In this document: in pieces, positions 1 to 64,000 of the stretch
Numbering within the stretch: position 1 is the first letter of the stretch
Layout: every line of letters starts with the position of its first letter
Assembly: GCF_004010055.1 (NCBI RefSeq)
Contig: NZ_RQVT01000061.1
Span: forward strand, 62,001 to 126,000
Direction: 5' to 3'
DNA: 64,000 nt
From: Psychroflexus aestuariivivens
GTDB taxonomy: Bacteria; Bacteroidota; Bacteroidia; Flavobacteriales; Flavobacteriaceae
Made by a program: the position numbers and the translations under genes
Notes under the pieces: model-generated
The model's input: the letters and a program-made list of their open reading frames with translations, nothing else
Databases searched by the model: none
Told to the model about the DNA's origin: nothing

Positions 1-64
1 TATGCAAATTCTTGAAATCGAATTTTTTGAATTTCCAGACATAATGTAGAAAAGCTTCTTGCAT
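1..64 (-). CDS. DUF2851 family protein, N-terminal fragment
   Basis: An ATG at 64-62 on the minus strand opens a frame that runs off the left edge of the window. The visible residues MQEAFLHYVWKFKKFDF resemble the conserved N-terminus of DUF2851, a Bacteroidota family of unknown function. The start lies one base beyond the stop codon of the SGNH hydrolase gene, so the two are probably co-transcribed. Only about 21 codons are visible, so the family call rests on the N-terminus alone. Confidence 0.6.
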   Translation of the reverse strand, partial: MQEAFLHYVWKFKKFDFKNLH

Positions 65-65
65 T

Positions 66-740
66 TTAGAAAGCTTTTTTTAGCTGAGATTTGACTTCAT
101 CCTGAAAAGTCTCGATCCACTTTTCATACTGCAATGCGCTAGGATGCAAATCATCTTCCGCCAACATTTTATCTGATTTGTGAAGCGGTTTGGACATGTC
201 TTGAATACCGTAAAAAGGTACGTCATATTGTTTACAAATCTTTTCCGCAATAGCGTTGTACTTTGTAAGTTTTTCAGAAATTCCTGTCAATTCTTTATTT
301 TTTGCATAAGGAGATTCGCTATAATCTGGAATTCCGACTACAAAAACGCTTTGCGCGTCGTGTTTTGAAAACTCGATGGCTTTTTGAAGCAAAATTTCAA
401 ATTCAGATTCGTATTGAGCGATTGGTTTATTTTGGTATTGATTGTTCACCCCGATTAAAAGCGAAATCATATCGTAAGAATTGGCTTTGATATTTTCAGA
501 TTCAATTGCATTCAATAATTCATCGGTTCGCCAACCTGTAACAGCTATAATTTTCGGTGATTTTAGATTAAAACCCTGCTGATTTAAATAATCTGAAAGT
601 TGGTGAGGCCAAGATTGTTTTAAATCTACTTGCTCTCCAATTGTGTAGGAATCGCCTAATGCCAAATACGAATTTTCATCAGTTTGACTGTAAGTTGTGC
701 CCATAAAAAATAGTATTGAAATTAAGATTGTAGTTTTCAT
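66..740 (-). CDS. SGNH/GDSL-type secreted hydrolase
   Basis: A 224-residue esterase or lysophospholipase-like protein of the SGNH superfamily. Residues 1-19 form a Sec signal peptide ending TTYSQ, so it is exported to the periplasm or surface. Block I is GDSYTIGE with the nucleophile Ser31. GVNNQ gives the block III Asn near residue 100, and DDLHP supplies the Asp196/His199 pair. The substrate cannot be told from sequence. It has its own -7 element upstream and lies directly before a DUF2851 gene with a one-base gap, which suggests an operon. Confidence 0.85.
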   Translation of the reverse strand: MKTTILISILFFMGTTYSQTDENSYLALGDSYTIGEQVDLKQSWPHQLSDYLNQQGFNLKSPKIIAVTGWRTDELLNAIESENIKANSYDMISLLIGVNNQYQNKPIAQYESEFEILLQKAIEFSKHDAQSVFVVGIPDYSESPYAKNKELTGISEKLTKYNAIAEKICKQYDVPFYGIQDMSKPLHKSDKMLAEDDLHPSALQYEKWIETFQDEVKSQLKKAF

Positions 741-756
741 AATTAAGTATTGAAAC

Positions 757-764
757 CAAATTTA
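757..764 (-). promoter_or_regulatory. Putative -7 element of the SGNH hydrolase gene
   Basis: The minus strand reads TAAATTTG, matching the Bacteroidota -7 consensus TAnnTTTG, 16 bases upstream of the ATG at 740. No convincing -33 TTG was seen. Confidence 0.55.
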
Positions 765-800
765 ATGAAAAATGAAGAAGAAAATCAGTTTTTGAAAAGA

Positions 801-1703
801 TTAAAGCAAATCTTTAAGTGCTGGTTGAATCTGTGAAAATTTAAAATCGAAACCAGAAGATTGTATTTTTTTTGAACTTACCAATTGACTCCCGAGCACA
901 ATTACTGCCATTTCTCCAAGCATCAATTTGAGTACAAATTTTGGCACATTAGGCAGAATAAGCGGTTTATTCAGTTCTTTGGCTATCGCTTCTGTCAATT
1001 CTTCATTATTGATCGGATTTGGCGCAACTGCGTTAAAAACACCTTCCATTCTCAATTCTAAAATATGCAAAAACAACTCAGACAAATCGTCAATATGAAT
1101 CCAAGATTGCCATTGTTTTCCAGAACCCAATGGCGCACCGATATATTTTTCTATTGGCGATTTCATTTTTTCAAGTGCTCCATCTTTTTCAGATAGCACT
1201 ACCCCAATTCTTATTTTAGAAACTTCTAAGCCTAAATCTTCAAATTCATCAGCAGCATTTTCCCATTTTTCAACAACTTCTGCTAAAAAATTATCTCCTT
1301 TTTCATAATTGTCTTCTTCGTGAAGTTTAGTAAGCGAATCTTCATACAAACCCACTGCACTTGCGGAGATTAAGTGCTCGACATGATGATTGTTTTCAGA
1401 AAGGCTTCTTTTTAAAACTTTCAAACTATCTATTCTACTATTGAGAATTTCTTTTTTGTAGGATTTTGTCCAAGGTTTAGCTACACTAGCGCCAGCAAGG
1501 TTAATAATTGCGGATACATTTTTTAGACAATTTGTGTCTATTTCATCCTTTTCAGGATTCCAATAAAAACCTTGATAATCTTGATTTTTTTCAATCTTAT
1601 CTTTACTTGTTGTCAGGTAATTTACAGCAATATCAGATTTATGGCAATGCTTAACTATATTTTGACCAACCAATCCTGTGGCGCCAGTTATTAAAATCCT
1701 CAT
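801..1703 (-). CDS. TIGR01777-type NAD(P)-dependent epimerase (SDR39U1-like)
   Basis: A 300-residue extended short-chain dehydrogenase/reductase of the YfcH/SDR39U1 type. The N-terminal Rossmann motif is ITGATGLVGQNI (residues 5-16). NLAGASVAKPW and ISASAVGLYE carry the family's cofactor and active-region signatures, and SWIHIDDL plus FNAVAPNPI are typical of TIGR01777. It is probably a cytosolic sugar-nucleotide or small-molecule oxidoreductase, but no member has a firmly assigned substrate. The gene stands alone, downstream of the ilvE terminator. The ATG at 1703 fits the family's usual start right before the Rossmann strand. Confidence 0.88.
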   Translation of the reverse strand: MRILITGATGLVGQNIVKHCHKSDIAVNYLTTSKDKIEKNQDYQGFYWNPEKDEIDTNCLKNVSAIINLAGASVAKPWTKSYKKEILNSRIDSLKVLKRSLSENNHHVEHLISASAVGLYEDSLTKLHEEDNYEKGDNFLAEVVEKWENAADEFEDLGLEVSKIRIGVVLSEKDGALEKMKSPIEKYIGAPLGSGKQWQSWIHIDDLSELFLHILELRMEGVFNAVAPNPINNEELTEAIAKELNKPLILPNVPKFVLKLMLGEMAVIVLGSQLVSSKKIQSSGFDFKFSQIQPALKDLL

Positions 1704-1770
1704 TTTTTTCTTTAAATTTAAATAGATAAATCGAGGGAAATTCAGCTTTAGTAAGTGTTTAACATCAAAA

Positions 1771-1802
1771 AAAAACCGACTTGAAGTTTCAAATCGGTTT
1801 TT
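1771..1802 (-). terminator. Intrinsic terminator of ilvE
   Basis: The arms AAAAACCGA and TCGGTTTTT pair, extended inwards by a G-U and three further pairs around a six-base loop. On the minus strand the hairpin is followed by a run of nine T. It lies just after the ilvE stop. Confidence 0.85.
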
Positions 1803-1824
1803 GATGAATTATATTTTTGGTGTT

Positions 1825-2892
1825 TTAAACAACTTTGGTAGTCCAGTCGTGTTTATCTTCAATTCTTTTATACTGAATATCCTGAAGTGTAGTCTTAAAA
1901 AATGTTGAATACGGATTTTCAACATTTGGTAAATCGTGATACTTGCCATCACACTCAAAACCTTCGACTCTTACAACGGTAGCAGCTGTTCCTGCTCCAA
2001 ATATTTCTTTCAATTCTCCTTTTTCAGCAGCTTCAACTATTTGCTTTACAGAAACACGATCTACCTCAACTTCTATATCGTGATCTTTCGCCAATTGAAT
2101 AATACTTTTTCTTGTCACACCATCCAAAATCCTGTCATTGGTTGGAGCTGTTAAAAGCTTGTCACCAACTCTGAAGAAAATATTCATTGTTCCTGCCTCT
2201 TCCAAATATTCATGGTCGTTTGCGTCTGTCCAAATAATTTGATCTAAGCCACGCTCTTTAGCTAAATTTGTTGGATAAAATTGCGCACCATAATTACCAG
2301 CTGCTTTGGCAAATCCAACACCACCATTAGCTGCACGGCTGTAATCTTGCGAAAACAAAACTTTAATTGGTTTATTATAATAAGCTTGCGCTGGACAGGT
2401 AATAATTATGAATCTGTATTTGTTGGAAGGAGAAGCCGAAACTCCTTCTTCTGTGGCAATGACAAATGGCCGAATATAAAGTGAATTTCCTCCACCTTTT
2501 TTAACCCAATCTTTATCGAGTTTTAATAAGGTCTCTAAACTAGAAAAGAAAAATTCTTTTGGAAATTCTGGAATAGCCAGTCGTTTTGATGACTTATTAA
2601 TTCTTTCAAAATTTTGTTCTGGTCTGAATAACCAAACCTGGTCTTGGTCGTCTTTAAAAGCTTTCATGCCTTCAAAAACAGCCTGTCCGTAATGAAAAAC
2701 TTTAGCTGAAGGCGCAAATTCCATCGGACCATAAGGCACAATTTTAGGCGTTTGCCATTCACCATTTATATAATCGCAATACATCATGTGGTCTGCGTAT
2801 TGCTTACCAAACTGAAGATTACTAAAGTCAACATCTTGAATTCTAGATTCTTGTATCTTTGTAATATCTAATTTTATATCATTTGTTTTCAT
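1825..2892 (-). CDS. ilvE: Branched-chain amino acid aminotransferase
   Basis: A class IV PLP aminotransferase that interconverts Val, Leu and Ile with their 2-oxo acids. The PLP lysine is in AKAAGNYGAQ (about Lys196), and EEAGTMNIFF and GVTRKSII are class IV signatures. The 355-residue length fits the eukaryote-like BCAT subgroup (BCAT2 type) common in Bacteroidota. A longer frame from a TTG at 2910 adds six residues. I chose the ATG at 2892 because the longer version would overlap the -7 element. The promoter lies within a perfect 24-bp palindrome, which suggests control by a dimeric repressor. No other ilv or leu genes are nearby. Confidence 0.93.
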   Translation of the reverse strand: MKTNDIKLDITKIQESRIQDVDFSNLQFGKQYADHMMYCDYINGEWQTPKIVPYGPMEFAPSAKVFHYGQAVFEGMKAFKDDQDQVWLFRPEQNFERINKSSKRLAIPEFPKEFFFSSLETLLKLDKDWVKKGGGNSLYIRPFVIATEEGVSASPSNKYRFIIITCPAQAYYNKPIKVLFSQDYSRAANGGVGFAKAAGNYGAQFYPTNLAKERGLDQIIWTDANDHEYLEEAGTMNIFFRVGDKLLTAPTNDRILDGVTRKSIIQLAKDHDIEVEVDRVSVKQIVEAAEKGELKEIFGAGTAATVVRVEGFECDGKYHDLPNVENPYSTFFKTTLQDIQYKRIEDKHDWTTKVV

Positions 2893-2907
2893 CTCTAAAA
2901 TTTTGTG

Positions 2908-2915
2908 CAAATGTA
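2908..2915 (-). promoter_or_regulatory. Putative ilvE -7 element
   Basis: The minus strand reads TACATTTG, a match to TAnnTTTG, giving a predicted leader of about 10 bases before the ATG at 2892. The element overlaps the left arm of the palindrome 2909-2932. Confidence 0.6.
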
Positions 2916-2932
2916 TTAAATTTAATACATTT
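2909..2932. promoter_or_regulatory. Perfect 24-bp palindrome, candidate ilvE operator
   Basis: The left arm AAATGTATTAAA is followed at once by its exact reverse complement, with no mismatch in 24 bases. It covers most of the ilvE -7 element and lies about 20 bases from the -7 element of the divergent DUF4920 gene. Such symmetry suggests a binding site for a dimeric regulator acting on one or both genes. AT-richness makes some symmetry more likely by chance, but a perfect 12-base arm at a promoter is unusual. Confidence 0.5.
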
Positions 2933-2950
2933 TTAATTCAGAAAGATTCC

Positions 2951-2958
2951 TAACTTTG
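2951..2958 (+). promoter_or_regulatory. Putative -7 element of the DUF4920 gene
   Basis: TAACTTTG matches TAnnTTTG and lies 34 bases before the ATG at 2993. Confidence 0.55.
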
Positions 2959-2992
2959 TCCCAATATTAAACTTAATTTTTAAATAATTATC

Positions 2993-3568
2993 ATGAAAAA
3001 GCTGCTTTTATTACCAATTCTTATATTCTTTTTGGCTTGTAATCAAAACAATAACGAGGACAAAAACGAAGATACAAAAAGCGAAACAACAGAAAATAAT
3101 TCTGATTCTGAACAAGAAAAAAATTCAGAAGAAAATAAAGAAATGGCTGAAATTTCTGTAAAAGATAAGAAATCTTTTGGTAAAAAATTCGAAGTTAAAG
3201 ATCCTATGAATTCAGAAGATATGATGGCAAAATTCAAAGACTTGAAAGTTGGTGATTCTATCAGCGTTCAGTTTCAGTCTAAAGTTGAAGAAGTTTGTGC
3301 CAAAAAAGGTTGCTGGATGAAAATGGATTTGGATGAAGATATTCAAGCTATGGTTCGATTTAAAGATTACGGTTTCTTTGTACCAAAAGATATTCCTGGC
3401 AACGAAGTCGTATTGGACGGTAAAGCTTTTAAAGAAGAAATGTCCGTGGAAGACCAAAAACATTACGCTGAAGATTCTGGAAAAAGCGAAGAAGAAATCG
3501 CTGCCATTACAGAGCCTAAAGTGACTTACAGCTTTTTAGCTGAAGGCGTTCAAGTGGTTGAAGACTAA
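2993..3568 (+). CDS. DUF4920 domain lipoprotein
   Basis: A 191-residue lipoprotein of unknown function. The signal peptide MKKLLLLPILIFFLAC ends in a lipobox with Cys16. Residues 17-60 are a low-complexity linker rich in Asn, Glu, Lys and Ser. The rest is the DUF4920 domain, with the paired-cysteine signature CAKKGCWMKM (about 102-111) and RFKDYGFFVPKD. Most DUF4920 proteins are predicted to be periplasmic or surface-exposed in Bacteroidota. The gene is divergent from ilvE and convergent with trpA, and shares a bidirectional terminator with the trp operon. Confidence 0.85.
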   Translation: MKKLLLLPILIFFLACNQNNNEDKNEDTKSETTENNSDSEQEKNSEENKEMAEISVKDKKSFGKKFEVKDPMNSEDMMAKFKDLKVGDSISVQFQSKVEEVCAKKGCWMKMDLDEDIQAMVRFKDYGFFVPKDIPGNEVVLDGKAFKEEMSVEDQKHYAEDSGKSEEEIAAITEPKVTYSFLAEGVQVVED

Positions 3569-3591
3569 ATCCTCCACATTATATTTTAAGC

Positions 3592-3618
3592 AAAACTGCC
3601 CTTTTAAAGGGCAGTTTT
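3592..3618. terminator. Bidirectional terminator between the DUF4920 gene and trpA
   Basis: AAAACTGCCC and GGGCAGTTTT pair around TTTTAAA, a 13-bp stem with a minimal loop. There is a run of seven T on the plus strand and four on the minus strand. It separates convergent genes. Confidence 0.85.
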
Positions 3619-3619
3619 T

Positions 3620-4384
3620 TTATTTCAATTTTTGAATAAAATCTCCAATCGAGTCGATTCCTTCGGCTGACAAATGTTTGATAAACGCTGAACCAATAAT
3701 ACAACCTTTGGTGTGCTTTGAAGCTTTATTAAAAGTTGAATTGTCTTTAATTCCAAAACCTACCATCAAATCATTCTGAAGTTTCATCTTACCAATTCTT
3801 TCAAAATAATCTAGCGTATCACGATTGAAACCCGTTTCACTTCCGGTAGTTTTGGAAGTGCTTACCATATAAATGAATCCAGAATCCAACTCATCGATTG
3901 TTTGGATGCGCTCAGAGGAAGTTTCTGGAGTGATCAGCGGAATGAATTTCAGATTATGATTTTCAAAAATAGCTTGGTAATTTTTCTGAAAAATATCTAT
4001 TGGTAAATCTGGCATAATAATACCATCGATGCCAATTTCTTCAGCCTCAATGCAAAATTCCTCCACACCAAATTGCAACATCGCATTGAAATAGCCCATA
4101 ATTATCAACGGAATCTCAACTGTTTCTCGGATATTTTTCAATTGAGTAAAAAGTTTACGCGTGCTCATTCCATTTTTCAATGCTTGTGTTGAACTCTGCT
4201 GAATTACTGGCCCATCGGCAAGCGGATCGCTGTAAGGCAAACCAATTTCTATCATATCCACACTAGATTTTTCCAAAGCTAGAATAATAGATTTTGTATC
4301 TTCCAGTTTTGGAAAACCCGCTGTAAAATAAATGGAAATCAATTTTTTCTTCTTTGATAATGCCTTCTCTATTCTATTTTCCAT
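3620..4384 (-). CDS. trpA: Tryptophan synthase alpha subunit
   Basis: Cleaves indole-3-glycerol phosphate to indole and glyceraldehyde 3-phosphate; the indole is passed to TrpB in the alpha2beta2 complex. The 254-residue TIM barrel shows the catalytic Glu in MIEIGLPYSDPLADGPVIQ and the catalytic Asp in GIIMPDLPID. The phosphate-binding region VGFGIKD and GSAFIK are also present. It is the last gene of the trp operon, 14 bases after trpB. Confidence 0.97.
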   Translation of the reverse strand: MENRIEKALSKKKKLISIYFTAGFPKLEDTKSIILALEKSSVDMIEIGLPYSDPLADGPVIQQSSTQALKNGMSTRKLFTQLKNIRETVEIPLIIMGYFNAMLQFGVEEFCIEAEEIGIDGIIMPDLPIDIFQKNYQAIFENHNLKFIPLITPETSSERIQTIDELDSGFIYMVSTSKTTGSETGFNRDTLDYFERIGKMKLQNDLMVGFGIKDNSTFNKASKHTKGCIIGSAFIKHLSAEGIDSIGDFIQKLK

Positions 4385-4398
4385 AAGTTGAAAATTCC

Positions 4399-5583
4399 CT
4401 AATAATTAAAATAAGTTCTGTAAGTTTCTAAATCTTTATCGCCCCGCCCCGAGCAATTAAACACCAAAATATCGTCTTTTTTGAAATTCATATATTTAAA
4501 AATTGCAAATGCATGAGCAGTTTCAATAGCTGGAATAATGCCTTCCATTTTGCTCAATTCTAAACCAGCCTGCATAGCTTCATCGTCAGTGATTGAAATA
4601 AATTTTGCGCGACCAGTTTTATATAAATGTGCGTGTAAAGGACCAATTCCAGGGTAATCCAAGCCTGCAGAAATAGAATAAGGCTCTGTAATCTGACCGT
4701 CTTTATTTTGCATGAGCAAAGTTTTACTGCCATGAATAATGCCTTCTCTGCCTAAAATTGTTGTTGCTGCAGACGCTTCAGAATTTACGCCTTTACCCGA
4801 AGCTTCCACACCAATGATGCTGACTTTTTCATTTTCAAGAAATTCAGAAAATAAACCAGCAGCATTGCTTCCTCCACCAACGCAAGCAATCACATAATCA
4901 GGCGTTTCTCTGCCTTCTTTAGAACGCAGTTGTGTTTTCACTTCTTTAGAAATTACACTTTGCAAAGTAGTTACCAAATCTGGATAAGGATGCGGACCAA
5001 CTACGGAACCGATGATGTAATGTGTGTGCTTTGGATGATTGATCCAATCTCGAATAGCCTCATTCGTAGCATCCTTCAAAGTTCTGCTGCCAGATTTTGC
5101 TGGACGGACTTCTGCCCCGAGCATTTTCATTCTAGCGACATTTGGCGCTTGACGTTCAATATCCACTTCTCCCATATAAACGATACATTGCAAACCCATC
5201 AATGCGCAAACCGTCGCCGTAGCAACACCATGCTGACCTGCGCCAGTTTCAGCAATAATGCGAGTTTTATTAAGTGCTTTGGCAAGCAGAATTTGACCAA
5301 TTGTATTGTTGATTTTATGTGCGCCAGTGTGACACAAATCTTCACGTTTCAAGTAAATTTTAGTTTGGTATTTTTCGCTTAAATTTTCCGCAAAATATAA
5401 TGGTGTTGGTCTTCCCACATAATCTTTAAGCAATTTCTGAAACTGACTTTGAAATTTTTCAGTTTGAATTATTTGTTTATAATTTTCTTTAAGTTCTTCT
5501 AAATTTGAATACAATAATTCTGGCACAAAAGCGCCACCAAAGTCACCGTAAAACCCAAATTCATCGACACTATATTTTTTCAT
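4399..5583 (-). CDS. trpB: Tryptophan synthase beta subunit
   Basis: The PLP enzyme that condenses indole with L-serine to give tryptophan. It has 394 residues, the TrpB1 (classical) type. The PLP lysine is Lys90 in HTGAHKINN, and the catalytic region GAGQHGVATA and the phosphate-binding GGGSNAAG are intact. Its start overlaps the stop of trpF by four bases, which favours coupled translation. Confidence 0.98.
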   Translation of the reverse strand: MKKYSVDEFGFYGDFGGAFVPELLYSNLEELKENYKQIIQTEKFQSQFQKLLKDYVGRPTPLYFAENLSEKYQTKIYLKREDLCHTGAHKINNTIGQILLAKALNKTRIIAETGAGQHGVATATVCALMGLQCIVYMGEVDIERQAPNVARMKMLGAEVRPAKSGSRTLKDATNEAIRDWINHPKHTHYIIGSVVGPHPYPDLVTTLQSVISKEVKTQLRSKEGRETPDYVIACVGGGSNAAGLFSEFLENEKVSIIGVEASGKGVNSEASAATTILGREGIIHGSKTLLMQNKDGQITEPYSISAGLDYPGIGPLHAHLYKTGRAKFISITDDEAMQAGLELSKMEGIIPAIETAHAFAIFKYMNFKKDDILVFNCSGRGDKDLETYRTYFNY

Positions 5584-6212
5584 AACATTTTAATTTTTTG
5601 GATAAAACTCGATAATCGTTTTCCATCTTTTAATCCATGTTCAATTTCAAATTTGCTATTTACATCAACAGCTGAAATAGTATTTGAAGCCGATAATTCC
5701 GTAATAGATTCTGCATCGTCTTCAGAAATACCGCCACTGAGAACAGTGGGTTTATGAAATTCGTGATGTTTCAAAATGTCCCAATTGAATTTTATGCCAT
5801 TACCACCTTTTTTTGAACCTTTTGCATCCAGTAAAAACTTATTTACATAGAAATTATACAAGTCTATAACTTCTAAATCAGACAAATTTTGAACGGCAAA
5901 AGCTTTCCATATTTCTGTGTCTGAATGATAATTTTCCGAAAGTTGAATAGACAATTGCTGACAAAATTCTGGCGTTTCTTCACCATGAAGTTGAATCACA
6001 TCTAACTCGAATATTTTTGATTTTTCTATGATGAAATCACATTCTGCATTGACAAATACACCTACTTTTTTTGCTGTCGTTGGTAATTTGAAAACTTTCT
6101 CCATATTTCGTGGAGAATTTTTATAAAATATAAACCCCAAATAATCGATTCCAAGTTGTGAAATTTCTTCAATATTCTCAGGATGTTTCATCCCACAGAC
6201 TTTAATTTTCAT
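5580..6212 (-). CDS. trpF: Phosphoribosylanthranilate isomerase
   Basis: Catalyses the Amadori rearrangement of phosphoribosylanthranilate. It is a 210-residue TIM barrel. The catalytic Cys is in MKIKVCGMKHPENI, the catalytic Asp is in LLDAKGSKKGGNG, and VLSGGISEDD and AVDVNSKFE form the phosphate-binding end. It is a separate gene here, not fused to trpC as in enterobacteria. It lies 11 bases after trpC. Confidence 0.96.
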   Translation of the reverse strand: MKIKVCGMKHPENIEEISQLGIDYLGFIFYKNSPRNMEKVFKLPTTAKKVGVFVNAECDFIIEKSKIFELDVIQLHGEETPEFCQQLSIQLSENYHSDTEIWKAFAVQNLSDLEVIDLYNFYVNKFLLDAKGSKKGGNGIKFNWDILKHHEFHKPTVLSGGISEDDAESITELSASNTISAVDVNSKFEIEHGLKDGKRLSSFIQKIKML

Positions 6213-6223
6213 CCTTTAAAGCT

Positions 6224-6979
6224 TTAAGTTTGTTGTAAATTTTGCGTCATCAGCATTTCGCCAACAAGAACTCCATCAAAACCATTATCGATTAAATTTT
6301 TGATTGTTTTTTGATTGTCGATTCCGCTTTCTGAAATTTTTGGTAAATGCTTAGGTAGCTCCTTCAGCAGTTCTAAACTGTGATTGAAATCGACTTCAAA
6401 AGTTTTTAGATTTCTATTATTCACGCCGATTAGATCGATTTTTTCTACTTCTACTTTATGAATTTCAGCAAGCTCATGGATTTCATATAAAACTTCTAAA
6501 CCCAAATCCTTTGCTATTTTTGAAAACTCTTCGATTTCAGATTTTTTTAGCATTGCCCCGATGAGCAAAATAGCATCTGCACCATAAGCTTTGGATTCGA
6601 AGATTTGATAAGGGTCAACGATAAAATCTTTTCGAAGAATTGGCAAATTTGACACTGATTTGGCAAGTTGCAAATCTTCTAAACTTCCTCCAAAAAACCG
6701 CTGATTCGTCAGGACTGACATTCCAGCGGCGTTCATAATTTTATAATTTTCAGCAATTTCTGTAATATCAGCATCCAGATGAATTGACGGTCGACTTGGC
6801 GAGCGTCTCTTGAATTCTGCAATCAATCCAAATTCTGAATTCAAAACTGCGGATGCCAAGTTTTTGGATTCAGATTGAAATTGTGGTAAAGATTCCAAAA
6901 TAGCTATTGGCATTAAGTTTTTTTTGAGTTCAACTAATTTTTTTTGATGATTGGATATTCTTTTTAAAATACTTTTCAT
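6224..6979 (-). CDS. trpC: Indole-3-glycerol phosphate synthase
   Basis: Closes the indole ring by decarboxylating CdRP to indole-3-glycerol phosphate. The 251-residue barrel has the catalytic lysines in IAEFKRRSPS and ILRKDFIVD, the catalytic Glu in LYEIHELAE, and VNNRNLKTFEVD and SESGI. Its start overlaps the trpD stop as ATGA. Confidence 0.96.
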   Translation of the reverse strand: MKSILKRISNHQKKLVELKKNLMPIAILESLPQFQSESKNLASAVLNSEFGLIAEFKRRSPSRPSIHLDADITEIAENYKIMNAAGMSVLTNQRFFGGSLEDLQLAKSVSNLPILRKDFIVDPYQIFESKAYGADAILLIGAMLKKSEIEEFSKIAKDLGLEVLYEIHELAEIHKVEVEKIDLIGVNNRNLKTFEVDFNHSLELLKELPKHLPKISESGIDNQKTIKNLIDNGFDGVLVGEMLMTQNLQQT

Positions 6980-7971
6980 CTGGCACTAATTTTTTGAAGT
7001 TTATTTAAAATTTCAAAAGCTTTACCACCTTTCAAAATAATTTTAGCTTCCTGATATGCTTCATCGATAGACACAGGTTCAGCTGTTGAAATTGCTGCTG
7101 CCGCATTGGCACAAACTACATTGTTTTGGGCGTTTGTACCGTTTCCTTTTAGGATTTGATAAAATATATCTGAAGCTTCTTTCAGGTTGTTTCCTCCGTA
7201 AATTTCTTCAGGAAAAATCGGGTTGACGCCAAAGTCTTCTGCAGAAATAAAAATCTCACGATTATTGGTTACACATTTGGTTTTGGCTGTCAAAGAAATT
7301 TCGTCATAAGCATTCAAATCATGTAAAATGCAGTAGGTTTTATTGGAATTTTGATACAAATATTGATATTTCCGCAGTAATTCCAGATCATAGACGCCAA
7401 TTAACTGTAGTTCTGGCTGGGCAGGATTTACCATAGGACCGAGCATATTGAAAAAAGTTTTGAGCGCTAATGATTTGCGAATCGGCGCTACTTTTTTCAT
7501 GGCAGGATGAAATAATGGCGCATGCAAAAAAGTCAAATTTGTCTCTTCCAAACAGGTCTTTAGAAAATGTTCGTCATTGGAAAATTTCACTCCCATTGCT
7601 TCCAAAACATTAGAACTTCCACTTACTGATGAAACACCATAATTACCGTGTTTAGCAACTTTCACATCCATGGCGGCAACAACAAAAGATGCCGCGGTAG
7701 AAATATTGAACGTATTTTGTCCGTCGCCACCAGTTCCACATAAATCCATCAGAGTTTCACCTTGAAAATTGATAGGTTTGCAAAGTTCTAATAGCGCATC
7801 CCGAAAACCGGTCAATTCTTCCACGCTGATACTTCTCATCATGAAAACCGTAAGAAATGATGCCACTTGTAACTGGTTGAATTCACCTTCTGAAATCTGA
7901 ATTAAAATTTGCTTGGCTTCTTCGGATTTTAGCTGTTCGTGGTTGGTCAGCCGATCTAAAATATATTTCAT
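6976..7971 (-). CDS. trpD: Anthranilate phosphoribosyltransferase
   Basis: Transfers phosphoribose from PRPP to anthranilate. The 331-residue protein shows the PRPP-binding loop DLCGTGGDGQNTFNIST and KHGNYGVSSVSGSSNVLE, plus the anthranilate-site region LGPMVNPAQP. It is not fused to the glutamine amidotransferase trpG, which lies upstream as a separate gene with a 27-base gap. Confidence 0.97.
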   Translation of the reverse strand: MKYILDRLTNHEQLKSEEAKQILIQISEGEFNQLQVASFLTVFMMRSISVEELTGFRDALLELCKPINFQGETLMDLCGTGGDGQNTFNISTAASFVVAAMDVKVAKHGNYGVSSVSGSSNVLEAMGVKFSNDEHFLKTCLEETNLTFLHAPLFHPAMKKVAPIRKSLALKTFFNMLGPMVNPAQPELQLIGVYDLELLRKYQYLYQNSNKTYCILHDLNAYDEISLTAKTKCVTNNREIFISAEDFGVNPIFPEEIYGGNNLKEASDIFYQILKGNGTNAQNNVVCANAAAAISTAEPVSIDEAYQEAKIILKGGKAFEILNKLQKISAR

Positions 7972-7998
7972 TGTCGTTAGTTTTAAATTAAATTCAAC

Positions 7999-8565
7999 TT
8001 AAGCTTCAACCCAATTTTTAATCATCTGTTTCCCTTCAGGTGTGAGTACAGATTCTGGATGGAATTGAACTCCACGCACATTGAAAGTTTTGTGTTTTAA
8101 AGACATGATTTGTCCATTTTCATCAACAGAAGTTGGCAATAGCGAATCTGGCAAAACTGGATCGACCACCCAAGAATGGTAACGACCAACCATGATTTTT
8201 TGGGGCAGATTTTTAAAGATGAAATCAGTATTATCCGTGATTTCAATTTCTGTAGCCACACCGTGATGAACCTGAGCCAAATTGATTAGTTTCCCGCCAA
8301 AAACTTCCATAATTGCTTGTTGTCCTAGACAAACACCAAGAATTGGTTTTTCTTCAGCATAAGTTTCTATGATTTTTTTCAACAATCCAGCTTCTTCTGG
8401 AATACCAGGTCCGGGGGACAAAAGAACTTTATCGAAGTTTGAAATTTCTTCAATTGTCACTTTATCATTTCGTCTCACCTGAACTTCAGCATTGAATTCT
8501 TCCAAATAATGCACAAGATTGTAAACAAATGAATCGTAATTATCTATCACTATAATTTTTGTCAT
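7999..8565 (-). CDS. trpG: Anthranilate synthase component II (glutamine amidotransferase)
   Basis: A class I glutamine amidotransferase that supplies ammonia to TrpE. It has 188 residues. The oxyanion region is LLSPGPGIPEEAG, the nucleophile Cys is in GVCLGQQAI, and the His-Glu pair is in GVQFHPES. Proteins of this type can also serve para-aminobenzoate synthase (PabA), and no second copy is visible in the window. It lies 10 bases after trpE. Confidence 0.95.
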   Translation of the reverse strand: MTKIIVIDNYDSFVYNLVHYLEEFNAEVQVRRNDKVTIEEISNFDKVLLSPGPGIPEEAGLLKKIIETYAEEKPILGVCLGQQAIMEVFGGKLINLAQVHHGVATEIEITDNTDFIFKNLPQKIMVGRYHSWVVDPVLPDSLLPTSVDENGQIMSLKHKTFNVRGVQFHPESVLTPEGKQMIKNWVEA

Positions 8566-8575
8566 AATTTATTTT

Positions 8576-9958
8576 TTAAAGTTTCAAAGCTTTTCTAAGC
8601 GCTGCTAACTTGTTATTGACTTCCTGTAGCTCGTTATTTTCTTGGCTATCGCTTACAACACCTGCTCCAGCTTGGTAATGCAAATGCAAATCTTTGCTTA
8701 CAAAACTCCGAATAATAATGGCCTGATTGCTGTTTCCTTTGAAATCGATCACGCCAATTGCTCCGCCGTAAGCCTCACGGCTGGTGTTTTCATATTTTTC
8801 GATGAGTTTCATGGCGCTGTGTTTTGGTGCTCCGCTTAAAGTACCAGCAGGAAAAGTATCGGCTAAAAGTTTAAGACTTTCGCTCTCATTTATTTTGGCT
8901 GTCACTTTGCTCACCAAATGAATGACATGCGAAAAAAATTGAATTTCTTTATAAGTTTCAACAGTCACACCTTTTCCATGTTTGCTCAAATCGTTTCTAG
9001 CCAAATCGACCAGCATGACGTGCTCGGCATTTTCTTTTTTATCTTCAGATAACTGAAGTGCTAAATCGGCATCTGCTTGATCATTGCCAGTTCTTTTGAA
9101 GGTTCCAGCTATTGGGTGAATTTCGGCTTTGCCATTTTGAACTACCAAATGCGCTTCTGGTGAACTGCCGAAAATTTTAAAATTCCCAAAGTCGAAGTAA
9201 AATAGATATGGGCTTGGATTGATGCTCCTCAACTTTCTATAAACATTAAATTCATCGCCCTTGAATCTTTGTGAAAAACGGCTGGACATCACCATTTGAA
9301 AAACATCGCCGCGTTGACAATGCATCTTCGCTTTAGTTACATTTGCTTTGAAATCTTCATCACTTATATTAGAATATTCTTCACCATCTAATTCGAAATT
9401 ATATTCAGCGAAATTTTGATTTTTTAGTAATTCAAAAATATCAGAAATTCGATTTTGTGTATTGAAACTGTGATCGAAAATATATGCTTCGTTCTTGAAA
9501 TGATCGATAACAATGATGTTTTGAAACACCATATATAGGATATCTGGCAAGTCTAATTCTGCTTGGCTTTTATCAATTTCTAAGTTTTCGAAATACCGAA
9601 CTGCATCATAACTCGTAAACCCAAATAAACCGTTGGTTAAAAATTTAAAATCATTCGTTTCAATTTCAAAATCAGATAAAAAATTTTGAAGCTCTTTGGT
9701 GACATTTACTTTTTTATTGATTTCTTTTTTCTGATAAGTTTCATCTGGATATTTTTTTTCAATAATTTCATTTTGAATTTTGAAATGCGCAATTGGATTG
9801 CAACAGATGTAAGAGAAACTGTTGTCGTTGGTATGGTAATCGCTACTTTCCAACAACAAAGAATTCGGGTATTTATCTCGAATTTTCAAATAAGCGGAAA
9901 CTGGCGTAAACGTATCGGCTATTACTTGCTTAAAGGTTGTTTTTATTTGATATGGCAT
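8576..9958 (-). CDS. trpE: Anthranilate synthase component I
   Basis: Converts chorismate and ammonia to anthranilate, the first committed step to tryptophan. The 460-residue chorismate-binding protein has the tryptophan feedback motif LLLESSD near residue 34, and GSSPEAHL, HPIAGTFKRTG, LVDLARNDLSKHG and TLSGAPKHSAM in the catalytic half. It is the first structural gene of the operon. Transcription into it is probably controlled by the attenuator upstream (9990-10102). Confidence 0.97.
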   Translation of the reverse strand: MPYQIKTTFKQVIADTFTPVSAYLKIRDKYPNSLLLESSDYHTNDNSFSYICCNPIAHFKIQNEIIEKKYPDETYQKKEINKKVNVTKELQNFLSDFEIETNDFKFLTNGLFGFTSYDAVRYFENLEIDKSQAELDLPDILYMVFQNIIVIDHFKNEAYIFDHSFNTQNRISDIFELLKNQNFAEYNFELDGEEYSNISDEDFKANVTKAKMHCQRGDVFQMVMSSRFSQRFKGDEFNVYRKLRSINPSPYLFYFDFGNFKIFGSSPEAHLVVQNGKAEIHPIAGTFKRTGNDQADADLALQLSEDKKENAEHVMLVDLARNDLSKHGKGVTVETYKEIQFFSHVIHLVSKVTAKINESESLKLLADTFPAGTLSGAPKHSAMKLIEKYENTSREAYGGAIGVIDFKGNSNQAIIIRSFVSKDLHLHYQAGAGVVSDSQENNELQEVNNKLAALRKALKL

Positions 9959-9989
9959 TTTTGTATTTATTTGATTTTTAAAAATAAAA

Positions 9990-10017
9990 AAAGGCTTGTC
10001 GTGATAGACAAGCCTTT
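9990..10017 (-). terminator. trp operon attenuator (intrinsic terminator)
   Basis: An 11-bp perfect stem (AAAGGCTTGTC paired with GACAAGCCTTT on the minus strand) has a six-base loop and is followed by seven T. It lies between the leader peptide and trpE. The loop and the start of its 3' arm can instead pair with 10040-10051, giving an antiterminator. Confidence 0.88.
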
Positions 10018-10039
10018 ATGAAATTATTGCATAGCAGGA

Positions 10040-10051
10040 TCTAAATCACGA
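10040..10051 (-). promoter_or_regulatory. trp antiterminator strand overlapping the leader stop codon
   Basis: Minus-strand TCGTGAT (10051-10045) is complementary to ATCACGA in the terminator loop region (10005-9999). After a two-base bulge, AGA (10042-10040) pairs with TCU at 10008-10006. The leader stop TGA (10048-10046) lies inside this segment, so a ribosome finishing the leader would mask it. Confidence 0.65.
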
Positions 10052-10102
10052 TATCTGACGTAATTTTGACCACCACCAAGTATTTTTTGTATTGAAATTC
10101 AT
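10046..10102 (-). CDS. trpL: trp operon leader peptide with three consecutive Trp codons
   Basis: An 18-codon frame reads MNFNTKNTWWWSKLRQIS and then TGA, with Trp codons 9-11 at 10078-10070. No in-frame start lies further upstream. The peptide precedes an intrinsic terminator and a competing antiterminator segment, the standard arrangement for ribosome-mediated attenuation. Stalling at the Trp codons leaves 10040-10051 free, while reading to the stop codon covers it. The TAnnTTTG element ends only four bases before the ATG, so the message may be leaderless. Confidence 0.88.
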   Translation of the reverse strand: MNFNTKNTWWWSKLRQIS

Positions 10103-10106
10103 ATTG

Positions 10107-10114
10107 CAAACATA
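10107..10114 (-). promoter_or_regulatory. Putative trp operon -7 element
   Basis: The minus strand reads TATGTTTG, matching TAnnTTTG. It ends four bases before the leader-peptide ATG, placing the transcript start at or next to the start codon. Confidence 0.55.
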
Positions 10115-10216
10115 AGGATAAAAAATTGTAGAAATAAAATTGACAGTTGTTAAATATTTCATTTTTATATGAAATGTGAAATTTCCTGACTTTAAAAGCT
10201 GAAATATTCAATTTAT

Positions 10217-10224
10217 TATATTTG
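10217..10224 (+). promoter_or_regulatory. Putative fabD -7 element
   Basis: TATATTTG matches TAnnTTTG and lies 24 bases before the ATG at 10249. It overlaps the upstream TTG start (10222) that a longer frame would use, which argues for the ATG. Confidence 0.6.
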
Positions 10225-10248
10225 CATATAAATTTAGAAAACACAAAT

Positions 10249-11136
10249 ATGAAAGCCTACGTATTTCCAGGACAAGGCGCTCAATTTTCAGGAATGGGCG
10301 CAGATTTATACAATAATTCTGAAGAAGCAAAAGCCTTATTTCACAAAGCGAACGAAATTTTAGGATTCGATATTACAAAAATCATGTTTGAAGGCTCGGC
10401 GGAAGATTTAAAAGAAACTAAAGTTACTCAACCTGCTATTTTCCTTCATTCTGTGATTTTAAGCAAAGTTTTAGGCGAAGATTTCAAACCAGATATGGTA
10501 GCTGGGCACTCACTTGGTGAATTTTCTGCTTTGGTGGCCAATGGTACTTTGGATTTTGAAGATGCTTTAAAACTAGTTCATCAACGTGCTTTAGCTATGC
10601 AAAAAGCCTGTGAAATCAATCCTTCTACAATGGCGGCAGTGCTTGGTTTGGAGGATGAAATCGTAGAAAATGTTTGTGAAGAAATTGATGGTGTCGTGGT
10701 TCCTGCGAACTACAACTGTCCAGGACAATTGGTGATTTCTGGCACAAATGAAGCTGTAGAAAAAGCTTGTGAAGTACTTAAAGAGAAAGGAGCAAAACGA
10801 GCGATGTTATTGCCAGTTGGTGGTGCTTTTCACTCACCTTTGATGGAGCCAGCGAGAGAAGAATTGGCAAAAGCAATTGATGAAACTACATTTCATCAAC
10901 CAAAATGCCCTATTTATCAAAATGTGAGCACAACAGCAGTTTCAGATCCTAATGAAATAAAGAAAAACTTGATGGCACAGTTGACTGCTCCTGTAAAATG
11001 GACACAAACCATGCAACAAATGTTGACTGATGGTGCTGATGATTTTACTGAAGTTGGTCCAGGTAAAGTTTTACAAGGTTTGTTGAGAAAAGTAGACAGA
11101 AAAGTTAAAGCCGAAAGCATTTCGGCTATAACTTAG
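10249..11136 (+). CDS. fabD: Malonyl CoA-acyl carrier protein transacylase
   Basis: Moves the malonyl group from CoA to ACP for fatty acid synthesis. The 295-residue protein starts MKAYVFPGQGAQ, has the nucleophile Ser88 in AGHSLGEFSA, Arg113 in VHQRALAMQ and the catalytic His195 in GGAFHSPLM. A longer frame starting at a TTG (10222) would run through the promoter, so the ATG is preferred. It is a single gene, divergent from trp and closed by a strong terminator. Confidence 0.96.
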   Translation: MKAYVFPGQGAQFSGMGADLYNNSEEAKALFHKANEILGFDITKIMFEGSAEDLKETKVTQPAIFLHSVILSKVLGEDFKPDMVAGHSLGEFSALVANGTLDFEDALKLVHQRALAMQKACEINPSTMAAVLGLEDEIVENVCEEIDGVVVPANYNCPGQLVISGTNEAVEKACEVLKEKGAKRAMLLPVGGAFHSPLMEPAREELAKAIDETTFHQPKCPIYQNVSTTAVSDPNEIKKNLMAQLTAPVKWTQTMQQMLTDGADDFTEVGPGKVLQGLLRKVDRKVKAESISAIT

Positions 11137-11153
11137 TATAGATTTACAAGCAT

Positions 11154-11193
11154 AAAAAAACCTGATATTTTGAATCAAATATCAGGTTTTTTT
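11154..11193. terminator. Bidirectional terminator between fabD and the azurin-like gene
   Basis: CCTGATATTT and AAATATCAGG form a 10-bp stem with a six-base loop, flanked by seven A on one side and eight T on the other. It therefore works in both directions between convergent genes. Confidence 0.9.
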
Positions 11194-11209
11194 TAAGTTC
11201 TAAATTTAG

Positions 11210-11728
11210 TTATTCGACTACAAAAACGCCTCTCATCAAAGCTAAATGTCCTGGAAAACTACAAACATAGTCATACTTACCTTTTTCTGGTGCTTGAAAG
11301 GTGATTTCAGTTTTCTCACCACCTCCCAGCATTTCGGTATGCACAATTATAGCTTCTGTGTCTTCAGGGATATAATTGTTGTCTTGAGCTTCAGCAGCTT
11401 TTTGTCCAAATTCTTGAACATCAGTTCCTTTTTTCAACAAGACGAAATTATGTCCCATAGTTTCAACAGACATTGTTCCAACATGTTCAAATGTTAGGAC
11501 AACTTTATCACCTTCTTCGACTCGAATTTCAGTCTTATTATACTTCATCTTGTCATTTCCTGTCAAGTAAACTTCCGAAACGCCGTCTTGCTTTTCTTTA
11601 ACTTCTTTTTCAGGTTGAGAAGATTTCAATTTAATACTGTCTTCTTTTTCTTCAGATTTCTTGTCATTACCACCGCATCCTACGAGGATAAAAGCTGAAA
11701 TCATAAGTAATCCAATTATCTTTTTCAT
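11210..11728 (-). CDS. Azurin-like cupredoxin lipoprotein
   Basis: A 172-residue type 1 copper protein, probably a membrane-anchored electron carrier. Residues 1-18 form a lipoprotein signal peptide ending ILVGC, followed by a charged Lys/Glu linker to about residue 50. The azurin domain has all four expected ligands: His in ETMGHNFVLL, then Cys, His and Met in YVCSFPGHLALMRG. A longer frame from a TTG at 11752 overlaps gltA; the ATG at 11728 places the signal peptide correctly. It lies 10 bases after gltA, so it is probably co-transcribed. Confidence 0.92.
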   Translation of the reverse strand: MKKIIGLLMISAFILVGCGGNDKKSEEKEDSIKLKSSQPEKEVKEKQDGVSEVYLTGNDKMKYNKTEIRVEEGDKVVLTFEHVGTMSVETMGHNFVLLKKGTDVQEFGQKAAEAQDNNYIPEDTEAIIVHTEMLGGGEKTEITFQAPEKGKYDYVCSFPGHLALMRGVFVVE

Positions 11729-11738
11729 TATATCTTTT

Positions 11739-13019
11739 TTATCTGTTATCAATATCCTTCATTTCTCTAAGGTTTTCACCTGTATAAATTTGGCGAGGAC
11801 GACCAATTGGTTCTTTTTTCAATCTCATTTCTCTCCATTGCGCTATCCATCCAGGCAATCTTCCTAATGCAAACATTACTGTAAACATGTTTGTTGGGAT
11901 TCCTAATGCTCTGTAAATAATTCCAGAATAGAAATCTACATTAGGGTATAATTTTCTTTTCACGAAGTAATCATCTTCTAAAGCTTCTTTTTCTAATCCT
12001 TTTGCAATATCCAATACTGGATCTTCTACTCCAAGATTACCAAGAACTTCATCGGCCGATTTCTTTATAATTTTAGCACGTGGATCGAAATTTTTATAAA
12101 CTCTGTGACCAAAGCCCATCAAACGAAATGGGTCTTCTTTGTCTTTAGCTTTAGCCATATATTTTTTGGTATCACCACCATCTGCTTTGATGCCTTCCAA
12201 CATGTCAATCACAGCCTGATTTGCTCCACCATGAAGTGGACCCCAAAGCGCAGAAACTCCTGCGGAAATAGATGCAAATAATCCTGCGTGTGAAGAACCA
12301 ACAATTCTTACTGTGGAAGTAGAGCAGTTTTGCTCGTGATCTGCATGAAGAATTAGTAATTTGTTTAGTGCCGAAGCTATCACTGGGTCAATTTTGTAAT
12401 CTTCATTTGGCTTTTTGAACATCATTTTTAAGACATTCTCTACATAACCAAGTGAATTGTCGCCGTAATCTAAAGGATGTCCTTTTGACTTACGTAATGC
12501 CCAAGAGCAAATTACTGGGAATTTTGCTAAAAGTTTGACAATTGCATTATACATATCTTCTTCAGATTCAACATTTACAGAAGAAGGATTGAAAGCAATT
12601 AAAGCACTGGTGAGAGAAGAAACAACACCCATCGGATGTGCAGACTTTGGAAATCCATCAAGGATTTTTTTCATTTCTTCATCAACGTGAGATTCAGCCT
12701 TGATGTCTTTGTGAAATTTTTCTAATTCGGTTTTAGTTGGTAGTTCTCCAAAAATTAAAAGGTAAGCCACTTCAAGGAAACTTCCTTTTTCTGCTAACTC
12801 TTCAATTGAATAACCGCGATATCTTAAAATTCCCTCTTCACCATTCAAAAATGTGATTGCACTTTCACAAGAACCAGTATTTTTAAAACCTCTGTCTAAA
12901 GTAATTAAGCCACCAGTTGTTCCTCTAAGTTTAGAGATATCTATTCCAAATTCTTTCTCTGATCCTTCGACAACCGGAAATTCATATTCGTTACCTTCAA
13001 AGCTTATTTTAGCGTTCAT
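11739..13019 (-). CDS. gltA: Citrate synthase
   Basis: Condenses acetyl-CoA and oxaloacetate to citrate, the first TCA cycle step. The 426-residue protein is the hexameric (type II) bacterial size. Catalytic regions are LHADHEQNCSTST, SALWGPLHGGANQAV and MGFGHRVYKNFDPRA, with the expected histidines and aspartate. It is followed by an azurin-like gene in the same direction. The promoter has a TAnnTTTG element with a paired GTTAAC repeat in the -33 region. Confidence 0.97.
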   Translation of the reverse strand: MNAKISFEGNEYEFPVVEGSEKEFGIDISKLRGTTGGLITLDRGFKNTGSCESAITFLNGEEGILRYRGYSIEELAEKGSFLEVAYLLIFGELPTKTELEKFHKDIKAESHVDEEMKKILDGFPKSAHPMGVVSSLTSALIAFNPSSVNVESEEDMYNAIVKLLAKFPVICSWALRKSKGHPLDYGDNSLGYVENVLKMMFKKPNEDYKIDPVIASALNKLLILHADHEQNCSTSTVRIVGSSHAGLFASISAGVSALWGPLHGGANQAVIDMLEGIKADGGDTKKYMAKAKDKEDPFRLMGFGHRVYKNFDPRAKIIKKSADEVLGNLGVEDPVLDIAKGLEKEALEDDYFVKRKLYPNVDFYSGIIYRALGIPTNMFTVMFALGRLPGWIAQWREMRLKKEPIGRPRQIYTGENLREMKDIDNR

Positions 13020-13051
13020 ATATTATATTTTTGAATATTATTAAATTTTAT

Positions 13052-13059
13052 CAAATTTA
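13052..13059 (-). promoter_or_regulatory. Putative gltA -7 element
   Basis: The minus strand reads TAAATTTG, matching TAnnTTTG, 32 bases before the ATG at 13019. Confidence 0.55.
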
Positions 13060-13070
13060 CAAAAAAGTGT

Positions 13071-13087
13071 GTTAACTAGGCGTTAAC
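13071..13087. repeat. Paired GTTAAC sites upstream of gltA
   Basis: GTTAAC, a five-base spacer TAGGC and GTTAAC again form a 17-bp inverted repeat. It lies where the gltA -33 region should be and is a possible operator. No binding protein can be named from the sequence. Confidence 0.4.
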
Positions 13088-13215
13088 GAAAGGAGATATT
13101 AAGCAATTTGCACTTAACTTTTAGTTAATTCAATAGGGATACGAGAAATAAAATGTGGTTTTACTATTTATCATTATTTCAGATTCTTCTTCTAATTATT
13201 TCTTTTTCAATAAAA

Positions 13216-13261
13216 AAATCCAAGACTACTAAACTTAGACGTTTAAGTGGTCTTGGATTTT
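13216..13261 (-). terminator. Intrinsic terminator of eno
   Basis: AATCCAAGAC pairs with GTCTTGGATT, continued inwards by ACTTAAAC/GTTTAGT pairing with one mismatch and one bulge. On the minus strand it is followed by a run of seven T. Confidence 0.8.
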
Positions 13262-13286
13262 AAATAAAAGGAATTTTTAGAAAAGC

Positions 13287-14591
<1,305 letters not shown>

Positions 14592-14608
14592 TTATTTAAT
14601 GCAATTTA

Positions 14609-14616
14609 CAAAATTA
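14609..14616 (-). promoter_or_regulatory. Putative eno -7 element
   Basis: The minus strand reads TAATTTTG, matching TAnnTTTG, 29 bases before the ATG at 14579. Confidence 0.5.
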
Positions 14617-14798
14617 AATTTTACATAAATCAATTTTAGACTAGCTAAAAGCAGTATAATATTTGCTAAAACGTTATAGCTCAATATTTTTAAAGAGAAA
14701 ATTGAATCAACCTTATACAATATCTAGTTAAATCATAATAATTAATAAACCAAAAGTCAATTTGTTACGTAAATTTAATAAACATAAAAAAAATTGTC

Positions 14799-15344
14799 AT
14801 GAAAAATTTAAAAATGAAACTTGTATTAGTAATGAGCATTTTGGTAACAACATTTACTTACGCTCAAACTAAAATGGTTGGAGGCGCAGAAATGTATCCA
14901 ACTAAAAACATTGTTGAAAATGCTGTCAACTCCAAAGATCATACGACTTTGGTAGCCGCTGTAAAAGCAGCTGAATTAGTAGAAACTCTATCAAGTGAAG
15001 GACCTTTCACAGTATTTGCACCGACCAATGCTGCTTTCGAAAATTTACCAGATGGGACTGTTGAAACACTACTAAAACCAGAAAACAAAAAGCAATTACA
15101 AACAGTTTTGACTTATCATGTAATTTCTGGTAAAATCAATGCTAAAGATGTTGTTGCGGCTATTAAAAAAGGTGGAGGAAAAGCTGAATTGAAAACAGTT
15201 AGCGGCGGAACTCTTACAGCTATGTTAGATGGTAAAAACGTGAAAATTAAGGATTCAAAAGGAAATGTAGCAACAGTAACTATTGCAGACGTTAATCAAT
15301 CTAATGGAGTGATTCATGTTATCGATACTGTACTATTACCGTAA
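14799..15344 (+). CDS. Secreted fasciclin (FAS1) domain protein
   Basis: A 181-residue exported protein with a signal peptide of about 23 residues ending TYAQ. One FAS1 domain follows, with the H1 motif GPFTVFAPTNAAFENLP, the YH motif region LTYHVISGKI, and NGVIHVIDTVLLP at the end. FAS1 proteins mediate adhesion or bind small ligands, but the role here is unknown. I found no exact TAnnTTTG element in the 219 bases upstream. It is convergent with carA. Confidence 0.93.
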   Translation: MKNLKMKLVLVMSILVTTFTYAQTKMVGGAEMYPTKNIVENAVNSKDHTTLVAAVKAAELVETLSSEGPFTVFAPTNAAFENLPDGTVETLLKPENKKQLQTVLTYHVISGKINAKDVVAAIKKGGGKAELKTVSGGTLTAMLDGKNVKIKDSKGNVATVTIADVNQSNGVIHVIDTVLLP

Positions 15345-15364
15345 AGTTTTTTAGACCAATAATT

Positions 15365-15391
15365 AAAAAGTGGGCATGTTGCCCACTTTTT
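15365..15391. terminator. Bidirectional terminator between the fasciclin gene and carA
   Basis: An 11-bp stem (AAAAAGTGGGC with GCCCACTTTTT) has a five-base loop and T or A runs on both sides, between convergent genes. Confidence 0.9.
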
Positions 15392-15399
15392 TTATGAAA

Positions 15400-16518
15400 T
15401 TAAACGGTTAATTTTTCTTGACCAATCATATCAAAAAATTGATCGAAAAGATATGTTGCATCATTTGGACCTGGACCAGCCTCTGGATGATACTGAACTG
15501 AAAAGCAAGGTTTATTTTTAATTTTCAAACCAGCGACAGAATCATCATTAAGATGAATATGTGTAATTTCAATATCTTCATGATTTTCAGCAGCAGACTT
15601 GTCTACAGAAAATCCATGATTCTGTGAAGTAATTTCACTTTTACCTGTTTTCAAATTCTGTACGGGATGATTTATTCCACGGTGACCAGTATGCATTTTA
15701 AAAGTTGGTATACCTTTAGCTAATGCAATGATTTGATGCCCTAAACAAATACCAAAAGTTGGTATATTATTGGTAATACATTTTCTCGCAACTTCTATTG
15801 CATTTGAAAGAGGATCAGGATCACCTGGACCGTTTGAGATTAGAATTCCATCCGGATTCCAAGCGGTCAATTCTTCAAAACTTGTGTCGAAAGGAAAAAC
15901 TTGAATATAGGCATCTCTATTAGCCAATCTTCGCAAAATATTGAACTTACAGCCAAGATCTAATACTGAAATTTTATACTTAGCATTTTCGTTTCCTACA
16001 AAATATGGTTCGACCGTAGATACTTTAGAAGCCAATTCTAAACCTTTCATATTAGGATGATTTGAAAGATCAATTTGTAATTTCTTGATGTTTTCAACAT
16101 CTGAAGAAATAATAGCATTCATTGCACCGTTTTTACGAATATGGGAAACAAGCGCGCGGGTATCTATATCGCAAATTGCACTAATTTTATTTACAGTAAG
16201 AAATTCTTCTAGAGATAAGTCGGAATTTACTCTAGACGGTTGGTATGTGAAATTTTTACAAACTAATCCAGATATTTTAGCAGAGTTAGATTCACTTTCA
16301 TCTTTATTTGTGCCATAATTTCCAATATGAGCATTGGTAGTGACCATGATTTGACCAAAATAAGATGGATCTGAAAAGATTTCTTGATATCCTGTCATTC
16401 CAGTATTGAAGCATATTTCACCGACTGAATCGTGAGTGAGTTCACCGACCGTGTTTCCATTAAAAACTGTACCATCTTCCAGGATTAGAATTGCAGGTAC
16501 TTTTTTGTGATATTTCAT
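15400..16518 (-). CDS. carA: Carbamoyl-phosphate synthase small subunit
   Basis: The glutaminase subunit that feeds ammonia to CarB for pyrimidine and arginine synthesis. The 372-residue protein has the N-terminal CPSase domain with FNTGMTGYQEI and a C-terminal class I amidotransferase. The nucleophile Cys is in FGICLGHQII and the His-Glu pair in VQYHPEAGPGP. carB is not adjacent and must lie elsewhere. The gene lies after rplQ but is separated from it by a terminator. Confidence 0.96.
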   Translation of the reverse strand: MKYHKKVPAILILEDGTVFNGNTVGELTHDSVGEICFNTGMTGYQEIFSDPSYFGQIMVTTNAHIGNYGTNKDESESNSAKISGLVCKNFTYQPSRVNSDLSLEEFLTVNKISAICDIDTRALVSHIRKNGAMNAIISSDVENIKKLQIDLSNHPNMKGLELASKVSTVEPYFVGNENAKYKISVLDLGCKFNILRRLANRDAYIQVFPFDTSFEELTAWNPDGILISNGPGDPDPLSNAIEVARKCITNNIPTFGICLGHQIIALAKGIPTFKMHTGHRGINHPVQNLKTGKSEITSQNHGFSVDKSAAENHEDIEITHIHLNDDSVAGLKIKNKPCFSVQYHPEAGPGPNDATYLFDQFFDMIGQEKLTV

Positions 16519-16534
16519 TGGTTTAATGATTTAA

Positions 16535-16570
16535 AAAAAGGGATAAACTATTGAAAGTTTACCCCTTTTT
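16535..16570 (-). terminator. Terminator after rplQ
   Basis: A 15-bp stem with one G-U pair (AGGGGTAAACT with AGTTTATCCCT plus flanking A/T pairs) has a six-base loop. On the minus strand a run of seven T follows. It ends the ribosomal superoperon before carA. Confidence 0.82.
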
Positions 16571-16593
16571 ATTAGAAAAATGATATTTGAAAA

Positions 16594-17076
16594 TTAAGCT
16601 TCATCAGATGACTTTTCAGTATCTTGAGTAGATTCAACTTGATTTTCAGTTTTAGCTTTCTTACCAGCACGTCTGGTAGATTTTTTCTTAGCTTGTTTTT
16701 TACCAGGTGTGTAAACCTCGTTAAAATCAACAAGCTCGATCATTGCCATTTCAGCGGCATCGCCAAGTCTGTTACCAAGTTTTATAATTCTTGTATAACC
16801 TCCTGGTCTATCACCGACTTTAGGAGCAACTTCTCTAAATAATTCTGACACCATGTATTTGTCTTTCAATTTTGAAAAAACCAAACGTCTGTTGTGCGTA
16901 TTATCTAGTTTAGACTTAGTGATCAATGGCTCTACAAATTGCCTTAAAGCTTTCGCCTTAGCAACTGTAGTGTTTATTCTTTTATGCTCAATTAGGGAAC
17001 AAGCCATATTAGAAAGCATTGCTTTTCTATGAGAGGATGTTCTGCCTAAATGATTAAATTTCTTTCTGTGTCTCAT
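16594..17076 (-). CDS. rplQ: 50S ribosomal protein L17
   Basis: A 160-residue large-subunit protein beginning [20 protein letters not shown]. The core (about residues 1-120) matches L17, including RPGGYTRI and [12 protein letters not shown] tail of about 35 residues follows, first Lys/Arg-rich and then acidic. E. coli L17 is 127 residues, and such tails are common in Bacteroidota. It is the last gene of the superoperon. Confidence 0.97.
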
Positions 17077-17105
17077 GATTCAAATATATTTTGAACTAAA
17101 CAATG

Positions 17106-18098
17106 TTAGTCTTTGTCTAGTTTGTATTTAGAAAGGTCCATTCCGAAATCTAAACCTTTGTTATCAACAAGTTCTTCTAATTCAGTTAATGACTTTTTAC
17201 CGAAATTTCTGAATTTCATCAAGTCACTTTTGTTGTGTGAAACTAAATCTCCAAGAGTTTCAACTTCAGCGGCTTTTAAGCAATTCAAGGCTCTAACTGA
17301 AAGGTCTAAATCAACTAATTTAGTTTTCAGTAATTGTCTCATGTGAAGAGATTCTTCATCATAAGTTTCAGCTTGAGACATTTCTTCAGTTTCTAAAGTT
17401 ATTCTCTCATCAGAGAATAACATGAAGTGATGAATTAATGTTTTTGCAGCCTCAGTTAAAGCGTCTTTTGGATGTATTGAACCATCGCTTATAATTTCAA
17501 AAACCAATTTTTCGTAATCGGTTTTTTGTTCAACACGGAAATTTTCGATACTATATTTTACATTTTTTATAGGTGTAAAAACAGAATCGGTAAATATAGT
17601 TCCGATTGGTGCTTTAGAAGTTTTGTTTTCTTCTGCAGGAACATAACCGCGACCTTTCTGGATAGTCAATTCAATATTCAAAGAGACTTTTTTATCCATT
17701 GTACAAATTTCTAAATCTGGATTTAGAATTTCAAAACCTGAAAGAAATTTTTGAAAATCTCCAGCAGTCATTTTGTCTTTTCCAGAGAAAGAAATTGATA
17801 CGGTTTCGTTGTCAACGTCTTCTGCGATTTTCTTAAATCTGATTTGCTTCAAATTAAGAATAATTTCTGTAACATCTTCTACAACACCTTCTATTGTGGA
17901 GAATTCGTGGTCGACGCCTTCAATTCTAACTGAAGTAATTGCAAAGCCCTCTAATGATGATAACAGCACTCTTCGCAAAGCGTTACCTACTGTAAGACCG
18001 TAACCTGGTTCTAAGGGTCTAAATTCGAAAGTGCCCTCAAAATCAGTCGAATCTATCATGATAACTTTGTCGGGCTTTTGAAAATTAAATAATGCCAT
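17106..18098 (-). CDS. rpoA: DNA-directed RNA polymerase alpha subunit
   Basis: A 330-residue subunit that dimerises to nucleate RNA polymerase assembly. The N-terminal domain has [20 protein letters not shown]-type residues (about 33-52), and the C-terminal domain has the helix-hairpin-helix region with [13 protein letters not shown] and [10 protein letters not shown]. The Arg of SVRALN corresponds to the UP-element contact of E. coli alpha. It lies 21 bases after rpsD. Confidence 0.98.
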
Positions 18099-18119
18099 AA
18101 ATTTGAGTGTTGTCAGTTA

Positions 18120-18725
18120 TTATTTAGAGTATAATTCGACGATGAACTGTTCGTTTATTTTTTCTGGAATTTGTGAGCGCTCAGGAATATTCACATACGT
18201 ACCTTCTTTCTTTTCGCTATTCCAAGACATCCATTCGTAAACAGATTTGTTATTAGATAATGATTCAACAATCACATTTAAAGATTTTGACTTTTCTCTT
18301 ACGCTAATAACGTCGTTTGCTTTCAATTGGTAAGATGGAATATTCACAATTTCGCCATTCACAGTAATGTGTTTATGAGAAACTAATTGTCTGGCTGCAC
18401 TTCTAGTCGGTGCTAAGCCAAGTCTGAAAACAACATTATCTAATCTAGATTCACAAAGCTGAAGTAAAACTTCACCTGTAATTCCAGTAGCTCTGGTTGC
18501 TTTTTCAAACATGTTACGGAATTGTTTTTCTAAAATTCCATAAGTATATTTAGCCTTTTGCTTTTCCATAAGTTGGACAGCGTATTCAGACTTTTTACCA
18601 CGTCTTCTGTTATTGCCATGTTGGCCAGGAGGGTAATTTCTTTTTTCGAAAGATTTGTCGTCACCAAATATGGCTTCGCCAAATTTTCTTGCAATTTTGG
18701 TTTTAGGACCGGTATATCTTGCCAT
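18120..18725 (-). CDS. rpsD: 30S ribosomal protein S4
   Basis: A 201-residue primary 16S rRNA-binding protein. The S4 RNA-binding domain is visible as [20 protein letters not shown] followed by [18 protein letters not shown]. It lacks an obvious zinc-type CXXC N-terminal cluster. S4 represses its own operon in several bacteria, and here a hairpin lies in the 73-base gap upstream. Confidence 0.98.
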
Positions 18726-18744
18726 TTCTATAAATTTAATTTAG

Positions 18745-18778
18745 CTATCATGAATTAAGGTCTTTCCTTCGATGATAG
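18745..18778 (-). promoter_or_regulatory. Hairpin upstream of rpsD, candidate S4 autoregulatory site
   Basis: CTATCAT and ATGATAG form a 7-bp outer stem. Inside it AAGG and CCTT pair around a five-base loop, with an asymmetric internal loop (five bases against two). It lies 20-53 bases before the rpsD start, in one of the few long gaps of the alpha gene set. The function is inferred from the known autoregulation by S4 in other phyla. Confidence 0.45.
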
Positions 18779-18798
18779 TTTCAATTGATTAAAATTAA

Positions 18799-19182
18799 TT
18801 AGACTCTTCTACGTTTTGGTGGTCTACAACCATTGTGCGGGATTGGAGTTACATCAATAATTTCAGTAACTTCGATTCCAGAATTATGCAAGGATCTGAT
18901 TGCAGATTCTCTTCCATTTCCTGGACCTTTCACATAAACTTTTACTTTACGTAAGCCTGCTTCATGTGCAACTTTGCTTGCATCTTCAGCAGATAATTGA
19001 GCAGCGTAAGGTGTATTCTTTTTACTACCTCTAAAGCCCATCTTTCCTGAAGATGACCAAGAAATAATATCACCGTTTTTGTTTGTCAAAGAGACGATTA
19101 TATTATTAAAAGATGCAGAGATATGAGCTTCACCAAAAGCATCTACAACTACTTTACGTTTCTTTGTTGTTGATTTTGCCAT
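18799..19182 (-). CDS. rpsK: 30S ribosomal protein S11
   Basis: A 127-residue protein of the 30S platform. Diagnostic segments are [33 protein letters not shown] and the C-terminal [18 protein letters not shown]. It lies 11 bases after rpsM in the alpha gene set. Confidence 0.98.
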
Positions 19183-19193
19183 ATTCTAAATTA

Positions 19194-19568
19194 TTATTTA
19201 GTTACTTTTTTCTTATTAGCAACTGTCTTTCTTCTACCTTTTCTGGTTCTAGAATTATTTTTGGTTCTTTGACCTCTAAGTGGAAGACCAGATCTATGTC
19301 TAACACCACGGTAACAACCAATATCCATCAAACGCTTGATGTTAACCTGAATTTCAGATCTTAGTTCTCCTTCGATGGTAAGTTTACCAACTTCTTCTCT
19401 AATTTTACCGATTTGATCATCAGTCCAATCAGACACTTTAATATTCTCGTCAACGCCAGCTCCTTTAAGCACTTCTTGTGCTTTACTTTTACCGATTCCG
19501 AAGATATAGGTTAAAGCTATAACTCCGCGTTTTTGTTTTGGTATATCAACACCTGCAATTCTAGCCAT
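19194..19568 (-). CDS. rpsM: 30S ribosomal protein S13
   Basis: A 124-residue protein of the 30S head that contacts the 50S subunit and P-site tRNA. It starts [15 protein letters not shown] and carries the helix-hairpin-helix region [14 protein letters not shown], then [19 protein letters not shown]. It follows rpmJ by two bases. Confidence 0.98.
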
Positions 19569-19570
19569 AA

Positions 19571-19687
19571 TTATCCTTGTCTTTGTTTGAATTTAGGATT
19601 CTTTTTGTTTATGACGTAAAGACGTCCTTTTCTTCGAACGATTTTACAGTCAGCACTTCTCTTTTTTATTGATGCTCTAACTTTCAT
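19571..19687 (-). CDS. rpmJ: 50S ribosomal protein L36
   Basis: A 38-residue protein starting [20 protein letters not shown] and ending NPKFKQRQG. The usual zinc-type L36 has four metal ligands (CXXC...C...H). Here Cys14 is present, but the partner Cys and the C-terminal Cys/His positions are replaced ([15 protein letters not shown]), so this is a zinc-free (C-minus) form. It lies between infA and rpsM, the usual place. Confidence 0.95.
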
Positions 19688-19691
19688 AATA

Positions 19692-19907
19692 TTAGTATCT
19701 ATAAGTTATACGAGCCTTAGTTAAATCATAAGGACTCATTTCTAATTTTACTTTATCACCAGGTAAAAGCTTAATGTAATGCATTCTCATTTTACCTGAA
19801 ATGTGTGCGGTAACAATATGTTCATTTTCTAATTCTACGCGAAACATAGCGTTAGAAAGCGCCTCAATTATTGTACCATCTTGTTCTATTGAAGGTTGTT
19901 TTGCCAT
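19692..19907 (-). CDS. infA: Translation initiation factor IF-1
   Basis: A 71-residue OB-fold protein that binds the 30S A site during initiation. It shows [33 protein letters not shown] and [11 protein letters not shown]. It starts two bases after secY and is followed four bases later by rpmJ. Confidence 0.98.
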
Positions 19908-19909
19908 AA

Positions 19910-21250
19910 TTACGCGACTGCTTTTCTATTTTTACCTGATTTCATTAATCCATCATAATGTCTGTTCAATAAATATGAATTGACCTGTTGAATTGTATCA
20001 ATTGCCACACCCACCATAATTAAAAGTGATGTTCCACCAAAGAATAATGCCCATCCTTGTTGTACATCTAAAAATGATACAATAATCGCAGGGAAAATTG
20101 CCAATAATGCTAAAAATATTGAGCCAGGAAGTGTGATTTGAGACATAATTCGATCCAAATATTCTGAAGTTTCTGAACCCGGACGAATACCTGGGATAAA
20201 ACCACCACTACGTTTTAAATCATCTGCCATTTTATTAGTTGGAACAGTAATCGCAGTATAGAAATATGTAAAAACAATAATTAAAATAGCGAAAACTAAA
20301 TTGTACCAAAAACCAAACATGTTTTGAAATGCAGCAGTAATACCTTGAGCCATTTCAGTATCGGACATACCAGCAACAGCAGCAGGAATAAACATTATAG
20401 CTTGTGCAAATATAATAGGCATCACACCAGATGCATTCAACCTTAACGGAATAAATTGTCTAGCACCACCTACAGCTGCTTTCTCATATTTACCAGATGC
20501 ATTTTTTCTTGCATACTGAACTGGAATTTGTCTGACAGCCTTAACTAACATAACAGCAGCTAAAATTATAACAAACCAAATAACCAATTCAATTAAGATT
20601 AAGATTAAACCACCATTGGATTCAATCACTCTGGAAACAAATTCCTGAACAAAAGCCTGTGGTAAAGTAGCAATAATACCTACCATAATCAATAATGAGA
20701 TACCATTACCAATACCTTTATCAGTAATTTTTTCACCAAGCCACATGGCAAATATACAACCAGTTGTAAGTATAATTACAGAAGATGAAACAAAAGTAAA
20801 TGAGCTATCCATTAAGAAAGCACTTTCAGGTAAAATATTATATAAATTAATAATATACCCTGGACCTTGAACTAATGTAATAGCAATAGTTAACCATCTG
20901 GTAATTTGTGTGATTTTCTTTCTACCACTATCTCCTTCCTTTTGCAATTTCTGCAAATAAGGAATGGCTATTGTCATCAACTGTACAACAATAGAAGCAG
21001 AAATGTACGGCATAATCCCTAAAGCAAAAACTGAAGCATTGGAAAATGCTCCACCAGTAAATGCATTAAGCAAACCTAAAATACCACCATCTGTTTGTGA
21101 AGACAAGCTAGCTAGCTCATCTGCATCAATTCCAGGTAGTACGACTTGTGCACCAAATCTATACACTAGTAATAAACCGAGAGTTAAAAGAATACGATTC
21201 TTCAACTCATCGATTTTCCAGATATTTTTTAATGTTTCAAAAAACTTCAT
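19910..21250 (-). CDS. secY: Protein translocase subunit SecY
   Basis: The pore subunit of the SecYEG channel. It has 446 residues with ten predicted transmembrane segments. Signature regions are LPGIDADEL in the plug area, [14 protein letters not shown] and [14 protein letters not shown], plus the conserved [20 protein letters not shown]-type loop. It is the first non-ribosomal gene after rplO, as in most bacteria. adk and map do not follow it here. Confidence 0.98.
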
Positions 21251-21261
21251 AAGATCAATAG

Positions 21262-21714
21262 TTAAATAGTTACTGCTTCACCGCCTGCAGCTTCAATTGT
21301 TGATTTTGCGCTTGCAGAGAATTTATGAGCTGTTATTTTTAACTTTGATTTCAATTCTCCTCTACCTAAAATTTTCAAAGGTGAATTCTTTTTCACATAA
21401 CCAAGCTCAAGAAGTGTATCAAAATCAATTTGATCTTTGATTTTACCTTCTTCTACAAGCTCTTGAATACGGTCAAGATTCAATGTTTGAAACTCAACAC
21501 GATTTGGATTAGTGAAACCGAACTTAGGCACTCTTCTTTGGAGTGGCATTTGACCACCTTCAAATCCAATTTTTCTAGAGTATCCAGAACGAGATTTTGC
21601 ACCTTTATGTCCTCTACCTGCGGTTCCGCCATTTCCAGTTGCTTCACCTCTACCGAGTCTTTTGCTACCAGATTTTACTGAACCTTTAGCAGGTTTTAAA
21701 TTGTGTAATTCCAT
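21262..21714 (-). CDS. rplO: 50S ribosomal protein L15
   Basis: A 150-residue protein starting MELHNLKPAKGSVKS. The Gly/Arg-rich segment GRGEATGNGGTAGRGHKG near residues 22-39 is typical of L15. It lies four bases after rpmD. Confidence 0.98.
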   Translation of the reverse strand: MELHNLKPAKGSVKSGSKRLGRGEATGNGGTAGRGHKGAKSRSGYSRKIGFEGGQMPLQRRVPKFGFTNPNRVEFQTLNLDRIQELVEEGKIKDQIDFDTLLELGYVKKNSPLKILGRGELKSKLKITAHKFSASAKSTIEAAGGEAVTI

Positions 21715-21718
21715 AATT

Positions 21719-21901
21719 TTAGTTTATTTCTTCTACGGAAACTAAATGTTTAACTTTATTCACCATTCCCATAACAGAATCAGACTTTTCAATCTCGTTG
21801 GATTGTCCGATTTTGCGTAAACCTAAAGCTTCTAAAGTAAGCTTTTGATTCTTAGGACGCTTAATAGCGCTTCTGGTTTTTGTAATTTTTATCTTAGCCA
21901 T
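21719..21901 (-). CDS. rpmD: 50S ribosomal protein L30
   Basis: A 60-residue protein with IKITKTRSAIKRPKNQKLTL and LGLRKIGQSNEIEKSD, typical of bacterial L30. It lies 11 bases after rpsE. Confidence 0.96.
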   Translation of the reverse strand: MAKIKITKTRSAIKRPKNQKLTLEALGLRKIGQSNEIEKSDSVMGMVNKVKHLVSVEEIN

Positions 21902-21912
21902 AATTCTGTATC

Positions 21913-22437
21913 TTAACCGTTAAATAATTTATTTAAAGTGATACCACGTTGTTTAGCTATTTTCTCAGCATCTCTTAGTTGTAATAAAGCATCGAAAGTT
22001 GCTTTAACCATGTTGTGAGGGTTTGATGAACCTTGATTTTTTGACAAAACGTCATGAACACCAACTGATTCTAGCACTACACGAGTAGGACCACCAGCTA
22101 TAACTCCTGTACCAGGAGATGCAGGTAACAATAAAACTTTAGCCCCACCATATTTACCAATTTGTTCGTGTGGCAAAGTAGATTTAGTAAGTGGAATACG
22201 AACTAAATTTTTCTTGGCATCTTCAACGGCCTTAGAAATTGCATCTGCAACTTCTTTAGATTTACCTAAACCATGACCTACAACACCGTTTTCATCACCA
22301 ACAACAACTATTGCTGAGAAACCAAAAGCTCTACCACCTTTAGTTACTTTAGTAACTCGCTGAACACCAACAAGACGATCTTTAAGATCTAAACCTCCTG
22401 GTTTTACAGTTTCAACGTTTTTATAATCTTGATACAT
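21913..22437 (-). CDS. rpsE: 30S ribosomal protein S5
   Basis: A 174-residue protein that helps maintain decoding accuracy. It shows [37 protein letters not shown] and [19 protein letters not shown]. The usual loop residues of spectinomycin-sensitive S5 (TKGGR) are present. It lies four bases after rplR. Confidence 0.98.
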
Positions 22438-22441
22438 ATTT

Positions 22442-22798
22442 TTAGAATTTTAAGCCGCCTTTACGAGCGCCTTCCGCTAATGATTTAACTCTACCGTGGT
22501 ACAAATATCCACTTCTATCGAAAGAAACTGAATCAATTCCTTTGTCCAAGGCTTTTTTAGCGACTGCTTCTCCAACAATCTCTGAAGCCTCAGATTTAGT
22601 TTTATTGTTTACGTCAATTTCTTTATCTCTTGAAGATGCTGAAGCGATAGTAACACCGTTAACATCATCAATTAATTGCGCATAAATTTCATTATTACTT
22701 CTGAAAACAGAAAGTCTTGGTTTTGCCGGCGTACCGGTAATAGTCTTTCTGACACGCTTTCGTATCTTAAGTCTTCTTTTTTCTTTAGAAAATCCCAT
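22442..22798 (-). CDS. rplR: 50S ribosomal protein L18
   Basis: A 118-residue 5S rRNA-binding protein. It shows [20 protein letters not shown], the conserved ASASSRDKE and the C-terminal [20 protein letters not shown]. It starts two bases after rplF. Confidence 0.97.
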
Positions 22799-22800
22799 AA

Positions 22801-23343
22801 TTAAGCTGATTTACCTGCTTTTCTTCTTATATATTCACCAACATACTTAATACCTTTTCCTTTGTAAGGTTCAGGTCTTCTAAATGAACGTATTTTGGCG
22901 GCAACCTGAGAAACAAGTTGTTTGTCAAAAGACGTTAATTTTATAATTGGATTTTTACCTTTTTCTGAAATTGTTTCGACTTTAACTTCAGGAGCCAAAT
23001 CTATAACAATGTTATGAGAAAAACCAACTGCGATATCTAATTTTTGACCTTGGTTTGATGCACGGTATCCGACACCTACCAATTCTAATTGTTTAGTATA
23101 GCCATTGGTCACTCCTTCGATCATATTAAAGACTAAAGATCTGTAAAGACCATGCTTTGCTTTATGAACTTTCTTATCAGAAGGTCTTTCAAATAAAATC
23201 TGATTGTCTTCGATTTTAAGTGTGATTTCTTGAAAGTCTTGCGTTAATTCTCCAAGTTTACCTTTTACAGTGATAGAGTTATCTTTCAAATCTACTGTAA
23301 CGCCTTCTGGAATACTAACGGGACTATAACCTATTCTTGACAT
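22801..23343 (-). CDS. rplF: 50S ribosomal protein L6
   Basis: A 180-residue protein with two L6 repeats, starting [15 protein letters not shown] and ending with the conserved [20 protein letters not shown]. It lies 20 bases after rpsH. Confidence 0.98.
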
Positions 23344-23363
23344 AATTTTTGTCTTTAATTATA

Positions 23364-23762
23364 TTAGTAAACGTAACAAAGGACTTCACCTCCAACATGT
23401 TCTTTTTGCGCTTGCTTACCAGTCATAACACCTTTTGATGTTGAGATGATAGAAATGCCAAGTCCATTTAAAACTCTAGGAATTTCGCTAGAACTTGCAT
23501 ACTTTCTCAAACCAGGCTTACTGACTCTCTGTATTCTTTTAATTACAGGATCGTTGGTAAACTTTTCGTATTTCAAAGCTATTTTGATAATCCCTTGGTG
23601 GTCATTATCAATAAATTTATAACTTAAAATATAACCTTGATCGAACAAAATTTTTGTGATCTCCTTTTTTAGATTAGAAGCCGGTATTTCTACAACTCTG
23701 TGAGTTGCCAAAACTGCGTTTCTAATTCTAGTTAAATAATCTGCAACTGGATCAATATTCAT
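23364..23762 (-). CDS. rpsH: 30S ribosomal protein S8
   Basis: A 132-residue 16S rRNA-binding protein. It starts with DPVADYLTRIRNAVLA and ends GVMTGKQAQKEHVGGEVLCY. S8 represses the spc operon in E. coli. No matching internal site was identified here. Confidence 0.98.
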   Translation of the reverse strand: MNIDPVADYLTRIRNAVLATHRVVEIPASNLKKEITKILFDQGYILSYKFIDNDHQGIIKIALKYEKFTNDPVIKRIQRVSKPGLRKYASSSEIPRVLNGLGISIISTSKGVMTGKQAQKEHVGGEVLCYVY

Positions 23763-23784
23763 TTTATTGCACTTTTTAAATTAA

Positions 23785-24054
23785 TTACCAACTTGCTTTT
23801 TTTACACCTGGAATAAGACCTTGGTTAGCCATTTCTCTAAACATAACTCGAGAAATACCGAACTGTCTGATATATCCTTTTGGTCTACCTGTAAGCTTAC
23901 ATCGGTTATGCAATCTCACTGGAGATGCATTTTTAGGTAGCTTTTGTAATGCTTCAAAATCACCAGCTTCTTTTAAAGCTTTGCGTTTTTCTGCATATTT
24001 ATCAACCATTTTCTGGCGTTTCACCTCACGGGCTTTCATTGATTCCTTTGCCAT
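23785..24054 (-). CDS. rpsN: 30S ribosomal protein S14
   Basis: An 89-residue S14 of the long, zinc-free (E. coli-like) type. It shows [20 protein letters not shown] and ends IPGVKKASW. The short zinc-binding form has CXXC pairs, which are missing. It lies two bases after rplE. Confidence 0.97.
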
Positions 24055-24056
24055 AA

Positions 24057-24608
24057 TTATTTCTTTTTAAATGGTAATCCCATTTCGGTTAATAATGATT
24101 TTGCTTCCTTATCAGTTTTTGCTGATGTAACAAAACTAATATCCATCCCTGAGATTCTATTTACTTTGTCAATGTTGATTTCTGGAAAGATAATTTGCTC
24201 AGTAATTCCAAGGTTATAATTTCCACGACCATCAAATCCGTCTGGTTTGATACCGTTAAAATCTCTAACTCTAGGTAAAGCTGAAGTAATCAATCTGTCC
24301 AAAAATTCAAACATTCTATATCCTCTTAAGGTTACTTTCACACCGATTGGCATTCCCTTTCTTAATTTGAAAGAAGCAACATCTTTCTTAGATATAGTCT
24401 GAACAGCTTTTTGTCCAGTAATTGTAGTAAATTCTTCAATTGAGTGATCAATTAATTTTTTATCTGCAATTGCTGCACCAACTCCTCTACTTAAAACAAT
24501 TTTTTTAAGTCTAGGTACTTCCATTGTATTTTCGTAACTAAACTCTTCTTTCAGAGCAGGAAGTATCTTGCTGTTATATTCTTCTTTTAATCTTGGTACG
24601 TAACTCAT
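24057..24608 (-). CDS. rplE: 50S ribosomal protein L5
   Basis: A 183-residue 5S rRNA- and P-site tRNA-contacting protein. It shows [29 protein letters not shown], and [19 protein letters not shown]. It lies two bases after rplX. Confidence 0.98.
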
Positions 24609-24610
24609 AA

Positions 24611-24922
24611 TTAAATTGCTTCATTTGTTTTTTTAGCAACTCTAATCTTTTTACCGTCTTCGAATTTGACGCCGATTCTAGTTGTTTTACCGTCTTTAGT
24701 AATCAAAGATAAATTTGAAATATGCACAGGTGCTTCCTTTTTATTGATGCCACCTTGTGGATTTGTTGCAGAAGGCTTTTGGTGTTTTGAAATCATATTG
24801 ACTCCTTCAACAATAGCCTTATCCTTCTTAACAAGTATTTCTAAAATTTTACCTTCTTGACCTTTATGATCACCAGCAATTACACGAACTTGGTCACCTT
24901 TTTTTAATCTAAACTTTCTCAT
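24611..24922 (-). CDS. rplX: 50S ribosomal protein L24
   Basis: A 103-residue assembly-initiator protein with a KOW motif ([20 protein letters not shown]). A longer frame begins at an upstream codon at 24961 inside rplN. I chose the ATG at 24922, which gives [11 protein letters not shown], the usual L24 start. It lies 10 bases after rplN. Confidence 0.96.
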
Positions 24923-24932
24923 AAATAATAGT

Positions 24933-25301
24933 TTAAAGCACTTCAGGTGCAAGTGAAACAATCTTCATAAACTGATTTTCACGAAGTTCTTTGGCAACTG
25001 GGCCAAAAACACGTGTACCTCTCATCTCTCCTGTTGGATTCAACAGAACACAAGCATTATCATCGAAACGAATATAAGATCCATCAGGACGTCTTACTTC
25101 TTTGTTTGTTCGAACGATTACTGCTGTAGACACTGCACCTTTTTTAATATTACCATTAGGTGTAGCTTCTTTCACACTTACAACAACTTTATCACCAACT
25201 GAAGCATAACGTCTTTTCGTACCTCCAAGGACACGAATAACTAAAACTTGCTTAGCACCAGTGTTGTCTGCTACTTTTAATCTTGATTCTTGTTGTACCA
25301 T
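24933..25301 (-). CDS. rplN: 50S ribosomal protein L14
   Basis: A 122-residue protein at the L14-L19 intersubunit bridge. It starts [19 protein letters not shown] and shows [20 protein letters not shown] and [11 protein letters not shown]. It lies two bases after rpsQ. Confidence 0.98.
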
Positions 25302-25303
25302 AG

Positions 25304-25561
25304 TTATTTAGCTCTTTCAATTATATCGACCAATCTCCAACGTTTTGTTTTACTTAAAGGTCTAGTCTCCATAATTCTAACTGTATCTCCGTCGTTACAG
25401 TCATTTTTTTCATCATGCACTACATATTTTTTCGTTTTCAAAACGAATTTACCATACATAGGATGCTTAATTTTTTTGACTTCGGAAACGACGATGGACT
25501 TATCCATTTTGTTGCTTGTCACAACACCGATACGTTCCTTTCTTAAATTTCTTTTTTCCAT
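25304..25561 (-). CDS. rpsQ: 30S ribosomal protein S17
   Basis: An 85-residue OB-fold 16S rRNA-binding protein. It starts [20 protein letters not shown] and ends [20 protein letters not shown]. It lies 11 bases after rpmC. Confidence 0.98.
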
Positions 25562-25572
25562 TGTAAGTAGAA

Positions 25573-25764
25573 TTAATCTAATTCTCTTTTTGTGATTTCA
25601 GTAGCGATTCTCGCAATTGATCTTCTTACTTTTTTAATCTCAGAAGGATCATCTAGTGGAGAAAGAACGTGAGTCATTTTTAAATCTGCTAACTTACGTT
25701 TGTGATTTTCTAATTCCTCATGTAGTTCTTCTACTGAAAACTCTTTTACTTCAGATTGTCTCAT
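25573..25764 (-). CDS. rpmC: 50S ribosomal protein L29
   Basis: A 63-residue helical-hairpin protein near the peptide exit tunnel. It shows [20 protein letters not shown] and ends with the conserved [18 protein letters not shown]. It lies six bases after rplP. Confidence 0.97.
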
Positions 25765-25770
25765 CTTTTA

Positions 25771-26190
25771 TTATTCTTGATAATCTCTAGCGACTATAAA
25801 TTTTGTTTTAACAGGCAATTTTTGAGCTGCCAACCTAAGTGCTTCTTTAGCTATACTTTGTGGCACACCTCCTATTTCAAATAGAATACGACCTGGCTGT
25901 ACGACAGCAGCCCAATATTCTACAGAACCTTTACCTTTACCCATACGAACTTCAAGAGGCTTTTTGGTGATTGGTTTGTCTGGAAATATTTTTATCCAGA
26001 GTGAACCTTCTCTTTTCATGTAACGCGTTGCGGCGATACGTGCAGCCTCTATTTGACGTGCAGTAACAAAAGAAGAATCTAAAGATTTAATTCCAAAAGT
26101 GCCATTAGAAAGTCTATGTCCTCGTTGAGAGATACCTTTCATACGACCTTTTTGCTGTTTACGATATTTTGTTCTTTTAGGCTGTAACAT
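25771..26190 (-). CDS. rplP: 50S ribosomal protein L16
   Basis: A 139-residue protein at the A-site tRNA elbow. It starts [19 protein letters not shown] and shows [20 protein letters not shown] and [19 protein letters not shown]. It lies 17 bases after rpsC. Confidence 0.98.
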
Positions 26191-26207
26191 GTCTTAATCT
26201 TTAATGA

Positions 26208-26918
26208 TTATTTTCTACGACGCGCTTTCGGGCGTCTCGCTTTTCCTTTACTTTCATTTTTTGACAAACCAACTAGAGGCGAAAGTTCACGTTTACCATA
26301 AACTTCTCCTTTCATAATCCACACTTTGATACCCAGTCTACCATAAGTAGTATGAGCTTCAACTAATGCGTAATCGATGTCAGCTCTAAATGTTGATAAT
26401 GGAATTCGCCCTTCTTTATAAGTTTCAACACGTGCCATTTCTGCACCGTTCAAACGTCCGGAAACTTGGATTTTGATACCCTCTGCATTCATCCTCATCG
26501 CTGCTGCAATAGCCATTTTTGTAGCTCTTCGATAAGAAATTCTGTTTTCTACTTGTCGTGCCACACTGGTAGCTACAAGTTGAGCATCTAATTCAGGTCT
26601 TTTAATTTCAAAAATATTAACCTGAACTTCCTTGTCAGTAATTTTCTTAAGCTCTTCTTTCAACTTGTCTACCTCCTGACCGCCTTTCCCAATAATAATA
26701 CCAGGTCTTGCTGTGGTGATAGTAACGGTTACAAGTTTAAGTGTACGCTCAATAATTACTCTCGAAACACTAGCTTTAGATAGACGCGCATGGATGTATT
26801 TTCTAATCTTGTAATCTTCAGCAAGATTATCACCATAATCGTTTCCACCGTACCAGTTGGATTCCCATCCTTTAATGATACCAAGTCTGTTCCCGATTGG
26901 ATTTGTTTTTTGTCCCAT
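26208..26918 (-). CDS. rpsC: 30S ribosomal protein S3
   Basis: A 236-residue protein at the mRNA entry site. The KH domain appears as [20 protein letters not shown], and the C-terminal domain shows [20 protein letters not shown]. The C-terminal 20 residues are Lys/Arg-rich. It lies seven bases after rplV. Confidence 0.98.
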
Positions 26919-26925
26919 AGTCTAA

Positions 26926-27333
26926 CTAGCTTTCAGTGTTATTTTTTTCTCCAAGTATTAATGTAATATGATTTGATCTTTTACGAATTCTGTGAGCTCT
27001 TCCTTGAGGAGCTGGTCGAAGTCGCTTCAACATACTACCACTATCTACTTTTACTTCTTTTATAAAAAGTCCAGCTTGCTCTAAATCGCCTTCTGGATTT
27101 TTTTCCTGCCAATTCGCAATAGCGGATAAAAGCAATTTTTCTAATCGTCCCGAAGCAGCTTTGGTGCTGAACTTCAAAATTTGCAAAGCATAACCTACAT
27201 CTTTACCTCTCACTAAATCTGCAACAAGTCTCATTTTACGAGGAGATGTTGGGCAATTATTAAGCTTAGCGATTGCTAATTGACTTTTTTGCTCCTTGAG
27301 CATTTCTGCTCTATTTCTCTTTCTTACTCCCAT
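26926..27333 (-). CDS. rplV: 50S ribosomal protein L22
   Basis: A 135-residue protein lining the exit tunnel. It shows NCPTSPRKMRLVADLVRGKD, and the C-terminal hairpin GSMLKRLRPAPQGRAHRIRK. It lies seven bases after rpsS. Confidence 0.98.
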   Translation of the reverse strand: MGVRKRNRAEMLKEQKSQLAIAKLNNCPTSPRKMRLVADLVRGKDVGYALQILKFSTKAASGRLEKLLLSAIANWQEKNPEGDLEQAGLFIKEVKVDSGSMLKRLRPAPQGRAHRIRKRSNHITLILGEKNNTES

Positions 27334-27340
27334 TGCTCAA

Positions 27341-27619
27341 TTATTTTTTACCTTTATTTTTTGAACCCTGATGTCCACGGAAGGTTCTAGTTGGTGAAAA
27401 TTCTCCAAGCTTATGACCTACCATGTTTTCAGTAATGAATACAGGTACAAATTGTCTTCCGTTATGAACACCAAATGTTTGACCAACGAAATCTGGAGTA
27501 ATCGTAGAAGCTCTTGACCAAGTTTTGATAACAGACTTCTTGCCTGACTCAAGGTTTTGAGCAACTTTCTTATCTAATTTATAGTGGACAAATGGTCCTT
27601 TTTTTAATGAACGTGCCAT
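27341..27619 (-). CDS. rpsS: 30S ribosomal protein S19
   Basis: A 92-residue head protein. It starts [19 protein letters not shown] and shows [20 protein letters not shown] and [15 protein letters not shown]. It lies three bases after rplB. Confidence 0.98.
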
Positions 27620-27622
27620 ATC

Positions 27623-28450
27623 TTATTTCTTTTTACGTTCTATGATGTGCTTATTACTAGACTTAGTCTTAGAACGTGTTTTAAATCCTTTAGCTGGTAA
27701 ACCTTTTCTAGATCTTGGATGACCTCCAGAAGCTCTTCCTTCACCACCACCCATTGGGTGATCGACAGGGTTCATAGCTACTGGTCTAGTTCTTGGTCTT
27801 CTACCTAACCAACGACTTCTACCAGCTTTACCAGAAATAGTTAATTGATGATCACTATTTGAAACCGCACCAACTGTCGCAATACAAGTTGATAAAATCA
27901 TTCTTGTTTCACCAGAAGGTAGTTTAATAGTAACATACCGACCTTCTTTAGCCATTAATTGTGCAAATGTTCCTGCACTTCTCGCCATAACAGCACCTTG
28001 CTCAGGTCTCAACTCAACACAGGATATGATTGTTCCAAAAGGAATTTGAGACAATGGCATCGCGTTACCGATTTCAGTAGCAACTTGATTAGTCCCAGAA
28101 ACTACTTTTTGACCAACTTTAATTCCGCTTGGCGCAATTATATACCGTTTCTCACCATCATCATATTTCAATAAGGCAATGAAAGCCGTTCTATTCGGAT
28201 CATATTCTACAGACATTACTTCAGCTTCAATATCTTTCTTATCTCTTTTGAAGTCAATGATTCTGTAACGTTTTTTGTGACCACCACCAATATAGCGCAT
28301 GGTCATTTTACCTTGATTATTTCGACCACCTGAGCGTTTATGAGATCCAAGCAGGGATTTCTCCGGCTTGCTAGCAGTGATAGCATCGAAGCCATTTGCT
28401 ATTTTGAATCTCTGCCCTGGTGTATTTGGTTTTAATTTTCTAACCGACAT
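27623..28450 (-). CDS. rplB: 50S ribosomal protein L2
   Basis: A 275-residue protein needed for subunit joining and peptidyl transfer. It shows [20 protein letters not shown] and the conserved [20 protein letters not shown], which contains the critical His. It lies nine bases after rplW. Confidence 0.99.
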
Positions 28451-28459
28451 GTTTTAAGC

Positions 28460-28750
28460 TTAAAGATTACTATACAAATCTATGGTCTCTCCTTCAGCTA
28501 CTTTAACAATAGCTTTTTTATATGCGGATGTTTTACCAGTAACCATACCCGTTTTAGTATAACGTGCTTTAATTTTAGGCAAAACATTTAATGTACGCAC
28601 TCCTTCTACTGTTACGCCATACTTAGACTCAACAGTTTCTTTGATCTGAATTTTATTAGCATTACGATCTACAACAAAAGAAAATGCGTTTCTTAACTCA
28701 CTTTCGTTAGTCGCTTTCTCTGTAATAATTGGTTTTATCAAGATACTCAT
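28460..28750 (-). CDS. rplW: 50S ribosomal protein L23
   Basis: A 96-residue exit-tunnel protein and docking site for trigger factor and SRP. It starts MSILIKPIITEKATNE and shows FVVDRNANKIQIKETVESKY and VRTLNVLPKIKARYTKTG. It lies five bases after rplD. Confidence 0.97.
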   Translation of the reverse strand: MSILIKPIITEKATNESELRNAFSFVVDRNANKIQIKETVESKYGVTVEGVRTLNVLPKIKARYTKTGMVTGKTSAYKKAIVKVAEGETIDLYSNL

Positions 28751-28755
28751 AGCTA

Positions 28756-29385
28756 TTATTTATTCAGATTATTTTGTAATTCTTCTAATTTACCTTCTGA
28801 AATAAGCAAAACATTACTGTTTAGAATATTGTAAGTGTTTAATTCTGAAACAGTTACAGCTTTTGCAGTTTTCAAATTACGGGAGGACAAATATACATTT
28901 TTATTTGACTCATCCAAGACTAGAAGAGATTTTTTACTTCTAATATTCAGATTATCAAGAACGTTCAAGTAATCTTTGGTTCTAGGCTTGTCAAAATTAA
29001 AATCTTCAACAATAATAAGTGCCTCAGATTTCATCTTTTGAGAAAGTGCTGAACGTCTTGCAAGACGTTTCATTTTTTTGTTCAACTTGAAGTGATAATC
29101 TCTTGGTCTTGGACCAAAAACGCGTCCACCACCTTTAAAAATAGGAGACTTAATACTACCTGCACGGGCAGTACCAGTTCCTTTTTGTTTTTTAATTTTT
29201 CTTGTACTTCCAACGATTTCAGCACGTTCTTTAGCTTTGTGAGTACCTTGACGCTTATTAGCCAAGTGTTGTTTCACATCTAAATAAATTACGTGGTCGT
29301 TTGGCTCAATTCCGAATACAGATTCAGAAAGCTCAACCTCTCTGCCTGTTTCTTTTCCTTGGATATCTAAAACTGATACTTTCAT
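28756..29385 (-). CDS. rplD: 50S ribosomal protein L4
   Basis: A 209-residue protein. It shows RQGTHKAKERAEIVGSTRKI, KQKGTGTARAGSIKSPIFKG and GGRVFGPRPRDYHFKLNKKM. L4 is the known autorepressor of the E. coli S10 operon, which makes it a candidate for controlling the switch at 30033-30176. Its start overlaps the stop of rplC by one base. Confidence 0.98.
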   Translation of the reverse strand: MKVSVLDIQGKETGREVELSESVFGIEPNDHVIYLDVKQHLANKRQGTHKAKERAEIVGSTRKIKKQKGTGTARAGSIKSPIFKGGGRVFGPRPRDYHFKLNKKMKRLARRSALSQKMKSEALIIVEDFNFDKPRTKDYLNVLDNLNIRSKKSLLVLDESNKNVYLSSRNLKTAKAVTVSELNTYNILNSNVLLISEGKLEELQNNLNK

Positions 29386-29999
29386 TATTTCTGAATAGTT
29401 ACATAAGTGTTATTGTGACCAGGAATACATCCTTTGACAAGAAGTAAATTCTTTTCAGGAACAACTTTTAACACTCTTAGATTTTGAACTTTTACTTTTT
29501 TGTTGCCCATTTGTCCACCCATTTTCATTCCTTTGAAAATACGAGCTGGATAAGAGGCAGCACCTACAGAACCAGGAGCTCTTAACATACTCTGCTGACC
29601 GTGAGTTCTCTCTGAACCTGCAAAGCCATGACGTTTTACAACTCCTTGGAATCCTTTACCTTTAGATGTAGCACTAACGTCTACAAATTCATTTTCTTTG
29701 AATAAATCTACAGTGACATGGTCACCTAACTTATAGTCTTCTTTAAATCCTTGGAATTCCATGACTTTTCTCTTGACAGAAGTACCAGCTTTTTTAAAGT
29801 GACCTAAGTCAGCTTGCGTGGCGTTTTTGTCTGATTTGTCATCGAAACCAAGTTGAAGCGCTTCATACCCGTCAACCTCATTGGTTCTGACTTGGGTAAC
29901 TACACATGGTCCAGCTTCTATAACAGTACATGGGATATTTTTCCCATTCTCGTCGAAAATACTGGTCATGCCGATTTTTTTTCCTATTAACCCAGACAT
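29385..29999 (-). CDS. rplC: 50S ribosomal protein L3
   Basis: A 204-residue protein near the peptidyl transferase centre. It starts [20 protein letters not shown] and shows [20 protein letters not shown] and [20 protein letters not shown]. It is separated from rpsJ by 186 bases holding a terminator and antiterminator, so it and everything downstream appear to be controlled separately from rpsL-rpsG-fusA-rpsJ. Confidence 0.98.
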
Positions 30000-30032
30000 A
30001 ATTAATTTTTGATTATTACTATTTATTTAAAT

Positions 30033-30176
30033 AAAAAAAATTCAGGACAAAAAATACTTCGTCCTGAATGTATTTTTTTCCGTTTTTCCCTCGTCAAATG
30101 CTTAGGACATGTTACCCTAAAAACTAATTTAGGATTTGCTAACAACCAATTTACTTCAACAGTAAAAAATTGATTG
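30033..30176 (-). ncRNA. Structured leader RNA before rplC (terminator/antiterminator switch)
   Basis: In transcript order (minus strand), the leader shows these elements: a long hairpin at 30176-30143 (CAATCAA/TTGGTTG with one G-U, then TTTAC/GTAAA across a three-base bulge); a hairpin at 30133-30116 (CCTAAA/TTTAGG, six-base loop); and two exclusive structures. The antiterminator pairs 30081-30070 with 30057-30045 (nine A-U rich pairs plus GGA/TCC after one bulged base). The terminator pairs 30069-30061 with 30048-30040. They share bases 30045-30048. This resembles ribosomal-protein-controlled attenuation. The ligand is unknown; L3 or L4 would be the obvious candidates. Confidence 0.65.
30040..30069 (-). 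terminator. Intrinsic terminator inside the S10 operon, between rpsJ and rplC
   Basis: Minus-strand ATTCAGGAC and GTCCTGAAT form a 9-bp perfect stem with a 12-base loop, followed at once by eight T. An alternative hairpin uses part of the same 3' arm. Confidence 0.88.
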
Positions 30177-30185
30177 TTATTTTAA

Positions 30186-30491
30186 TTAGACCTTAATCTC
30201 TACTTCTACTCCACTTGGTAATTCAAGTTTCATCAATGCATCGATTGTCTTTGATGAAGAACTGTAAATATCCAATAGCCTTTTAAAAGAGTCTAACTGA
30301 AATTGTTCACGCGCTTTCTTGTTAACGTGTGGAGATCTCAAAACAGTAAAGATTTTGCGTTTAGTTGGTAATGGAATTGGTCCAGTTACCACGGCGCCTG
30401 TTGTCTTAACCGTCTTCACTATCTTTTCAGCAGACTTATCCACTAGATTATGGTCGTATGACTTTAACTTTATTCTTATTTTTTGACTCAT
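30186..30491 (-). CDS. rpsJ: 30S ribosomal protein S10
   Basis: A 101-residue protein that also pairs with NusB in antitermination in other bacteria. It starts [20 protein letters not shown] and shows [20 protein letters not shown]. It lies 12 bases after fusA. tuf, which separates these genes in proteobacteria, is absent. Confidence 0.98.
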
Positions 30492-30503
30492 GATAAGTTC
30501 TGA

Positions 30504-32612
30504 TTATTCGTTTATTCCTTTAGCGCTCTTAATCACTTTCTCTGAAATATTTGAAGGTGTTTCTTCAAATTTCAAGAATTCCATTGTAGATGTTGCTCTA
30601 CCAGAAGATAAAGTCCTTAAAGTAGTAACATACCCAAACATTTCTGAAAGCGGTACGTCTGCTTTGATAACTTTAGCACCTGATCTGTCTGACATGTTAT
30701 TGACTTGACCCCTTCTTTTGTTCAAATCTCCAACAATATCTCCCATATTTTCTTCAGGAGTAACAACTTCAACTTTCATAATTGGTTCTAAAACAATTGC
30801 ACCTGCTTTTTTAGCAGCAGCTTTGAAACCAAGCTTAGCAGCCAATTCGAAAGATAGTTGATCAGAATCCACAGGATGAAACGAACCGTCTTTAAGAGTT
30901 ACTTTCAAAGTATCGACTCTAAATCCAGCTAAAGGTCCATTTTTCATAGCTTCTTGAAAACCTTTTTCAACAGAAGGAACAAATTCTTTAGGAATTCTAC
31001 CACCTTTAATTTGGTCTACAAATTGCAATCCAGGTCCTTCAAAATCATCATCTACTGGTCCCATTTCGAAAACAATATCAGCAAATTTACCACGACCACC
31101 AGATTGTTTTTTATAAACTTCTCTGTGTTCTGCAGTTTTAGTTACTGCTTCTTTATATTCAACTTGAGGTTCACCTTCGTTAACTTCAACTTTGAATTCT
31201 CGCTTTAAACGATCCACCAAAATCTCAATATGAAGCTCACCCATACCTGAAATAATAGTTTGACCTGAAGCTTCATCAGTTTTCACTTGGAAAGTTGGAT
31301 CTTCTTCAGCTAATTTACCAAGAGCTACACCAAGTTTTTCAACGTCAGCTTTAGTTTTTGGCTCAACAGCAATACCAATTACAGGATCTGGGAATGACAT
31401 AGATTCCAATATAATTGGATTGTTTAGATCTGTAAGTGTATCACCAGTTTTAATATCTTTAAAACCTACGGCTGCACCAATATCTCCAGCTTCGATAAAA
31501 TCGATAGGCTCTTGTTTATTAGAGTGCATCTGGTACATTCTAGAAATACGCTCTTTTTTGCCTGAACGATTATTCAAAACATACGAACCTGCTTCTAACC
31601 TACCAGAATAAGTTCTAAAAAATGCAAGACGACCAACAAAAGGATCGGTTGCAATCTTAAATGCTAATGCAGAGAATGGAGAATCTACGTGAGGTTTTCT
31701 AGTTTCAACTTCACCAGTATCTGGATTCTCTCCCTCAATAGCTTCAACATCTACAGGAGATGGCAAGTAGCGCATTACAGCGTCCAACATAGCCTGAACT
31801 CCTTTATTTTTGAATGCAGAACCACACATCATAGGTATGATAGACATATCTATAGTTGCAGCTCTTAACGCAGCAATAATCTCGTCTTCAGTAATAGAGT
31901 CTTCATCTTCAAAGAATTTCTCCATCAACTCTTCATCATATTCTGCAACTGCCTCAACAAGTTGTGTTCTATATTTAGTAACATCAGCTTCTAGTTCAGC
32001 AGGAATATCAATTTCTTCGTAAGTCATTCCGAAATCTTCTTCATTCCAGATTATTGCTTTCTTAGAAATTAAGTCCACAACACCTTTAAAGTCAATTTCG
32101 TCACCGATTGGCACTTGAAGTGGCACCGGATTTCCTCCCAACATTTCTTTAACTTGATTACAAACATTAAAGAAATTAGCACCTTGTCTGTCCATTTTAT
32201 TCACAAATCCAAGGCGGGGAACTCTATATTTGTCAGCTTGTCTCCAAACAGTTTCAGATTGCGGCTCAACACCATCAACAGCACTAAACAAAGCCACAAC
32301 ACCATCTAAAACCCTTAAGGAACGCTCAACTTCAACAGTGAAATCAACGTGCCCGGGAGTATCAATAATGTTTACAATGTACTCATGGTCTCTATACGGC
32401 CATGTACAATGTGTAGCAGCAGAAGTAATTGTAATACCTCTTTCCTGCTCTTGCTCCATCCAGTCCATTGTTGCAGCACCATCATGAACTTCACCAATTT
32501 TATGACTAATTCCTGTATAATACAGAATACGTTCAGTGGTGGTAGTCTTACCAGCATCAATGTGTGCAGCAATCCCTATATTTCTAGTAAATTTTAAATC
32601 TCTTTGTGCCAT
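30504..32612 (-). CDS. fusA: Elongation factor G
   Basis: The 702-residue translocation GTPase. The G motifs are [14 protein letters not shown] (G1), DTPGHVDF (G3) and NKMDRQGA (G4), followed by the four further EF-G domains, including [13 protein letters not shown] and [20 protein letters not shown]. The length and the intact domain order fit canonical EF-G, not the EF-G2 or LepA paralogues. It lies five bases after rpsG. Confidence 0.98.
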
Positions 32613-32617
32613 TATTA

Positions 32618-33094
32618 TTAGAATCTAAAATGTGAAAATGCTTTATTGGCTTCAGCCATTTTATGTGTATCTAAACGCTTTTTAACAGCTGCACCTTCTT
32701 CTTTTGAAGCTGCTAAAACTTCAGCTGCTAATTTTGCCGCCATCGTCTTCTCGTTTCTTTTTCTTGAATAGCTAATCAGCCATTTCATAGCGATAGAAAT
32801 TTTTCTATCAGGTCTGATTTGTGATGGAATTTGAAATGTTGCACCCCCAACTCTACGACTTCTCACTTCTACGTGAGGCATCACATTAGATAGCGCATCT
32901 TTCCAAACATCAACCGATGATTTCTCTTCATCTTGCTTTTTCTCATCTATGATATCCATGGCATCATAAAAAATTTTGAAAGCAATTGATTTTTTTCCGT
33001 CCCACATCATCATATTAACAAATCTAGTCACCAATTGGTCATTAAATTTTGGATCTGGTAAAATAGGACGTTTTTTGGCCTGTCTTTTTCTCAT
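32618..33094 (-). CDS. rpsG: 30S ribosomal protein S7
   Basis: A 158-residue head-assembly protein. It starts [19 protein letters not shown] and shows [20 protein letters not shown]. It lies 19 bases after rpsL. Confidence 0.98.
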
Positions 33095-33113
33095 GTCTTT
33101 TCTTTAACTCTGA

Positions 33114-33488
33114 TTATTTTTTAGGTCTTTTTGCTCCGTACTTAGATCGGCGCTGCAAACGACCTTCTACACCTGCCGTATCTAAAGCACCACGAACAAT
33201 GTGATACCTAACACCAGGTAAATCTTTTACTCTCCCGCCTCTAACTAATACTATCGAGTGCTCTTGTAGATTATGTCCTTCACCTGGAATGTACGCGTTT
33301 ACTTCCTTACCATTTGTCAACCTAACACGAGCAACTTTACGCATTGCCGAGTTTGGTTTTTTTGGTGTAGTTGTGTAAACTCTGGTACAAACTCCACGTC
33401 TTTGAGGACAAGAATCTAAAGCCGCCGATTTGCTCTTCTTAGTCATCTTGCGTCTTCCTTTTCTTACTAACTGTGAAATTGTTGGCAT
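33114..33488 (-). CDS. rpsL: 30S ribosomal protein S12
   Basis: A 124-residue decoding-site protein and the first gene of the superoperon. The two segments where streptomycin-resistance changes arise read [12 protein letters not shown] and [13 protein letters not shown], both with the usual Lys, so the sequence looks like the sensitive type. Confidence 0.98.
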
Positions 33489-33534
33489 AGTTTTACTTCA
33501 ATTATTTTAAAAATTCTCTTATTTTTAAGGCTTG

Positions 33535-33542
33535 CAAATGTA
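33535..33542 (-). promoter_or_regulatory. Putative promoter (-7 element) of the ribosomal superoperon
   Basis: The minus strand reads TACATTTG, matching TAnnTTTG, 46 bases before the rpsL ATG. It is the only such element in the rpsL-upstream gap and would start the 17-kb gene block. Confidence 0.6.
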
Positions 33543-33679
33543 GATATAAAATTTTAAACAACAAATTTTAATTGATTAATTTTCAATAAGAAAGAAAAGA
33601 ATATTCAAATTCTAATTTTTTGATTGTAAATAATAAGGTAAAATCCATCAACTTGACATTCAAATGTAATATGATGATT

Positions 33680-33687
33680 TAATTTTG
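33680..33687 (+). promoter_or_regulatory. Putative -7 element of the Omp85-like gene
   Basis: TAATTTTG matches TAnnTTTG and lies 24 bases before the ATG at 33712. It overlaps the TTG (33685) that a longer frame would use as start. Confidence 0.55.
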
Positions 33688-33711
33688 CGTTTGATTTACT
33701 CTAGACTTATT

Positions 33712-35415
33712 ATGAACGAAAAAAAAATATTGAAAATTTTCATCGAAAGAAAAATGTTGATTTTACTCACATTATTTTTTTATATTTCAATATCAGCTCA
33801 AAGCCAAAACTTCTTTATGAAAGTTCAATTTGAAAATGATTCAACTTATCAAAACATCAATAAGTCCTTTCCAAATATTTCAACTGCACTTGAAGAGTTG
33901 GAAAACATAAAAATGAATTACCAAAAGAAAGGATATGCATTTTTAACAACTAAAACAGAACAAAAAAAAGACAGCTTATTCGCCAGTATTGACTTAGGAC
34001 AAAAATTTTCAAATATTAAAATCAAAATCCCTTCAGATTTATATGATTATATGCCTGAAGAATTTTTTCTAAATTCAAGTGCTGACGTTTTAAATTTAAA
34101 ATACGATGAGCTTGATGATTTCTTTAAAAAAATTATTCAAAAAAGCGAAGCCTTAGGCAAACCATTTATAGAAGTAAAATTAAAAGAAATTTCACTTCTA
34201 AATAAAAATACAATTCAAGCTAACCTTCAAATAGAATCTGATAGTCCACGGAAAATTGACAAAATAAATTTAAAAGGCTATGACAAACTCCCGAAGAGTT
34301 TTGTAAAATATTATGCCAATCTGAAAGAAGGTCAATTGTTTTTCGAAAAAGAAATTGATAGGAAAACTCAGAGATTGAACGCTATACCTTTTATAGAAAT
34401 CCAAAAACCAACTGAAGTCTTATTCAAAAAAGACAGCACAGAAATTTTTCTTTATATAGAAAAAAGGGAAAACAATAGTTTTGATGGATTTATTGGTTTC
34501 GGAAACTCTGAAACTAATGACTTTGAAGTGAACGGTTTTATCGACTTGAAACTAAGTAACAATCTAAACTTTGGAGAGAATTTGACTATTATTTACAAAA
34601 ATGATGGCAATAATCAGCAGAGGTTTGAGGCTGATACTAAACTTCCTTTCATTTTTAAAACTCCTGTAAGTATAGGTGCTGGACTTAAAATTTTTAGAAC
34701 CGATTCACTATTTTCTAATACCTCGCAAAAAATAAGTGCCAATTACAGACTTAATGAGAAACTATCGATTTTCAGCAAAGCAAATTTCACAAAATCAACA
34801 TCACTAAAAGAAGATTCATCAGCAGGAACTGAAATCAACGAAGAGATTGAATCTTTCAACTCAAGTTTTTATGGTATCGGCGCAGAATTCGAAGAACCTA
34901 GAACAAACATGCCTTTTAGCGAAGAAACGTTTGCGAGTTTGGGTTTCAACATAGGAACAAGAAAAAACCAAGAAACAACTGAGCAGTATATTATTGAATT
35001 AGAAGTTAGGCATCAGTTCAAGATTAATGAAAGGCAACGAATTCAAGCTAATATATTTGGGAACTATTTGTTTTCTGAGGATTACCTAAATAATGAGCTT
35101 TATCGTTTTGGGGGACTAAATAGCATTAGAGGTTTTGAAGAAAACAGACTTATCGCCTCAAAATTCACAACACTTCAGACGGAATATCGTTATATTTTAG
35201 ACTCAAATATATATGTAAACAGTGTTTTAGATATTGGTTACTATGAAAATGAATTGGATGAAATTAGTGACAACATTCTAGGTTTCGGTGTAGGACTTGG
35301 ACTGAACACACAAGCTGGTATATTGAAGCTAATCATCGCAAATTCAGTTGCTGATAATAAAGAAATAAGTGCTTCAAATAGTAAAATTCATATCAGTTTG
35401 ACATCGTTTTTTTAA
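33712..35415 (+). CDS. Omp85/BamA-superfamily outer-membrane barrel protein
   Basis: A 567-residue exported protein. The signal peptide runs to about residue 30 (FFYISISAQSQ). A periplasmic part follows with at least one clear POTRA-like repeat (KINLKGYDKLPKSF). The C-terminal half is a 16-strand-type barrel carrying the Omp85 signature GGLNSIRGFEENR. It is shorter than BamA (about 800 residues) and resembles TamA-like or surface-antigen (D15) proteins. It probably inserts or exports proteins or lipids at the outer membrane, but no partner gene is adjacent. The ATG at 33712 is preferred over the TTG at 33685. It is divergent from rpsL. Confidence 0.8.
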   Translation: MNEKKILKIFIERKMLILLTLFFYISISAQSQNFFMKVQFENDSTYQNINKSFPNISTALEELENIKMNYQKKGYAFLTTKTEQKKDSLFASIDLGQKFSNIKIKIPSDLYDYMPEEFFLNSSADVLNLKYDELDDFFKKIIQKSEALGKPFIEVKLKEISLLNKNTIQANLQIESDSPRKIDKINLKGYDKLPKSFVKYYANLKEGQLFFEKEIDRKTQRLNAIPFIEIQKPTEVLFKKDSTEIFLYIEKRENNSFDGFIGFGNSETNDFEVNGFIDLKLSNNLNFGENLTIIYKNDGNNQQRFEADTKLPFIFKTPVSIGAGLKIFRTDSLFSNTSQKISANYRLNEKLSIFSKANFTKSTSLKEDSSAGTEINEEIESFNSSFYGIGAEFEEPRTNMPFSEETFASLGFNIGTRKNQETTEQYIIELEVRHQFKINERQRIQANIFGNYLFSEDYLNNELYRFGGLNSIRGFEENRLIASKFTTLQTEYRYILDSNIYVNSVLDIGYYENELDEISDNILGFGVGLGLNTQAGILKLIIANSVADNKEISASNSKIHISLTSFF

Positions 35416-35418
35416 ACA

Positions 35419-35450
35419 CAAAATGCTGCAAAAAAAATTGCAGCATTTTG
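35419..35450. terminator. Hairpin between the Omp85-like gene and the S8 protease gene
   Basis: A 12-bp stem (CAAAATGCTGCA with TGCAGCATTTTG) has an eight-base A-rich loop and lies between convergent genes. T runs after the stem are short (four), so termination may be weaker than at other sites. Confidence 0.65.
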
Positions 35451-35517
35451 ACGTTTCCTTTAAATATGTTGTAGTCTGAAATTACAAAGTTAATTTCAAA
35501 CTTTAATTTTCATAAAT

Positions 35518-37410
35518 TTACTCAACAATTATTTTCTTTGAGAAAACATTATTATCAGATGTCATACGTAGTAAGTACACACCAGTTTTAAGTGAAGACA
35601 AATCTAACTTATCCCCATAAAATTCTGACTTGGAAAACACCATTTTCCCTTGAATGTTATAAATAGTAACATCCAAATTCTGAGAATTCATAGTATTACC
35701 GCCAAAATATAAATTATCTTTTACAGGATTAGGATAAACATAAAACGATTCTGAATTGAAATTTTCATTACTTAGAACATCTTCTGCACCTGTAATAACA
35801 ATACTGAAATCTTGCGCTCCATTTTGCAAAGAAGCCTTATGATTCACTGTAAGTGAATATGATCCTTGTGGATTATCTATTTCAATTTTTTCTACATTAT
35901 CTCTAAAATTATCACCTTTAGTTGCAGGCAAAGTTGGTATAGTTGGATTTAAAATCCATGGCTCAAATGTAGTTCCATTCGACTCAACTCTCATATCCAA
36001 ATCATTAACTAGCCTAATTGTAGGATCATTTTCAGCACCTTGAGACTGTGTAGGACCAGAAGGATCCGTCCAAACAATTGTCGCAACTAGCTTATCAGCA
36101 TCAGGATCTGCGATAAAATCTAAAGTATAGGTCTGACCGTCAGTCAAGGTTTCTTCAGAAACGTAGGAAGTTTCTGAGTGATTAAGAAGTGCATTTGCAG
36201 CGCCTTCCATATATAACAGACCAAAACCAAACCTATAATCTGGACCCGCAAAGTTTCCTGCATCTCTTGAAGTACCGATTGCTAGAGCTTTTAGTGTCGC
36301 TGATTTCAAAAATTCATTATTTAAATCCATATTGAGTTCTTGCAAAAGTAGAAGACTTCCAGCTACACTTGGCGCTGCCATAGATGTTCCAGAAATCGAC
36401 TCATACGCATCATCTGAATTTGAATATGTTGAATAAGTATTCGTACCTTTTGCAGCGATATCCGGCTTAATCCTACCATCATCTGTTGGTCCATAACTAC
36501 TACTGTTATTAATCATAACACTAGATCTATTTGTATAATTCAAAACCTGCTGTGTATTAGCAACAGCTATTACGTTTTTTGCTAAATTTTTACCGGTCAA
36601 TAAATCATAAGGATGTTTAGATGAATTATATGGACCTCCTTGGCTAGCTGGAGCGTTTCTACTATTTCCTGCACTAAAAACTGCTGTGTAATATGGGGAA
36701 TTGAAAGTGATTTGATCAATTGTGCTTGCTTGAGAATTGTAATTTCCGAAAAAAGCATCTGGTAAATTATCAGGACTTAATCCGTACGAGTGATTAGAAA
36801 TCAACAAACCACTATTGGATTCTATAATCATTTCAGATGTGTCGTTTCCAAAATCATAAGCTTTTACTGTTGAATTAAAAGCCATACCTTTAGATTGCAC
36901 GTCAAATTGTCCAGACGAAGCAATTGTTCCTGAAACATGCGTTGCATGACTACTTAAAGAACCAGACTCTTGGTTGATAACACGATTATCAAATTCTTGA
37001 TGTGTATCTCTTACATTTCCACCATCCCAGACGCCAATCTCAAAACCAGCACCAGAAAGTGATAAATTAAGACTACCACCTTGATAGAGCTCATTAGTTG
37101 CGACCGTAATGGCTGCATTAAAATTGTGAGTTTCTATGAAAACTGGAGTACCATCATCTAAAACATCGTATAATATTTTCTCTGAACCATCTTTGGCTTT
37201 AAAAATAGTTGGTGCTTTAAAACCAGCTGAACGAATTCGCTCTAATCTTTGTTTGCTTTCTTCATCCAATTTAGCAGATAAATCCAAATTAGAAGTAACA
37301 TCAGTAGCCTTTATAATTTGAACACGCTGGTTGTCTGTTTGTGAAAAACAACTTATTGAGTAAAAGGAACAGACTAAAAAGAATAATAATTTAATGTATA
37401 AAATTTTCAT
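35518..37410 (-). CDS. Secreted S8 (subtilisin-like) serine protease with type IX sorting tail
   Basis: A 630-residue exported protease. A signal peptide of about 24 residues ends SISCFSQ and a propeptide of about 90 residues follows. The catalytic triad is Asp129 (GVWDGGNVRD), His155 (SSHATHVSGTIA) and Ser343 (SISGTSMAAPSVAG), with the oxyanion Asn249 in VFSAGNSRN. A proprotein-convertase-like P/jelly-roll region follows (VATIVWTDPSG, LTVNHKAS). The last 75 residues are a type A sorting domain (FYVYPNPVKDNLYF, LKTGVYLLRM, KKIIVE), directing export by T9SS. A TTG frame to 37428 exists; the ATG at 37410 is preferred. It is divergent from the SusC operon. Confidence 0.94.
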   Translation of the reverse strand: MKILYIKLLFFLVCSFYSISCFSQTDNQRVQIIKATDVTSNLDLSAKLDEESKQRLERIRSAGFKAPTIFKAKDGSEKILYDVLDDGTPVFIETHNFNAAITVATNELYQGGSLNLSLSGAGFEIGVWDGGNVRDTHQEFDNRVINQESGSLSSHATHVSGTIASSGQFDVQSKGMAFNSTVKAYDFGNDTSEMIIESNSGLLISNHSYGLSPDNLPDAFFGNYNSQASTIDQITFNSPYYTAVFSAGNSRNAPASQGGPYNSSKHPYDLLTGKNLAKNVIAVANTQQVLNYTNRSSVMINNSSSYGPTDDGRIKPDIAAKGTNTYSTYSNSDDAYESISGTSMAAPSVAGSLLLLQELNMDLNNEFLKSATLKALAIGTSRDAGNFAGPDYRFGFGLLYMEGAANALLNHSETSYVSEETLTDGQTYTLDFIADPDADKLVATIVWTDPSGPTQSQGAENDPTIRLVNDLDMRVESNGTTFEPWILNPTIPTLPATKGDNFRDNVEKIEIDNPQGSYSLTVNHKASLQNGAQDFSIVITGAEDVLSNENFNSESFYVYPNPVKDNLYFGGNTMNSQNLDVTIYNIQGKMVFSKSEFYGDKLDLSSLKTGVYLLRMTSDNNVFSKKIIVE

Positions 37411-38008
37411 ATTTAATTTTTTTCGCAATTTAATACTTATTTTAGGATATCTTTAAATATAAGATTTTTTTTAAAATTTTAGGCTTTTCAAACCTATTTT
37501 AATTGTTGTATGATACTTATAATCAAAAACTAAACCAAACAAAAGAAATTATCAGTAAACTTAATTCAGGCTATCTAAAAAGCTATAGATGACCAGAACA
37601 ATTCTATAAAAAGTATAATATTTCACCAGAGAATTCAGAATTTGAATAAATATTAAACCGATCATTCAATTAAAAAAAATAAAAATAAATACATGATCTA
37701 CTGGAGACTGATAGGCTATTTGACGTAAGGACTAAAACAAAATACTGCACTAGTTTAAGCTTGAAAATCGAATTCAAATATTGAAAAACAAATAAGTTAG
37801 ATTGAATTTCACATATAGTTTGTAGAATTATTCTTCAAAGTTTGAATTAAAAGACATTAAATGTGCGATTAAATTTCAGAGTTTGACACCCTAAAACAGA
37901 GTAATAATAGGATTTAACACTGTTAAAGTTAAATTAAGGTAAAAAAGATTTGCGTGATTAACTTTATTTTTAGACTTTTGGCGTTGGCTAATTCAAATAA
38001 ATAAAAAA
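37411..38008. other. 598-bp intergenic region between the S8 protease gene and susC
   Basis: No intact gene was found. The region is AT-rich and must hold two divergent promoters, but no exact TAnnTTTG precedes either start. The one clear structure is a 15-bp palindrome at 37913-37927. Frames over 37690-37830 translate into protein-like stretches broken by several stops; the support is too weak to call a pseudogene. Confidence 0.6.
37913..37927. repeat. 15-bp palindrome upstream of susC
   Basis: TTTAACA, a central C, and TGTTAAA form perfect arms, 82 bases before the susC start. It is followed by the TTAA-rich GTTAAATTAAGG. It is a possible operator or activator site. Confidence 0.4.
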
Positions 38009-41000
38009 ATGAGAACAAAGTTTAGTGGAATTTTGACGCTATTATTAGCGTTTGTTGTGCAAGTCACATTTGCACAAACACAAACAGTTACTGGTTCAGT
38101 GACTGATGGAGACGGTTTACCCATTCCCGGGGTAAATATTATCGTCAAAGGGACTTCGACTGGTACACAATCTGATTTCGATGGAAATTACTCTATTGAA
38201 GCCTCTTCAGAGCAAACACTTGTATTCAAATACATTGGTTACAAGACAAAAGAGGTGAAAGTTGGAAACCAGAGTACAATTAATGTATCCTTGAAAGTAG
38301 ATACAGAAGAGCTAGAAGCTGTTACAGTGACTGCCTACCGCGGAATTCTGAAAGACAGTGATGTATCATCTGCTATTTCTACTGTAAAATCTAAATCTAT
38401 TGAGCAAGTTCCTATTGCCTCTGTAGATCAAGTTTTACAAGGTAATGTAGCTGGAGCAAATATCCGTGTGACATCTGGACAACCGGGTGCTGCTGCTCAA
38501 ACTATTATTCGAGGTAGAACTTCTCTCAGCGGTAACACACAACCACTATATGTTATAGATGGTGTTCCGGTAAGTGAAGATAACTTTAGAAGTTTAAATG
38601 CCAATGACATTGCAGATATTTCTGTATTAAAAGATGGCGCTGGAGCTGCTGCTTACGGAAGTAGAGGTGCCGCTGGTGTTATCTTAATTACAACTAAAAG
38701 AGGTAAAAGAAATTCTGGATTGAAAATTCAATACAGAAGTTTATTAGGGTCATCCGAAAACCCTTCATCAAACGTAGAAATGATGAATTCTCGTCAGCTT
38801 TTGACATTCCAAAAAAACTTATTGCCTGGAGCACAATTTGGTGATGGTCTTTCTGATGCAGAAATTGATGCGTTATCAACACAAAATAACACGAACTGGG
38901 CTGACATTCTTTTCAGAAAAGGAAGAACTGAATCTCATGAACTTGTACTTCAACAAGGAGGGGAAAATCTTTCTTCGTATACTTCTTTACAGTATTTTGA
39001 GCAAGAAGGAACTACTCTAAGATCAAAACTTCAAAGATTTTCTTTCAGAAACAACCTAGAGGGTGGAAATGATAAATTCAGTTATGGGACAAATATTAAT
39101 TTGAACTATTCTAAAAGTAACTTTGTAGTTGATGCAACAAGAGGAGGAAATACTGGAGGTGATTTGGATAACCCATTTATAACTCCTTTCGTTAGTTTAC
39201 CATACCTAAACCCTTATAACCCTGACGGAAGTCTTAATAAATTTGGAACGTTTAGATCTGGTGCATATTTAGATCAAGCTCAAACACAAATTAATTATGA
39301 TGGTGTTGCAGGTTTCCAAAACACACCTTTCATAGCTTTAAACACAGCTGAATTCAATACCGATGTTGAAAATGAATTGAGAATCGTTGGTGGTGGTAAT
39401 TTAAATTATAAATTTAATGATAACTGGTCAATTGGTGGAACTTTAGGACTAGATTACATACAATTTCAAAACTTAGCTATCGATGCACCAGAAAGCATCA
39501 GAGGTTTTAGTAGATTTGCTACTCAACCAGAAATTTTGGATGATTTTAATGGAGGAACTCAGTTTGAAAACTTTTTTAGAGATTTTTCTTTCAACACTAA
39601 TGCCAGAATAAGTTATAATAATCTATTTGATGAAAAGCATAAGGTATATGCGGATGTCTTAACTGAGTATTATTATAGCAATATTCAGAATGGTGGATTT
39701 CAAGCTTTTGGATTGAATCCTAAACTGCCAGGTTCTGGAAGCGGATTTACTGATGGTGCAGCTTTTTTCGACCCAGACCCAGAAAACCCTACAATTGATG
39801 ATAGAACTTATCCTTTTATTCCTAATGCATTTTCTTCGGAAATAGAAGAAGCACTTCTTTCATACTTTACAACATTTGGTTATTCTTATGACAACAAATA
39901 TGGGGTTGACTTTACTGTAAGAAGAGATGGTAGTTCAAGATTTAATGAAGACTACAGATGGGGTACTTTCTTCTCAGCATCGGGACGTTGGAACATAGAT
40001 AGAGAAGCATTTATGGATGACGTTGACTTTGTGAGTTCATTAAAACTTAGAGCAAGTTATGGAGAGGCTGGTAACAGAAGTATTGGTGCTGGATTTTATG
40101 CTGGATTCCAGACTCTTTCAGGAACACCAGGATACCGTAATGACCTTCAAATATCCGCTGCTAGCCTTGCTGATGAGCAAGTCCAATGGGAAACTACAAA
40201 ACAAACAAATATTGGTGTAGATTTTGGCTTGTTTGACAATAAGTTGACAGGTGCAGTTGATGTCTACCAAAAAGACACAGAAGACTTATTCTTTGCTAGA
40301 GCATTATCTGCAGCAGCAACTGGATTTACATCAACAAGTACTAACGTCGGTGACATGAGAAACTCAGGTGTTGAATTGCAAGTTTCTTACGACTTATTCA
40401 GACAATCTAGTACTAGCGATTGGGGAGTAAACATATTCTTCAACGGTGCTTATAACGAAAATGAGGTCTTAAATATTGAAAACGAAGCAGGTTTTGTTGA
40501 GGGGGGTTCTAGTGCTAGAATTCAAGAAGGCAGACGTGCATTTACTTATTTTATGCAAAGATGGGCTGGTGTAGATCCTGCTAATGGACAACCACTTTAT
40601 TTAGACGCTGAAGGTAATTTGACGACTGAGTATGATAGAGCAGCCAATGGTGTATATGTAGATAAACAATTTGACCCAGTATTCCAAGGTGGATTTGGAA
40701 CGAGTGTATCATGGAAAAACTTCTCATTAGATGCATTATTCTCTTACCAGTACGACACTTGGAAAGTAAATAGTACTTATGCACTTACAGAAGATGCTAG
40801 TTTAGCTGGTTTATTGAACGTGAATACGTCTATGTTAGATTCATGGCAAGAACCTGGAGATGTAACTTCTATGCCAGGACTACAGTATGGTGGATTAAGA
40901 GGACAAGCAGGAGATCGCTATTTAGAAGATGCATCTTTTTTGAGATTAAGAAATTTAACTATCGCTTACAATGTTGATTCTGAAATATTAGAAAAAACAA

Positions 41001-41155
41001 AAGTATTCAGTGGTGCTAGAGTTTATGTTCAAGGGACAAACTTGTTAACCTGGACGGAATGGAGAGGTTTCGATCCAGAAATTGGTGAGCTAGGAGAATT
41101 CTTTAACTATCCAACTCCAAGAGTGTATTCAGTTGGTTTAGATTTAACATTTTAA
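38009..41155 (+). CDS. SusC/RagA-family TonB-dependent outer-membrane transporter
   Basis: A 1048-residue outer-membrane nutrient importer that pairs with SusD. A signal peptide of about 22 residues ends TFAQ. Residues about 25-105 are a carboxypeptidase-like regulatory domain (TVTGSVTDGDGLPIPGVNI), then a plug domain with the SusC-type DISVLKDGAGAAAYGSRGA, then the 22-strand barrel ending RVYSVGLDLTF. It is the first gene of a four-gene set. No glycoside hydrolase, lyase or sulfatase is adjacent, so the substrate may be peptide or small glycan, which I cannot decide. Confidence 0.96.
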   Translation: MRTKFSGILTLLLAFVVQVTFAQTQTVTGSVTDGDGLPIPGVNIIVKGTSTGTQSDFDGNYSIEASSEQTLVFKYIGYKTKEVKVGNQSTINVSLKVDTEELEAVTVTAYRGILKDSDVSSAISTVKSKSIEQVPIASVDQVLQGNVAGANIRVTSGQPGAAAQTIIRGRTSLSGNTQPLYVIDGVPVSEDNFRSLNANDIADISVLKDGAGAAAYGSRGAAGVILITTKRGKRNSGLKIQYRSLLGSSENPSSNVEMMNSRQLLTFQKNLLPGAQFGDGLSDAEIDALSTQNNTNWADILFRKGRTESHELVLQQGGENLSSYTSLQYFEQEGTTLRSKLQRFSFRNNLEGGNDKFSYGTNINLNYSKSNFVVDATRGGNTGGDLDNPFITPFVSLPYLNPYNPDGSLNKFGTFRSGAYLDQAQTQINYDGVAGFQNTPFIALNTAEFNTDVENELRIVGGGNLNYKFNDNWSIGGTLGLDYIQFQNLAIDAPESIRGFSRFATQPEILDDFNGGTQFENFFRDFSFNTNARISYNNLFDEKHKVYADVLTEYYYSNIQNGGFQAFGLNPKLPGSGSGFTDGAAFFDPDPENPTIDDRTYPFIPNAFSSEIEEALLSYFTTFGYSYDNKYGVDFTVRRDGSSRFNEDYRWGTFFSASGRWNIDREAFMDDVDFVSSLKLRASYGEAGNRSIGAGFYAGFQTLSGTPGYRNDLQISAASLADEQVQWETTKQTNIGVDFGLFDNKLTGAVDVYQKDTEDLFFARALSAAATGFTSTSTNVGDMRNSGVELQVSYDLFRQSSTSDWGVNIFFNGAYNENEVLNIENEAGFVEGGSSARIQEGRRAFTYFMQRWAGVDPANGQPLYLDAEGNLTTEYDRAANGVYVDKQFDPVFQGGFGTSVSWKNFSLDALFSYQYDTWKVNSTYALTEDASLAGLLNVNTSMLDSWQEPGDVTSMPGLQYGGLRGQAGDRYLEDASFLRLRNLTIAYNVDSEILEKTKVFSGARVYVQGTNLLTWTEWRGFDPEIGELGEFFNYPTPRVYSVGLDLTF

Positions 41156-41166
41156 AAATAAAAACA

Positions 41167-42570
41167 ATGAAAAAATACTTAATTATTATATTCGTTAGTG
41201 CATTCTTTATAAGTTGCGAAGACAACTTAGATAGAATACCTGTCGATAGTTTGGTAGCTGAGACAGCTTACCAAAATCTGGAAGATCTCGATCAAGGTTT
41301 GAATGGGGTTTACACTGGTTTAAACTTGAATAACACTATTGAATTCAATTCAATTTTTACTGATAACTGTAAGATAGGTACTAACAATGGTGGACAAGCC
41401 TTAAACCTGCTTAACCAAATCTTGAATACGCAGACAAATTCAGCTGGAATTTGGAATAATAGATATCAAGTGGCTAACAGAGCTAATAGAATTTTAGCTG
41501 CGTCTGAAATCATTTCATATGATGTTAATGATCAAAGTCAAGTGAATCAATTTGAGAATATTATTGGCCAAGCTTATGCTTTGAGAGCATTTTCTCATTT
41601 TGAAATATTGACTTATTATGGTGAAGATTTATTAGACCCTACCTCTTTAGGGATAGTTTATCAAACGGAAGTTAATCAAGAAGGGCAACCACTTAGGCTT
41701 ACAATGGGTGAAAGCATTCAAGCAATCTTAGATGATTTAGATTTAGCGGAATCCTTGGTTTCAAATAATCAAACAAATAAAAGCCTTGTAACTCAAGATT
41801 TTATTACATTTGTAAGAGCAAGACTAGCTTTATATACTGGTGATTACCCAGAAGCTCAAGCTAGAGCAACTGATATTATCAATAATTATACTTTGGCGAA
41901 TCAAACTCAATATCAAGCTATGTTTAGTGGTACTGACCGTACTGAGGTTATTTTTGCTTATGAAGCTAGACAAGGATTTAATAGAAATATTGCCAACCTC
42001 TGGATTTTCACAGGTACAGGCGGTAATTTTGTTGGTATGTCAAATGAGCTTTTTGATGAATTAGCTGCTGCTGGCGATGTTAGGTTTGCAGTAAATTTCA
42101 ATCCTGATAGTGATTTAGGTGCTGGAGAGATCGGCATTAACAAATATCCAGGTTCTGGCGGGCAGTTCATAAATGACTTTAAGGTTATGAGAGCCTCTGA
42201 AGCCTATTTGATTAGAGCAGAAGCTTATGCTAGACAAAATGAATTAATATTAGCTGCAGACGATGTACAAGCTGTTAAGAACGCAAGATCAGGTAGTTCA
42301 GCCCCTTCAGCTGCTTATACTAGTGCGAACGAGGCATTAAGAGCAATTTTATCTGAAAGAAGATTAGAATTATGTTTTGAAGGTCACAGATATATCGATA
42401 TAAAAAGATATCGTCTTGACTTGAATGAAGGCCTGGAAAGAGATCCAAGAGACTGCGAAGGAAATATCCCATGTAATATCCCTGTAAATGATAGAAGATG
42501 GACATTCCCTATTCCGCAAGGAGAATTGAATGCAAATACAAATATTCAACAAAACCCAGAGTGGTTATAA
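41167..42570 (+). CDS. SusD/RagB-family surface nutrient-binding lipoprotein
   Basis: A 467-residue lipoprotein that forms the lid of the SusC transporter. The lipobox FFISC places the lipid on Cys18, followed by EDNLDRIPVD. SusD hallmarks are the N-terminal ETAYQNLEDLDQGLNG, the TPR-type AYALRAFSHFEILTYYGE, SEAYLIRAEAYARQN, and the C-terminal ERRLELCFEGHRYIDIKRY and FPIPQGELNAN. It lies 11 bases after susC and overlaps no other gene. Confidence 0.96.
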   Translation: MKKYLIIIFVSAFFISCEDNLDRIPVDSLVAETAYQNLEDLDQGLNGVYTGLNLNNTIEFNSIFTDNCKIGTNNGGQALNLLNQILNTQTNSAGIWNNRYQVANRANRILAASEIISYDVNDQSQVNQFENIIGQAYALRAFSHFEILTYYGEDLLDPTSLGIVYQTEVNQEGQPLRLTMGESIQAILDDLDLAESLVSNNQTNKSLVTQDFITFVRARLALYTGDYPEAQARATDIINNYTLANQTQYQAMFSGTDRTEVIFAYEARQGFNRNIANLWIFTGTGGNFVGMSNELFDELAAAGDVRFAVNFNPDSDLGAGEIGINKYPGSGGQFINDFKVMRASEAYLIRAEAYARQNELILAADDVQAVKNARSGSSAPSAAYTSANEALRAILSERRLELCFEGHRYIDIKRYRLDLNEGLERDPRDCEGNIPCNIPVNDRRWTFPIPQGELNANTNIQQNPEWL

Positions 42571-42575
42571 AATAT

Positions 42576-43421
42576 ATGAAAATGAAAAAAATAGTTTTTT
42601 TAATATTGCTAGCTTTTGTAGCAATATCTTGTGATAAAACAGAGTCGCCTATTTATGATCAAAATCAAACTTTGGTTTATTTTGTTGAAAATGAGGTAAG
42701 GCTTGAAGTGACTCAAGGTGTTGGAGGAGAAGTAGAAATTGAAGTAGGTGCTTCAACATTATCAAATCAAGACAGAGAAGTTCAAATTGAATTTATCGGT
42801 TCGACATTTGAAGAAAATGAAAATGAAAATTTTGATTTTGATAACTCAGTAGTAATTCCAGCTGGTGAATACACGGGGTCCTTTACAGTATCTGGTGTCG
42901 ATACTAACTTAGGTGCAGATCCTGAATTATTGGAATTCAGCTTATTAAGTACAACCGCTGAAAACACAGTTCTTAATAGCGTTGATATTGAAGTAAGCAT
43001 GCGATTGATTTGCCCTATTCCAGATGATTTCTTGGTTGGTGAGTATATGATAGAAGATGTTGCCGGCACAGTTGGTCCTGGAAATGGTACTGAAAATTTT
43101 GCATCAGGACAAATAACTATTGAAACTGGTCCAGCCTCTACACAAAGAAATTTTAATGTAGGTGTTCTTCCTGCTTTTGCTGGTGAATTTAACGTTGTGT
43201 TGGATCTATCTTGTGGTTTATTTGTATTAGAAGATGTTAACGTTGGATTGACATGTGATGGAGAAAATTCTTATATTTTCACTGCCACTACAAGCGATAA
43301 TGCTAGCACTTATGACTTGGGTGGTTCTGATGAAGAATTTATAATTAATTATATTGAAGATCCACAAGGTTCTTGTGGAGGACCTTTCCAATCTTCATTT
43401 CGTTTAACTAAAGTAAATTAA
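42576..43421 (+). CDS. Surface lipoprotein of the SusCD locus (Calx-beta-like), unknown ligand
   Basis: A 281-residue lipoprotein, five bases after susD. The signal peptide MKMKKIVFLILLAFVAISC ends in a lipobox and DKTESP, a possible surface-export signal (K near D/E). Residues about 40-150 resemble Calx-beta-like surface modules (NSVVIPAGEYTGSFTVSGVD). The C-terminal half is a beta-rich domain with paired Cys (LSCGLFVL, LTCDGE). I do not recognise a named family. The position matches SusE/SusF-like auxiliary binding proteins. A longer frame starting within susD is not used, because the ATG at 42576 yields the signal peptide. Confidence 0.72.
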   Translation: MKMKKIVFLILLAFVAISCDKTESPIYDQNQTLVYFVENEVRLEVTQGVGGEVEIEVGASTLSNQDREVQIEFIGSTFEENENENFDFDNSVVIPAGEYTGSFTVSGVDTNLGADPELLEFSLLSTTAENTVLNSVDIEVSMRLICPIPDDFLVGEYMIEDVAGTVGPGNGTENFASGQITIETGPASTQRNFNVGVLPAFAGEFNVVLDLSCGLFVLEDVNVGLTCDGENSYIFTATTSDNASTYDLGGSDEEFIINYIEDPQGSCGGPFQSSFRLTKVN

Positions 43422-43427
43422 ATAAAA

Positions 43428-44294
43428 ATGAAAAAGATATTTATAACAAGTCTTATTGCATGTTTGGGTTTATTCACTATTTCATGTGACAGTGACGAAT
43501 TCGATGATAATTTTGAAAACAATCCTGAATCAGGATGGGTTGAATTTGAAAGAGCAGTACAAACAGAAAGTCTACTTGATGGCAATACTGAAATACCAAT
43601 AACAGTTTTCCTTGAAGTACCAATAAATAGAGGAGGAACAGCAGTAAATTATAGTGTTGAAAGAGTTTCTGGAAATGGAGTTGTGAATGAAGGGAATTTT
43701 GTCTTGAACATCCCAGAAAGCACAAGAATTGGAACTATTAATTTTGATTTAGATGTTGATGCTACAGAAGATTACCAAGTTCTATTCACTATAAATAGTA
43801 CTTCAAAAGACGATGTAATCATTGGTTTACAAGGTCCTGAAGGAGAAGAAGAAACTGCTCATCCAGATGAATTGTTACTTACTGTAACAGCCCAACAATC
43901 TATATTTACTGAAAGCACTTGGGCTGTTGACTCTTCAGTTTGTTATGGAGATGGTAGTGGCGGTTGTGATCCTGCAAATTCAGGTATAAATTTAACCTCT
44001 GAAATTGAAATGACACCTGGAGCTAATCTGAATGAGTTTACAATTTCAGATATCACTGGAGGTCTATATGTTCAAGAATACGGAGCGAGTCCTAATCCTG
44101 TTGATGTTGTAGCAGATTTAGATGCTGGCACATTATCAGTAAATGCTCAACCTGACACTGTTTATGGCGGTGATGAATTCAATGGGACAGGCACTTTTAC
44201 TACTAATGATGATGGTGACCTTGTAAGTTTTGAAATCACATGGTCTAATGGTTACGGAGATTCAGGTACAAATATGTACACTATACCAGAATAA
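43428..44294 (+). CDS. Second surface lipoprotein of the SusCD locus, unknown ligand
   Basis: A 288-residue lipoprotein, six bases after its neighbour. The lipobox GLFTISC is followed by the acidic DSDEFDDNFEN, matching the acidic surface-export signals seen in Bacteroidota. Residues about 30-160 form a Calx-beta-like region (EIPITVFLEVPINRGGTAVN). The C-terminal half (about 165-288) has a Cys pair (SSVCYGDGSGGCDP) and many Gly, Asp and Thr. It has the same architecture as the preceding protein, but the pairing reads as divergent rather than a recent duplication. The function is inferred as accessory ligand binding for the SusCD importer. Confidence 0.7.
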   Translation: MKKIFITSLIACLGLFTISCDSDEFDDNFENNPESGWVEFERAVQTESLLDGNTEIPITVFLEVPINRGGTAVNYSVERVSGNGVVNEGNFVLNIPESTRIGTINFDLDVDATEDYQVLFTINSTSKDDVIIGLQGPEGEEETAHPDELLLTVTAQQSIFTESTWAVDSSVCYGDGSGGCDPANSGINLTSEIEMTPGANLNEFTISDITGGLYVQEYGASPNPVDVVADLDAGTLSVNAQPDTVYGGDEFNGTGTFTTNDDGDLVSFEITWSNGYGDSGTNMYTIPE

Positions 44295-44316
44295 TCCAAA
44301 AATCAAATAAATTTAC

Positions 44317-44348
44317 AAAGGGATTGACATACATTTGTCAATCCCTTT
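44317..44348 (+). terminator. Terminator of the SusCD operon
   Basis: A 13-bp stem (AAAGGGATTGACA with TGTCAATCCCTTT) has a six-base loop and a run of six T on the plus strand. Confidence 0.9.
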
Positions 44349-44363
44349 TTTAATACAAATAAA

Positions 44364-45104
44364 ATGGAAAAAGAAAACATAATATTTGGAATTCACAGTG
44401 TTCTGGAAGCGTTGAAGAACGATAAAGACATAGAAAAAATCATCTTGCTTAAAGACTCAAACAATTTTAAACTAAAAGAAATTGAAGGCTTGGCAAAGAA
44501 AAATACAGTAAAAATCTCTTATGTACCAATTCAGAAATTCAAAAAGTTTGAAAATTTAAATCATCAAGGAGTGATTGCTTATGCTTCACAAATAGAATAT
44601 CAAAATTTTGAACAAGTCACAGAAAAAATTTTGACAGAAACAGAAAACCCAATATTTTTATTACTCGATGGTGTCACAGATGTCAGGAATTTAGGAGCCA
44701 TTCTAAGAACTGCAGAATGTACAGGTGTAAACGCTATTGTATTACCAAAAAGCGGAAGTGCCCAAGTCAACAACGAAACCATAAAAACTTCAGCGGGTGC
44801 AGCATTCAATCTAAACATATGCAAAGTTGACCATCTGAAAGATGCGATTTTCTATCTAAAATCTTCCGGAGTTAAAACCATAAGCATCACTGAAAAAACT
44901 GAGAATTCAATCTACGACACTAAAATGAGTGAACCGATTGCAATTATAATGGGAAGCGAAGGTGTCGGAATACAACCTAGCATTTTAAAATTAACCGATG
45001 AAAAAGCGAAACTCCCAATGTTAGGAAATATAGAATCTCTAAATGTTTCTGTAGCTTGTGGTGCAGTTTTATATGAAAGTTTAAGACAAAGATTGGATTC
45101 GTAA
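44364..45104 (+). CDS. rlmB: RlmB-type 23S rRNA 2'-O-methyltransferase (SpoU/TrmH family)
   Basis: A 246-residue SPOUT methyltransferase, expected to methylate G2251 of 23S rRNA. The N-terminal substrate-binding domain begins FGIHSVLEALKND. SPOUT motif 1 is LLDGVTDVRNLGAILRTAE, motif 2 is IIMGSEGVGI, and motif 3 is KLPMLGNIESLNVSVAC, which form the knotted SAM site. SpoU paralogues are hard to tell apart, so the exact target (RlmB or a TrmH-like tRNA site) is likely but not certain. Confidence 0.88.
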   Translation: MEKENIIFGIHSVLEALKNDKDIEKIILLKDSNNFKLKEIEGLAKKNTVKISYVPIQKFKKFENLNHQGVIAYASQIEYQNFEQVTEKILTETENPIFLLLDGVTDVRNLGAILRTAECTGVNAIVLPKSGSAQVNNETIKTSAGAAFNLNICKVDHLKDAIFYLKSSGVKTISITEKTENSIYDTKMSEPIAIIMGSEGVGIQPSILKLTDEKAKLPMLGNIESLNVSVACGAVLYESLRQRLDS

Positions 45105-45111
45105 TCTGAAT

Positions 45112-45873
45112 TCAATCCTTTATATCAGGATAATGAATATCAAAATCATCATCTGTAGTTGATTGGCTAAATTCATTTTCATAAATCTCATCTTCAGGAT
45201 CCAAAGGTCGAAAATTGCCATTTTTATCAAATTGCTTCATGAACTCATCCTCGACCTCAATGGTCTTCCTTTGGTTTTGAAGAGATGAATATCTTGAAAA
45301 ATAATCAGACTTAAAAACAAAACTCAAAACAAATCCAGCAATAGAACCAGACAAATGACCTTCCCAAGAAATGCCAGGTTTACCAGGTAAAGTTCCCCAA
45401 ACCAAGCTTCCGTAAAGAAAAACAACAACTAAAGATAAAGCAACCAAGCGAAAGTTTTTTGACCGAATACCTTTGAAAAATAAAAAAGAAACTAAAAAAT
45501 ATACCATTCCACTTGCACCAATGTGATAAGAGGGTCTACCAATAACCCAGGTCAACAATCCAGTCAACAACAAACCAAAAAGTAAGGTTTTCCAACTTAT
45601 ATCTTTGTAGAAATAAAATAAACCTGCTGACAAGACGAATACAGGAATCGTATTTCGGTACAAATGTCCAATGCCGCCATGAATAAATGGAGATGTCAAA
45701 ACACCGACTAAGCCAGATAAAGATTGCGGTTTCAAACCATAAGGCGTGAAATTTAAATGAAACCTGATTTCAACCCAATAAACAATCCACAACAGGAGCA
45801 CAAAAAGTGTAGGATACAAGAGTGCTGAATAAAATGGCGCTTTATTGGTTGTAAAACTTGATTGTGACTTCAT
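45112..45873 (-). CDS. Rhomboid family intramembrane serine protease
   Basis: A 253-residue six-transmembrane rhomboid. The catalytic dyad is Ser121 in GASGMVYF and His173 in WEGHLSGSIAG. A charged, non-membrane C-terminal tail of about 65 residues follows (EVEDEFMKQFDKNGNFRPLD). The substrate is unknown. It is convergent with rlmB. Confidence 0.9.
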   Translation of the reverse strand: MKSQSSFTTNKAPFYSALLYPTLFVLLLWIVYWVEIRFHLNFTPYGLKPQSLSGLVGVLTSPFIHGGIGHLYRNTIPVFVLSAGLFYFYKDISWKTLLFGLLLTGLLTWVIGRPSYHIGASGMVYFLVSFLFFKGIRSKNFRLVALSLVVVFLYGSLVWGTLPGKPGISWEGHLSGSIAGFVLSFVFKSDYFSRYSSLQNQRKTIEVEDEFMKQFDKNGNFRPLDPEDEIYENEFSQSTTDDDFDIHYPDIKD

Positions 45874-45886
45874 AGTTTCAAAATAG

Positions 45887-45894
45887 CAAAAATA
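45887..45894 (-). promoter_or_regulatory. Putative -7 element of the rhomboid gene
   Basis: The minus strand reads TATTTTTG, matching TAnnTTTG, 13 bases before the ATG at 45873. Confidence 0.5.
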
Positions 45895-45968
45895 AACCCA
45901 AACTAAAAAACAGAATAAATGTCAGTCTTTAACTAAGATATCAAATTTAAATTCTGTCTATAAATGAT

Positions 45969-45976
45969 TATTTTTG
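45969..45976 (+). promoter_or_regulatory. Putative rarA -7 element, giving a near-leaderless message
   Basis: TATTTTTG matches TAnnTTTG and ends four bases before the ATG at 45981, so the transcript start would fall at or beside the start codon. Confidence 0.5.
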
Positions 45977-45980
45977 TAAA

Positions 45981-47258
45981 ATGAATCAACCATTAGCAGA
46001 ACGATTAAGACCTCAAAAGCTTTCAGATTACCTTAGCCAAAAACATCTTGTTGGTGAGAAGGGAACTATTTCTCAAATGATTAAAAGAGATCTTATTCCA
46101 TCTATAATTTTATGGGGACCACCTGGAATTGGCAAAACAACCTTGGCAAATCTTATTTCTAAAGAAACCAAACGAAGCTTCTTCACCTTATCGGCCATCA
46201 GTAGTGGTGTGAAAGATGTACGTGAAATCATCAATAAAGCAAAGCAAAAACAGGGACTATTTGAACAAAAAAATCCAATTTTATTCATTGACGAAATCCA
46301 CAGGTTCAGCAAATCTCAACAAGATTCACTTTTGGCTGCAGTTGAAAAAGGCTGGATTACTCTAATAGGTGCAACTACAGAAAATCCAAGTTTTGAAGTT
46401 ATACCAGCTCTACTGTCGAGATGTCAGGTTTACACTTTAAATGAATTTTCAAAAGACGATTTAGTTCGCTTATTGAAAAAAGCAATGACGGAAGATGAAT
46501 TAATTTCAAAAAGGAATATCGAGCTCAAAGAAACCACTTCCCTGCTCCGACTTAGTGGTGGCGATGCCAGAAAACTGCTAAATATTTTCGAACTTGTTGT
46601 CAATGCTGTTAGCGAAGATTCAGTTGTGATTACTAATGATTTGGTTGAAAGTAAAATTCAACAAAAAACCGTTAGATACGACAAAACTGGAGAGCAACAC
46701 TACGATATCATTTCAGCATTTATAAAGTCTATTCGTGGCAGCGATCCCAATGCTGCTGTATATTGGTTAGCTAGAATGATTGAAGGCGGAGAAGATGTCA
46801 AATTCATCGCTAGACGGCTTATTATTTTAGCAAGTGAAGATATTGGTATTGCCAATCCTACTGCTCTTATTATGGCAAATAATACTTTTCAGGCAGTAAC
46901 AACCATCGGCTTTCCAGAAGCCAGAATTGTGTTGAGCCAATGTGTCATTTATCTAGCTACATCTGCCAAAAGCAACTCTGCTTATGAAGCAATCAATACT
47001 GCGCAACAAATCGTCAAACAAACTGGTGATTTGCAAGTTCCGCTTTCAATTAGAAATGCACCGACAAAATTGATGAAAGAACTTGGGTATGGTGAAGGTT
47101 ATAAATATGCGCATAATTATGAAAACAATTTTGTTCAAACTGAATTCCTTCCTGAAGATATCAAAAATACAGTAATCTATGAACCGGCAAACAACATCCG
47201 AGAAGCACAACTCAGAGATTTTCTAAAGCAGCGTTGGACGAAAAAATATAACTACTAA
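45981..47258 (+). CDS. rarA: Replication-associated recombination protein A
   Basis: A 425-residue AAA+ clamp-loader-like ATPase (RarA/MgsA) acting at stalled replication forks. Walker A is GPPGIGKT (46-53), Walker B is LFIDEIHR (101-108), and sensor 1 is in [12 protein letters not shown]. The C-terminal MgsA-type domain begins near residue 230 ([20 protein letters not shown]). The gene stands alone, just upstream of lspA. Confidence 0.96.
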
Positions 47259-47320
47259 AATAGAAATATAGAATTGTCAGCTTTGACATTGAAAATAGAT
47301 ATACAATTCAATAAAAACGC

Positions 47321-47328
47321 TATTTTTG
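47321..47328 (+). promoter_or_regulatory. Putative lspA -7 element
   Basis: TATTTTTG matches TAnnTTTG and lies 20 bases before the ATG at 47349. Confidence 0.5.
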
Positions 47329-47348
47329 TCTCACAAATTTAAAAGAAC

Positions 47349-47948
47349 ATGTCTCTAAAGAAAGCCAGTTTCATAATTATTATAATATTGCTGATTGACC
47401 AAATTTCCAAAATCTATATCAAAACTAATTTCATGTTAGGTGAAGAAGTTGATGTCTTGGGCTGGTTCAGAATTTTATTCATCGAAAATGAAGGTATGGC
47501 ATGGGGCGCAAAAATTCCTGGCCAACATGGAAAACTTATTCTCACATTATTTCGTCTTGTAGCAATTGTTGGAATTGGGTATTGGCTTTGGGATTCTGTT
47601 AGAAAAAAATCTCCTAAAATTCTCATTGTTTCCATTGCTCTAATTTTTGCTGGTGCAGTAGGAAATATCATCGATTCTGTGTTTTATGGCATTATTTTCA
47701 ATGATAGCATAGGACAAACAGCGACCCTTTTTGCTGAAGAGCCTTACGGGGAATTTCTGAAAGGAAAAGTTGTTGACATGCTTTATTTCCCGATGTATAA
47801 TGATATTTTACCAGAATGGATTCCAATTTGGGGAGGCGAAAGATTTGTATTTTTCGAACCTGTTTTCAATGTGGCTGACACAGCGATCAGCACTGGTTTT
47901 GGACTTTTAGTTGTGTTCAACAAACGTGCATTCCCAAAAAATAAATAA
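47349..47948 (+). CDS. lspA: Lipoprotein signal peptidase (signal peptidase II)
   Basis: A 199-residue membrane aspartic protease that cleaves lipoprotein signal peptides before the lipidated Cys. It processes proteins such as the SusD and DUF4920 lipoproteins of this window. The conserved segments are IDQISKIYIK, AGAVGNIIDSVFYG with catalytic Asp109, and FNVADTAISTG with Asp177. It is longer than the E. coli enzyme (164 residues) because of an insert of about 40 residues between the catalytic aspartates, common in Bacteroidota. A MITE-like repeat follows directly. Confidence 0.95.
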   Translation: MSLKKASFIIIIILLIDQISKIYIKTNFMLGEEVDVLGWFRILFIENEGMAWGAKIPGQHGKLILTLFRLVAIVGIGYWLWDSVRKKSPKILIVSIALIFAGAVGNIIDSVFYGIIFNDSIGQTATLFAEEPYGEFLKGKVVDMLYFPMYNDILPEWIPIWGGERFVFFEPVFNVADTAISTGFGLLVVFNKRAFPKNK

Positions 47949-47953
47949 TTATA

Positions 47954-48108
47954 CCAATTTGAATATTAAATGTCGTTAATAGAGCGAAATTGCTTTTTTC
48001 ATATATGACACTGTGAATAGTTTGCATAGCAGGGCTACGGAAATTGTGAACAAGGATATATATGAGAAAATGAATGAGCTAAATAGCGTCATCTGATGTT
48101 TAAATTGG
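47954..48108. mobile_element. MITE-like element, imperfect palindrome of about 155 bp
   Basis: The ends CCAATTTGAATATTAAATG and, reversed, CCAATTTAAACATCAGATG form terminal inverted repeats (16 matches in 22 bases including the CG after each arm). The pairing continues inwards (CATATATGA against CATATATAT, TAGC against GCTA at the centre), so the whole element could fold on itself. It carries no gene and lies between lspA and the next gene, whose stop codon sits just outside. This is a MITE or REP-like repeat, probably moved by an unlinked transposase. Confidence 0.55.
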
Positions 48109-48110
48109 AA

Positions 48111-48548
48111 TTATCCAGATTGTTTCTCAAGTAAATCAACCAAGAGGTAATAATCTTTAATTTTTTCGTCTGCTGAAACAGGATATGGTTGGATATTCTT
48201 CAGTACCAAAACTGAATTTTCGAATTTTAAAATCGATTGCGAAGTTCCAGCTGCTGGAATTTGAAATCGCTTTTCAGTAATTTCGTCTGGAGATTCAATT
48301 TCTAAAATAACAACCGCTTCTCCTGCCCAAACGCAGGTAACTTTTTCTGGGCAACGCCCATCACTTTCCACAGATTTAAAAGTAATTTTATAATCTCCAA
48401 CAGAAATAGTTTTAAGTAATTTCAGTTTTGTGAAAATTTGTGGCACCTGAACTTCACTTTCAGATGAATTCTGATTGGATTCTGAATTTTGTGCTTCAAC
48501 TAATGTGAAGCAAAAAACAAGAATACTTGTAAATAAAATATTTTTCAT
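48111..48548 (-). CDS. Small exported protein of unknown function
   Basis: A 145-residue secreted protein. The signal peptide of about 19 residues ends LVEAQ, followed by a Ser/Asn/Glu linker to residue 36. The remaining beta-rich domain has a Cys pair in DGRCPEKVTCVWAGEA and ends VDLLEKQSG. I do not recognise a named family. It is 33 bases downstream of the ZIP transporter, in the same direction and probably the same transcript, so a role in metal handling is possible but not shown. No free signature for metal binding is visible beyond the two Cys. Confidence 0.6.
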   Translation of the reverse strand: MKNILFTSILVFCFTLVEAQNSESNQNSSESEVQVPQIFTKLKLLKTISVGDYKITFKSVESDGRCPEKVTCVWAGEAVVILEIESPDEITEKRFQIPAAGTSQSILKFENSVLVLKNIQPYPVSADEKIKDYYLLVDLLEKQSG

Positions 48549-48581
48549 GTTTTAAAACTGTTTTTTTATAAGGATCAAAAA

Positions 48582-49403
48582 TTAGCCCAAACCGACATCC
48601 AAAGTCATCATTACCACAAAACCTCCGATAAAACCAAGTGTGGCAATATCAATATTCCTATCATTTTGTGATTCTGGCACCACTTCTTCAATCACCACAA
48701 AAATCATAGCCCCTGCTGCAAAACAAAGTGCATAAGGCAAAATCGGTTCAAAAGACAATACCGCCCAAGCACCTAAAACAGCTGCAAAAGGCTCTACAAT
48801 TGCAGACAAATGTCCGTAGTGAAAACTTCGCCAGCGACTCAATCCCAAACCACGAAGTGGCATTGCTACGGCAAAACCTTCCGGGAAATTTTGTAAACCA
48901 ATACCGATAGCTAAAGCTACTGCACCACCGATGCTAGCGCCTTCCATTCCAACAGCTGCACCACCGAAAAGAACACCAACCGCTAAACCTTCAGGAATAT
49001 TATGCAATGTAATTGCTAAAGTCAGCAAAACAGATTTGTGCCATTTGGTTTTCACACCTTCTTTTCTACTTTCTTTGAAATTGATATGCAAATGCGGTAG
49101 AACCTTATCCAAACCAAAAATAAAAAAAGCGCCTAACAAAAAGCCAACCAAAGCTGGAACTACTTTTTGAAAGCCTTCGCCATGACTCATTTCTATACCT
49201 GGTGCCAATAAACTCCAAAAACTGGCCGCTAGCATTACACCTCCTGTGAATCCAAGCATGCCGTCAAAGAGTTTGCGATTCATCGTTTTAAAAAAGAAAA
49301 CCAAAGACGCACCAAAACCTGTCACCAACCAAGTGAAAGTTGTTGCTATCAGTGCAGCCAAAACTGGATCTATCGATTCAAAAAATGAAATAATCTTATC
49401 CAT
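48582..49403 (-). CDS. ZIP family metal transporter
   Basis: A 273-residue inner-membrane divalent metal importer or exporter with about eight membrane segments. The ZIP motifs are LHNIPEGLAVGVLFGG (transmembrane segment 4) and GLQNFPEGFAVAMPLR (segment 5), which carry the His, Asn and Glu metal ligands. The gene starts two bases after the DtxR/MntR regulator stop, so it is probably under its control. Zinc, manganese or iron cannot be told apart by sequence. Confidence 0.93.
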   Translation of the reverse strand: MDKIISFFESIDPVLAALIATTFTWLVTGFGASLVFFFKTMNRKLFDGMLGFTGGVMLAASFWSLLAPGIEMSHGEGFQKVVPALVGFLLGAFFIFGLDKVLPHLHINFKESRKEGVKTKWHKSVLLTLAITLHNIPEGLAVGVLFGGAAVGMEGASIGGAVALAIGIGLQNFPEGFAVAMPLRGLGLSRWRSFHYGHLSAIVEPFAAVLGAWAVLSFEPILPYALCFAAGAMIFVVIEEVVPESQNDRNIDIATLGFIGGFVVMMTLDVGLG

Positions 49404-49405
49404 AA

Positions 49406-50059
49406 CTAACTTTTTATATAAATATTAGAACTTACAATTGGTGAAATGCGAAGTTGCTTTTCATTGATTTCAACTAACATAGATTCGTCAAATTTTTCTT
49501 TATCCAAAATATGAATCTCTCTTCCTAAAGCTATATTATTTTTATCCAAGTATTTCAGAAATTCTGAAGACGAATCTTTAACGCCAACTACTTTTCCAAA
49601 ATCTCCAATTTCTAGATTTGAAAGTAAGGTTTTGTTGGCAACCTGGAAATTGCCTTTTGCGTCTGGAATAGGGTCTCCGTGGGGATCCCGTTTAGGGAAA
49701 TCCAAGAACTTATCCAATTCTGTAATCAATTTTTCAGATTTGATATGTTCCAGTTGTTCTGCAACTTCATGGACTTCATCCCAAGAAAAATTCAATTTAT
49801 CGACTAAAAACACTTCCCATAAACGGTGTTTTCGGATAATTTGCAATGCAGTTTGTTTACCAGCTTCACTTAATTGTACACCTTGATATTTCCTATAAAT
49901 TGCCAAATCCTTATCAGATAATTTCTTAACCATATCTGTTACCGAAGATGCTTTGGTGTCCATTTGTTCCGCGATAGCGTTGGTACTGACACCAGAATCT
50001 GCCTGTTTTTCTAAATGGTAAATCGCTTTGAGATAATTCTCTTCTGATAATGAAAACAT
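49406..50059 (-). CDS. DtxR/MntR-family metal-dependent transcriptional repressor
   Basis: A 217-residue regulator. The N-terminal winged helix-turn-helix (SLSEENYLKAIYHLEK, SVTDMVKKLSDKDLAIYRKY) is followed by the dimerisation and metal-binding region (HRLWEVFLVDKLNF, EVHEVAEQLEHI), with the His and Glu ligands of DtxR/MntR. The C-terminal part is FeoA/SH3-like (IGDFGKVVGVKD). A longer frame from a TTG at 50083 is less likely than the ATG at 50059. It heads an operon with the ZIP transporter and an exported protein, divergent from a TonB receptor. Confidence 0.93.
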   Translation of the reverse strand: MFSLSEENYLKAIYHLEKQADSGVSTNAIAEQMDTKASSVTDMVKKLSDKDLAIYRKYQGVQLSEAGKQTALQIIRKHRLWEVFLVDKLNFSWDEVHEVAEQLEHIKSEKLITELDKFLDFPKRDPHGDPIPDAKGNFQVANKTLLSNLEIGDFGKVVGVKDSSSEFLKYLDKNNIALGREIHILDKEKFDESMLVEINEKQLRISPIVSSNIYIKS

Positions 50060-50080
50060 TAAATTGAATTTTACACTACA

Positions 50081-50088
50081 CAAAAGTA
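50081..50088 (-). promoter_or_regulatory. Putative -7 element of the DtxR-ZIP operon
   Basis: The minus strand reads TACTTTTG, matching TAnnTTTG, 21 bases before the ATG at 50059. Confidence 0.55.
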
Positions 50089-50135
50089 ATATTTTATTTA
50101 ATCTTATTATAATTTTATATAAACAAATATTTTTA

Positions 50136-50151
50136 TTTAGCTTTGCCTAAA
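50136..50151 (+). promoter_or_regulatory. DtxR-like operator over the TonB receptor promoter
   Basis: TTTAG, six bases and CTAAA form an inverted repeat. The right half reads GCCTAAA, close to the TTAGG/CCTAA half-sites of DtxR and IdeR. The repeat covers the -7 element TAGCTTTG at 50138-50145, so a bound repressor would block transcription. Confidence 0.55.
50138..50145 (+). promoter_or_regulatory. Putative -7 element of the TonB receptor gene
   Basis: TAGCTTTG matches TAnnTTTG and lies 22 bases before the ATG at 50168. Confidence 0.6.
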
Positions 50152-50167
50152 AATAATTTGATTCAAA

Positions 50168-52429
50168 ATGAAATATATATTTACTTTTATCTTTTTAATT
50201 GTAATTCAAACTTATAGTCAAAATTCTAAAATTGAAGGCCAAGTCATTTTCGACAATGAAGATTCTGTTAAAGTAAACGTTAGACTTATTGATAAAGAGG
50301 TTTATAAGATCACTGACCAGAACAATGCTTTTGAATTCATCAATCTAGAAGCTGGCGTTTATGAAGTTGAAGTGAGTTTAATCGGTTATAAAACCAAGAC
50401 AAAAACCATAAAACTAGGTGAAAATGAAACTAAGAAAGTTGAATTCAACATGGAAGCTTCAACAAGTGAACTGGATGAAATTATCATCTTAGATAAACAA
50501 ACTGGACTAAATAGCAAGACACCTTATAGTTTTACGCCAGTAAAAATGGATAGAATTGCTTACAAAAGTAGTCCCGCTGGTGTCATGGGCGTTTTGAGAG
50601 AAGTTCCTGGTGTGTATGGTGCTGAATTCGGACAAGGTATTGTGAAACCAATTATCAGAGGTTTGGGTTTTAGCCGTGTAGCAACGATTTATCAGGGTAA
50701 TAAATTGGAAAACCAACAATGGGGCGCCGATCACGGTTTGGGGGTCAACGATCTTGGCGTCAAACGTATTGAAGTTATCAAAGGTCCTGCATCTGTGCTT
50801 TACGGCTCTGGTGCGCTTGGTGGTGTTATTTTGATTAAAGATGATGATTTTTACAAAAACGCTGAACAAATTTCTGGTTCTGCGGGTTCGAGTTTTCATT
50901 CTGTGTCGCAAGGATTTCGGACTTATGCTTCAGTTGGACAAAAGTTTGAAAATGAAGTATTTTTCGGAGCAGATTTGGCTTACGAAAATCACGCTGATTA
51001 TAAATCTGGCAATGGAGAAATTATTGGTAACAGTCGCTTCAATATGCAAACTTTTCGGTTTCATTTAGGTTTAGATAAACAAAATTTTGATAATCGCTTA
51101 TCGGTGACATACAACCATCAAAATCTTGGTATCATCAGCGATGATGAAATGACAAACAGCAACGCTACCAAGAGAAACGACAGAGATATGCAATTGCCAT
51201 TTCAAGAAGTGACCGATTTGCTCCTTTCTTACAACCAACACATAACTAGCGAAAATTTTGAAACCAATCTTCATATTTCGCATCATTGGAATGACCGTAA
51301 GGAAATTGAAGAAAACTATAATGAAGTCGATTTGGGATTGACGCAGCACAATACGTTTTATAATGCCAATATAGGTTTTGAAACGAATTTTTTGAATCAC
51401 AGTTTAGGAATTCAAGGCAATCGTCTTCAAAATAAAAACCACAGAAATGCTAAGGAAATTTTAATTCCAGATGCCGTATTTTATGAAAATGGCCTTTATT
51501 ATATGCTGGATTTCGATTGGAAATCCTATTTTATCCAAGCAGCGATTCGTTACGATTACAGAGATGTTGAAGCTGACGCTTCAGATCCGTTTTTTGTAGA
51601 TGCAGGTTTTATTTTACCTGGGGAACCCGAAAATAGGAAAGTGAATTCATATTTTGGCGGTTGGACAGGTTCTATTGGTGTTTCCAGGGATTTTGGTAAA
51701 ATTCATAAAGTAAAAATGAATCTTTCTAGCGGATTCCGTTCGCCTGATTTAGCAGAATTATATTCTTTTGGTCAGCATCCTGGCACCAATCGTTTTGAAG
51801 TTGGAAACGCTAATTTCAATAGAGAACAAAGTCTTCAACTGGATATGAACTACAGTTTGACCACAAACCGATTTCGTTTAGACTGGTCGATTTTTGGAAG
51901 CCAAATTGACAACTATATTTTCTTTTCGGATACTGGCGAAACTCAATCAGAAAATGATTTACAAATTTGGGAATACCAACAAGTTGAAGCAGAACTGTAC
52001 GGTAGTGAAGCAAATTTGCAGTATTTCGCCTTGAAAAATCGACAATTGAAACTGAATCTTGGCGCCGCTATGGTTCGTGGAAATAACTTGGATATTGACG
52101 AACCGCTGACTTTTATTCCACCAGACAATTTCAACTTTTTAGCGAAATATAGTTTTGGAAAACTTCAACAAACTTCGATTTTTGGAAAATTGAGATGGGT
52201 TGATGAACAAGATCGCCCAGGTTTTAATGAATTGCCAACAGATGATTACCAATTAGTCAGTTTGGGAATTGATCATGAGTTTAATCTGAAGAATTTGAAA
52301 ATTGAGACCGCTTTAAAAATCGAAAATGTGTTTGATGAAAATTATGTTGATCATCTTTCGGTATTGCGTGCATTCAATATTCCAAGTCCTGGACGAAATC
52401 TGAATCTAAATTTGCAACTTCATTTCTAA
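50168..52429 (+). CDS. TonB-dependent receptor, ZnuD-like, probable metal uptake
   Basis: A 753-residue outer-membrane receptor. A signal peptide of about 18 residues ends TYSQ. Residues 20-105 form a carboxypeptidase-like regulatory domain (KIEGQVIFDNEDS). The plug holds GFSRVATIYQGNKLENQQWG, ADHGLGVNDLGVKRIEVIKG and SVLYGSGALGGVILI, which resembles the plug of the zinc receptor ZnuD. The barrel ends PSPGRNLNLNLQLHF. Its promoter carries a DtxR-like box, and the divergent operon encodes a DtxR regulator and ZIP transporter. Together these suggest a metal-uptake locus. A siderophore or haem substrate is less likely but not excluded. Confidence 0.85.
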   Translation: MKYIFTFIFLIVIQTYSQNSKIEGQVIFDNEDSVKVNVRLIDKEVYKITDQNNAFEFINLEAGVYEVEVSLIGYKTKTKTIKLGENETKKVEFNMEASTSELDEIIILDKQTGLNSKTPYSFTPVKMDRIAYKSSPAGVMGVLREVPGVYGAEFGQGIVKPIIRGLGFSRVATIYQGNKLENQQWGADHGLGVNDLGVKRIEVIKGPASVLYGSGALGGVILIKDDDFYKNAEQISGSAGSSFHSVSQGFRTYASVGQKFENEVFFGADLAYENHADYKSGNGEIIGNSRFNMQTFRFHLGLDKQNFDNRLSVTYNHQNLGIISDDEMTNSNATKRNDRDMQLPFQEVTDLLLSYNQHITSENFETNLHISHHWNDRKEIEENYNEVDLGLTQHNTFYNANIGFETNFLNHSLGIQGNRLQNKNHRNAKEILIPDAVFYENGLYYMLDFDWKSYFIQAAIRYDYRDVEADASDPFFVDAGFILPGEPENRKVNSYFGGWTGSIGVSRDFGKIHKVKMNLSSGFRSPDLAELYSFGQHPGTNRFEVGNANFNREQSLQLDMNYSLTTNRFRLDWSIFGSQIDNYIFFSDTGETQSENDLQIWEYQQVEAELYGSEANLQYFALKNRQLKLNLGAAMVRGNNLDIDEPLTFIPPDNFNFLAKYSFGKLQQTSIFGKLRWVDEQDRPGFNELPTDDYQLVSLGIDHEFNLKNLKIETALKIENVFDENYVDHLSVLRAFNIPSPGRNLNLNLQLHF

Positions 52430-52455
52430 AGCAAAAGGGTTCCAAAAGATAAGTT

Positions 52456-52463
52456 TATCTTTG
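52456..52463 (+). promoter_or_regulatory. Putative -7 element of the DUF2721 gene
   Basis: TATCTTTG matches TAnnTTTG and lies 11 bases before the ATG at 52475. The gene may therefore be transcribed independently of the TonB receptor. Confidence 0.5.
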
Positions 52464-52474
52464 AGAAAAAGATT

Positions 52475-52867
52475 ATGGAAATTTCGTTGACGACTCCTGC
52501 CCTACTTTTCCCCGCAATTTCGTTATTGCTTTTGGCCTACACCAACAGATTTCTGACTATCGCTGGTTTGATCAGAAATTTGCATCAAAAGTTTCAAGAA
52601 AAGCCTGAACCAGCAATAAAAGCTCAGATTTCTAATCTACGTAAACGTGTGAACTTAATCAAAAACATGCAGCTGTTTGGCATCGTTTCGCTACTGCTTT
52701 GTGTGGTCAGCATGTTTGCTATTTACGAATCTTGGCAAACCATAGGAAGCGTCATCTTTGGAATTTCATTGGTTTTGCTGATGATTTCTTTGATTTTATC
52801 CATTATTGAAATTCAAATTAGCGTCAAAGCACTAAATATTCAACTCAGCAATATTGAAAAGGATTGA
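52475..52867 (+). CDS. DUF2721 family membrane protein
   Basis: A 130-residue integral membrane protein of unknown function with the DUF2721 layout. It begins with LTTPALLFPAISLLLLAYTN (membrane segment 1), then the conserved QISNLRKRVNLIKNMQLFG, then two more membrane segments (about 67-85 and 92-112), ending IQISVKALNIQLSNIEKD. It lies 45 bases after the TonB receptor. Confidence 0.88.
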   Translation: MEISLTTPALLFPAISLLLLAYTNRFLTIAGLIRNLHQKFQEKPEPAIKAQISNLRKRVNLIKNMQLFGIVSLLLCVVSMFAIYESWQTIGSVIFGISLVLLMISLILSIIEIQISVKALNIQLSNIEKD

Positions 52868-52919
52868 CTTTTTAAATACCTAAATATCAGTTATTTTCAG
52901 TAACAATAATGAAAATATT

Positions 52920-52934
52920 TACGGGTGAACCGTA
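52920..52934 (+). repeat. Short palindrome TACGG-loop-CCGTA upstream of the exported unknown
   Basis: TACGG and CCGTA pair around GTGAA in an AT-rich setting where GC-containing symmetry stands out. It is 59 bases before the GTG start at 52993. It may be an operator or a small hairpin in the leader. Confidence 0.35.
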
Positions 52935-52992
52935 GATTTAAAATAAAATATTATTGTATTTTTAGATTCATATTTTATTTAAAACACGTCAT

Positions 52993-53877
52993 GTGCCAAT
53001 AATCGCAGTTACTTTTCACCTAAGAATTTTATTTTGGTTTTTTATCTTGTTGCCAGCTTTGAGTTTTAGTCAGGACACTTACAAATTCAATTTTCAAAAA
53101 GAATTTGAAAACGATGAAATCGAGCTTTTGTTTTATCAGGGCAAAGACAAACAAACACTAAAAACCAAAAATTCTAAAGTCAAAATCCCTCAGTCTCTAA
53201 TCCAGAAATCAGATTCTATTATAGCAAAGTTTTCGTTTTATAAAACAAAATTGGAGAAAGCTGAATTCAATAATAAAACAATCAACCTCAATACAAATAT
53301 TGGTTTAGAGGAAGTATTGATTTCAAATAATAAGAAATTTTATGTTGGACCAGATGAATCTAAATCAGAGTTACTACTTTTAGGAAAAAATATGTCAAAA
53401 TGTATTGACTTGGAGGTTAGTCAATTGCCTAATAATATAAAATTAGTTGGGATTCGATTTAAATTCAAAAGAGGTAACAAATTATTGTGGGGTTACCGAA
53501 GTCGCGGCAAACGCTTTAAGGTTATATTATTAGGCTATCATATAGATAAAAGGCACAAAAAACTAACTTCACTACTTGACAAAGATATTGTCATCAAAAT
53601 TCCGAATAAAGTACCAGAGTGGGTAGAAATTGACCTAAGTGAAAAACAAATTAGCCATGAGGTTTACAATTATTTAGTTTTTGGTATTGAAACCATAGAT
53701 GGAGGAATTGGAATAAAGACCTATGAGCGCACTAAAGAGGAAATTAAAGAGAATCCTATGACTCATTTTGACATGAGAAATCCTATTGGAAAAAGCTATA
53801 ACACAAAAAGGGAAAAATTTTATAAGGTTAAATTACCAAACTTTCAGCTAATTTTTGAGGTTTTGGAAGAAGAATAA
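52993..53877 (+). CDS. Exported protein of unknown function with probable GTG start
   Basis: A 294-residue protein with no in-frame ATG near its N-terminus. The GTG at 52993 gives a signal peptide of about 26 residues (ILFWFFILLPALSFSQ). A nearby ATG at 52991 is out of frame and reads four codons to a stop. The body is Lys-rich, with YVGPDESKSELLLLGKNMSK, GIRFKFKRGNKLLWGYRSRG and a C-terminal beta-rich domain. I do not recognise the family. A frameshift in the start region cannot be excluded. Confidence 0.6.
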   Translation: MPIIAVTFHLRILFWFFILLPALSFSQDTYKFNFQKEFENDEIELLFYQGKDKQTLKTKNSKVKIPQSLIQKSDSIIAKFSFYKTKLEKAEFNNKTINLNTNIGLEEVLISNNKKFYVGPDESKSELLLLGKNMSKCIDLEVSQLPNNIKLVGIRFKFKRGNKLLWGYRSRGKRFKVILLGYHIDKRHKKLTSLLDKDIVIKIPNKVPEWVEIDLSEKQISHEVYNYLVFGIETIDGGIGIKTYERTKEEIKENPMTHFDMRNPIGKSYNTKREKFYKVKLPNFQLIFEVLEEE

Positions 53878-53920
53878 AAGTACCCAACAATCACTTAAAA
53901 AATGGAATAAATTTTAAAAC

Positions 53921-54964
53921 CTAAATATCATCATAATCAACCACAACCTTTTGAGTTAGTGGCTGGGCTTGGCAAGTCAAGACCAAACCTTCTTCGAGCT
54001 CCTCGTCGGTTAAGATTTGATTTTTGCGCATTTCTACTTTGCCTTCTTTGATTTTCGCTACGCAAGAACTGCAAATGCCGCCTTGACAAGAATATGGCGC
54101 GTCGATATCTTCTGCCAAAACCGCATCCAAAATCACGTCTTTTTGATCCATCACCAAATCGAATTCTTCGTCATCCACTACCACTGTCAAATTGGTTTTA
54201 CCTTCAGCCGTTGCCTCAATGTTGCCTTCCGAACTTGAGAAAAACAATTCAAATTTGATCTTGCTTTCATCAATGCCATTTTCTGCTAAAGTCGCTTTTA
54301 TTTGATCTATCATCGGCTCTGGTCCACAAAGATAAAAAGCAGAAAAATCGAATCCACTGAATTTATTTTTGATGGTATAATTCACAGTAGATTTGTCAAT
54401 TCTACCAAATTTAGCTTCGTCTTCTTGAGTTTCACTATAAATAAATTCAACAAAAAAGCGTTTTGGAAAATCTTTTTGAAGACTCAAAATTTCTTGTAAA
54501 AAAATAGTTTGTTTTGGTGATTTGTTGCCGTAAACCAAAACAAATTTTGAAGTTTCTGAATTTTTCAAAATTGTCTTAATCATCGACATGATTGGTGTAA
54601 TCCCACTACCAGCAGCAAAAGCACAAAAAGATTGATCTGCAATCTGCTCTGGCAAAATAAATTTGCCTTCCGCTGGATGAACTTTCAAAGTATCGCCTAC
54701 TTTCAGCGAAGTATTGGCGTAATTTGAAAATACACCGCCAGTAATCGCTTTCACCACAACACTCAAATCTTCATCTGCTGATGAGCAAATAGAATAAGAG
54801 CGACGCAAATCTTCTCCATCGATTTCAGTTTCTAAAGTCAAATACTGACCAGGTTTATAGGTGAATTCTGAAGCCAAATTCTCTGGAACGTCAAACACAA
54901 TTTGTACGGCATTTTCGGTTTGTCTGATGATTTTTTTTATCGCTAAAGTATAGAAATCGTTCAT
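53921..54964 (-). CDS. PaaE-like ferredoxin-NAD(P)H reductase
   Basis: A 347-residue iron-sulfur flavoprotein reductase, PaaE/ferredoxin reductase type. The FAD domain shows LRRSYSICSSADED, the NAD domain GSGITPIMSMIKTIL and YLCGPEPMID. The C-terminal 2Fe-2S domain has CQGGICSSC and a fourth Cys in LVLTCQAQP. In phenylacetate degraders such a protein partners with PaaABCD, which is not near. It may serve another oxygenase or general electron transfer. Confidence 0.85.
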   Translation of the reverse strand: MNDFYTLAIKKIIRQTENAVQIVFDVPENLASEFTYKPGQYLTLETEIDGEDLRRSYSICSSADEDLSVVVKAITGGVFSNYANTSLKVGDTLKVHPAEGKFILPEQIADQSFCAFAAGSGITPIMSMIKTILKNSETSKFVLVYGNKSPKQTIFLQEILSLQKDFPKRFFVEFIYSETQEDEAKFGRIDKSTVNYTIKNKFSGFDFSAFYLCGPEPMIDQIKATLAENGIDESKIKFELFFSSSEGNIEATAEGKTNLTVVVDDEEFDLVMDQKDVILDAVLAEDIDAPYSCQGGICSSCVAKIKEGKVEMRKNQILTDEELEEGLVLTCQAQPLTQKVVVDYDDI

Positions 54965-54978
54965 GTCTATTTTTTGAG

Positions 54979-54986
54979 CAAAAATA
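54979..54986 (-). promoter_or_regulatory. Putative -7 element of the PaaE-like reductase gene
   Basis: The minus strand reads TATTTTTG, matching TAnnTTTG, 14 bases before the ATG at 54964. Confidence 0.5.
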
Positions 54987-55069
54987 CAATCTCAAATAAA
55001 TTCTAGTCTTTATTCTGCAATAATTTAATGTCGTTTTAAGTTTTATAAGCAGAATCCACTTTTTAAATT

Positions 55070-55077
55070 TAAATTTG
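55070..55077 (+). promoter_or_regulatory. Putative -7 element of the MltD-like gene
   Basis: TAAATTTG matches TAnnTTTG and lies 17 bases before the ATG at 55095. Confidence 0.5.
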
Positions 55078-55094
55078 TGTCTAACAATTAAGAA

Positions 55095-56618
55095 ATGACA
55101 ATGTATAGAACTGCCTCATATTTAATATTATATTCTATTTTTTTTATATCAACAACAAACGGTCAAACGAAACCAGAACCTTCCAAAAACTGGAATGTTG
55201 ATAAAGTTGAATTTCATAGAATTATGAATGACTCGATGCAGATCGTTCTTGAGGATTACCAAAGAACAATCATTCTGGATTCGGTATGGCGGCAAGAATT
55301 GGCTAACGACGAACTTTCTGAACATTTTGAAGAAATCATTAAGGACAGTTTACCAGAACAAGAAATTATCCGTGAAATTCCTACCGAAGTTTTAAAAGAA
55401 CGTCTTGCCAAGCTAAACGCCAAGACGCCATTCAATATAGAATATAACGAAAGTTTAGAAAGCGTAATTGGTTATTTCTTGAGACGCGAAAAAGAAAGTA
55501 CCGAACGCTTAATGGCATTAAGTAAATTTTATTTCCCCATGTTTGAATCTACTTTCGACAGGTATAATGTACCATTAGAAATGAAATATTTAGCCTTGGT
55601 AGAATCGGCTCTAAACCCAAGAGCTAAATCTAGAGTTGGTGCAACTGGCCTTTGGCAGTTTATGTATAACACTGGCAAAGCCTATGATTTGGATGTCAAT
55701 AGTTATGTTGACGAACGAATGGATCCGCTGGCTTCTACAGAGGCAGCAGCGAAATATCTAAAAAGATTGCATGAAATGTTTGACGATTGGGATTTGGCGT
55801 TGGCCGCTTATAATTCTGGTATGGGAAATGTTTCAAAAGCCATTAGAAGAAGTGGTGGAAATACTAATTTCTGGGAAATCAGAAAATTTCTTCCACGTGA
55901 AACTGCTGGTTATGTACCGTCTTTTCAAGCAATTATGTATATTTTTGAATATGCTGAAGAACACGGTTTTGTGTCTCAAAAACCAAAAATCGCATATATT
56001 GGTACTGACACAATTCGAACCAAGAAAAAAATTAAACTCGAACATATTGCTGAAGCCATCAATATAGATTTGGAGTTTTTGGAATTCCTGAATCCGAGTT
56101 ACAAACTTGGCGTCATTCCTTATGAAACTGAAAAGAAATATTATTTAAGACTGCCTTATATTGAATCTGGCGTTTTTGTAGCTAACGAGGATAAAATTTA
56201 CAACTTCACAGATGAAAAGTTAGCTAAATCCGAAGAAGAATCTGAAAATGAAAAAGTTGAAAATAAAATTGATTATTATGTGAAATCAGGCGACTATTTA
56301 GGCAGAATTGCCACTAAATTTGGCGTTGGAGTTAGTCAAATTAAATCTTGGAACAATTTGTACAGTAACAATTTGAGTGTTGGTCAAAAGCTTGTAATCT
56401 TTTCTCAAAAACAATCGGCTGTTGCCAGTTCAAATTCTGAAAATAGCAAAACTGACTCATCAACATCTAGAGAATTTTACAAAGTAAAATCTGGAGATTC
56501 TTTATGGACAATTTCCAGAAAATTCCCTAATCTTAGCGTTGAAGATCTTAAAAATTTGAATGATTTGTCCAGCAGTAAATTAAAGCCTGGCATGAAACTA
56601 AAAGTAAACAAGGGCTAA
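55095..56618 (+). CDS. MltD-like lytic transglycosylase with two LysM domains
   Basis: A 507-residue exported peptidoglycan-cleaving enzyme. After a signal peptide (about residues 1-23, ending TNGQ) and a helical region, the SLT/MltD domain has the catalytic Glu in LALVESALNPRAKSR, then GLWQFMYNTGK and LAAYNSGMGNV. Two LysM domains follow: DYYVKSGDYLGRIATKFGVG (about 394-440) and FYKVKSGDSLWTISRKF (about 460-505). The separating linker is Ser/Asn-rich. Confidence 0.93.
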   Translation: MTMYRTASYLILYSIFFISTTNGQTKPEPSKNWNVDKVEFHRIMNDSMQIVLEDYQRTIILDSVWRQELANDELSEHFEEIIKDSLPEQEIIREIPTEVLKERLAKLNAKTPFNIEYNESLESVIGYFLRREKESTERLMALSKFYFPMFESTFDRYNVPLEMKYLALVESALNPRAKSRVGATGLWQFMYNTGKAYDLDVNSYVDERMDPLASTEAAAKYLKRLHEMFDDWDLALAAYNSGMGNVSKAIRRSGGNTNFWEIRKFLPRETAGYVPSFQAIMYIFEYAEEHGFVSQKPKIAYIGTDTIRTKKKIKLEHIAEAINIDLEFLEFLNPSYKLGVIPYETEKKYYLRLPYIESGVFVANEDKIYNFTDEKLAKSEEESENEKVENKIDYYVKSGDYLGRIATKFGVGVSQIKSWNNLYSNNLSVGQKLVIFSQKQSAVASSNSENSKTDSSTSREFYKVKSGDSLWTISRKFPNLSVEDLKNLNDLSSSKLKPGMKLKVNKG

Positions 56619-56640
56619 AAAATTAACCACATGTTCAAAA

Positions 56641-56671
56641 ACGTGTGTTTTTAAAAATATTTACACGTGTG
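56641..56671. repeat. Tandem ACGTGTG repeat before the antitoxin gene
   Basis: ACGTGTG occurs at 56641-56647 and 56665-56671, a 24-base spacing close to two helical turns. The second copy is within the palindrome ACACGTGT. It lies upstream of the -7 element TATCTTTG, a plausible operator for antitoxin autorepression. Confidence 0.4.
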
Positions 56672-56685
56672 ATTAAACAAATTAG

Positions 56686-56693
56686 TATCTTTG
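56686..56693 (+). promoter_or_regulatory. Putative -7 element of the toxin-antitoxin pair
   Basis: TATCTTTG matches TAnnTTTG and lies 25 bases before the ATG at 56719. Confidence 0.55.
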
Positions 56694-56718
56694 TTGGACA
56701 ATCATTACATTTTTAAAA

Positions 56719-56982
56719 ATGAATACAAAACTCACTTTGACGATAGAACAAGATATTATCCAAAAGGCTAAAAAATATGCCAAGGATAAAAACAGAAGTT
56801 TATCAGATATAATCGAAAATTATCTAAAGGTTCTTACAAAAGAAGACAAAGCAAAATCCAGTCAAAACAACAATAACACATTAAATCCAGTTGTAAAATC
56901 TTTAAAAGGTTCTTTTAAAATGCCGAAGCAAATGGATTATAAAAAAGACCTTAGAAGCCGATTAGAAGAAAAGTATTTATAA
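56719..56982 (+). CDS. DUF6364-type antitoxin (ribbon-helix-helix-like)
   Basis: An 87-residue protein resembling DUF6364 antitoxins. The N-terminus MNTKLTLTIEQDIIQKAKKY, then KDKNRSLSDIIENYL, fits a ribbon-helix-helix DNA-binding fold. The C-terminus is Lys/Ser/Asn-rich and disordered-looking, as in antitoxin tails that wrap the toxin. Its stop codon TAA overlaps the start of the PIN gene by one base, which suggests coupled expression. Confidence 0.85.
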   Translation: MNTKLTLTIEQDIIQKAKKYAKDKNRSLSDIIENYLKVLTKEDKAKSSQNNNNTLNPVVKSLKGSFKMPKQMDYKKDLRSRLEEKYL

Positions 56983-57404
56983 TGGACAAAGTTCTAATCG
57001 ACATCGATGTAATACTGGATTTCTTTTTTGATCGTAAACCTTTTTCAGAATTTGCTGCTGAAATTTTGAATCGCTGTGAAGAGAAAACAATTATAGGATT
57101 TACCACACCAGTTATAATCTGCAATGTTTATTACTTATTACGAAAAACTGCAAGACATGAATTGGTTATAGAGAAAATCAAACAGCTTTTAAGCATAATT
57201 GAAATCACAGAAATAAATAAAATAGTTGTTTTAGATGCACTCAATTCTGAATTTAAAGATTTTGAAGATGCAATACAAAATTTTTCTGCAATTCAAAATG
57301 GAGAAATTGATGTTATTCTCACCAGAAATATAAAAGACTTTAAAAAAAGTGGTTTAGCAGTTTTGACACCAGAAACATATTTGAAAGGAAAAAACAACCA
57401 CTAA
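56982..57404 (+). CDS. PIN-domain toxin (VapC-like ribonuclease)
   Basis: A 140-residue PIN-domain protein, a predicted RNase toxin. The N-terminal acidic residues are in IDIDVILDFFFDRKPF. FEDAIQNFSAIQNGEIDVI and ILTRNIKDFKKSG supply the second cluster of acidic residues and the TRN signature. It pairs with the preceding antitoxin. It is convergent with the large barrel gene and 16 bases from it. Confidence 0.9.
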   Translation: MDKVLIDIDVILDFFFDRKPFSEFAAEILNRCEEKTIIGFTTPVIICNVYYLLRKTARHELVIEKIKQLLSIIEITEINKIVVLDALNSEFKDFEDAIQNFSAIQNGEIDVILTRNIKDFKKSGLAVLTPETYLKGKNNH

Positions 57405-57420
57405 AACTATAACTTTCTTT

Positions 57421-60400
57421 TTAAAAATAAGCTCTTAATTGTACACTTCCTGTATGAATTGTACTGGTTTCTTCACTTTTTCTACCAAAATAAGTCAGAT
57501 TCAAGTCTAGAAAAGACGTAATTCTTTGTTGCAAAAAAAGCGACCAAGTGAAATTGTCATTCGGTTGCAAACCCTCCAGCATTTGGTAAGCTACCGGAGA
57601 AAGCGTGCTGCCTTCAAAATCATTTTTAATATAGTTTGCTTCACCAGAAATACTATATTTTTCGCCATTATTCAATGTAAAAGACAAGCCGAGTTTTTGC
57701 TGAGCCAAAGATTCCATATCGCCCAACTGGTTGTCTTGTGTGGACAGATTGTAAAATACATCAAAACGTTTATTATTCATCAAATATGAAATTTTAGGGT
57801 TGAAATTGACACCTTCAATCTCAAAATTTCTGTTTTCAAATTGGTCTGAAAAACTTTCTGAAGTGTTGAAGTCTTGCGTCAATGTAACCAACCAACTTTC
57901 CTTGAATTTATGTATAAATTTCAGCTCATGAAGTTGCGATTTGCTCTCTTGAATGCCCAAAACCGACAAATTTCGAGCTGAATTGGTAGTAAAATTATAA
58001 GAAGTTGTGAATTTCTGTAAACTTCTATTGAAAAAAATCACATTTCTAAAAGTATTATTTTCACCCAAAACTTCATTTTCATTACCACCAAAAGGATTCA
58101 AGTTCAATTCGTTACCATCTTTTCTGATTTTACGATCTATAGAAACAGAGGTTTGATTGTAAAACTTAGACATAAATTTCTTTAAACCTTCTTCATTTTG
58201 CCAAGATTGAAAGCTAAGCGTCATTTGCTGACTGAATCGAGTTTGATTGGTTCTGACAAAAATTTGATTCGGCAATAAAGTTCTGAGAAAAGTGGCTTCA
58301 TCTTGAAATTGCGCAACTTCAAACTCATTCAACTCTTGAATTCCATTATCGTTATAATCAATCCAGGTGAATTGACCTTGCCCAGGTTCTACTTCTATAT
58401 AGGTGAATTCTTGTTGCGCAATGCTACCACTGTTGGTTTCGTAAGTCGTGTTCAAATTGACAATTCTATCAAACAAATTTTGTGTATAAACCACTCTGGA
58501 ATTCAAGGTAAATTCATCTGAACGATCGTCAGAATCAGGAAATTTTAGATTTCGTAAATTCGCAAAAAGCTTAATTCTGCTTTGTTTCGTATTCAAAATC
58601 TGAGAACGCACAAAGTAATTATTCGAGGTATTTACAGACTTCAATTGATTGTTTCTTAAACTGTCATTTTCACGATATCGGAAACCAACTTCAGCATAGA
58701 CGTCTGTTGAATCGCCTACGCCAGTAAATACTTCATAACTAGAAAAACGCTGTGTTTTTTGAGTGAATTCTTCTGTATCGACTTGAAACTCTTCATTGTC
58801 TTCCATATTGTATTTCAAACCAGTCCAAAACGAGCTAAAATCATAGATTCCAGAAATTTGAGCTCTTGCAAATTCTGAGTTGTAAATATTGGATTCACTT
58901 TTCAAATAACTAGCATTAGCATCTATTCTGAATTTACTATAAATTTGTCTCAAGCTCACATTATGCTTTTCACCAATAAAATCTTCTGTAAATTCCAATC
59001 TTTGGAATCTGTATTCACTATTACTTTCAACATTATTTTGAAAATTAAATCCGCCATCCAAAAGAATTTGATCACCAGTAGGATTGAACAAATTCCAATC
59101 TCTGGTGAATTCAACATTGTAGAGGCGTTCTATACTGGTGAAAGAATCTTCAATAAAATCTAAGTTGCCAAATACAGTAAGTTTTCGAAATTCATTGTCA
59201 GACTGAAAAATTCTTTGGCTCAAATTCAACCTTGTTGCTAAACCTTGGTCATCACCTTGATCAATGTCCGAGAATAGGTTTTCATCATTGTCACTAGCAG
59301 CAATTTCAAACTGAATATCTGTGCTTTGCGAAGGCTGAAATTTTCCATTTAGCATTGCAATTTGGAGTTTTGTTGGCGCAAAAAGTCGAACTACTGGCGC
59401 AAAATTTCCTTGTGGTTGCCCGTTGATTGGCGGGATATATTCATAAATATTGGCAATTGCATTTTGGCTGGAAAGCACATAATTACCCTGATTTGCGCCT
59501 AAATTGGTAAATCTGACATTGAACAATTCATCTTCAGGATCATTCGAAAAGACGAAAATCTCTTCGCCCTGAAAGTTTTCTTTTTTATAAAGAATTCTAT
59601 TTTCAGAATAATCTGCGGGAATGGCACTTTGTGCGAACATTTCTGCTTGATTATCACCAGCTTCTTCCAAAACCTGAACCTGTTCTTCCGATAAACTTTG
59701 CTGAAGTGGTTGGTTTTTCAAATCGTTTTCATTGTATAAAAATCCATTCAATTGTAGATTTTCAGAAATAAAACGAGAGCCAGCGGTGGCGACAATTCGG
59801 GAAAAATTTCGGTCAGAAACTTGATATTCTACAACAATTCGCATTTCTGAAGTAATCGGAAAAGTAGAGTTGAAAATAATTTCGCCCGCATTGTAATCGA
59901 TGATGTAATCTTCATTTTCGCCTCGACTCAAACGTCTGCCATTGACAAACACAGATTCACTTCCAGAGACGATAAGTACAAATAATTCGCCATTTTGTCC
60001 ACGCAATTTGTAAGGTCCTTGATTGCCTTCTTGCGCGGTCAATTCGCTTCTGGTAAATACGCCACGAACCAAAGCGCCAGCAGTATAGATTTCTGTTTGT
60101 CGCTCTGCGTTGCCAACATTTGCAGACAAAAATAATCCTTGTACGCGTTTGGTATAAGACGCAAAAAACGATTGGTTTTCTACTAAATCGATATCACCGG
60201 CACGGATTCGCCATTTTTCAGACTCCAGTTCAATAAAAATTTGATCAAATTCATCCAATTGTTGAGTGTATCCACCAGATTGCGACGGTGCGTTGTCATC
60301 TTGAATAGAGGCTTTCAGTGTAACATTTTCTGAAATTTTACCCGAAATCTGCAAATCCAATTCAGACCTGACCACGGCATTTTGATTATTTCCCACGCTG

Positions 60401-60831
60401 ACTGCTCTAGAAATACTTCCGCTAGTATTCAGACCTTCAAACGGTGTGAATGCTTGGATTTGCTCTTTTTGCTGTAATTGATACAAATTGTCAACATTGC
60501 TATTGGAATTCATAATCAATTTTTCATCTAAGCCGCGATAAGTTTTAGTTAGAAATTCTGGATATTTCCTATAACTAACCTTCAAACTGTCGTGTTCAGC
60601 AATTAATTTTGAGTCTAGAATTAATATACTTTTGGCAAAATCGATTTCATATAAGGTAGAATTAATTGTAGTATTTTGAAGAGTTTCAATTTTGAAATTG
60701 AGTGGTACAATGCTCACTGAGTCTAGCTGAATGCTGTCTTGAGTTTTGATTTTTTTGGAAACAAGATTATCTTGTCCAAATATTAAATTTGTACAGAATA
60801 AAAATACAATACACAAGAAAAGACTTCTCAT
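57421..60831 (-). CDS. Very large outer-membrane beta-barrel protein, unknown function
   Basis: An 1136-residue exported protein with a signal peptide of about 19 residues ending IFGQ. Residues about 90-160 have QKEQIQAFTPFEGLNTSGSI. A conserved segment VSGSESVFVNGRRLSRGEND-like (about 288-310), followed by DYNAGEIIFNSTFPIT, is shared with large Bacteroidota outer-membrane proteins, including SprA relatives. The rest alternates hydrophobic and polar residues, as in a barrel, and ends with an aromatic residue (VQLRAYF). It is much smaller than SprA (about 2400 residues). I do not assign a function, and it has no type IX sorting tail. Confidence 0.75.
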   Translation of the reverse strand: MRSLFLCIVFLFCTNLIFGQDNLVSKKIKTQDSIQLDSVSIVPLNFKIETLQNTTINSTLYEIDFAKSILILDSKLIAEHDSLKVSYRKYPEFLTKTYRGLDEKLIMNSNSNVDNLYQLQQKEQIQAFTPFEGLNTSGSISRAVSVGNNQNAVVRSELDLQISGKISENVTLKASIQDDNAPSQSGGYTQQLDEFDQIFIELESEKWRIRAGDIDLVENQSFFASYTKRVQGLFLSANVGNAERQTEIYTAGALVRGVFTRSELTAQEGNQGPYKLRGQNGELFVLIVSGSESVFVNGRRLSRGENEDYIIDYNAGEIIFNSTFPITSEMRIVVEYQVSDRNFSRIVATAGSRFISENLQLNGFLYNENDLKNQPLQQSLSEEQVQVLEEAGDNQAEMFAQSAIPADYSENRILYKKENFQGEEIFVFSNDPEDELFNVRFTNLGANQGNYVLSSQNAIANIYEYIPPINGQPQGNFAPVVRLFAPTKLQIAMLNGKFQPSQSTDIQFEIAASDNDENLFSDIDQGDDQGLATRLNLSQRIFQSDNEFRKLTVFGNLDFIEDSFTSIERLYNVEFTRDWNLFNPTGDQILLDGGFNFQNNVESNSEYRFQRLEFTEDFIGEKHNVSLRQIYSKFRIDANASYLKSESNIYNSEFARAQISGIYDFSSFWTGLKYNMEDNEEFQVDTEEFTQKTQRFSSYEVFTGVGDSTDVYAEVGFRYRENDSLRNNQLKSVNTSNNYFVRSQILNTKQSRIKLFANLRNLKFPDSDDRSDEFTLNSRVVYTQNLFDRIVNLNTTYETNSGSIAQQEFTYIEVEPGQGQFTWIDYNDNGIQELNEFEVAQFQDEATFLRTLLPNQIFVRTNQTRFSQQMTLSFQSWQNEEGLKKFMSKFYNQTSVSIDRKIRKDGNELNLNPFGGNENEVLGENNTFRNVIFFNRSLQKFTTSYNFTTNSARNLSVLGIQESKSQLHELKFIHKFKESWLVTLTQDFNTSESFSDQFENRNFEIEGVNFNPKISYLMNNKRFDVFYNLSTQDNQLGDMESLAQQKLGLSFTLNNGEKYSISGEANYIKNDFEGSTLSPVAYQMLEGLQPNDNFTWSLFLQQRITSFLDLNLTYFGRKSEETSTIHTGSVQLRAYF

Positions 60832-60925
60832 GGTTGTAAAACTAATGCATTAAACAAATATTTTAACTGGAAATAAAAAACTTGAATAAAGTTATAATGA
60901 AATATTAAGAAGTTTATAAAAACAC

Positions 60926-61003
60926 AAAGCCTCAGATATTGAATCTGAGGCTTTGCTAATTAACCAATCTATTATGAAAAACTTCATCCTGACACAAATA
61001 TAA
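60926..61003 (-). ncRNA. Candidate small RNA with own promoter and terminator
   Basis: On the minus strand, TATATTTG at 61003-60996 matches TAnnTTTG. A transcript from about 60992 would run through a short unstructured stretch into a perfect 13-bp hairpin at 60956-60926 (CAAAGCCTCAGAT, five-base loop, ATCTGAGGCTTTG), then GTTTTTAT. That gives about 70 nucleotides with no gene. Alternatively the hairpin ends nothing but separates transcripts, and the plus strand holds a nine-codon relic (MKNFILTQI) of a secreted-protein start. Confidence 0.4.
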
Positions 61004-61071
61004 AACTTATATCGAGTTTACAAAACACTTTTAATATTAATTTTTTACTAAATTTAAAAGTTTAAATTATT

Positions 61072-61404
61072 TCACTGATTCACAGCAGGTTCCCAAAGAT
61101 GATTTTTGAAATTGATAATTTTGTCATCTATTATTTTCAAACCTTCTTCTTCCAAAAGTCTTTGCATGGTATTATTTCCAGGAAAATGATGTTTTCCAGT
61201 AAGAATACCATTTCTGTTAACTACGCGATGAGCAGGCAAATCGTTTTCCATTTTTACACACGCATTCATAGCATAACCGACAGTTCTAGCACTCTTTGGT
61301 GCACCAATAGATTTAGCAATCGCACCGTAAGTTGTGACTTTTCCTTTTGGAATTTCTTCAACAATTTTATAGACTCGACTAAAAAAATCTTGCTCTTCTG
61401 ACAT
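61072..61404 (-). CDS. Alkyltransferase-like (ATL) protein, MGMT family
   Basis: A 110-residue DNA-repair protein related to O6-alkylguanine-DNA alkyltransferase. The core is GKVTTYGAIA, SARTVGYAMNA with the nucleotide-flipping Arg40, and DLPAHRVVNRNG. The catalytic motif PCHRV of true MGMT reads PAHRV (Ala58 replaces Cys), so it cannot accept alkyl groups. ATL proteins instead bind the lesion and recruit nucleotide excision repair. Its start is flush with the stop of the LysE gene, so it belongs to the trmB operon. Confidence 0.88.
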   Translation of the reverse strand: MSEEQDFFSRVYKIVEEIPKGKVTTYGAIAKSIGAPKSARTVGYAMNACVKMENDLPAHRVVNRNGILTGKHHFPGNNTMQRLLEEEGLKIIDDKIINFKNHLWEPAVNQ

Positions 61405-62022
61405 TTAATTTATTCTAAACAAAGCTATTATAATAAGTACAAGCATCAGTAATGCCATAAAATAATTGGAATATTTTTTAAAAACCGCAGTTTTGGTTTG
61501 TATTCGCATAAAAAATAGAACGTACAAATATAAGGTCATAAATGTGCCAAGTGCAGCAGAAATAGCAAAACAAACATCATGAACTAATGAAAAACTAAGT
61601 TGATATTTTGTACTTAATAATGTGCTAATCAATACAAAATAAGGAATTGGAAATACATTGAGTGCTGAAATTAGCATACCACTAAAAAAGCTCTTAGCTG
61701 AAGTTTTCTTTTTAATTGTTTTGTGAGTTTGCTTCCGATGAGCAGAAAGAAGAAAATATATCATTAGTAATAGCAAAATCACCACACCAGTCCGCAATAA
61801 CATTGTCTTGACGTAAGGATGTGAAAAAATATATTTTGCCAACAAAACAGCTAGGAATGCTTGCAAGAAAACGATAATAGTCGCACCAACAGCCATCATT
61901 AAACCGTTTTTACGACCTTTTTCAATACAAGCTTTCGCCACGCTCATATTGACTAGACCAGGTGGAATGACACCTGCAAAAGCTGCAGCAAAAGTTAGCA
62001 GATATATTTGTGCTTCATCCAA
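61405..62022 (-). CDS. LysE/RhtB-family transporter (TTG start)
   Basis: A 205-residue six-segment membrane protein of the LysE type, which export amino acids or related small molecules. It shows FAAAFAGVIPPGLVNMSVAK (membrane segment 1) and NGLMMAVGATIIVFL. No ATG opens the frame. The only upstream start is TTG at 62022-62020, three bases after the trmB stop codon and in the same frame. Readthrough of that stop would fuse it to TrmB, but a separate TTG start is simpler. Confidence 0.82.
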   Translation of the reverse strand: MDEAQIYLLTFAAAFAGVIPPGLVNMSVAKACIEKGRKNGLMMAVGATIIVFLQAFLAVLLAKYIFSHPYVKTMLLRTGVVILLLLMIYFLLSAHRKQTHKTIKKKTSAKSFFSGMLISALNVFPIPYFVLISTLLSTKYQLSFSLVHDVCFAISAALGTFMTLYLYVLFFMRIQTKTAVFKKYSNYFMALLMLVLIIIALFRIN

Positions 62023-62025
62023 ATC

Positions 62026-62703
62026 TTATATTTTTAGTCTAAATTTTGTATAAGTAATTGACTTTCCTTCTTTCAAATATTGTGATTCATAAAAGGTTTG
62101 AATATTTACCACAACTTCTGGCGCTTGGTGATTTACATAAATATCATGATGTGCATAGATGATCTCGTAGCCTAAACCTTCCAAAATCCCGAGGGTGTAA
62201 CCATGCATAAACTCACTATCAGTTTTGAGATGAATCAAGCCATCTGGTTTTAAGACTTGCTTGTATTTCTTAAGAAATTCGGGATTGGTCATTCTGTGTT
62301 TGGTTCGTTTCCATTTTATTTGCGGATCGGGAAAAGTAATCCAAATCTCATCTACTTCTCCTTCACCAAAAATTTGATCTACAAGTTCAATTTGTGTCCT
62401 TAGAAATGCTGCGTTAGTAATGTTTTCTTCCAAAGCAGTTTTTGCGCCACGCCAAAATCTAGCACCTTTGATATCTATTCCTAAGAAATTAGAATCAGGA
62501 TATCTTTTTGCCAAACCAACGGTGTATTCACCTTTCCCACAGCCTAATTCTAAAATTAGCGGTTTTTCATTTTTAAAAAAATCTTGCTTCCAACGATTTT
62601 TATATTTAAATGTATCGTCAACGATTTCGGCCCGTTCTGGTTGAACAACATTTGGGAAATCTTCGTTTTCTTTAAATCTTTTGAGTTTATTCTTACTACC
62701 CAC
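62026..62703 (-). CDS. trmB: tRNA (guanine-N7-)-methyltransferase
   Basis: A 225-residue SAM-dependent enzyme that makes m7G46 in tRNA. The SAM motif is LILELGCGKGEYTVGLAKR, and the RNA-site motif is ITFPDPQIKWKRTKHRMTN. The start is GTG at 62703, because the conserved N-terminus MGSKNKLKRF begins exactly there. A hairpin of six base pairs (TTGCGT/ACGCAA) lies 36 bases upstream, with no strong T run. Confidence 0.95.
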   Translation of the reverse strand: MGSKNKLKRFKENEDFPNVVQPERAEIVDDTFKYKNRWKQDFFKNEKPLILELGCGKGEYTVGLAKRYPDSNFLGIDIKGARFWRGAKTALEENITNAAFLRTQIELVDQIFGEGEVDEIWITFPDPQIKWKRTKHRMTNPEFLKKYKQVLKPDGLIHLKTDSEFMHGYTLGILEGLGYEIIYAHHDIYVNHQAPEVVVNIQTFYESQYLKEGKSITYTKFRLKI

Positions 62704-62803
62704 AGCAATTATAATATTTAAATAAAATTAACTAAAATTTGCGTTCAAGCAAAGACGCAACACTAATCTAAAGCTTGGTAACCATTAAAACATAGTGTAA
62801 GAT

Positions 62804-63532
62804 CTATTTTACCTTTTTGAAAATCAAAGTCTGAATTTCGTTAATATCTTCATCCATATATTCTACAGAAAAGTCTCCATTCGGATTGAAATAGGCTGCA
62901 CCATCAAAGCTTCTTGAATTGAATATAAAAGTGCCTTTGTCAGCATTTTTAAGTTCTGCATAATTGGTTTTTCCTTCGTCGGCTAGAAGTTTAAAACCAG
63001 ATTTGGTTTTAATTAACCAATACTCTTCTCCTCCAAATTTATAAATTATTTTATTGGGATATAAATTTTCAGATTTTTCTGAAGAATCCGAATTCATCTT
63101 TAGTGCTTTATCAAATTTATAATTCAATTTTGAGAATGAATTAAAGGCATCTTTCAAAGCTTCTTGATAGGCTTCTTTAAAAGATTTTTTTCTACTAACT
63201 CCTTCTTCAGTTTCAAATACAACTTTACCAAAGCAATCTTTAAGTTTTACAATTACTTTTTTACTGAGAAAGGAATTCATTTCGTTTACCTCAGCAGTCA
63301 ATGCTTGACAAGGGTTTCTTTGTAGCTGAAGTGGCTTATCTTCAACATCCATAAACACTTCAAAACCTTCATCTTGAAGTAAAACGCGAGTTAACACATT
63401 GAGTTGAAATTGATTTTGCTCCGATTGAAAATCATATTTCATCGGTACGATTACATATTTATATTCATTGACTTCTTGAGCCATGATTGACATTGAAGCT
63501 AAAATAATAAATATTGATAGTGCTTTTTTCAT
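62804..63532 (-). CDS. Exported protein of unknown function
   Basis: A 242-residue secreted protein. The signal peptide of about 18 residues ends SIMAQ. The body has YVIVPMKYDFQSEQNQFQLN near the N-terminus, a long helical segment (FKEAYQEALKDAFNSFSKLN, about 121-140), a Ser-rich linker and a beta-rich C-terminus (GAAYFNPNGDFSVEYMDED). I recognise no named domain. It starts one base after the HAD hydrolase stop, so the two are co-transcribed. Confidence 0.7.
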   Translation of the reverse strand: MKKALSIFIILASMSIMAQEVNEYKYVIVPMKYDFQSEQNQFQLNVLTRVLLQDEGFEVFMDVEDKPLQLQRNPCQALTAEVNEMNSFLSKKVIVKLKDCFGKVVFETEEGVSRKKSFKEAYQEALKDAFNSFSKLNYKFDKALKMNSDSSEKSENLYPNKIIYKFGGEEYWLIKTKSGFKLLADEGKTNYAELKNADKGTFIFNSRSFDGAAYFNPNGDFSVEYMDEDINEIQTLIFKKVK

Positions 63533-63533
63533 G

Positions 63534-64000
63534 TTATAATATTGTTTTTAAATCTTTGAGATTCTGTACTTGCCAACCTTGGTAATTTTCATCTTTTCCA
63601 AAGAAAATCGCTTCCATGCCAAAAGATTTTGCACCTTGAACATCAGCTTCTAAATTGTCTCCTATCATTATGCTATTGTTTTTAGAAACTTGTGCTGAAT
63701 TCAAAGCAAATTCGAAAATAATTTTGTCAGGCTTTTTGACGCCAGCATCTTCAGATGTTGTTATGGTTTTGAAAAATGTATTGATTTTAGAATTACGAAG
63801 TTTTTTGTGTTGCACTTCTTGAAATCCGTTGGTAATAATGTGTAATTTATATTTATTTGAAAGATAAGCCAAAGTTAATTCTGCATCTGGAAACAGAAAA
63901 TTATGATCTGGCAAATGCTTGATGTAAGCTTCAGATAGAGCTTCTACTAAATTTGAATCTGCTGAAAATTTAAGCACTTCAAAAGCTTCATTTAGCCTAC
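63534..64000 (-). CDS. HAD-family hydrolase (YjjG-like), N-terminus beyond the window
   Basis: The C-terminal part of a haloacid dehalogenase-type phosphatase. The frame continues upstream past 64000 (about RLNEAFEVLKF before the first GTG), so the gene is cut by the window edge. Visible motifs are HIITNGFQEVQHKKL (motif II), VKKPDKIIFEFAL (motif III) and IMIGDNLEADVQGAKSFGME (motif IV). These match YjjG-type noncanonical pyrimidine nucleotidases; the true substrate is uncertain. The nucleophile motif DxD lies outside the window. Confidence 0.85.
   Translation of the reverse strand, partial: RLNEAFEVLKFSADSNLVEALSEAYIKHLPDHNFLFPDAELTLAYLSNKYKLHIITNGFQEVQHKKLRNSKINTFFKTITTSEDAGVKKPDKIIFEFALNSAQVSKNNSIMIGDNLEADVQGAKSFGMEAIFFGKDENYQGWQVQNLKDLKTIL

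Follow-up and report, generated by a model that had tools for sequence, protein, structure and literature searches.

Introduction

In Escherichia coli, ribosomal protein L4 is described as halting transcription at an intrinsic terminator within the structured leader of the S10 operon (PMC10931766). That leader sits before rpsJ, and its control also acts on translation. The same paper describes the L10(L12)4 leader located before rplJL in Bacillus subtilis, where attenuation proceeds via an anti-antiterminator, an antiterminator and a terminator. A leader candidate placed before rplC, rplD, rplW and rplB was described in Archaeoglobi by Eckert and Weinberg (2020, PMC7247131), with L4 proposed as the ligand by precedent; the candidate is archaeal and, according to its authors, borderline. 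The table of 20 leaders in that paper contains none before rplC in Bacteroidota. The S4-Flavobacteria leader (RF03141) is a 33-nt hairpin before rpsD, and the structured 5' regions of F. psychrophilum have been catalogued (PMC9723704). The GUCCY-hairpin motif is entered for Bacteroidetes and Proteobacteria in its table row of Weinberg 2010 (PMC2864571), with no Rfam accession in that row. Among the open-licence PubMed Central papers that our searches listed, we found no report of a leader between rpsJ and rplC in Bacteroidota and no description of the balancing of the main ribosomal-protein cluster at rpsJ-rplC in Flavobacteriaceae.

The element described here lies between rpsJ and rplC in the window, by which we mean the whole analysed stretch of 64,000 nucleotides from Psychroflexus aestuariivivens. 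It shares with the E. coli S10 leader the gene cluster concerned, a structured leader that contains an intrinsic terminator, and the proposed transcription feedback, but it matches no known family at threshold and differs from an E. coli-type L4 leader in standing after rpsJ rather than before it. The scheme proposed below is that of the B. subtilis L10(L12)4 leader, whereas the gene that follows is rplC and not rplJ. The likeness to the Archaeoglobi candidate is one of placement and of L4 as the ligand proposed by precedent, and that to the GUCCY-hairpin motif, compared by its table row alone, one between the letters of its name and those of the core. The S4-Flavobacteria leader shares the lineage and the gene cluster of the rplC leader and shows no match to it. 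The kind of leader is known, and the RNA family appears to be unlisted.

Results

The genes on the minus strand of the window follow the order rpsL, rpsG, fusA, rpsJ, rplC and then 27 further reading frames whose succession agrees with the customary one, a run that ends with rplQ at 16594. NCBIfam gave names to 20 submitted proteins, comprising the four encoded upstream of the leader and 16 of the 28 encoded downstream. The rpsJ-rplC gap is 186 nt long and has a folding energy of -41.3 kcal/mol; dinucleotide shuffles averaged -25.8 (z -4.2), and none of 200 was as stable. The features of the locus are collected in Table 1.

Table 1. Genes and RNA features around the rpsJ-rplC gap of the window
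Feature	Position	Strand	Basis
rpsJ (S10), gene preceding the leader	30186..30491	minus	NCBIfam S10, 153.6 bits
Outer hairpin in the gap	30141..30178	minus	gap fold
P0, hairpin directly before the core	30114..30135	minus	gap fold; counterpart in 76/93 upstream segments
5' joiner ACAUG of the core	30108..30112	minus	near-invariance in 112 cores
P1, core stem	30087..30107	minus	covariation; half-swap test
3' joiner AAAACGG of the core	30080..30086	minus	GAAAAACGG in 109/112
12-pair antiterminator hairpin with its arms at 30078-30066 and 30060-30049	30049..30078	minus	prefix fold; arm swap test
Intrinsic terminator, a 13-pair stem closed by a 4-nt loop	30040..30069	minus	fold
U tract of the terminator, eight U	30033..30040	minus	position mapping
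rplC (L3), first gene past the switch	29385..29999	minus	NCBIfam L3, 273.2 bits
rplD (L4), second gene past the switch; putative source of the ligand	28756..29385	minus	NCBIfam L4, 243.7 bits

Truncating the window's transcript immediately upstream of the GC core in the 3' terminator arm gave a fold with the 12-pair antiterminator; when this arm was included, the terminator became the minimum-energy fold. The same exchange was observed across 101 distinct sequences, in folds that describe equilibrium and not kinetics: cut transcripts had 9.3 expected antiterminator pairs (at least four in 98 sequences), and full transcripts had 0.7, together with 4.6 of the 5 terminator core pairs (at least four in 91). 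On average, the two antiterminator arms pair better with each other than with arms from other sequences. In 92 distinct arm pairs drawn from 108 of the 112 loci, a comparison inflated by kinship among the sequences, arms paired with their own partner at -4.81 kcal/mol and with swapped partners at -3.24 kcal/mol, and none of 2000 swaps was as good. Restricting the comparison to the 42 arm pairs without the common AATAC arm gave -4.79 versus -2.98 kcal/mol, again unmatched in 2000 swaps. Taken sequence by sequence over the whole set, the median share of foreign arms that paired better than the own arm was 20%. Four loci with a miscalled terminator or with N (L080, L111, L130 and L131) were excluded from the arm swap and fold tests. 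P0 likewise has counterparts: a hairpin below -4 kcal/mol ending at most 6 nt from the core was found in 76 of 93 distinct upstream segments, the remaining 19 of the 112 having fewer than 24 nt, a repeated segment or N. The fold was significant at the 5% level against dinucleotide shuffles in 58 of the 93 (mean z -2.3), and the P0 sequence is not conserved.

The original prediction had placed a switch between rpsJ and rplC, with a 9-bp terminator and its eight T competing with a 12-bp antiterminator and two further hairpins upstream. The placement was borne out by the naming of S10 and L3, and the antiterminator, the two hairpins and the eight U were all recovered; the terminator stem has 13 pairs, so that 9 bp was an undercount. 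The conserved core, which is the main feature of the locus, falls inside the range of that prediction and had been missed by it. Elsewhere in the window, a terminator-like hairpin of 13 pairs lies on the plus strand (35419-35450) between the convergent frames 33685-35415 and 35518-37428 and looks ordinary.

The core has the form ACAUGUC-P1-GAAAAACGG and occupies 30112-30080 of the minus strand, just upstream of the antiterminator. Among 112 cores, 64 from loci found by similarity to rplC and 48 further ones, the 5' side reads ACAUGUC in 94, AAAUGUC in 16 and otherwise in 2, and the 3' side is GAAAAACGG in 109. The stem between these joiners occurs in 77 distinct forms, of which 13 are helices of at least seven contiguous pairs; the others contain a purine-rich internal loop or have the form CACCGAUGCGGUCGCG. 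In a model-fitted alignment of 91 distinct rows, where kinship among the sequences again inflates the test, 92.2% of the P1 cells were paired and 43 cells had changed on both sides, neither value being reached in 500 shuffles, and slid versions of the alignment gave at most 62.2% pairing and 7 cells; the number of pairs with change on both sides (4) was matched by 42 of the 500 shuffles. When the alignment was left unfitted and every one of the eight possible P1 pairs was counted, 71.5% of the cells paired (0/500 shuffles) and 16 cells had changed on both sides (38/500), in 5 pairs (43/500). Without the outer three pairs, P1 halves still paired better with their own partner (-2.71 kcal/mol) than when swapped (-2.00 kcal/mol; none of 2000 as good). 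On a MAFFT alignment, RNAalifold recovered the terminator and, of P1, no more than the three outermost pairs, with breaks in some rows. The element is a conserved RNA structure with covariation, as is found in leaders of the ribosomal-protein kind.

The distribution of the core was followed in two ways. Similarity to rplC yielded 110 loci (30 + 80), of which 109 had a readable rpsJ-rplC gap; the core was present in 64 of these gaps and absent from 45, in a set that is not a random sample since the loci were picked by L3 similarity (L096, without rpsJ, was kept out of all gap counts, and L173 has no readable gap). A covariance model, R1, with 34 positions was built from 47 of 62 distinct sequences, 15 near-copies being left out by choice. 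R1 matched 313 of 397 Flavobacteriaceae genomes (194 of 237 genera) at E <= 0.01 and had no match in the other 84; the matching genomes that were listed had a single match each, and at least one match was false (G188, E 0.0085). A phylum sample, searched like the order sample under the stricter filters of large searches and rich, as that sample is, in matchless genomes of a single Flavobacteriaceae genus, gave matches in 17 of 395 genomes, all of them Flavobacteriaceae, and the order sample gave 25 of 296, namely 24 Flavobacteriaceae and one genome of another family (G839, E 0.001). Fifty of the 52 fetched matches at E <= 0.01 (L111-L159, L164, L165 and L169; some of the 50 come from genomes of the first set) lie between rpsJ and rplC, and the remaining two, those of G188 (L159) and G839 (L169), have neither L3 nor S10 nearby. 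The element is thus consistently located upstream of ribosomal-protein genes. R1 gave no match below E 0.1 in 23 genomes from the order's other families. Inspection by eye likewise revealed no core in the 13 readable gaps from outside the family, which measure 11 to 110 nt and are shorter than 40 nt in 10 of the 13.

In the window's own genus the core was present in 10 of 23 gaps and missing from 13, which together with the 84 of 397 matchless family genomes indicates that the element is dispensable. A quick tree of 150 rows, built from S10, L3, L4 and EF-G and having an outgroup that does not form one side of a branch, required 6 changes of core presence, at least 4 of them forced by starred branches, and none of 500 shuffles was as low. 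The tree as drawn is compatible with a single basal gain in the family followed by five losses, two of them in the window's genus and the others in Flavobacterium with Avrilella, in an uncultured clade with Arcticimaribacter, and in Nonlabens with a relative.

Several gaps showed features of their own. Six coreless gaps of the window's genus (L013, L014, L015, L023, L024 and L028) have retained a bare hairpin with a T run. The Flavobacterium gaps that we read are without the core, and in four of them (L072, L083, L084 and L085) a shared promoter-like site leads into CCCTGTTTGGAAATTTCTG...GAAGGG, which may mark a different leader. Five gaps (L056, L059, L080, L100 and L103) share AGACGCGCTGG past the terminator, with a brief A/T run after it and then CGTCT ahead of rplC; this block may be a second element in the untranslated region.

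The pattern TAnnTTTGC is a promoter pattern of Bacteroidota. It was found between rpsJ and the core in 13 of 106 distinct leader-bearing gaps, and by length of the upstream stretch the counts were 9 of 11 at 200 nt or more, 4 of 29 at 60-199 nt and none of 66 below that, compared with 0.04 in shuffles of the longer stretches (>=150 nt). The leader is retained in gaps that have their own promoter-like site as well as in gaps that have none. By this pattern the window's gap has no such site, and the switch there would act on read-through from rpsJ.

The Rfam 15 comparison gave no family at its gathering score for the leader, whether in the window itself or among 37 relatives; the best weak match in the gap was sraA (30.2 bits against a threshold of 56, E 0.0079), and L10_leader matched neither the gap, at E values up to 5, nor the window's genome at E 0.001. 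The sole match at threshold within the window was the S4-Flavobacteria leader (RF03141, 43.3 bits), at 18746-18777 of the minus strand between rpsK and rpsD, so that the cluster has at least two leaders.

Ribosomal-protein leaders often resemble the rRNA site of their ligand, although they need not, and similarity of the core to rRNA was also considered. The 23S rRNA of the window's genome (L163:1059-1081) holds CAUGUCCGAGAGGGAAAGAACCC, which resembles the core, and AUGUCC stands shortly before GGGAAA in 28 of 30 fetched 23S loci of the family (24 genomes); 16S rRNA was not found in the window's assembly. Shuffled 23S scored as high in 77, 115, 3, 196 and 159 of 200 cases for five core forms, so that four of the five were not above shuffled sequence, and the window's form (3/200) aligned with many gaps. 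The site corresponds to what we take to be helices 41-42, bound by L10 and L11, and is ill-suited to proteins of this cluster. Mimicry of rRNA is kept as no more than a weak lead.

Discussion

The competition of terminator and antiterminator at this locus is confirmed beyond chance both by folding and by covariation, and the data support a cis-acting switch that is located after rpsJ and kept with covariation. Much of the original prediction accordingly stands: the switch acts in cis, P1 and antiterminator pairing is kept while the sequence changes in rpsJ-rplC gaps, and there is no Rfam family at threshold to contradict its statement that no described RNA family was recognised here. It fares less well against its own proviso that the element should not be absent from close relatives, as many of them (13 of the 23 same-genus gaps) are without it, absences that the tree reads as losses. 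That rplC and the genes behind it would be set separately from the upstream genes, as it also proposed, is plausible.

The reading that we favour, with a probability of about 0.6, is that the element is a ribosomal-protein leader which controls rplC and the cluster behind it by transcription attenuation. P0, the core and the A-rich arm would be transcribed first, and the A-rich arm would pair with the future terminator loop and the inner 3' arm to form the antiterminator, so that the polymerase would read on. An excess ribosomal protein of the cluster would bind to the core, the bound core would hide the antiterminator arm, and the terminator would then form and stop transcription before rplC. 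A single base separates the end of the core, at 30080, from the start of the antiterminator arm, at 30078, and binding of a ligand would therefore be expected to hide the arm; from this anatomy we infer that a ligand on the core would favour termination. As to its identity, Eckert and Weinberg give as the best guess a protein known as a ligand elsewhere, a rule uncertain by their own warning (PMC7247131). This rule and the E. coli precedent favour L4, which we name as a tentative candidate at somewhat less than even odds. A ligand other than a ribosomal protein seems unlikely, a further protein of the cluster besides L4 and L3 is a less likely candidate still, and L3, although encoded by rplC, the nearest to the leader of the candidate ligand genes, is the least probable of these.

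The recognised parts seem to be the two short joiners, carried on stems whose sequence is free, and this would also suit an attenuator whose core binds the polymerase, a small molecule or a NusA/NusG-type transcription factor. Polymerase itself is a target of antitermination RNAs, and the lack of clear rRNA similarity in the core, as well as its occurrence once per listed genome and, among true matches, only before rplC, points the same way. We nevertheless consider such a signal rather unlikely, as placement before ribosomal-protein genes and the L4 precedent favour a ribosomal protein, and no Rfam riboswitch family matches. It is conceivable, if doubtful, that the element represents a new regulatory RNA class, one whose pair of short invariant joiners on free-sequence stems would be read by a ligand new to leaders, such as L3, or by a general transcription factor or the polymerase itself, with rplC to rplQ controlled separately from rpsL-rpsG-fusA-rpsJ.

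Simpler explanations account for less of what was observed. The bare hairpin with a T run kept in some coreless gaps of the same genus would suit a plain terminator whose fixed partial read-through reduces expression of the genes downstream, in which case the remaining features would form no switch, but the conserved upstream core and the covarying antiterminator make this improbable. An attenuator operated by a leader peptide from the AUG of ACAUG would fit the AUG that 111 of the 112 cores carry; the frame that it opens varies from 2 to 49 codons and stops after two codons in 35 of 112, and in view of this missing conserved short reading frame the explanation was rejected as highly improbable.

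For the control of the ribosomal-protein cluster in Flavobacteriaceae, the ribosomal-protein leader proposed here supplies a defined 34-nt core and a covariance model, and the apparent losers, namely Flavobacterium, part of the window's genus and Nonlabens, offer natural comparisons. If L4 is indeed the ligand, the leader would be a separately evolved answer to a problem that E. coli solves before rpsJ.
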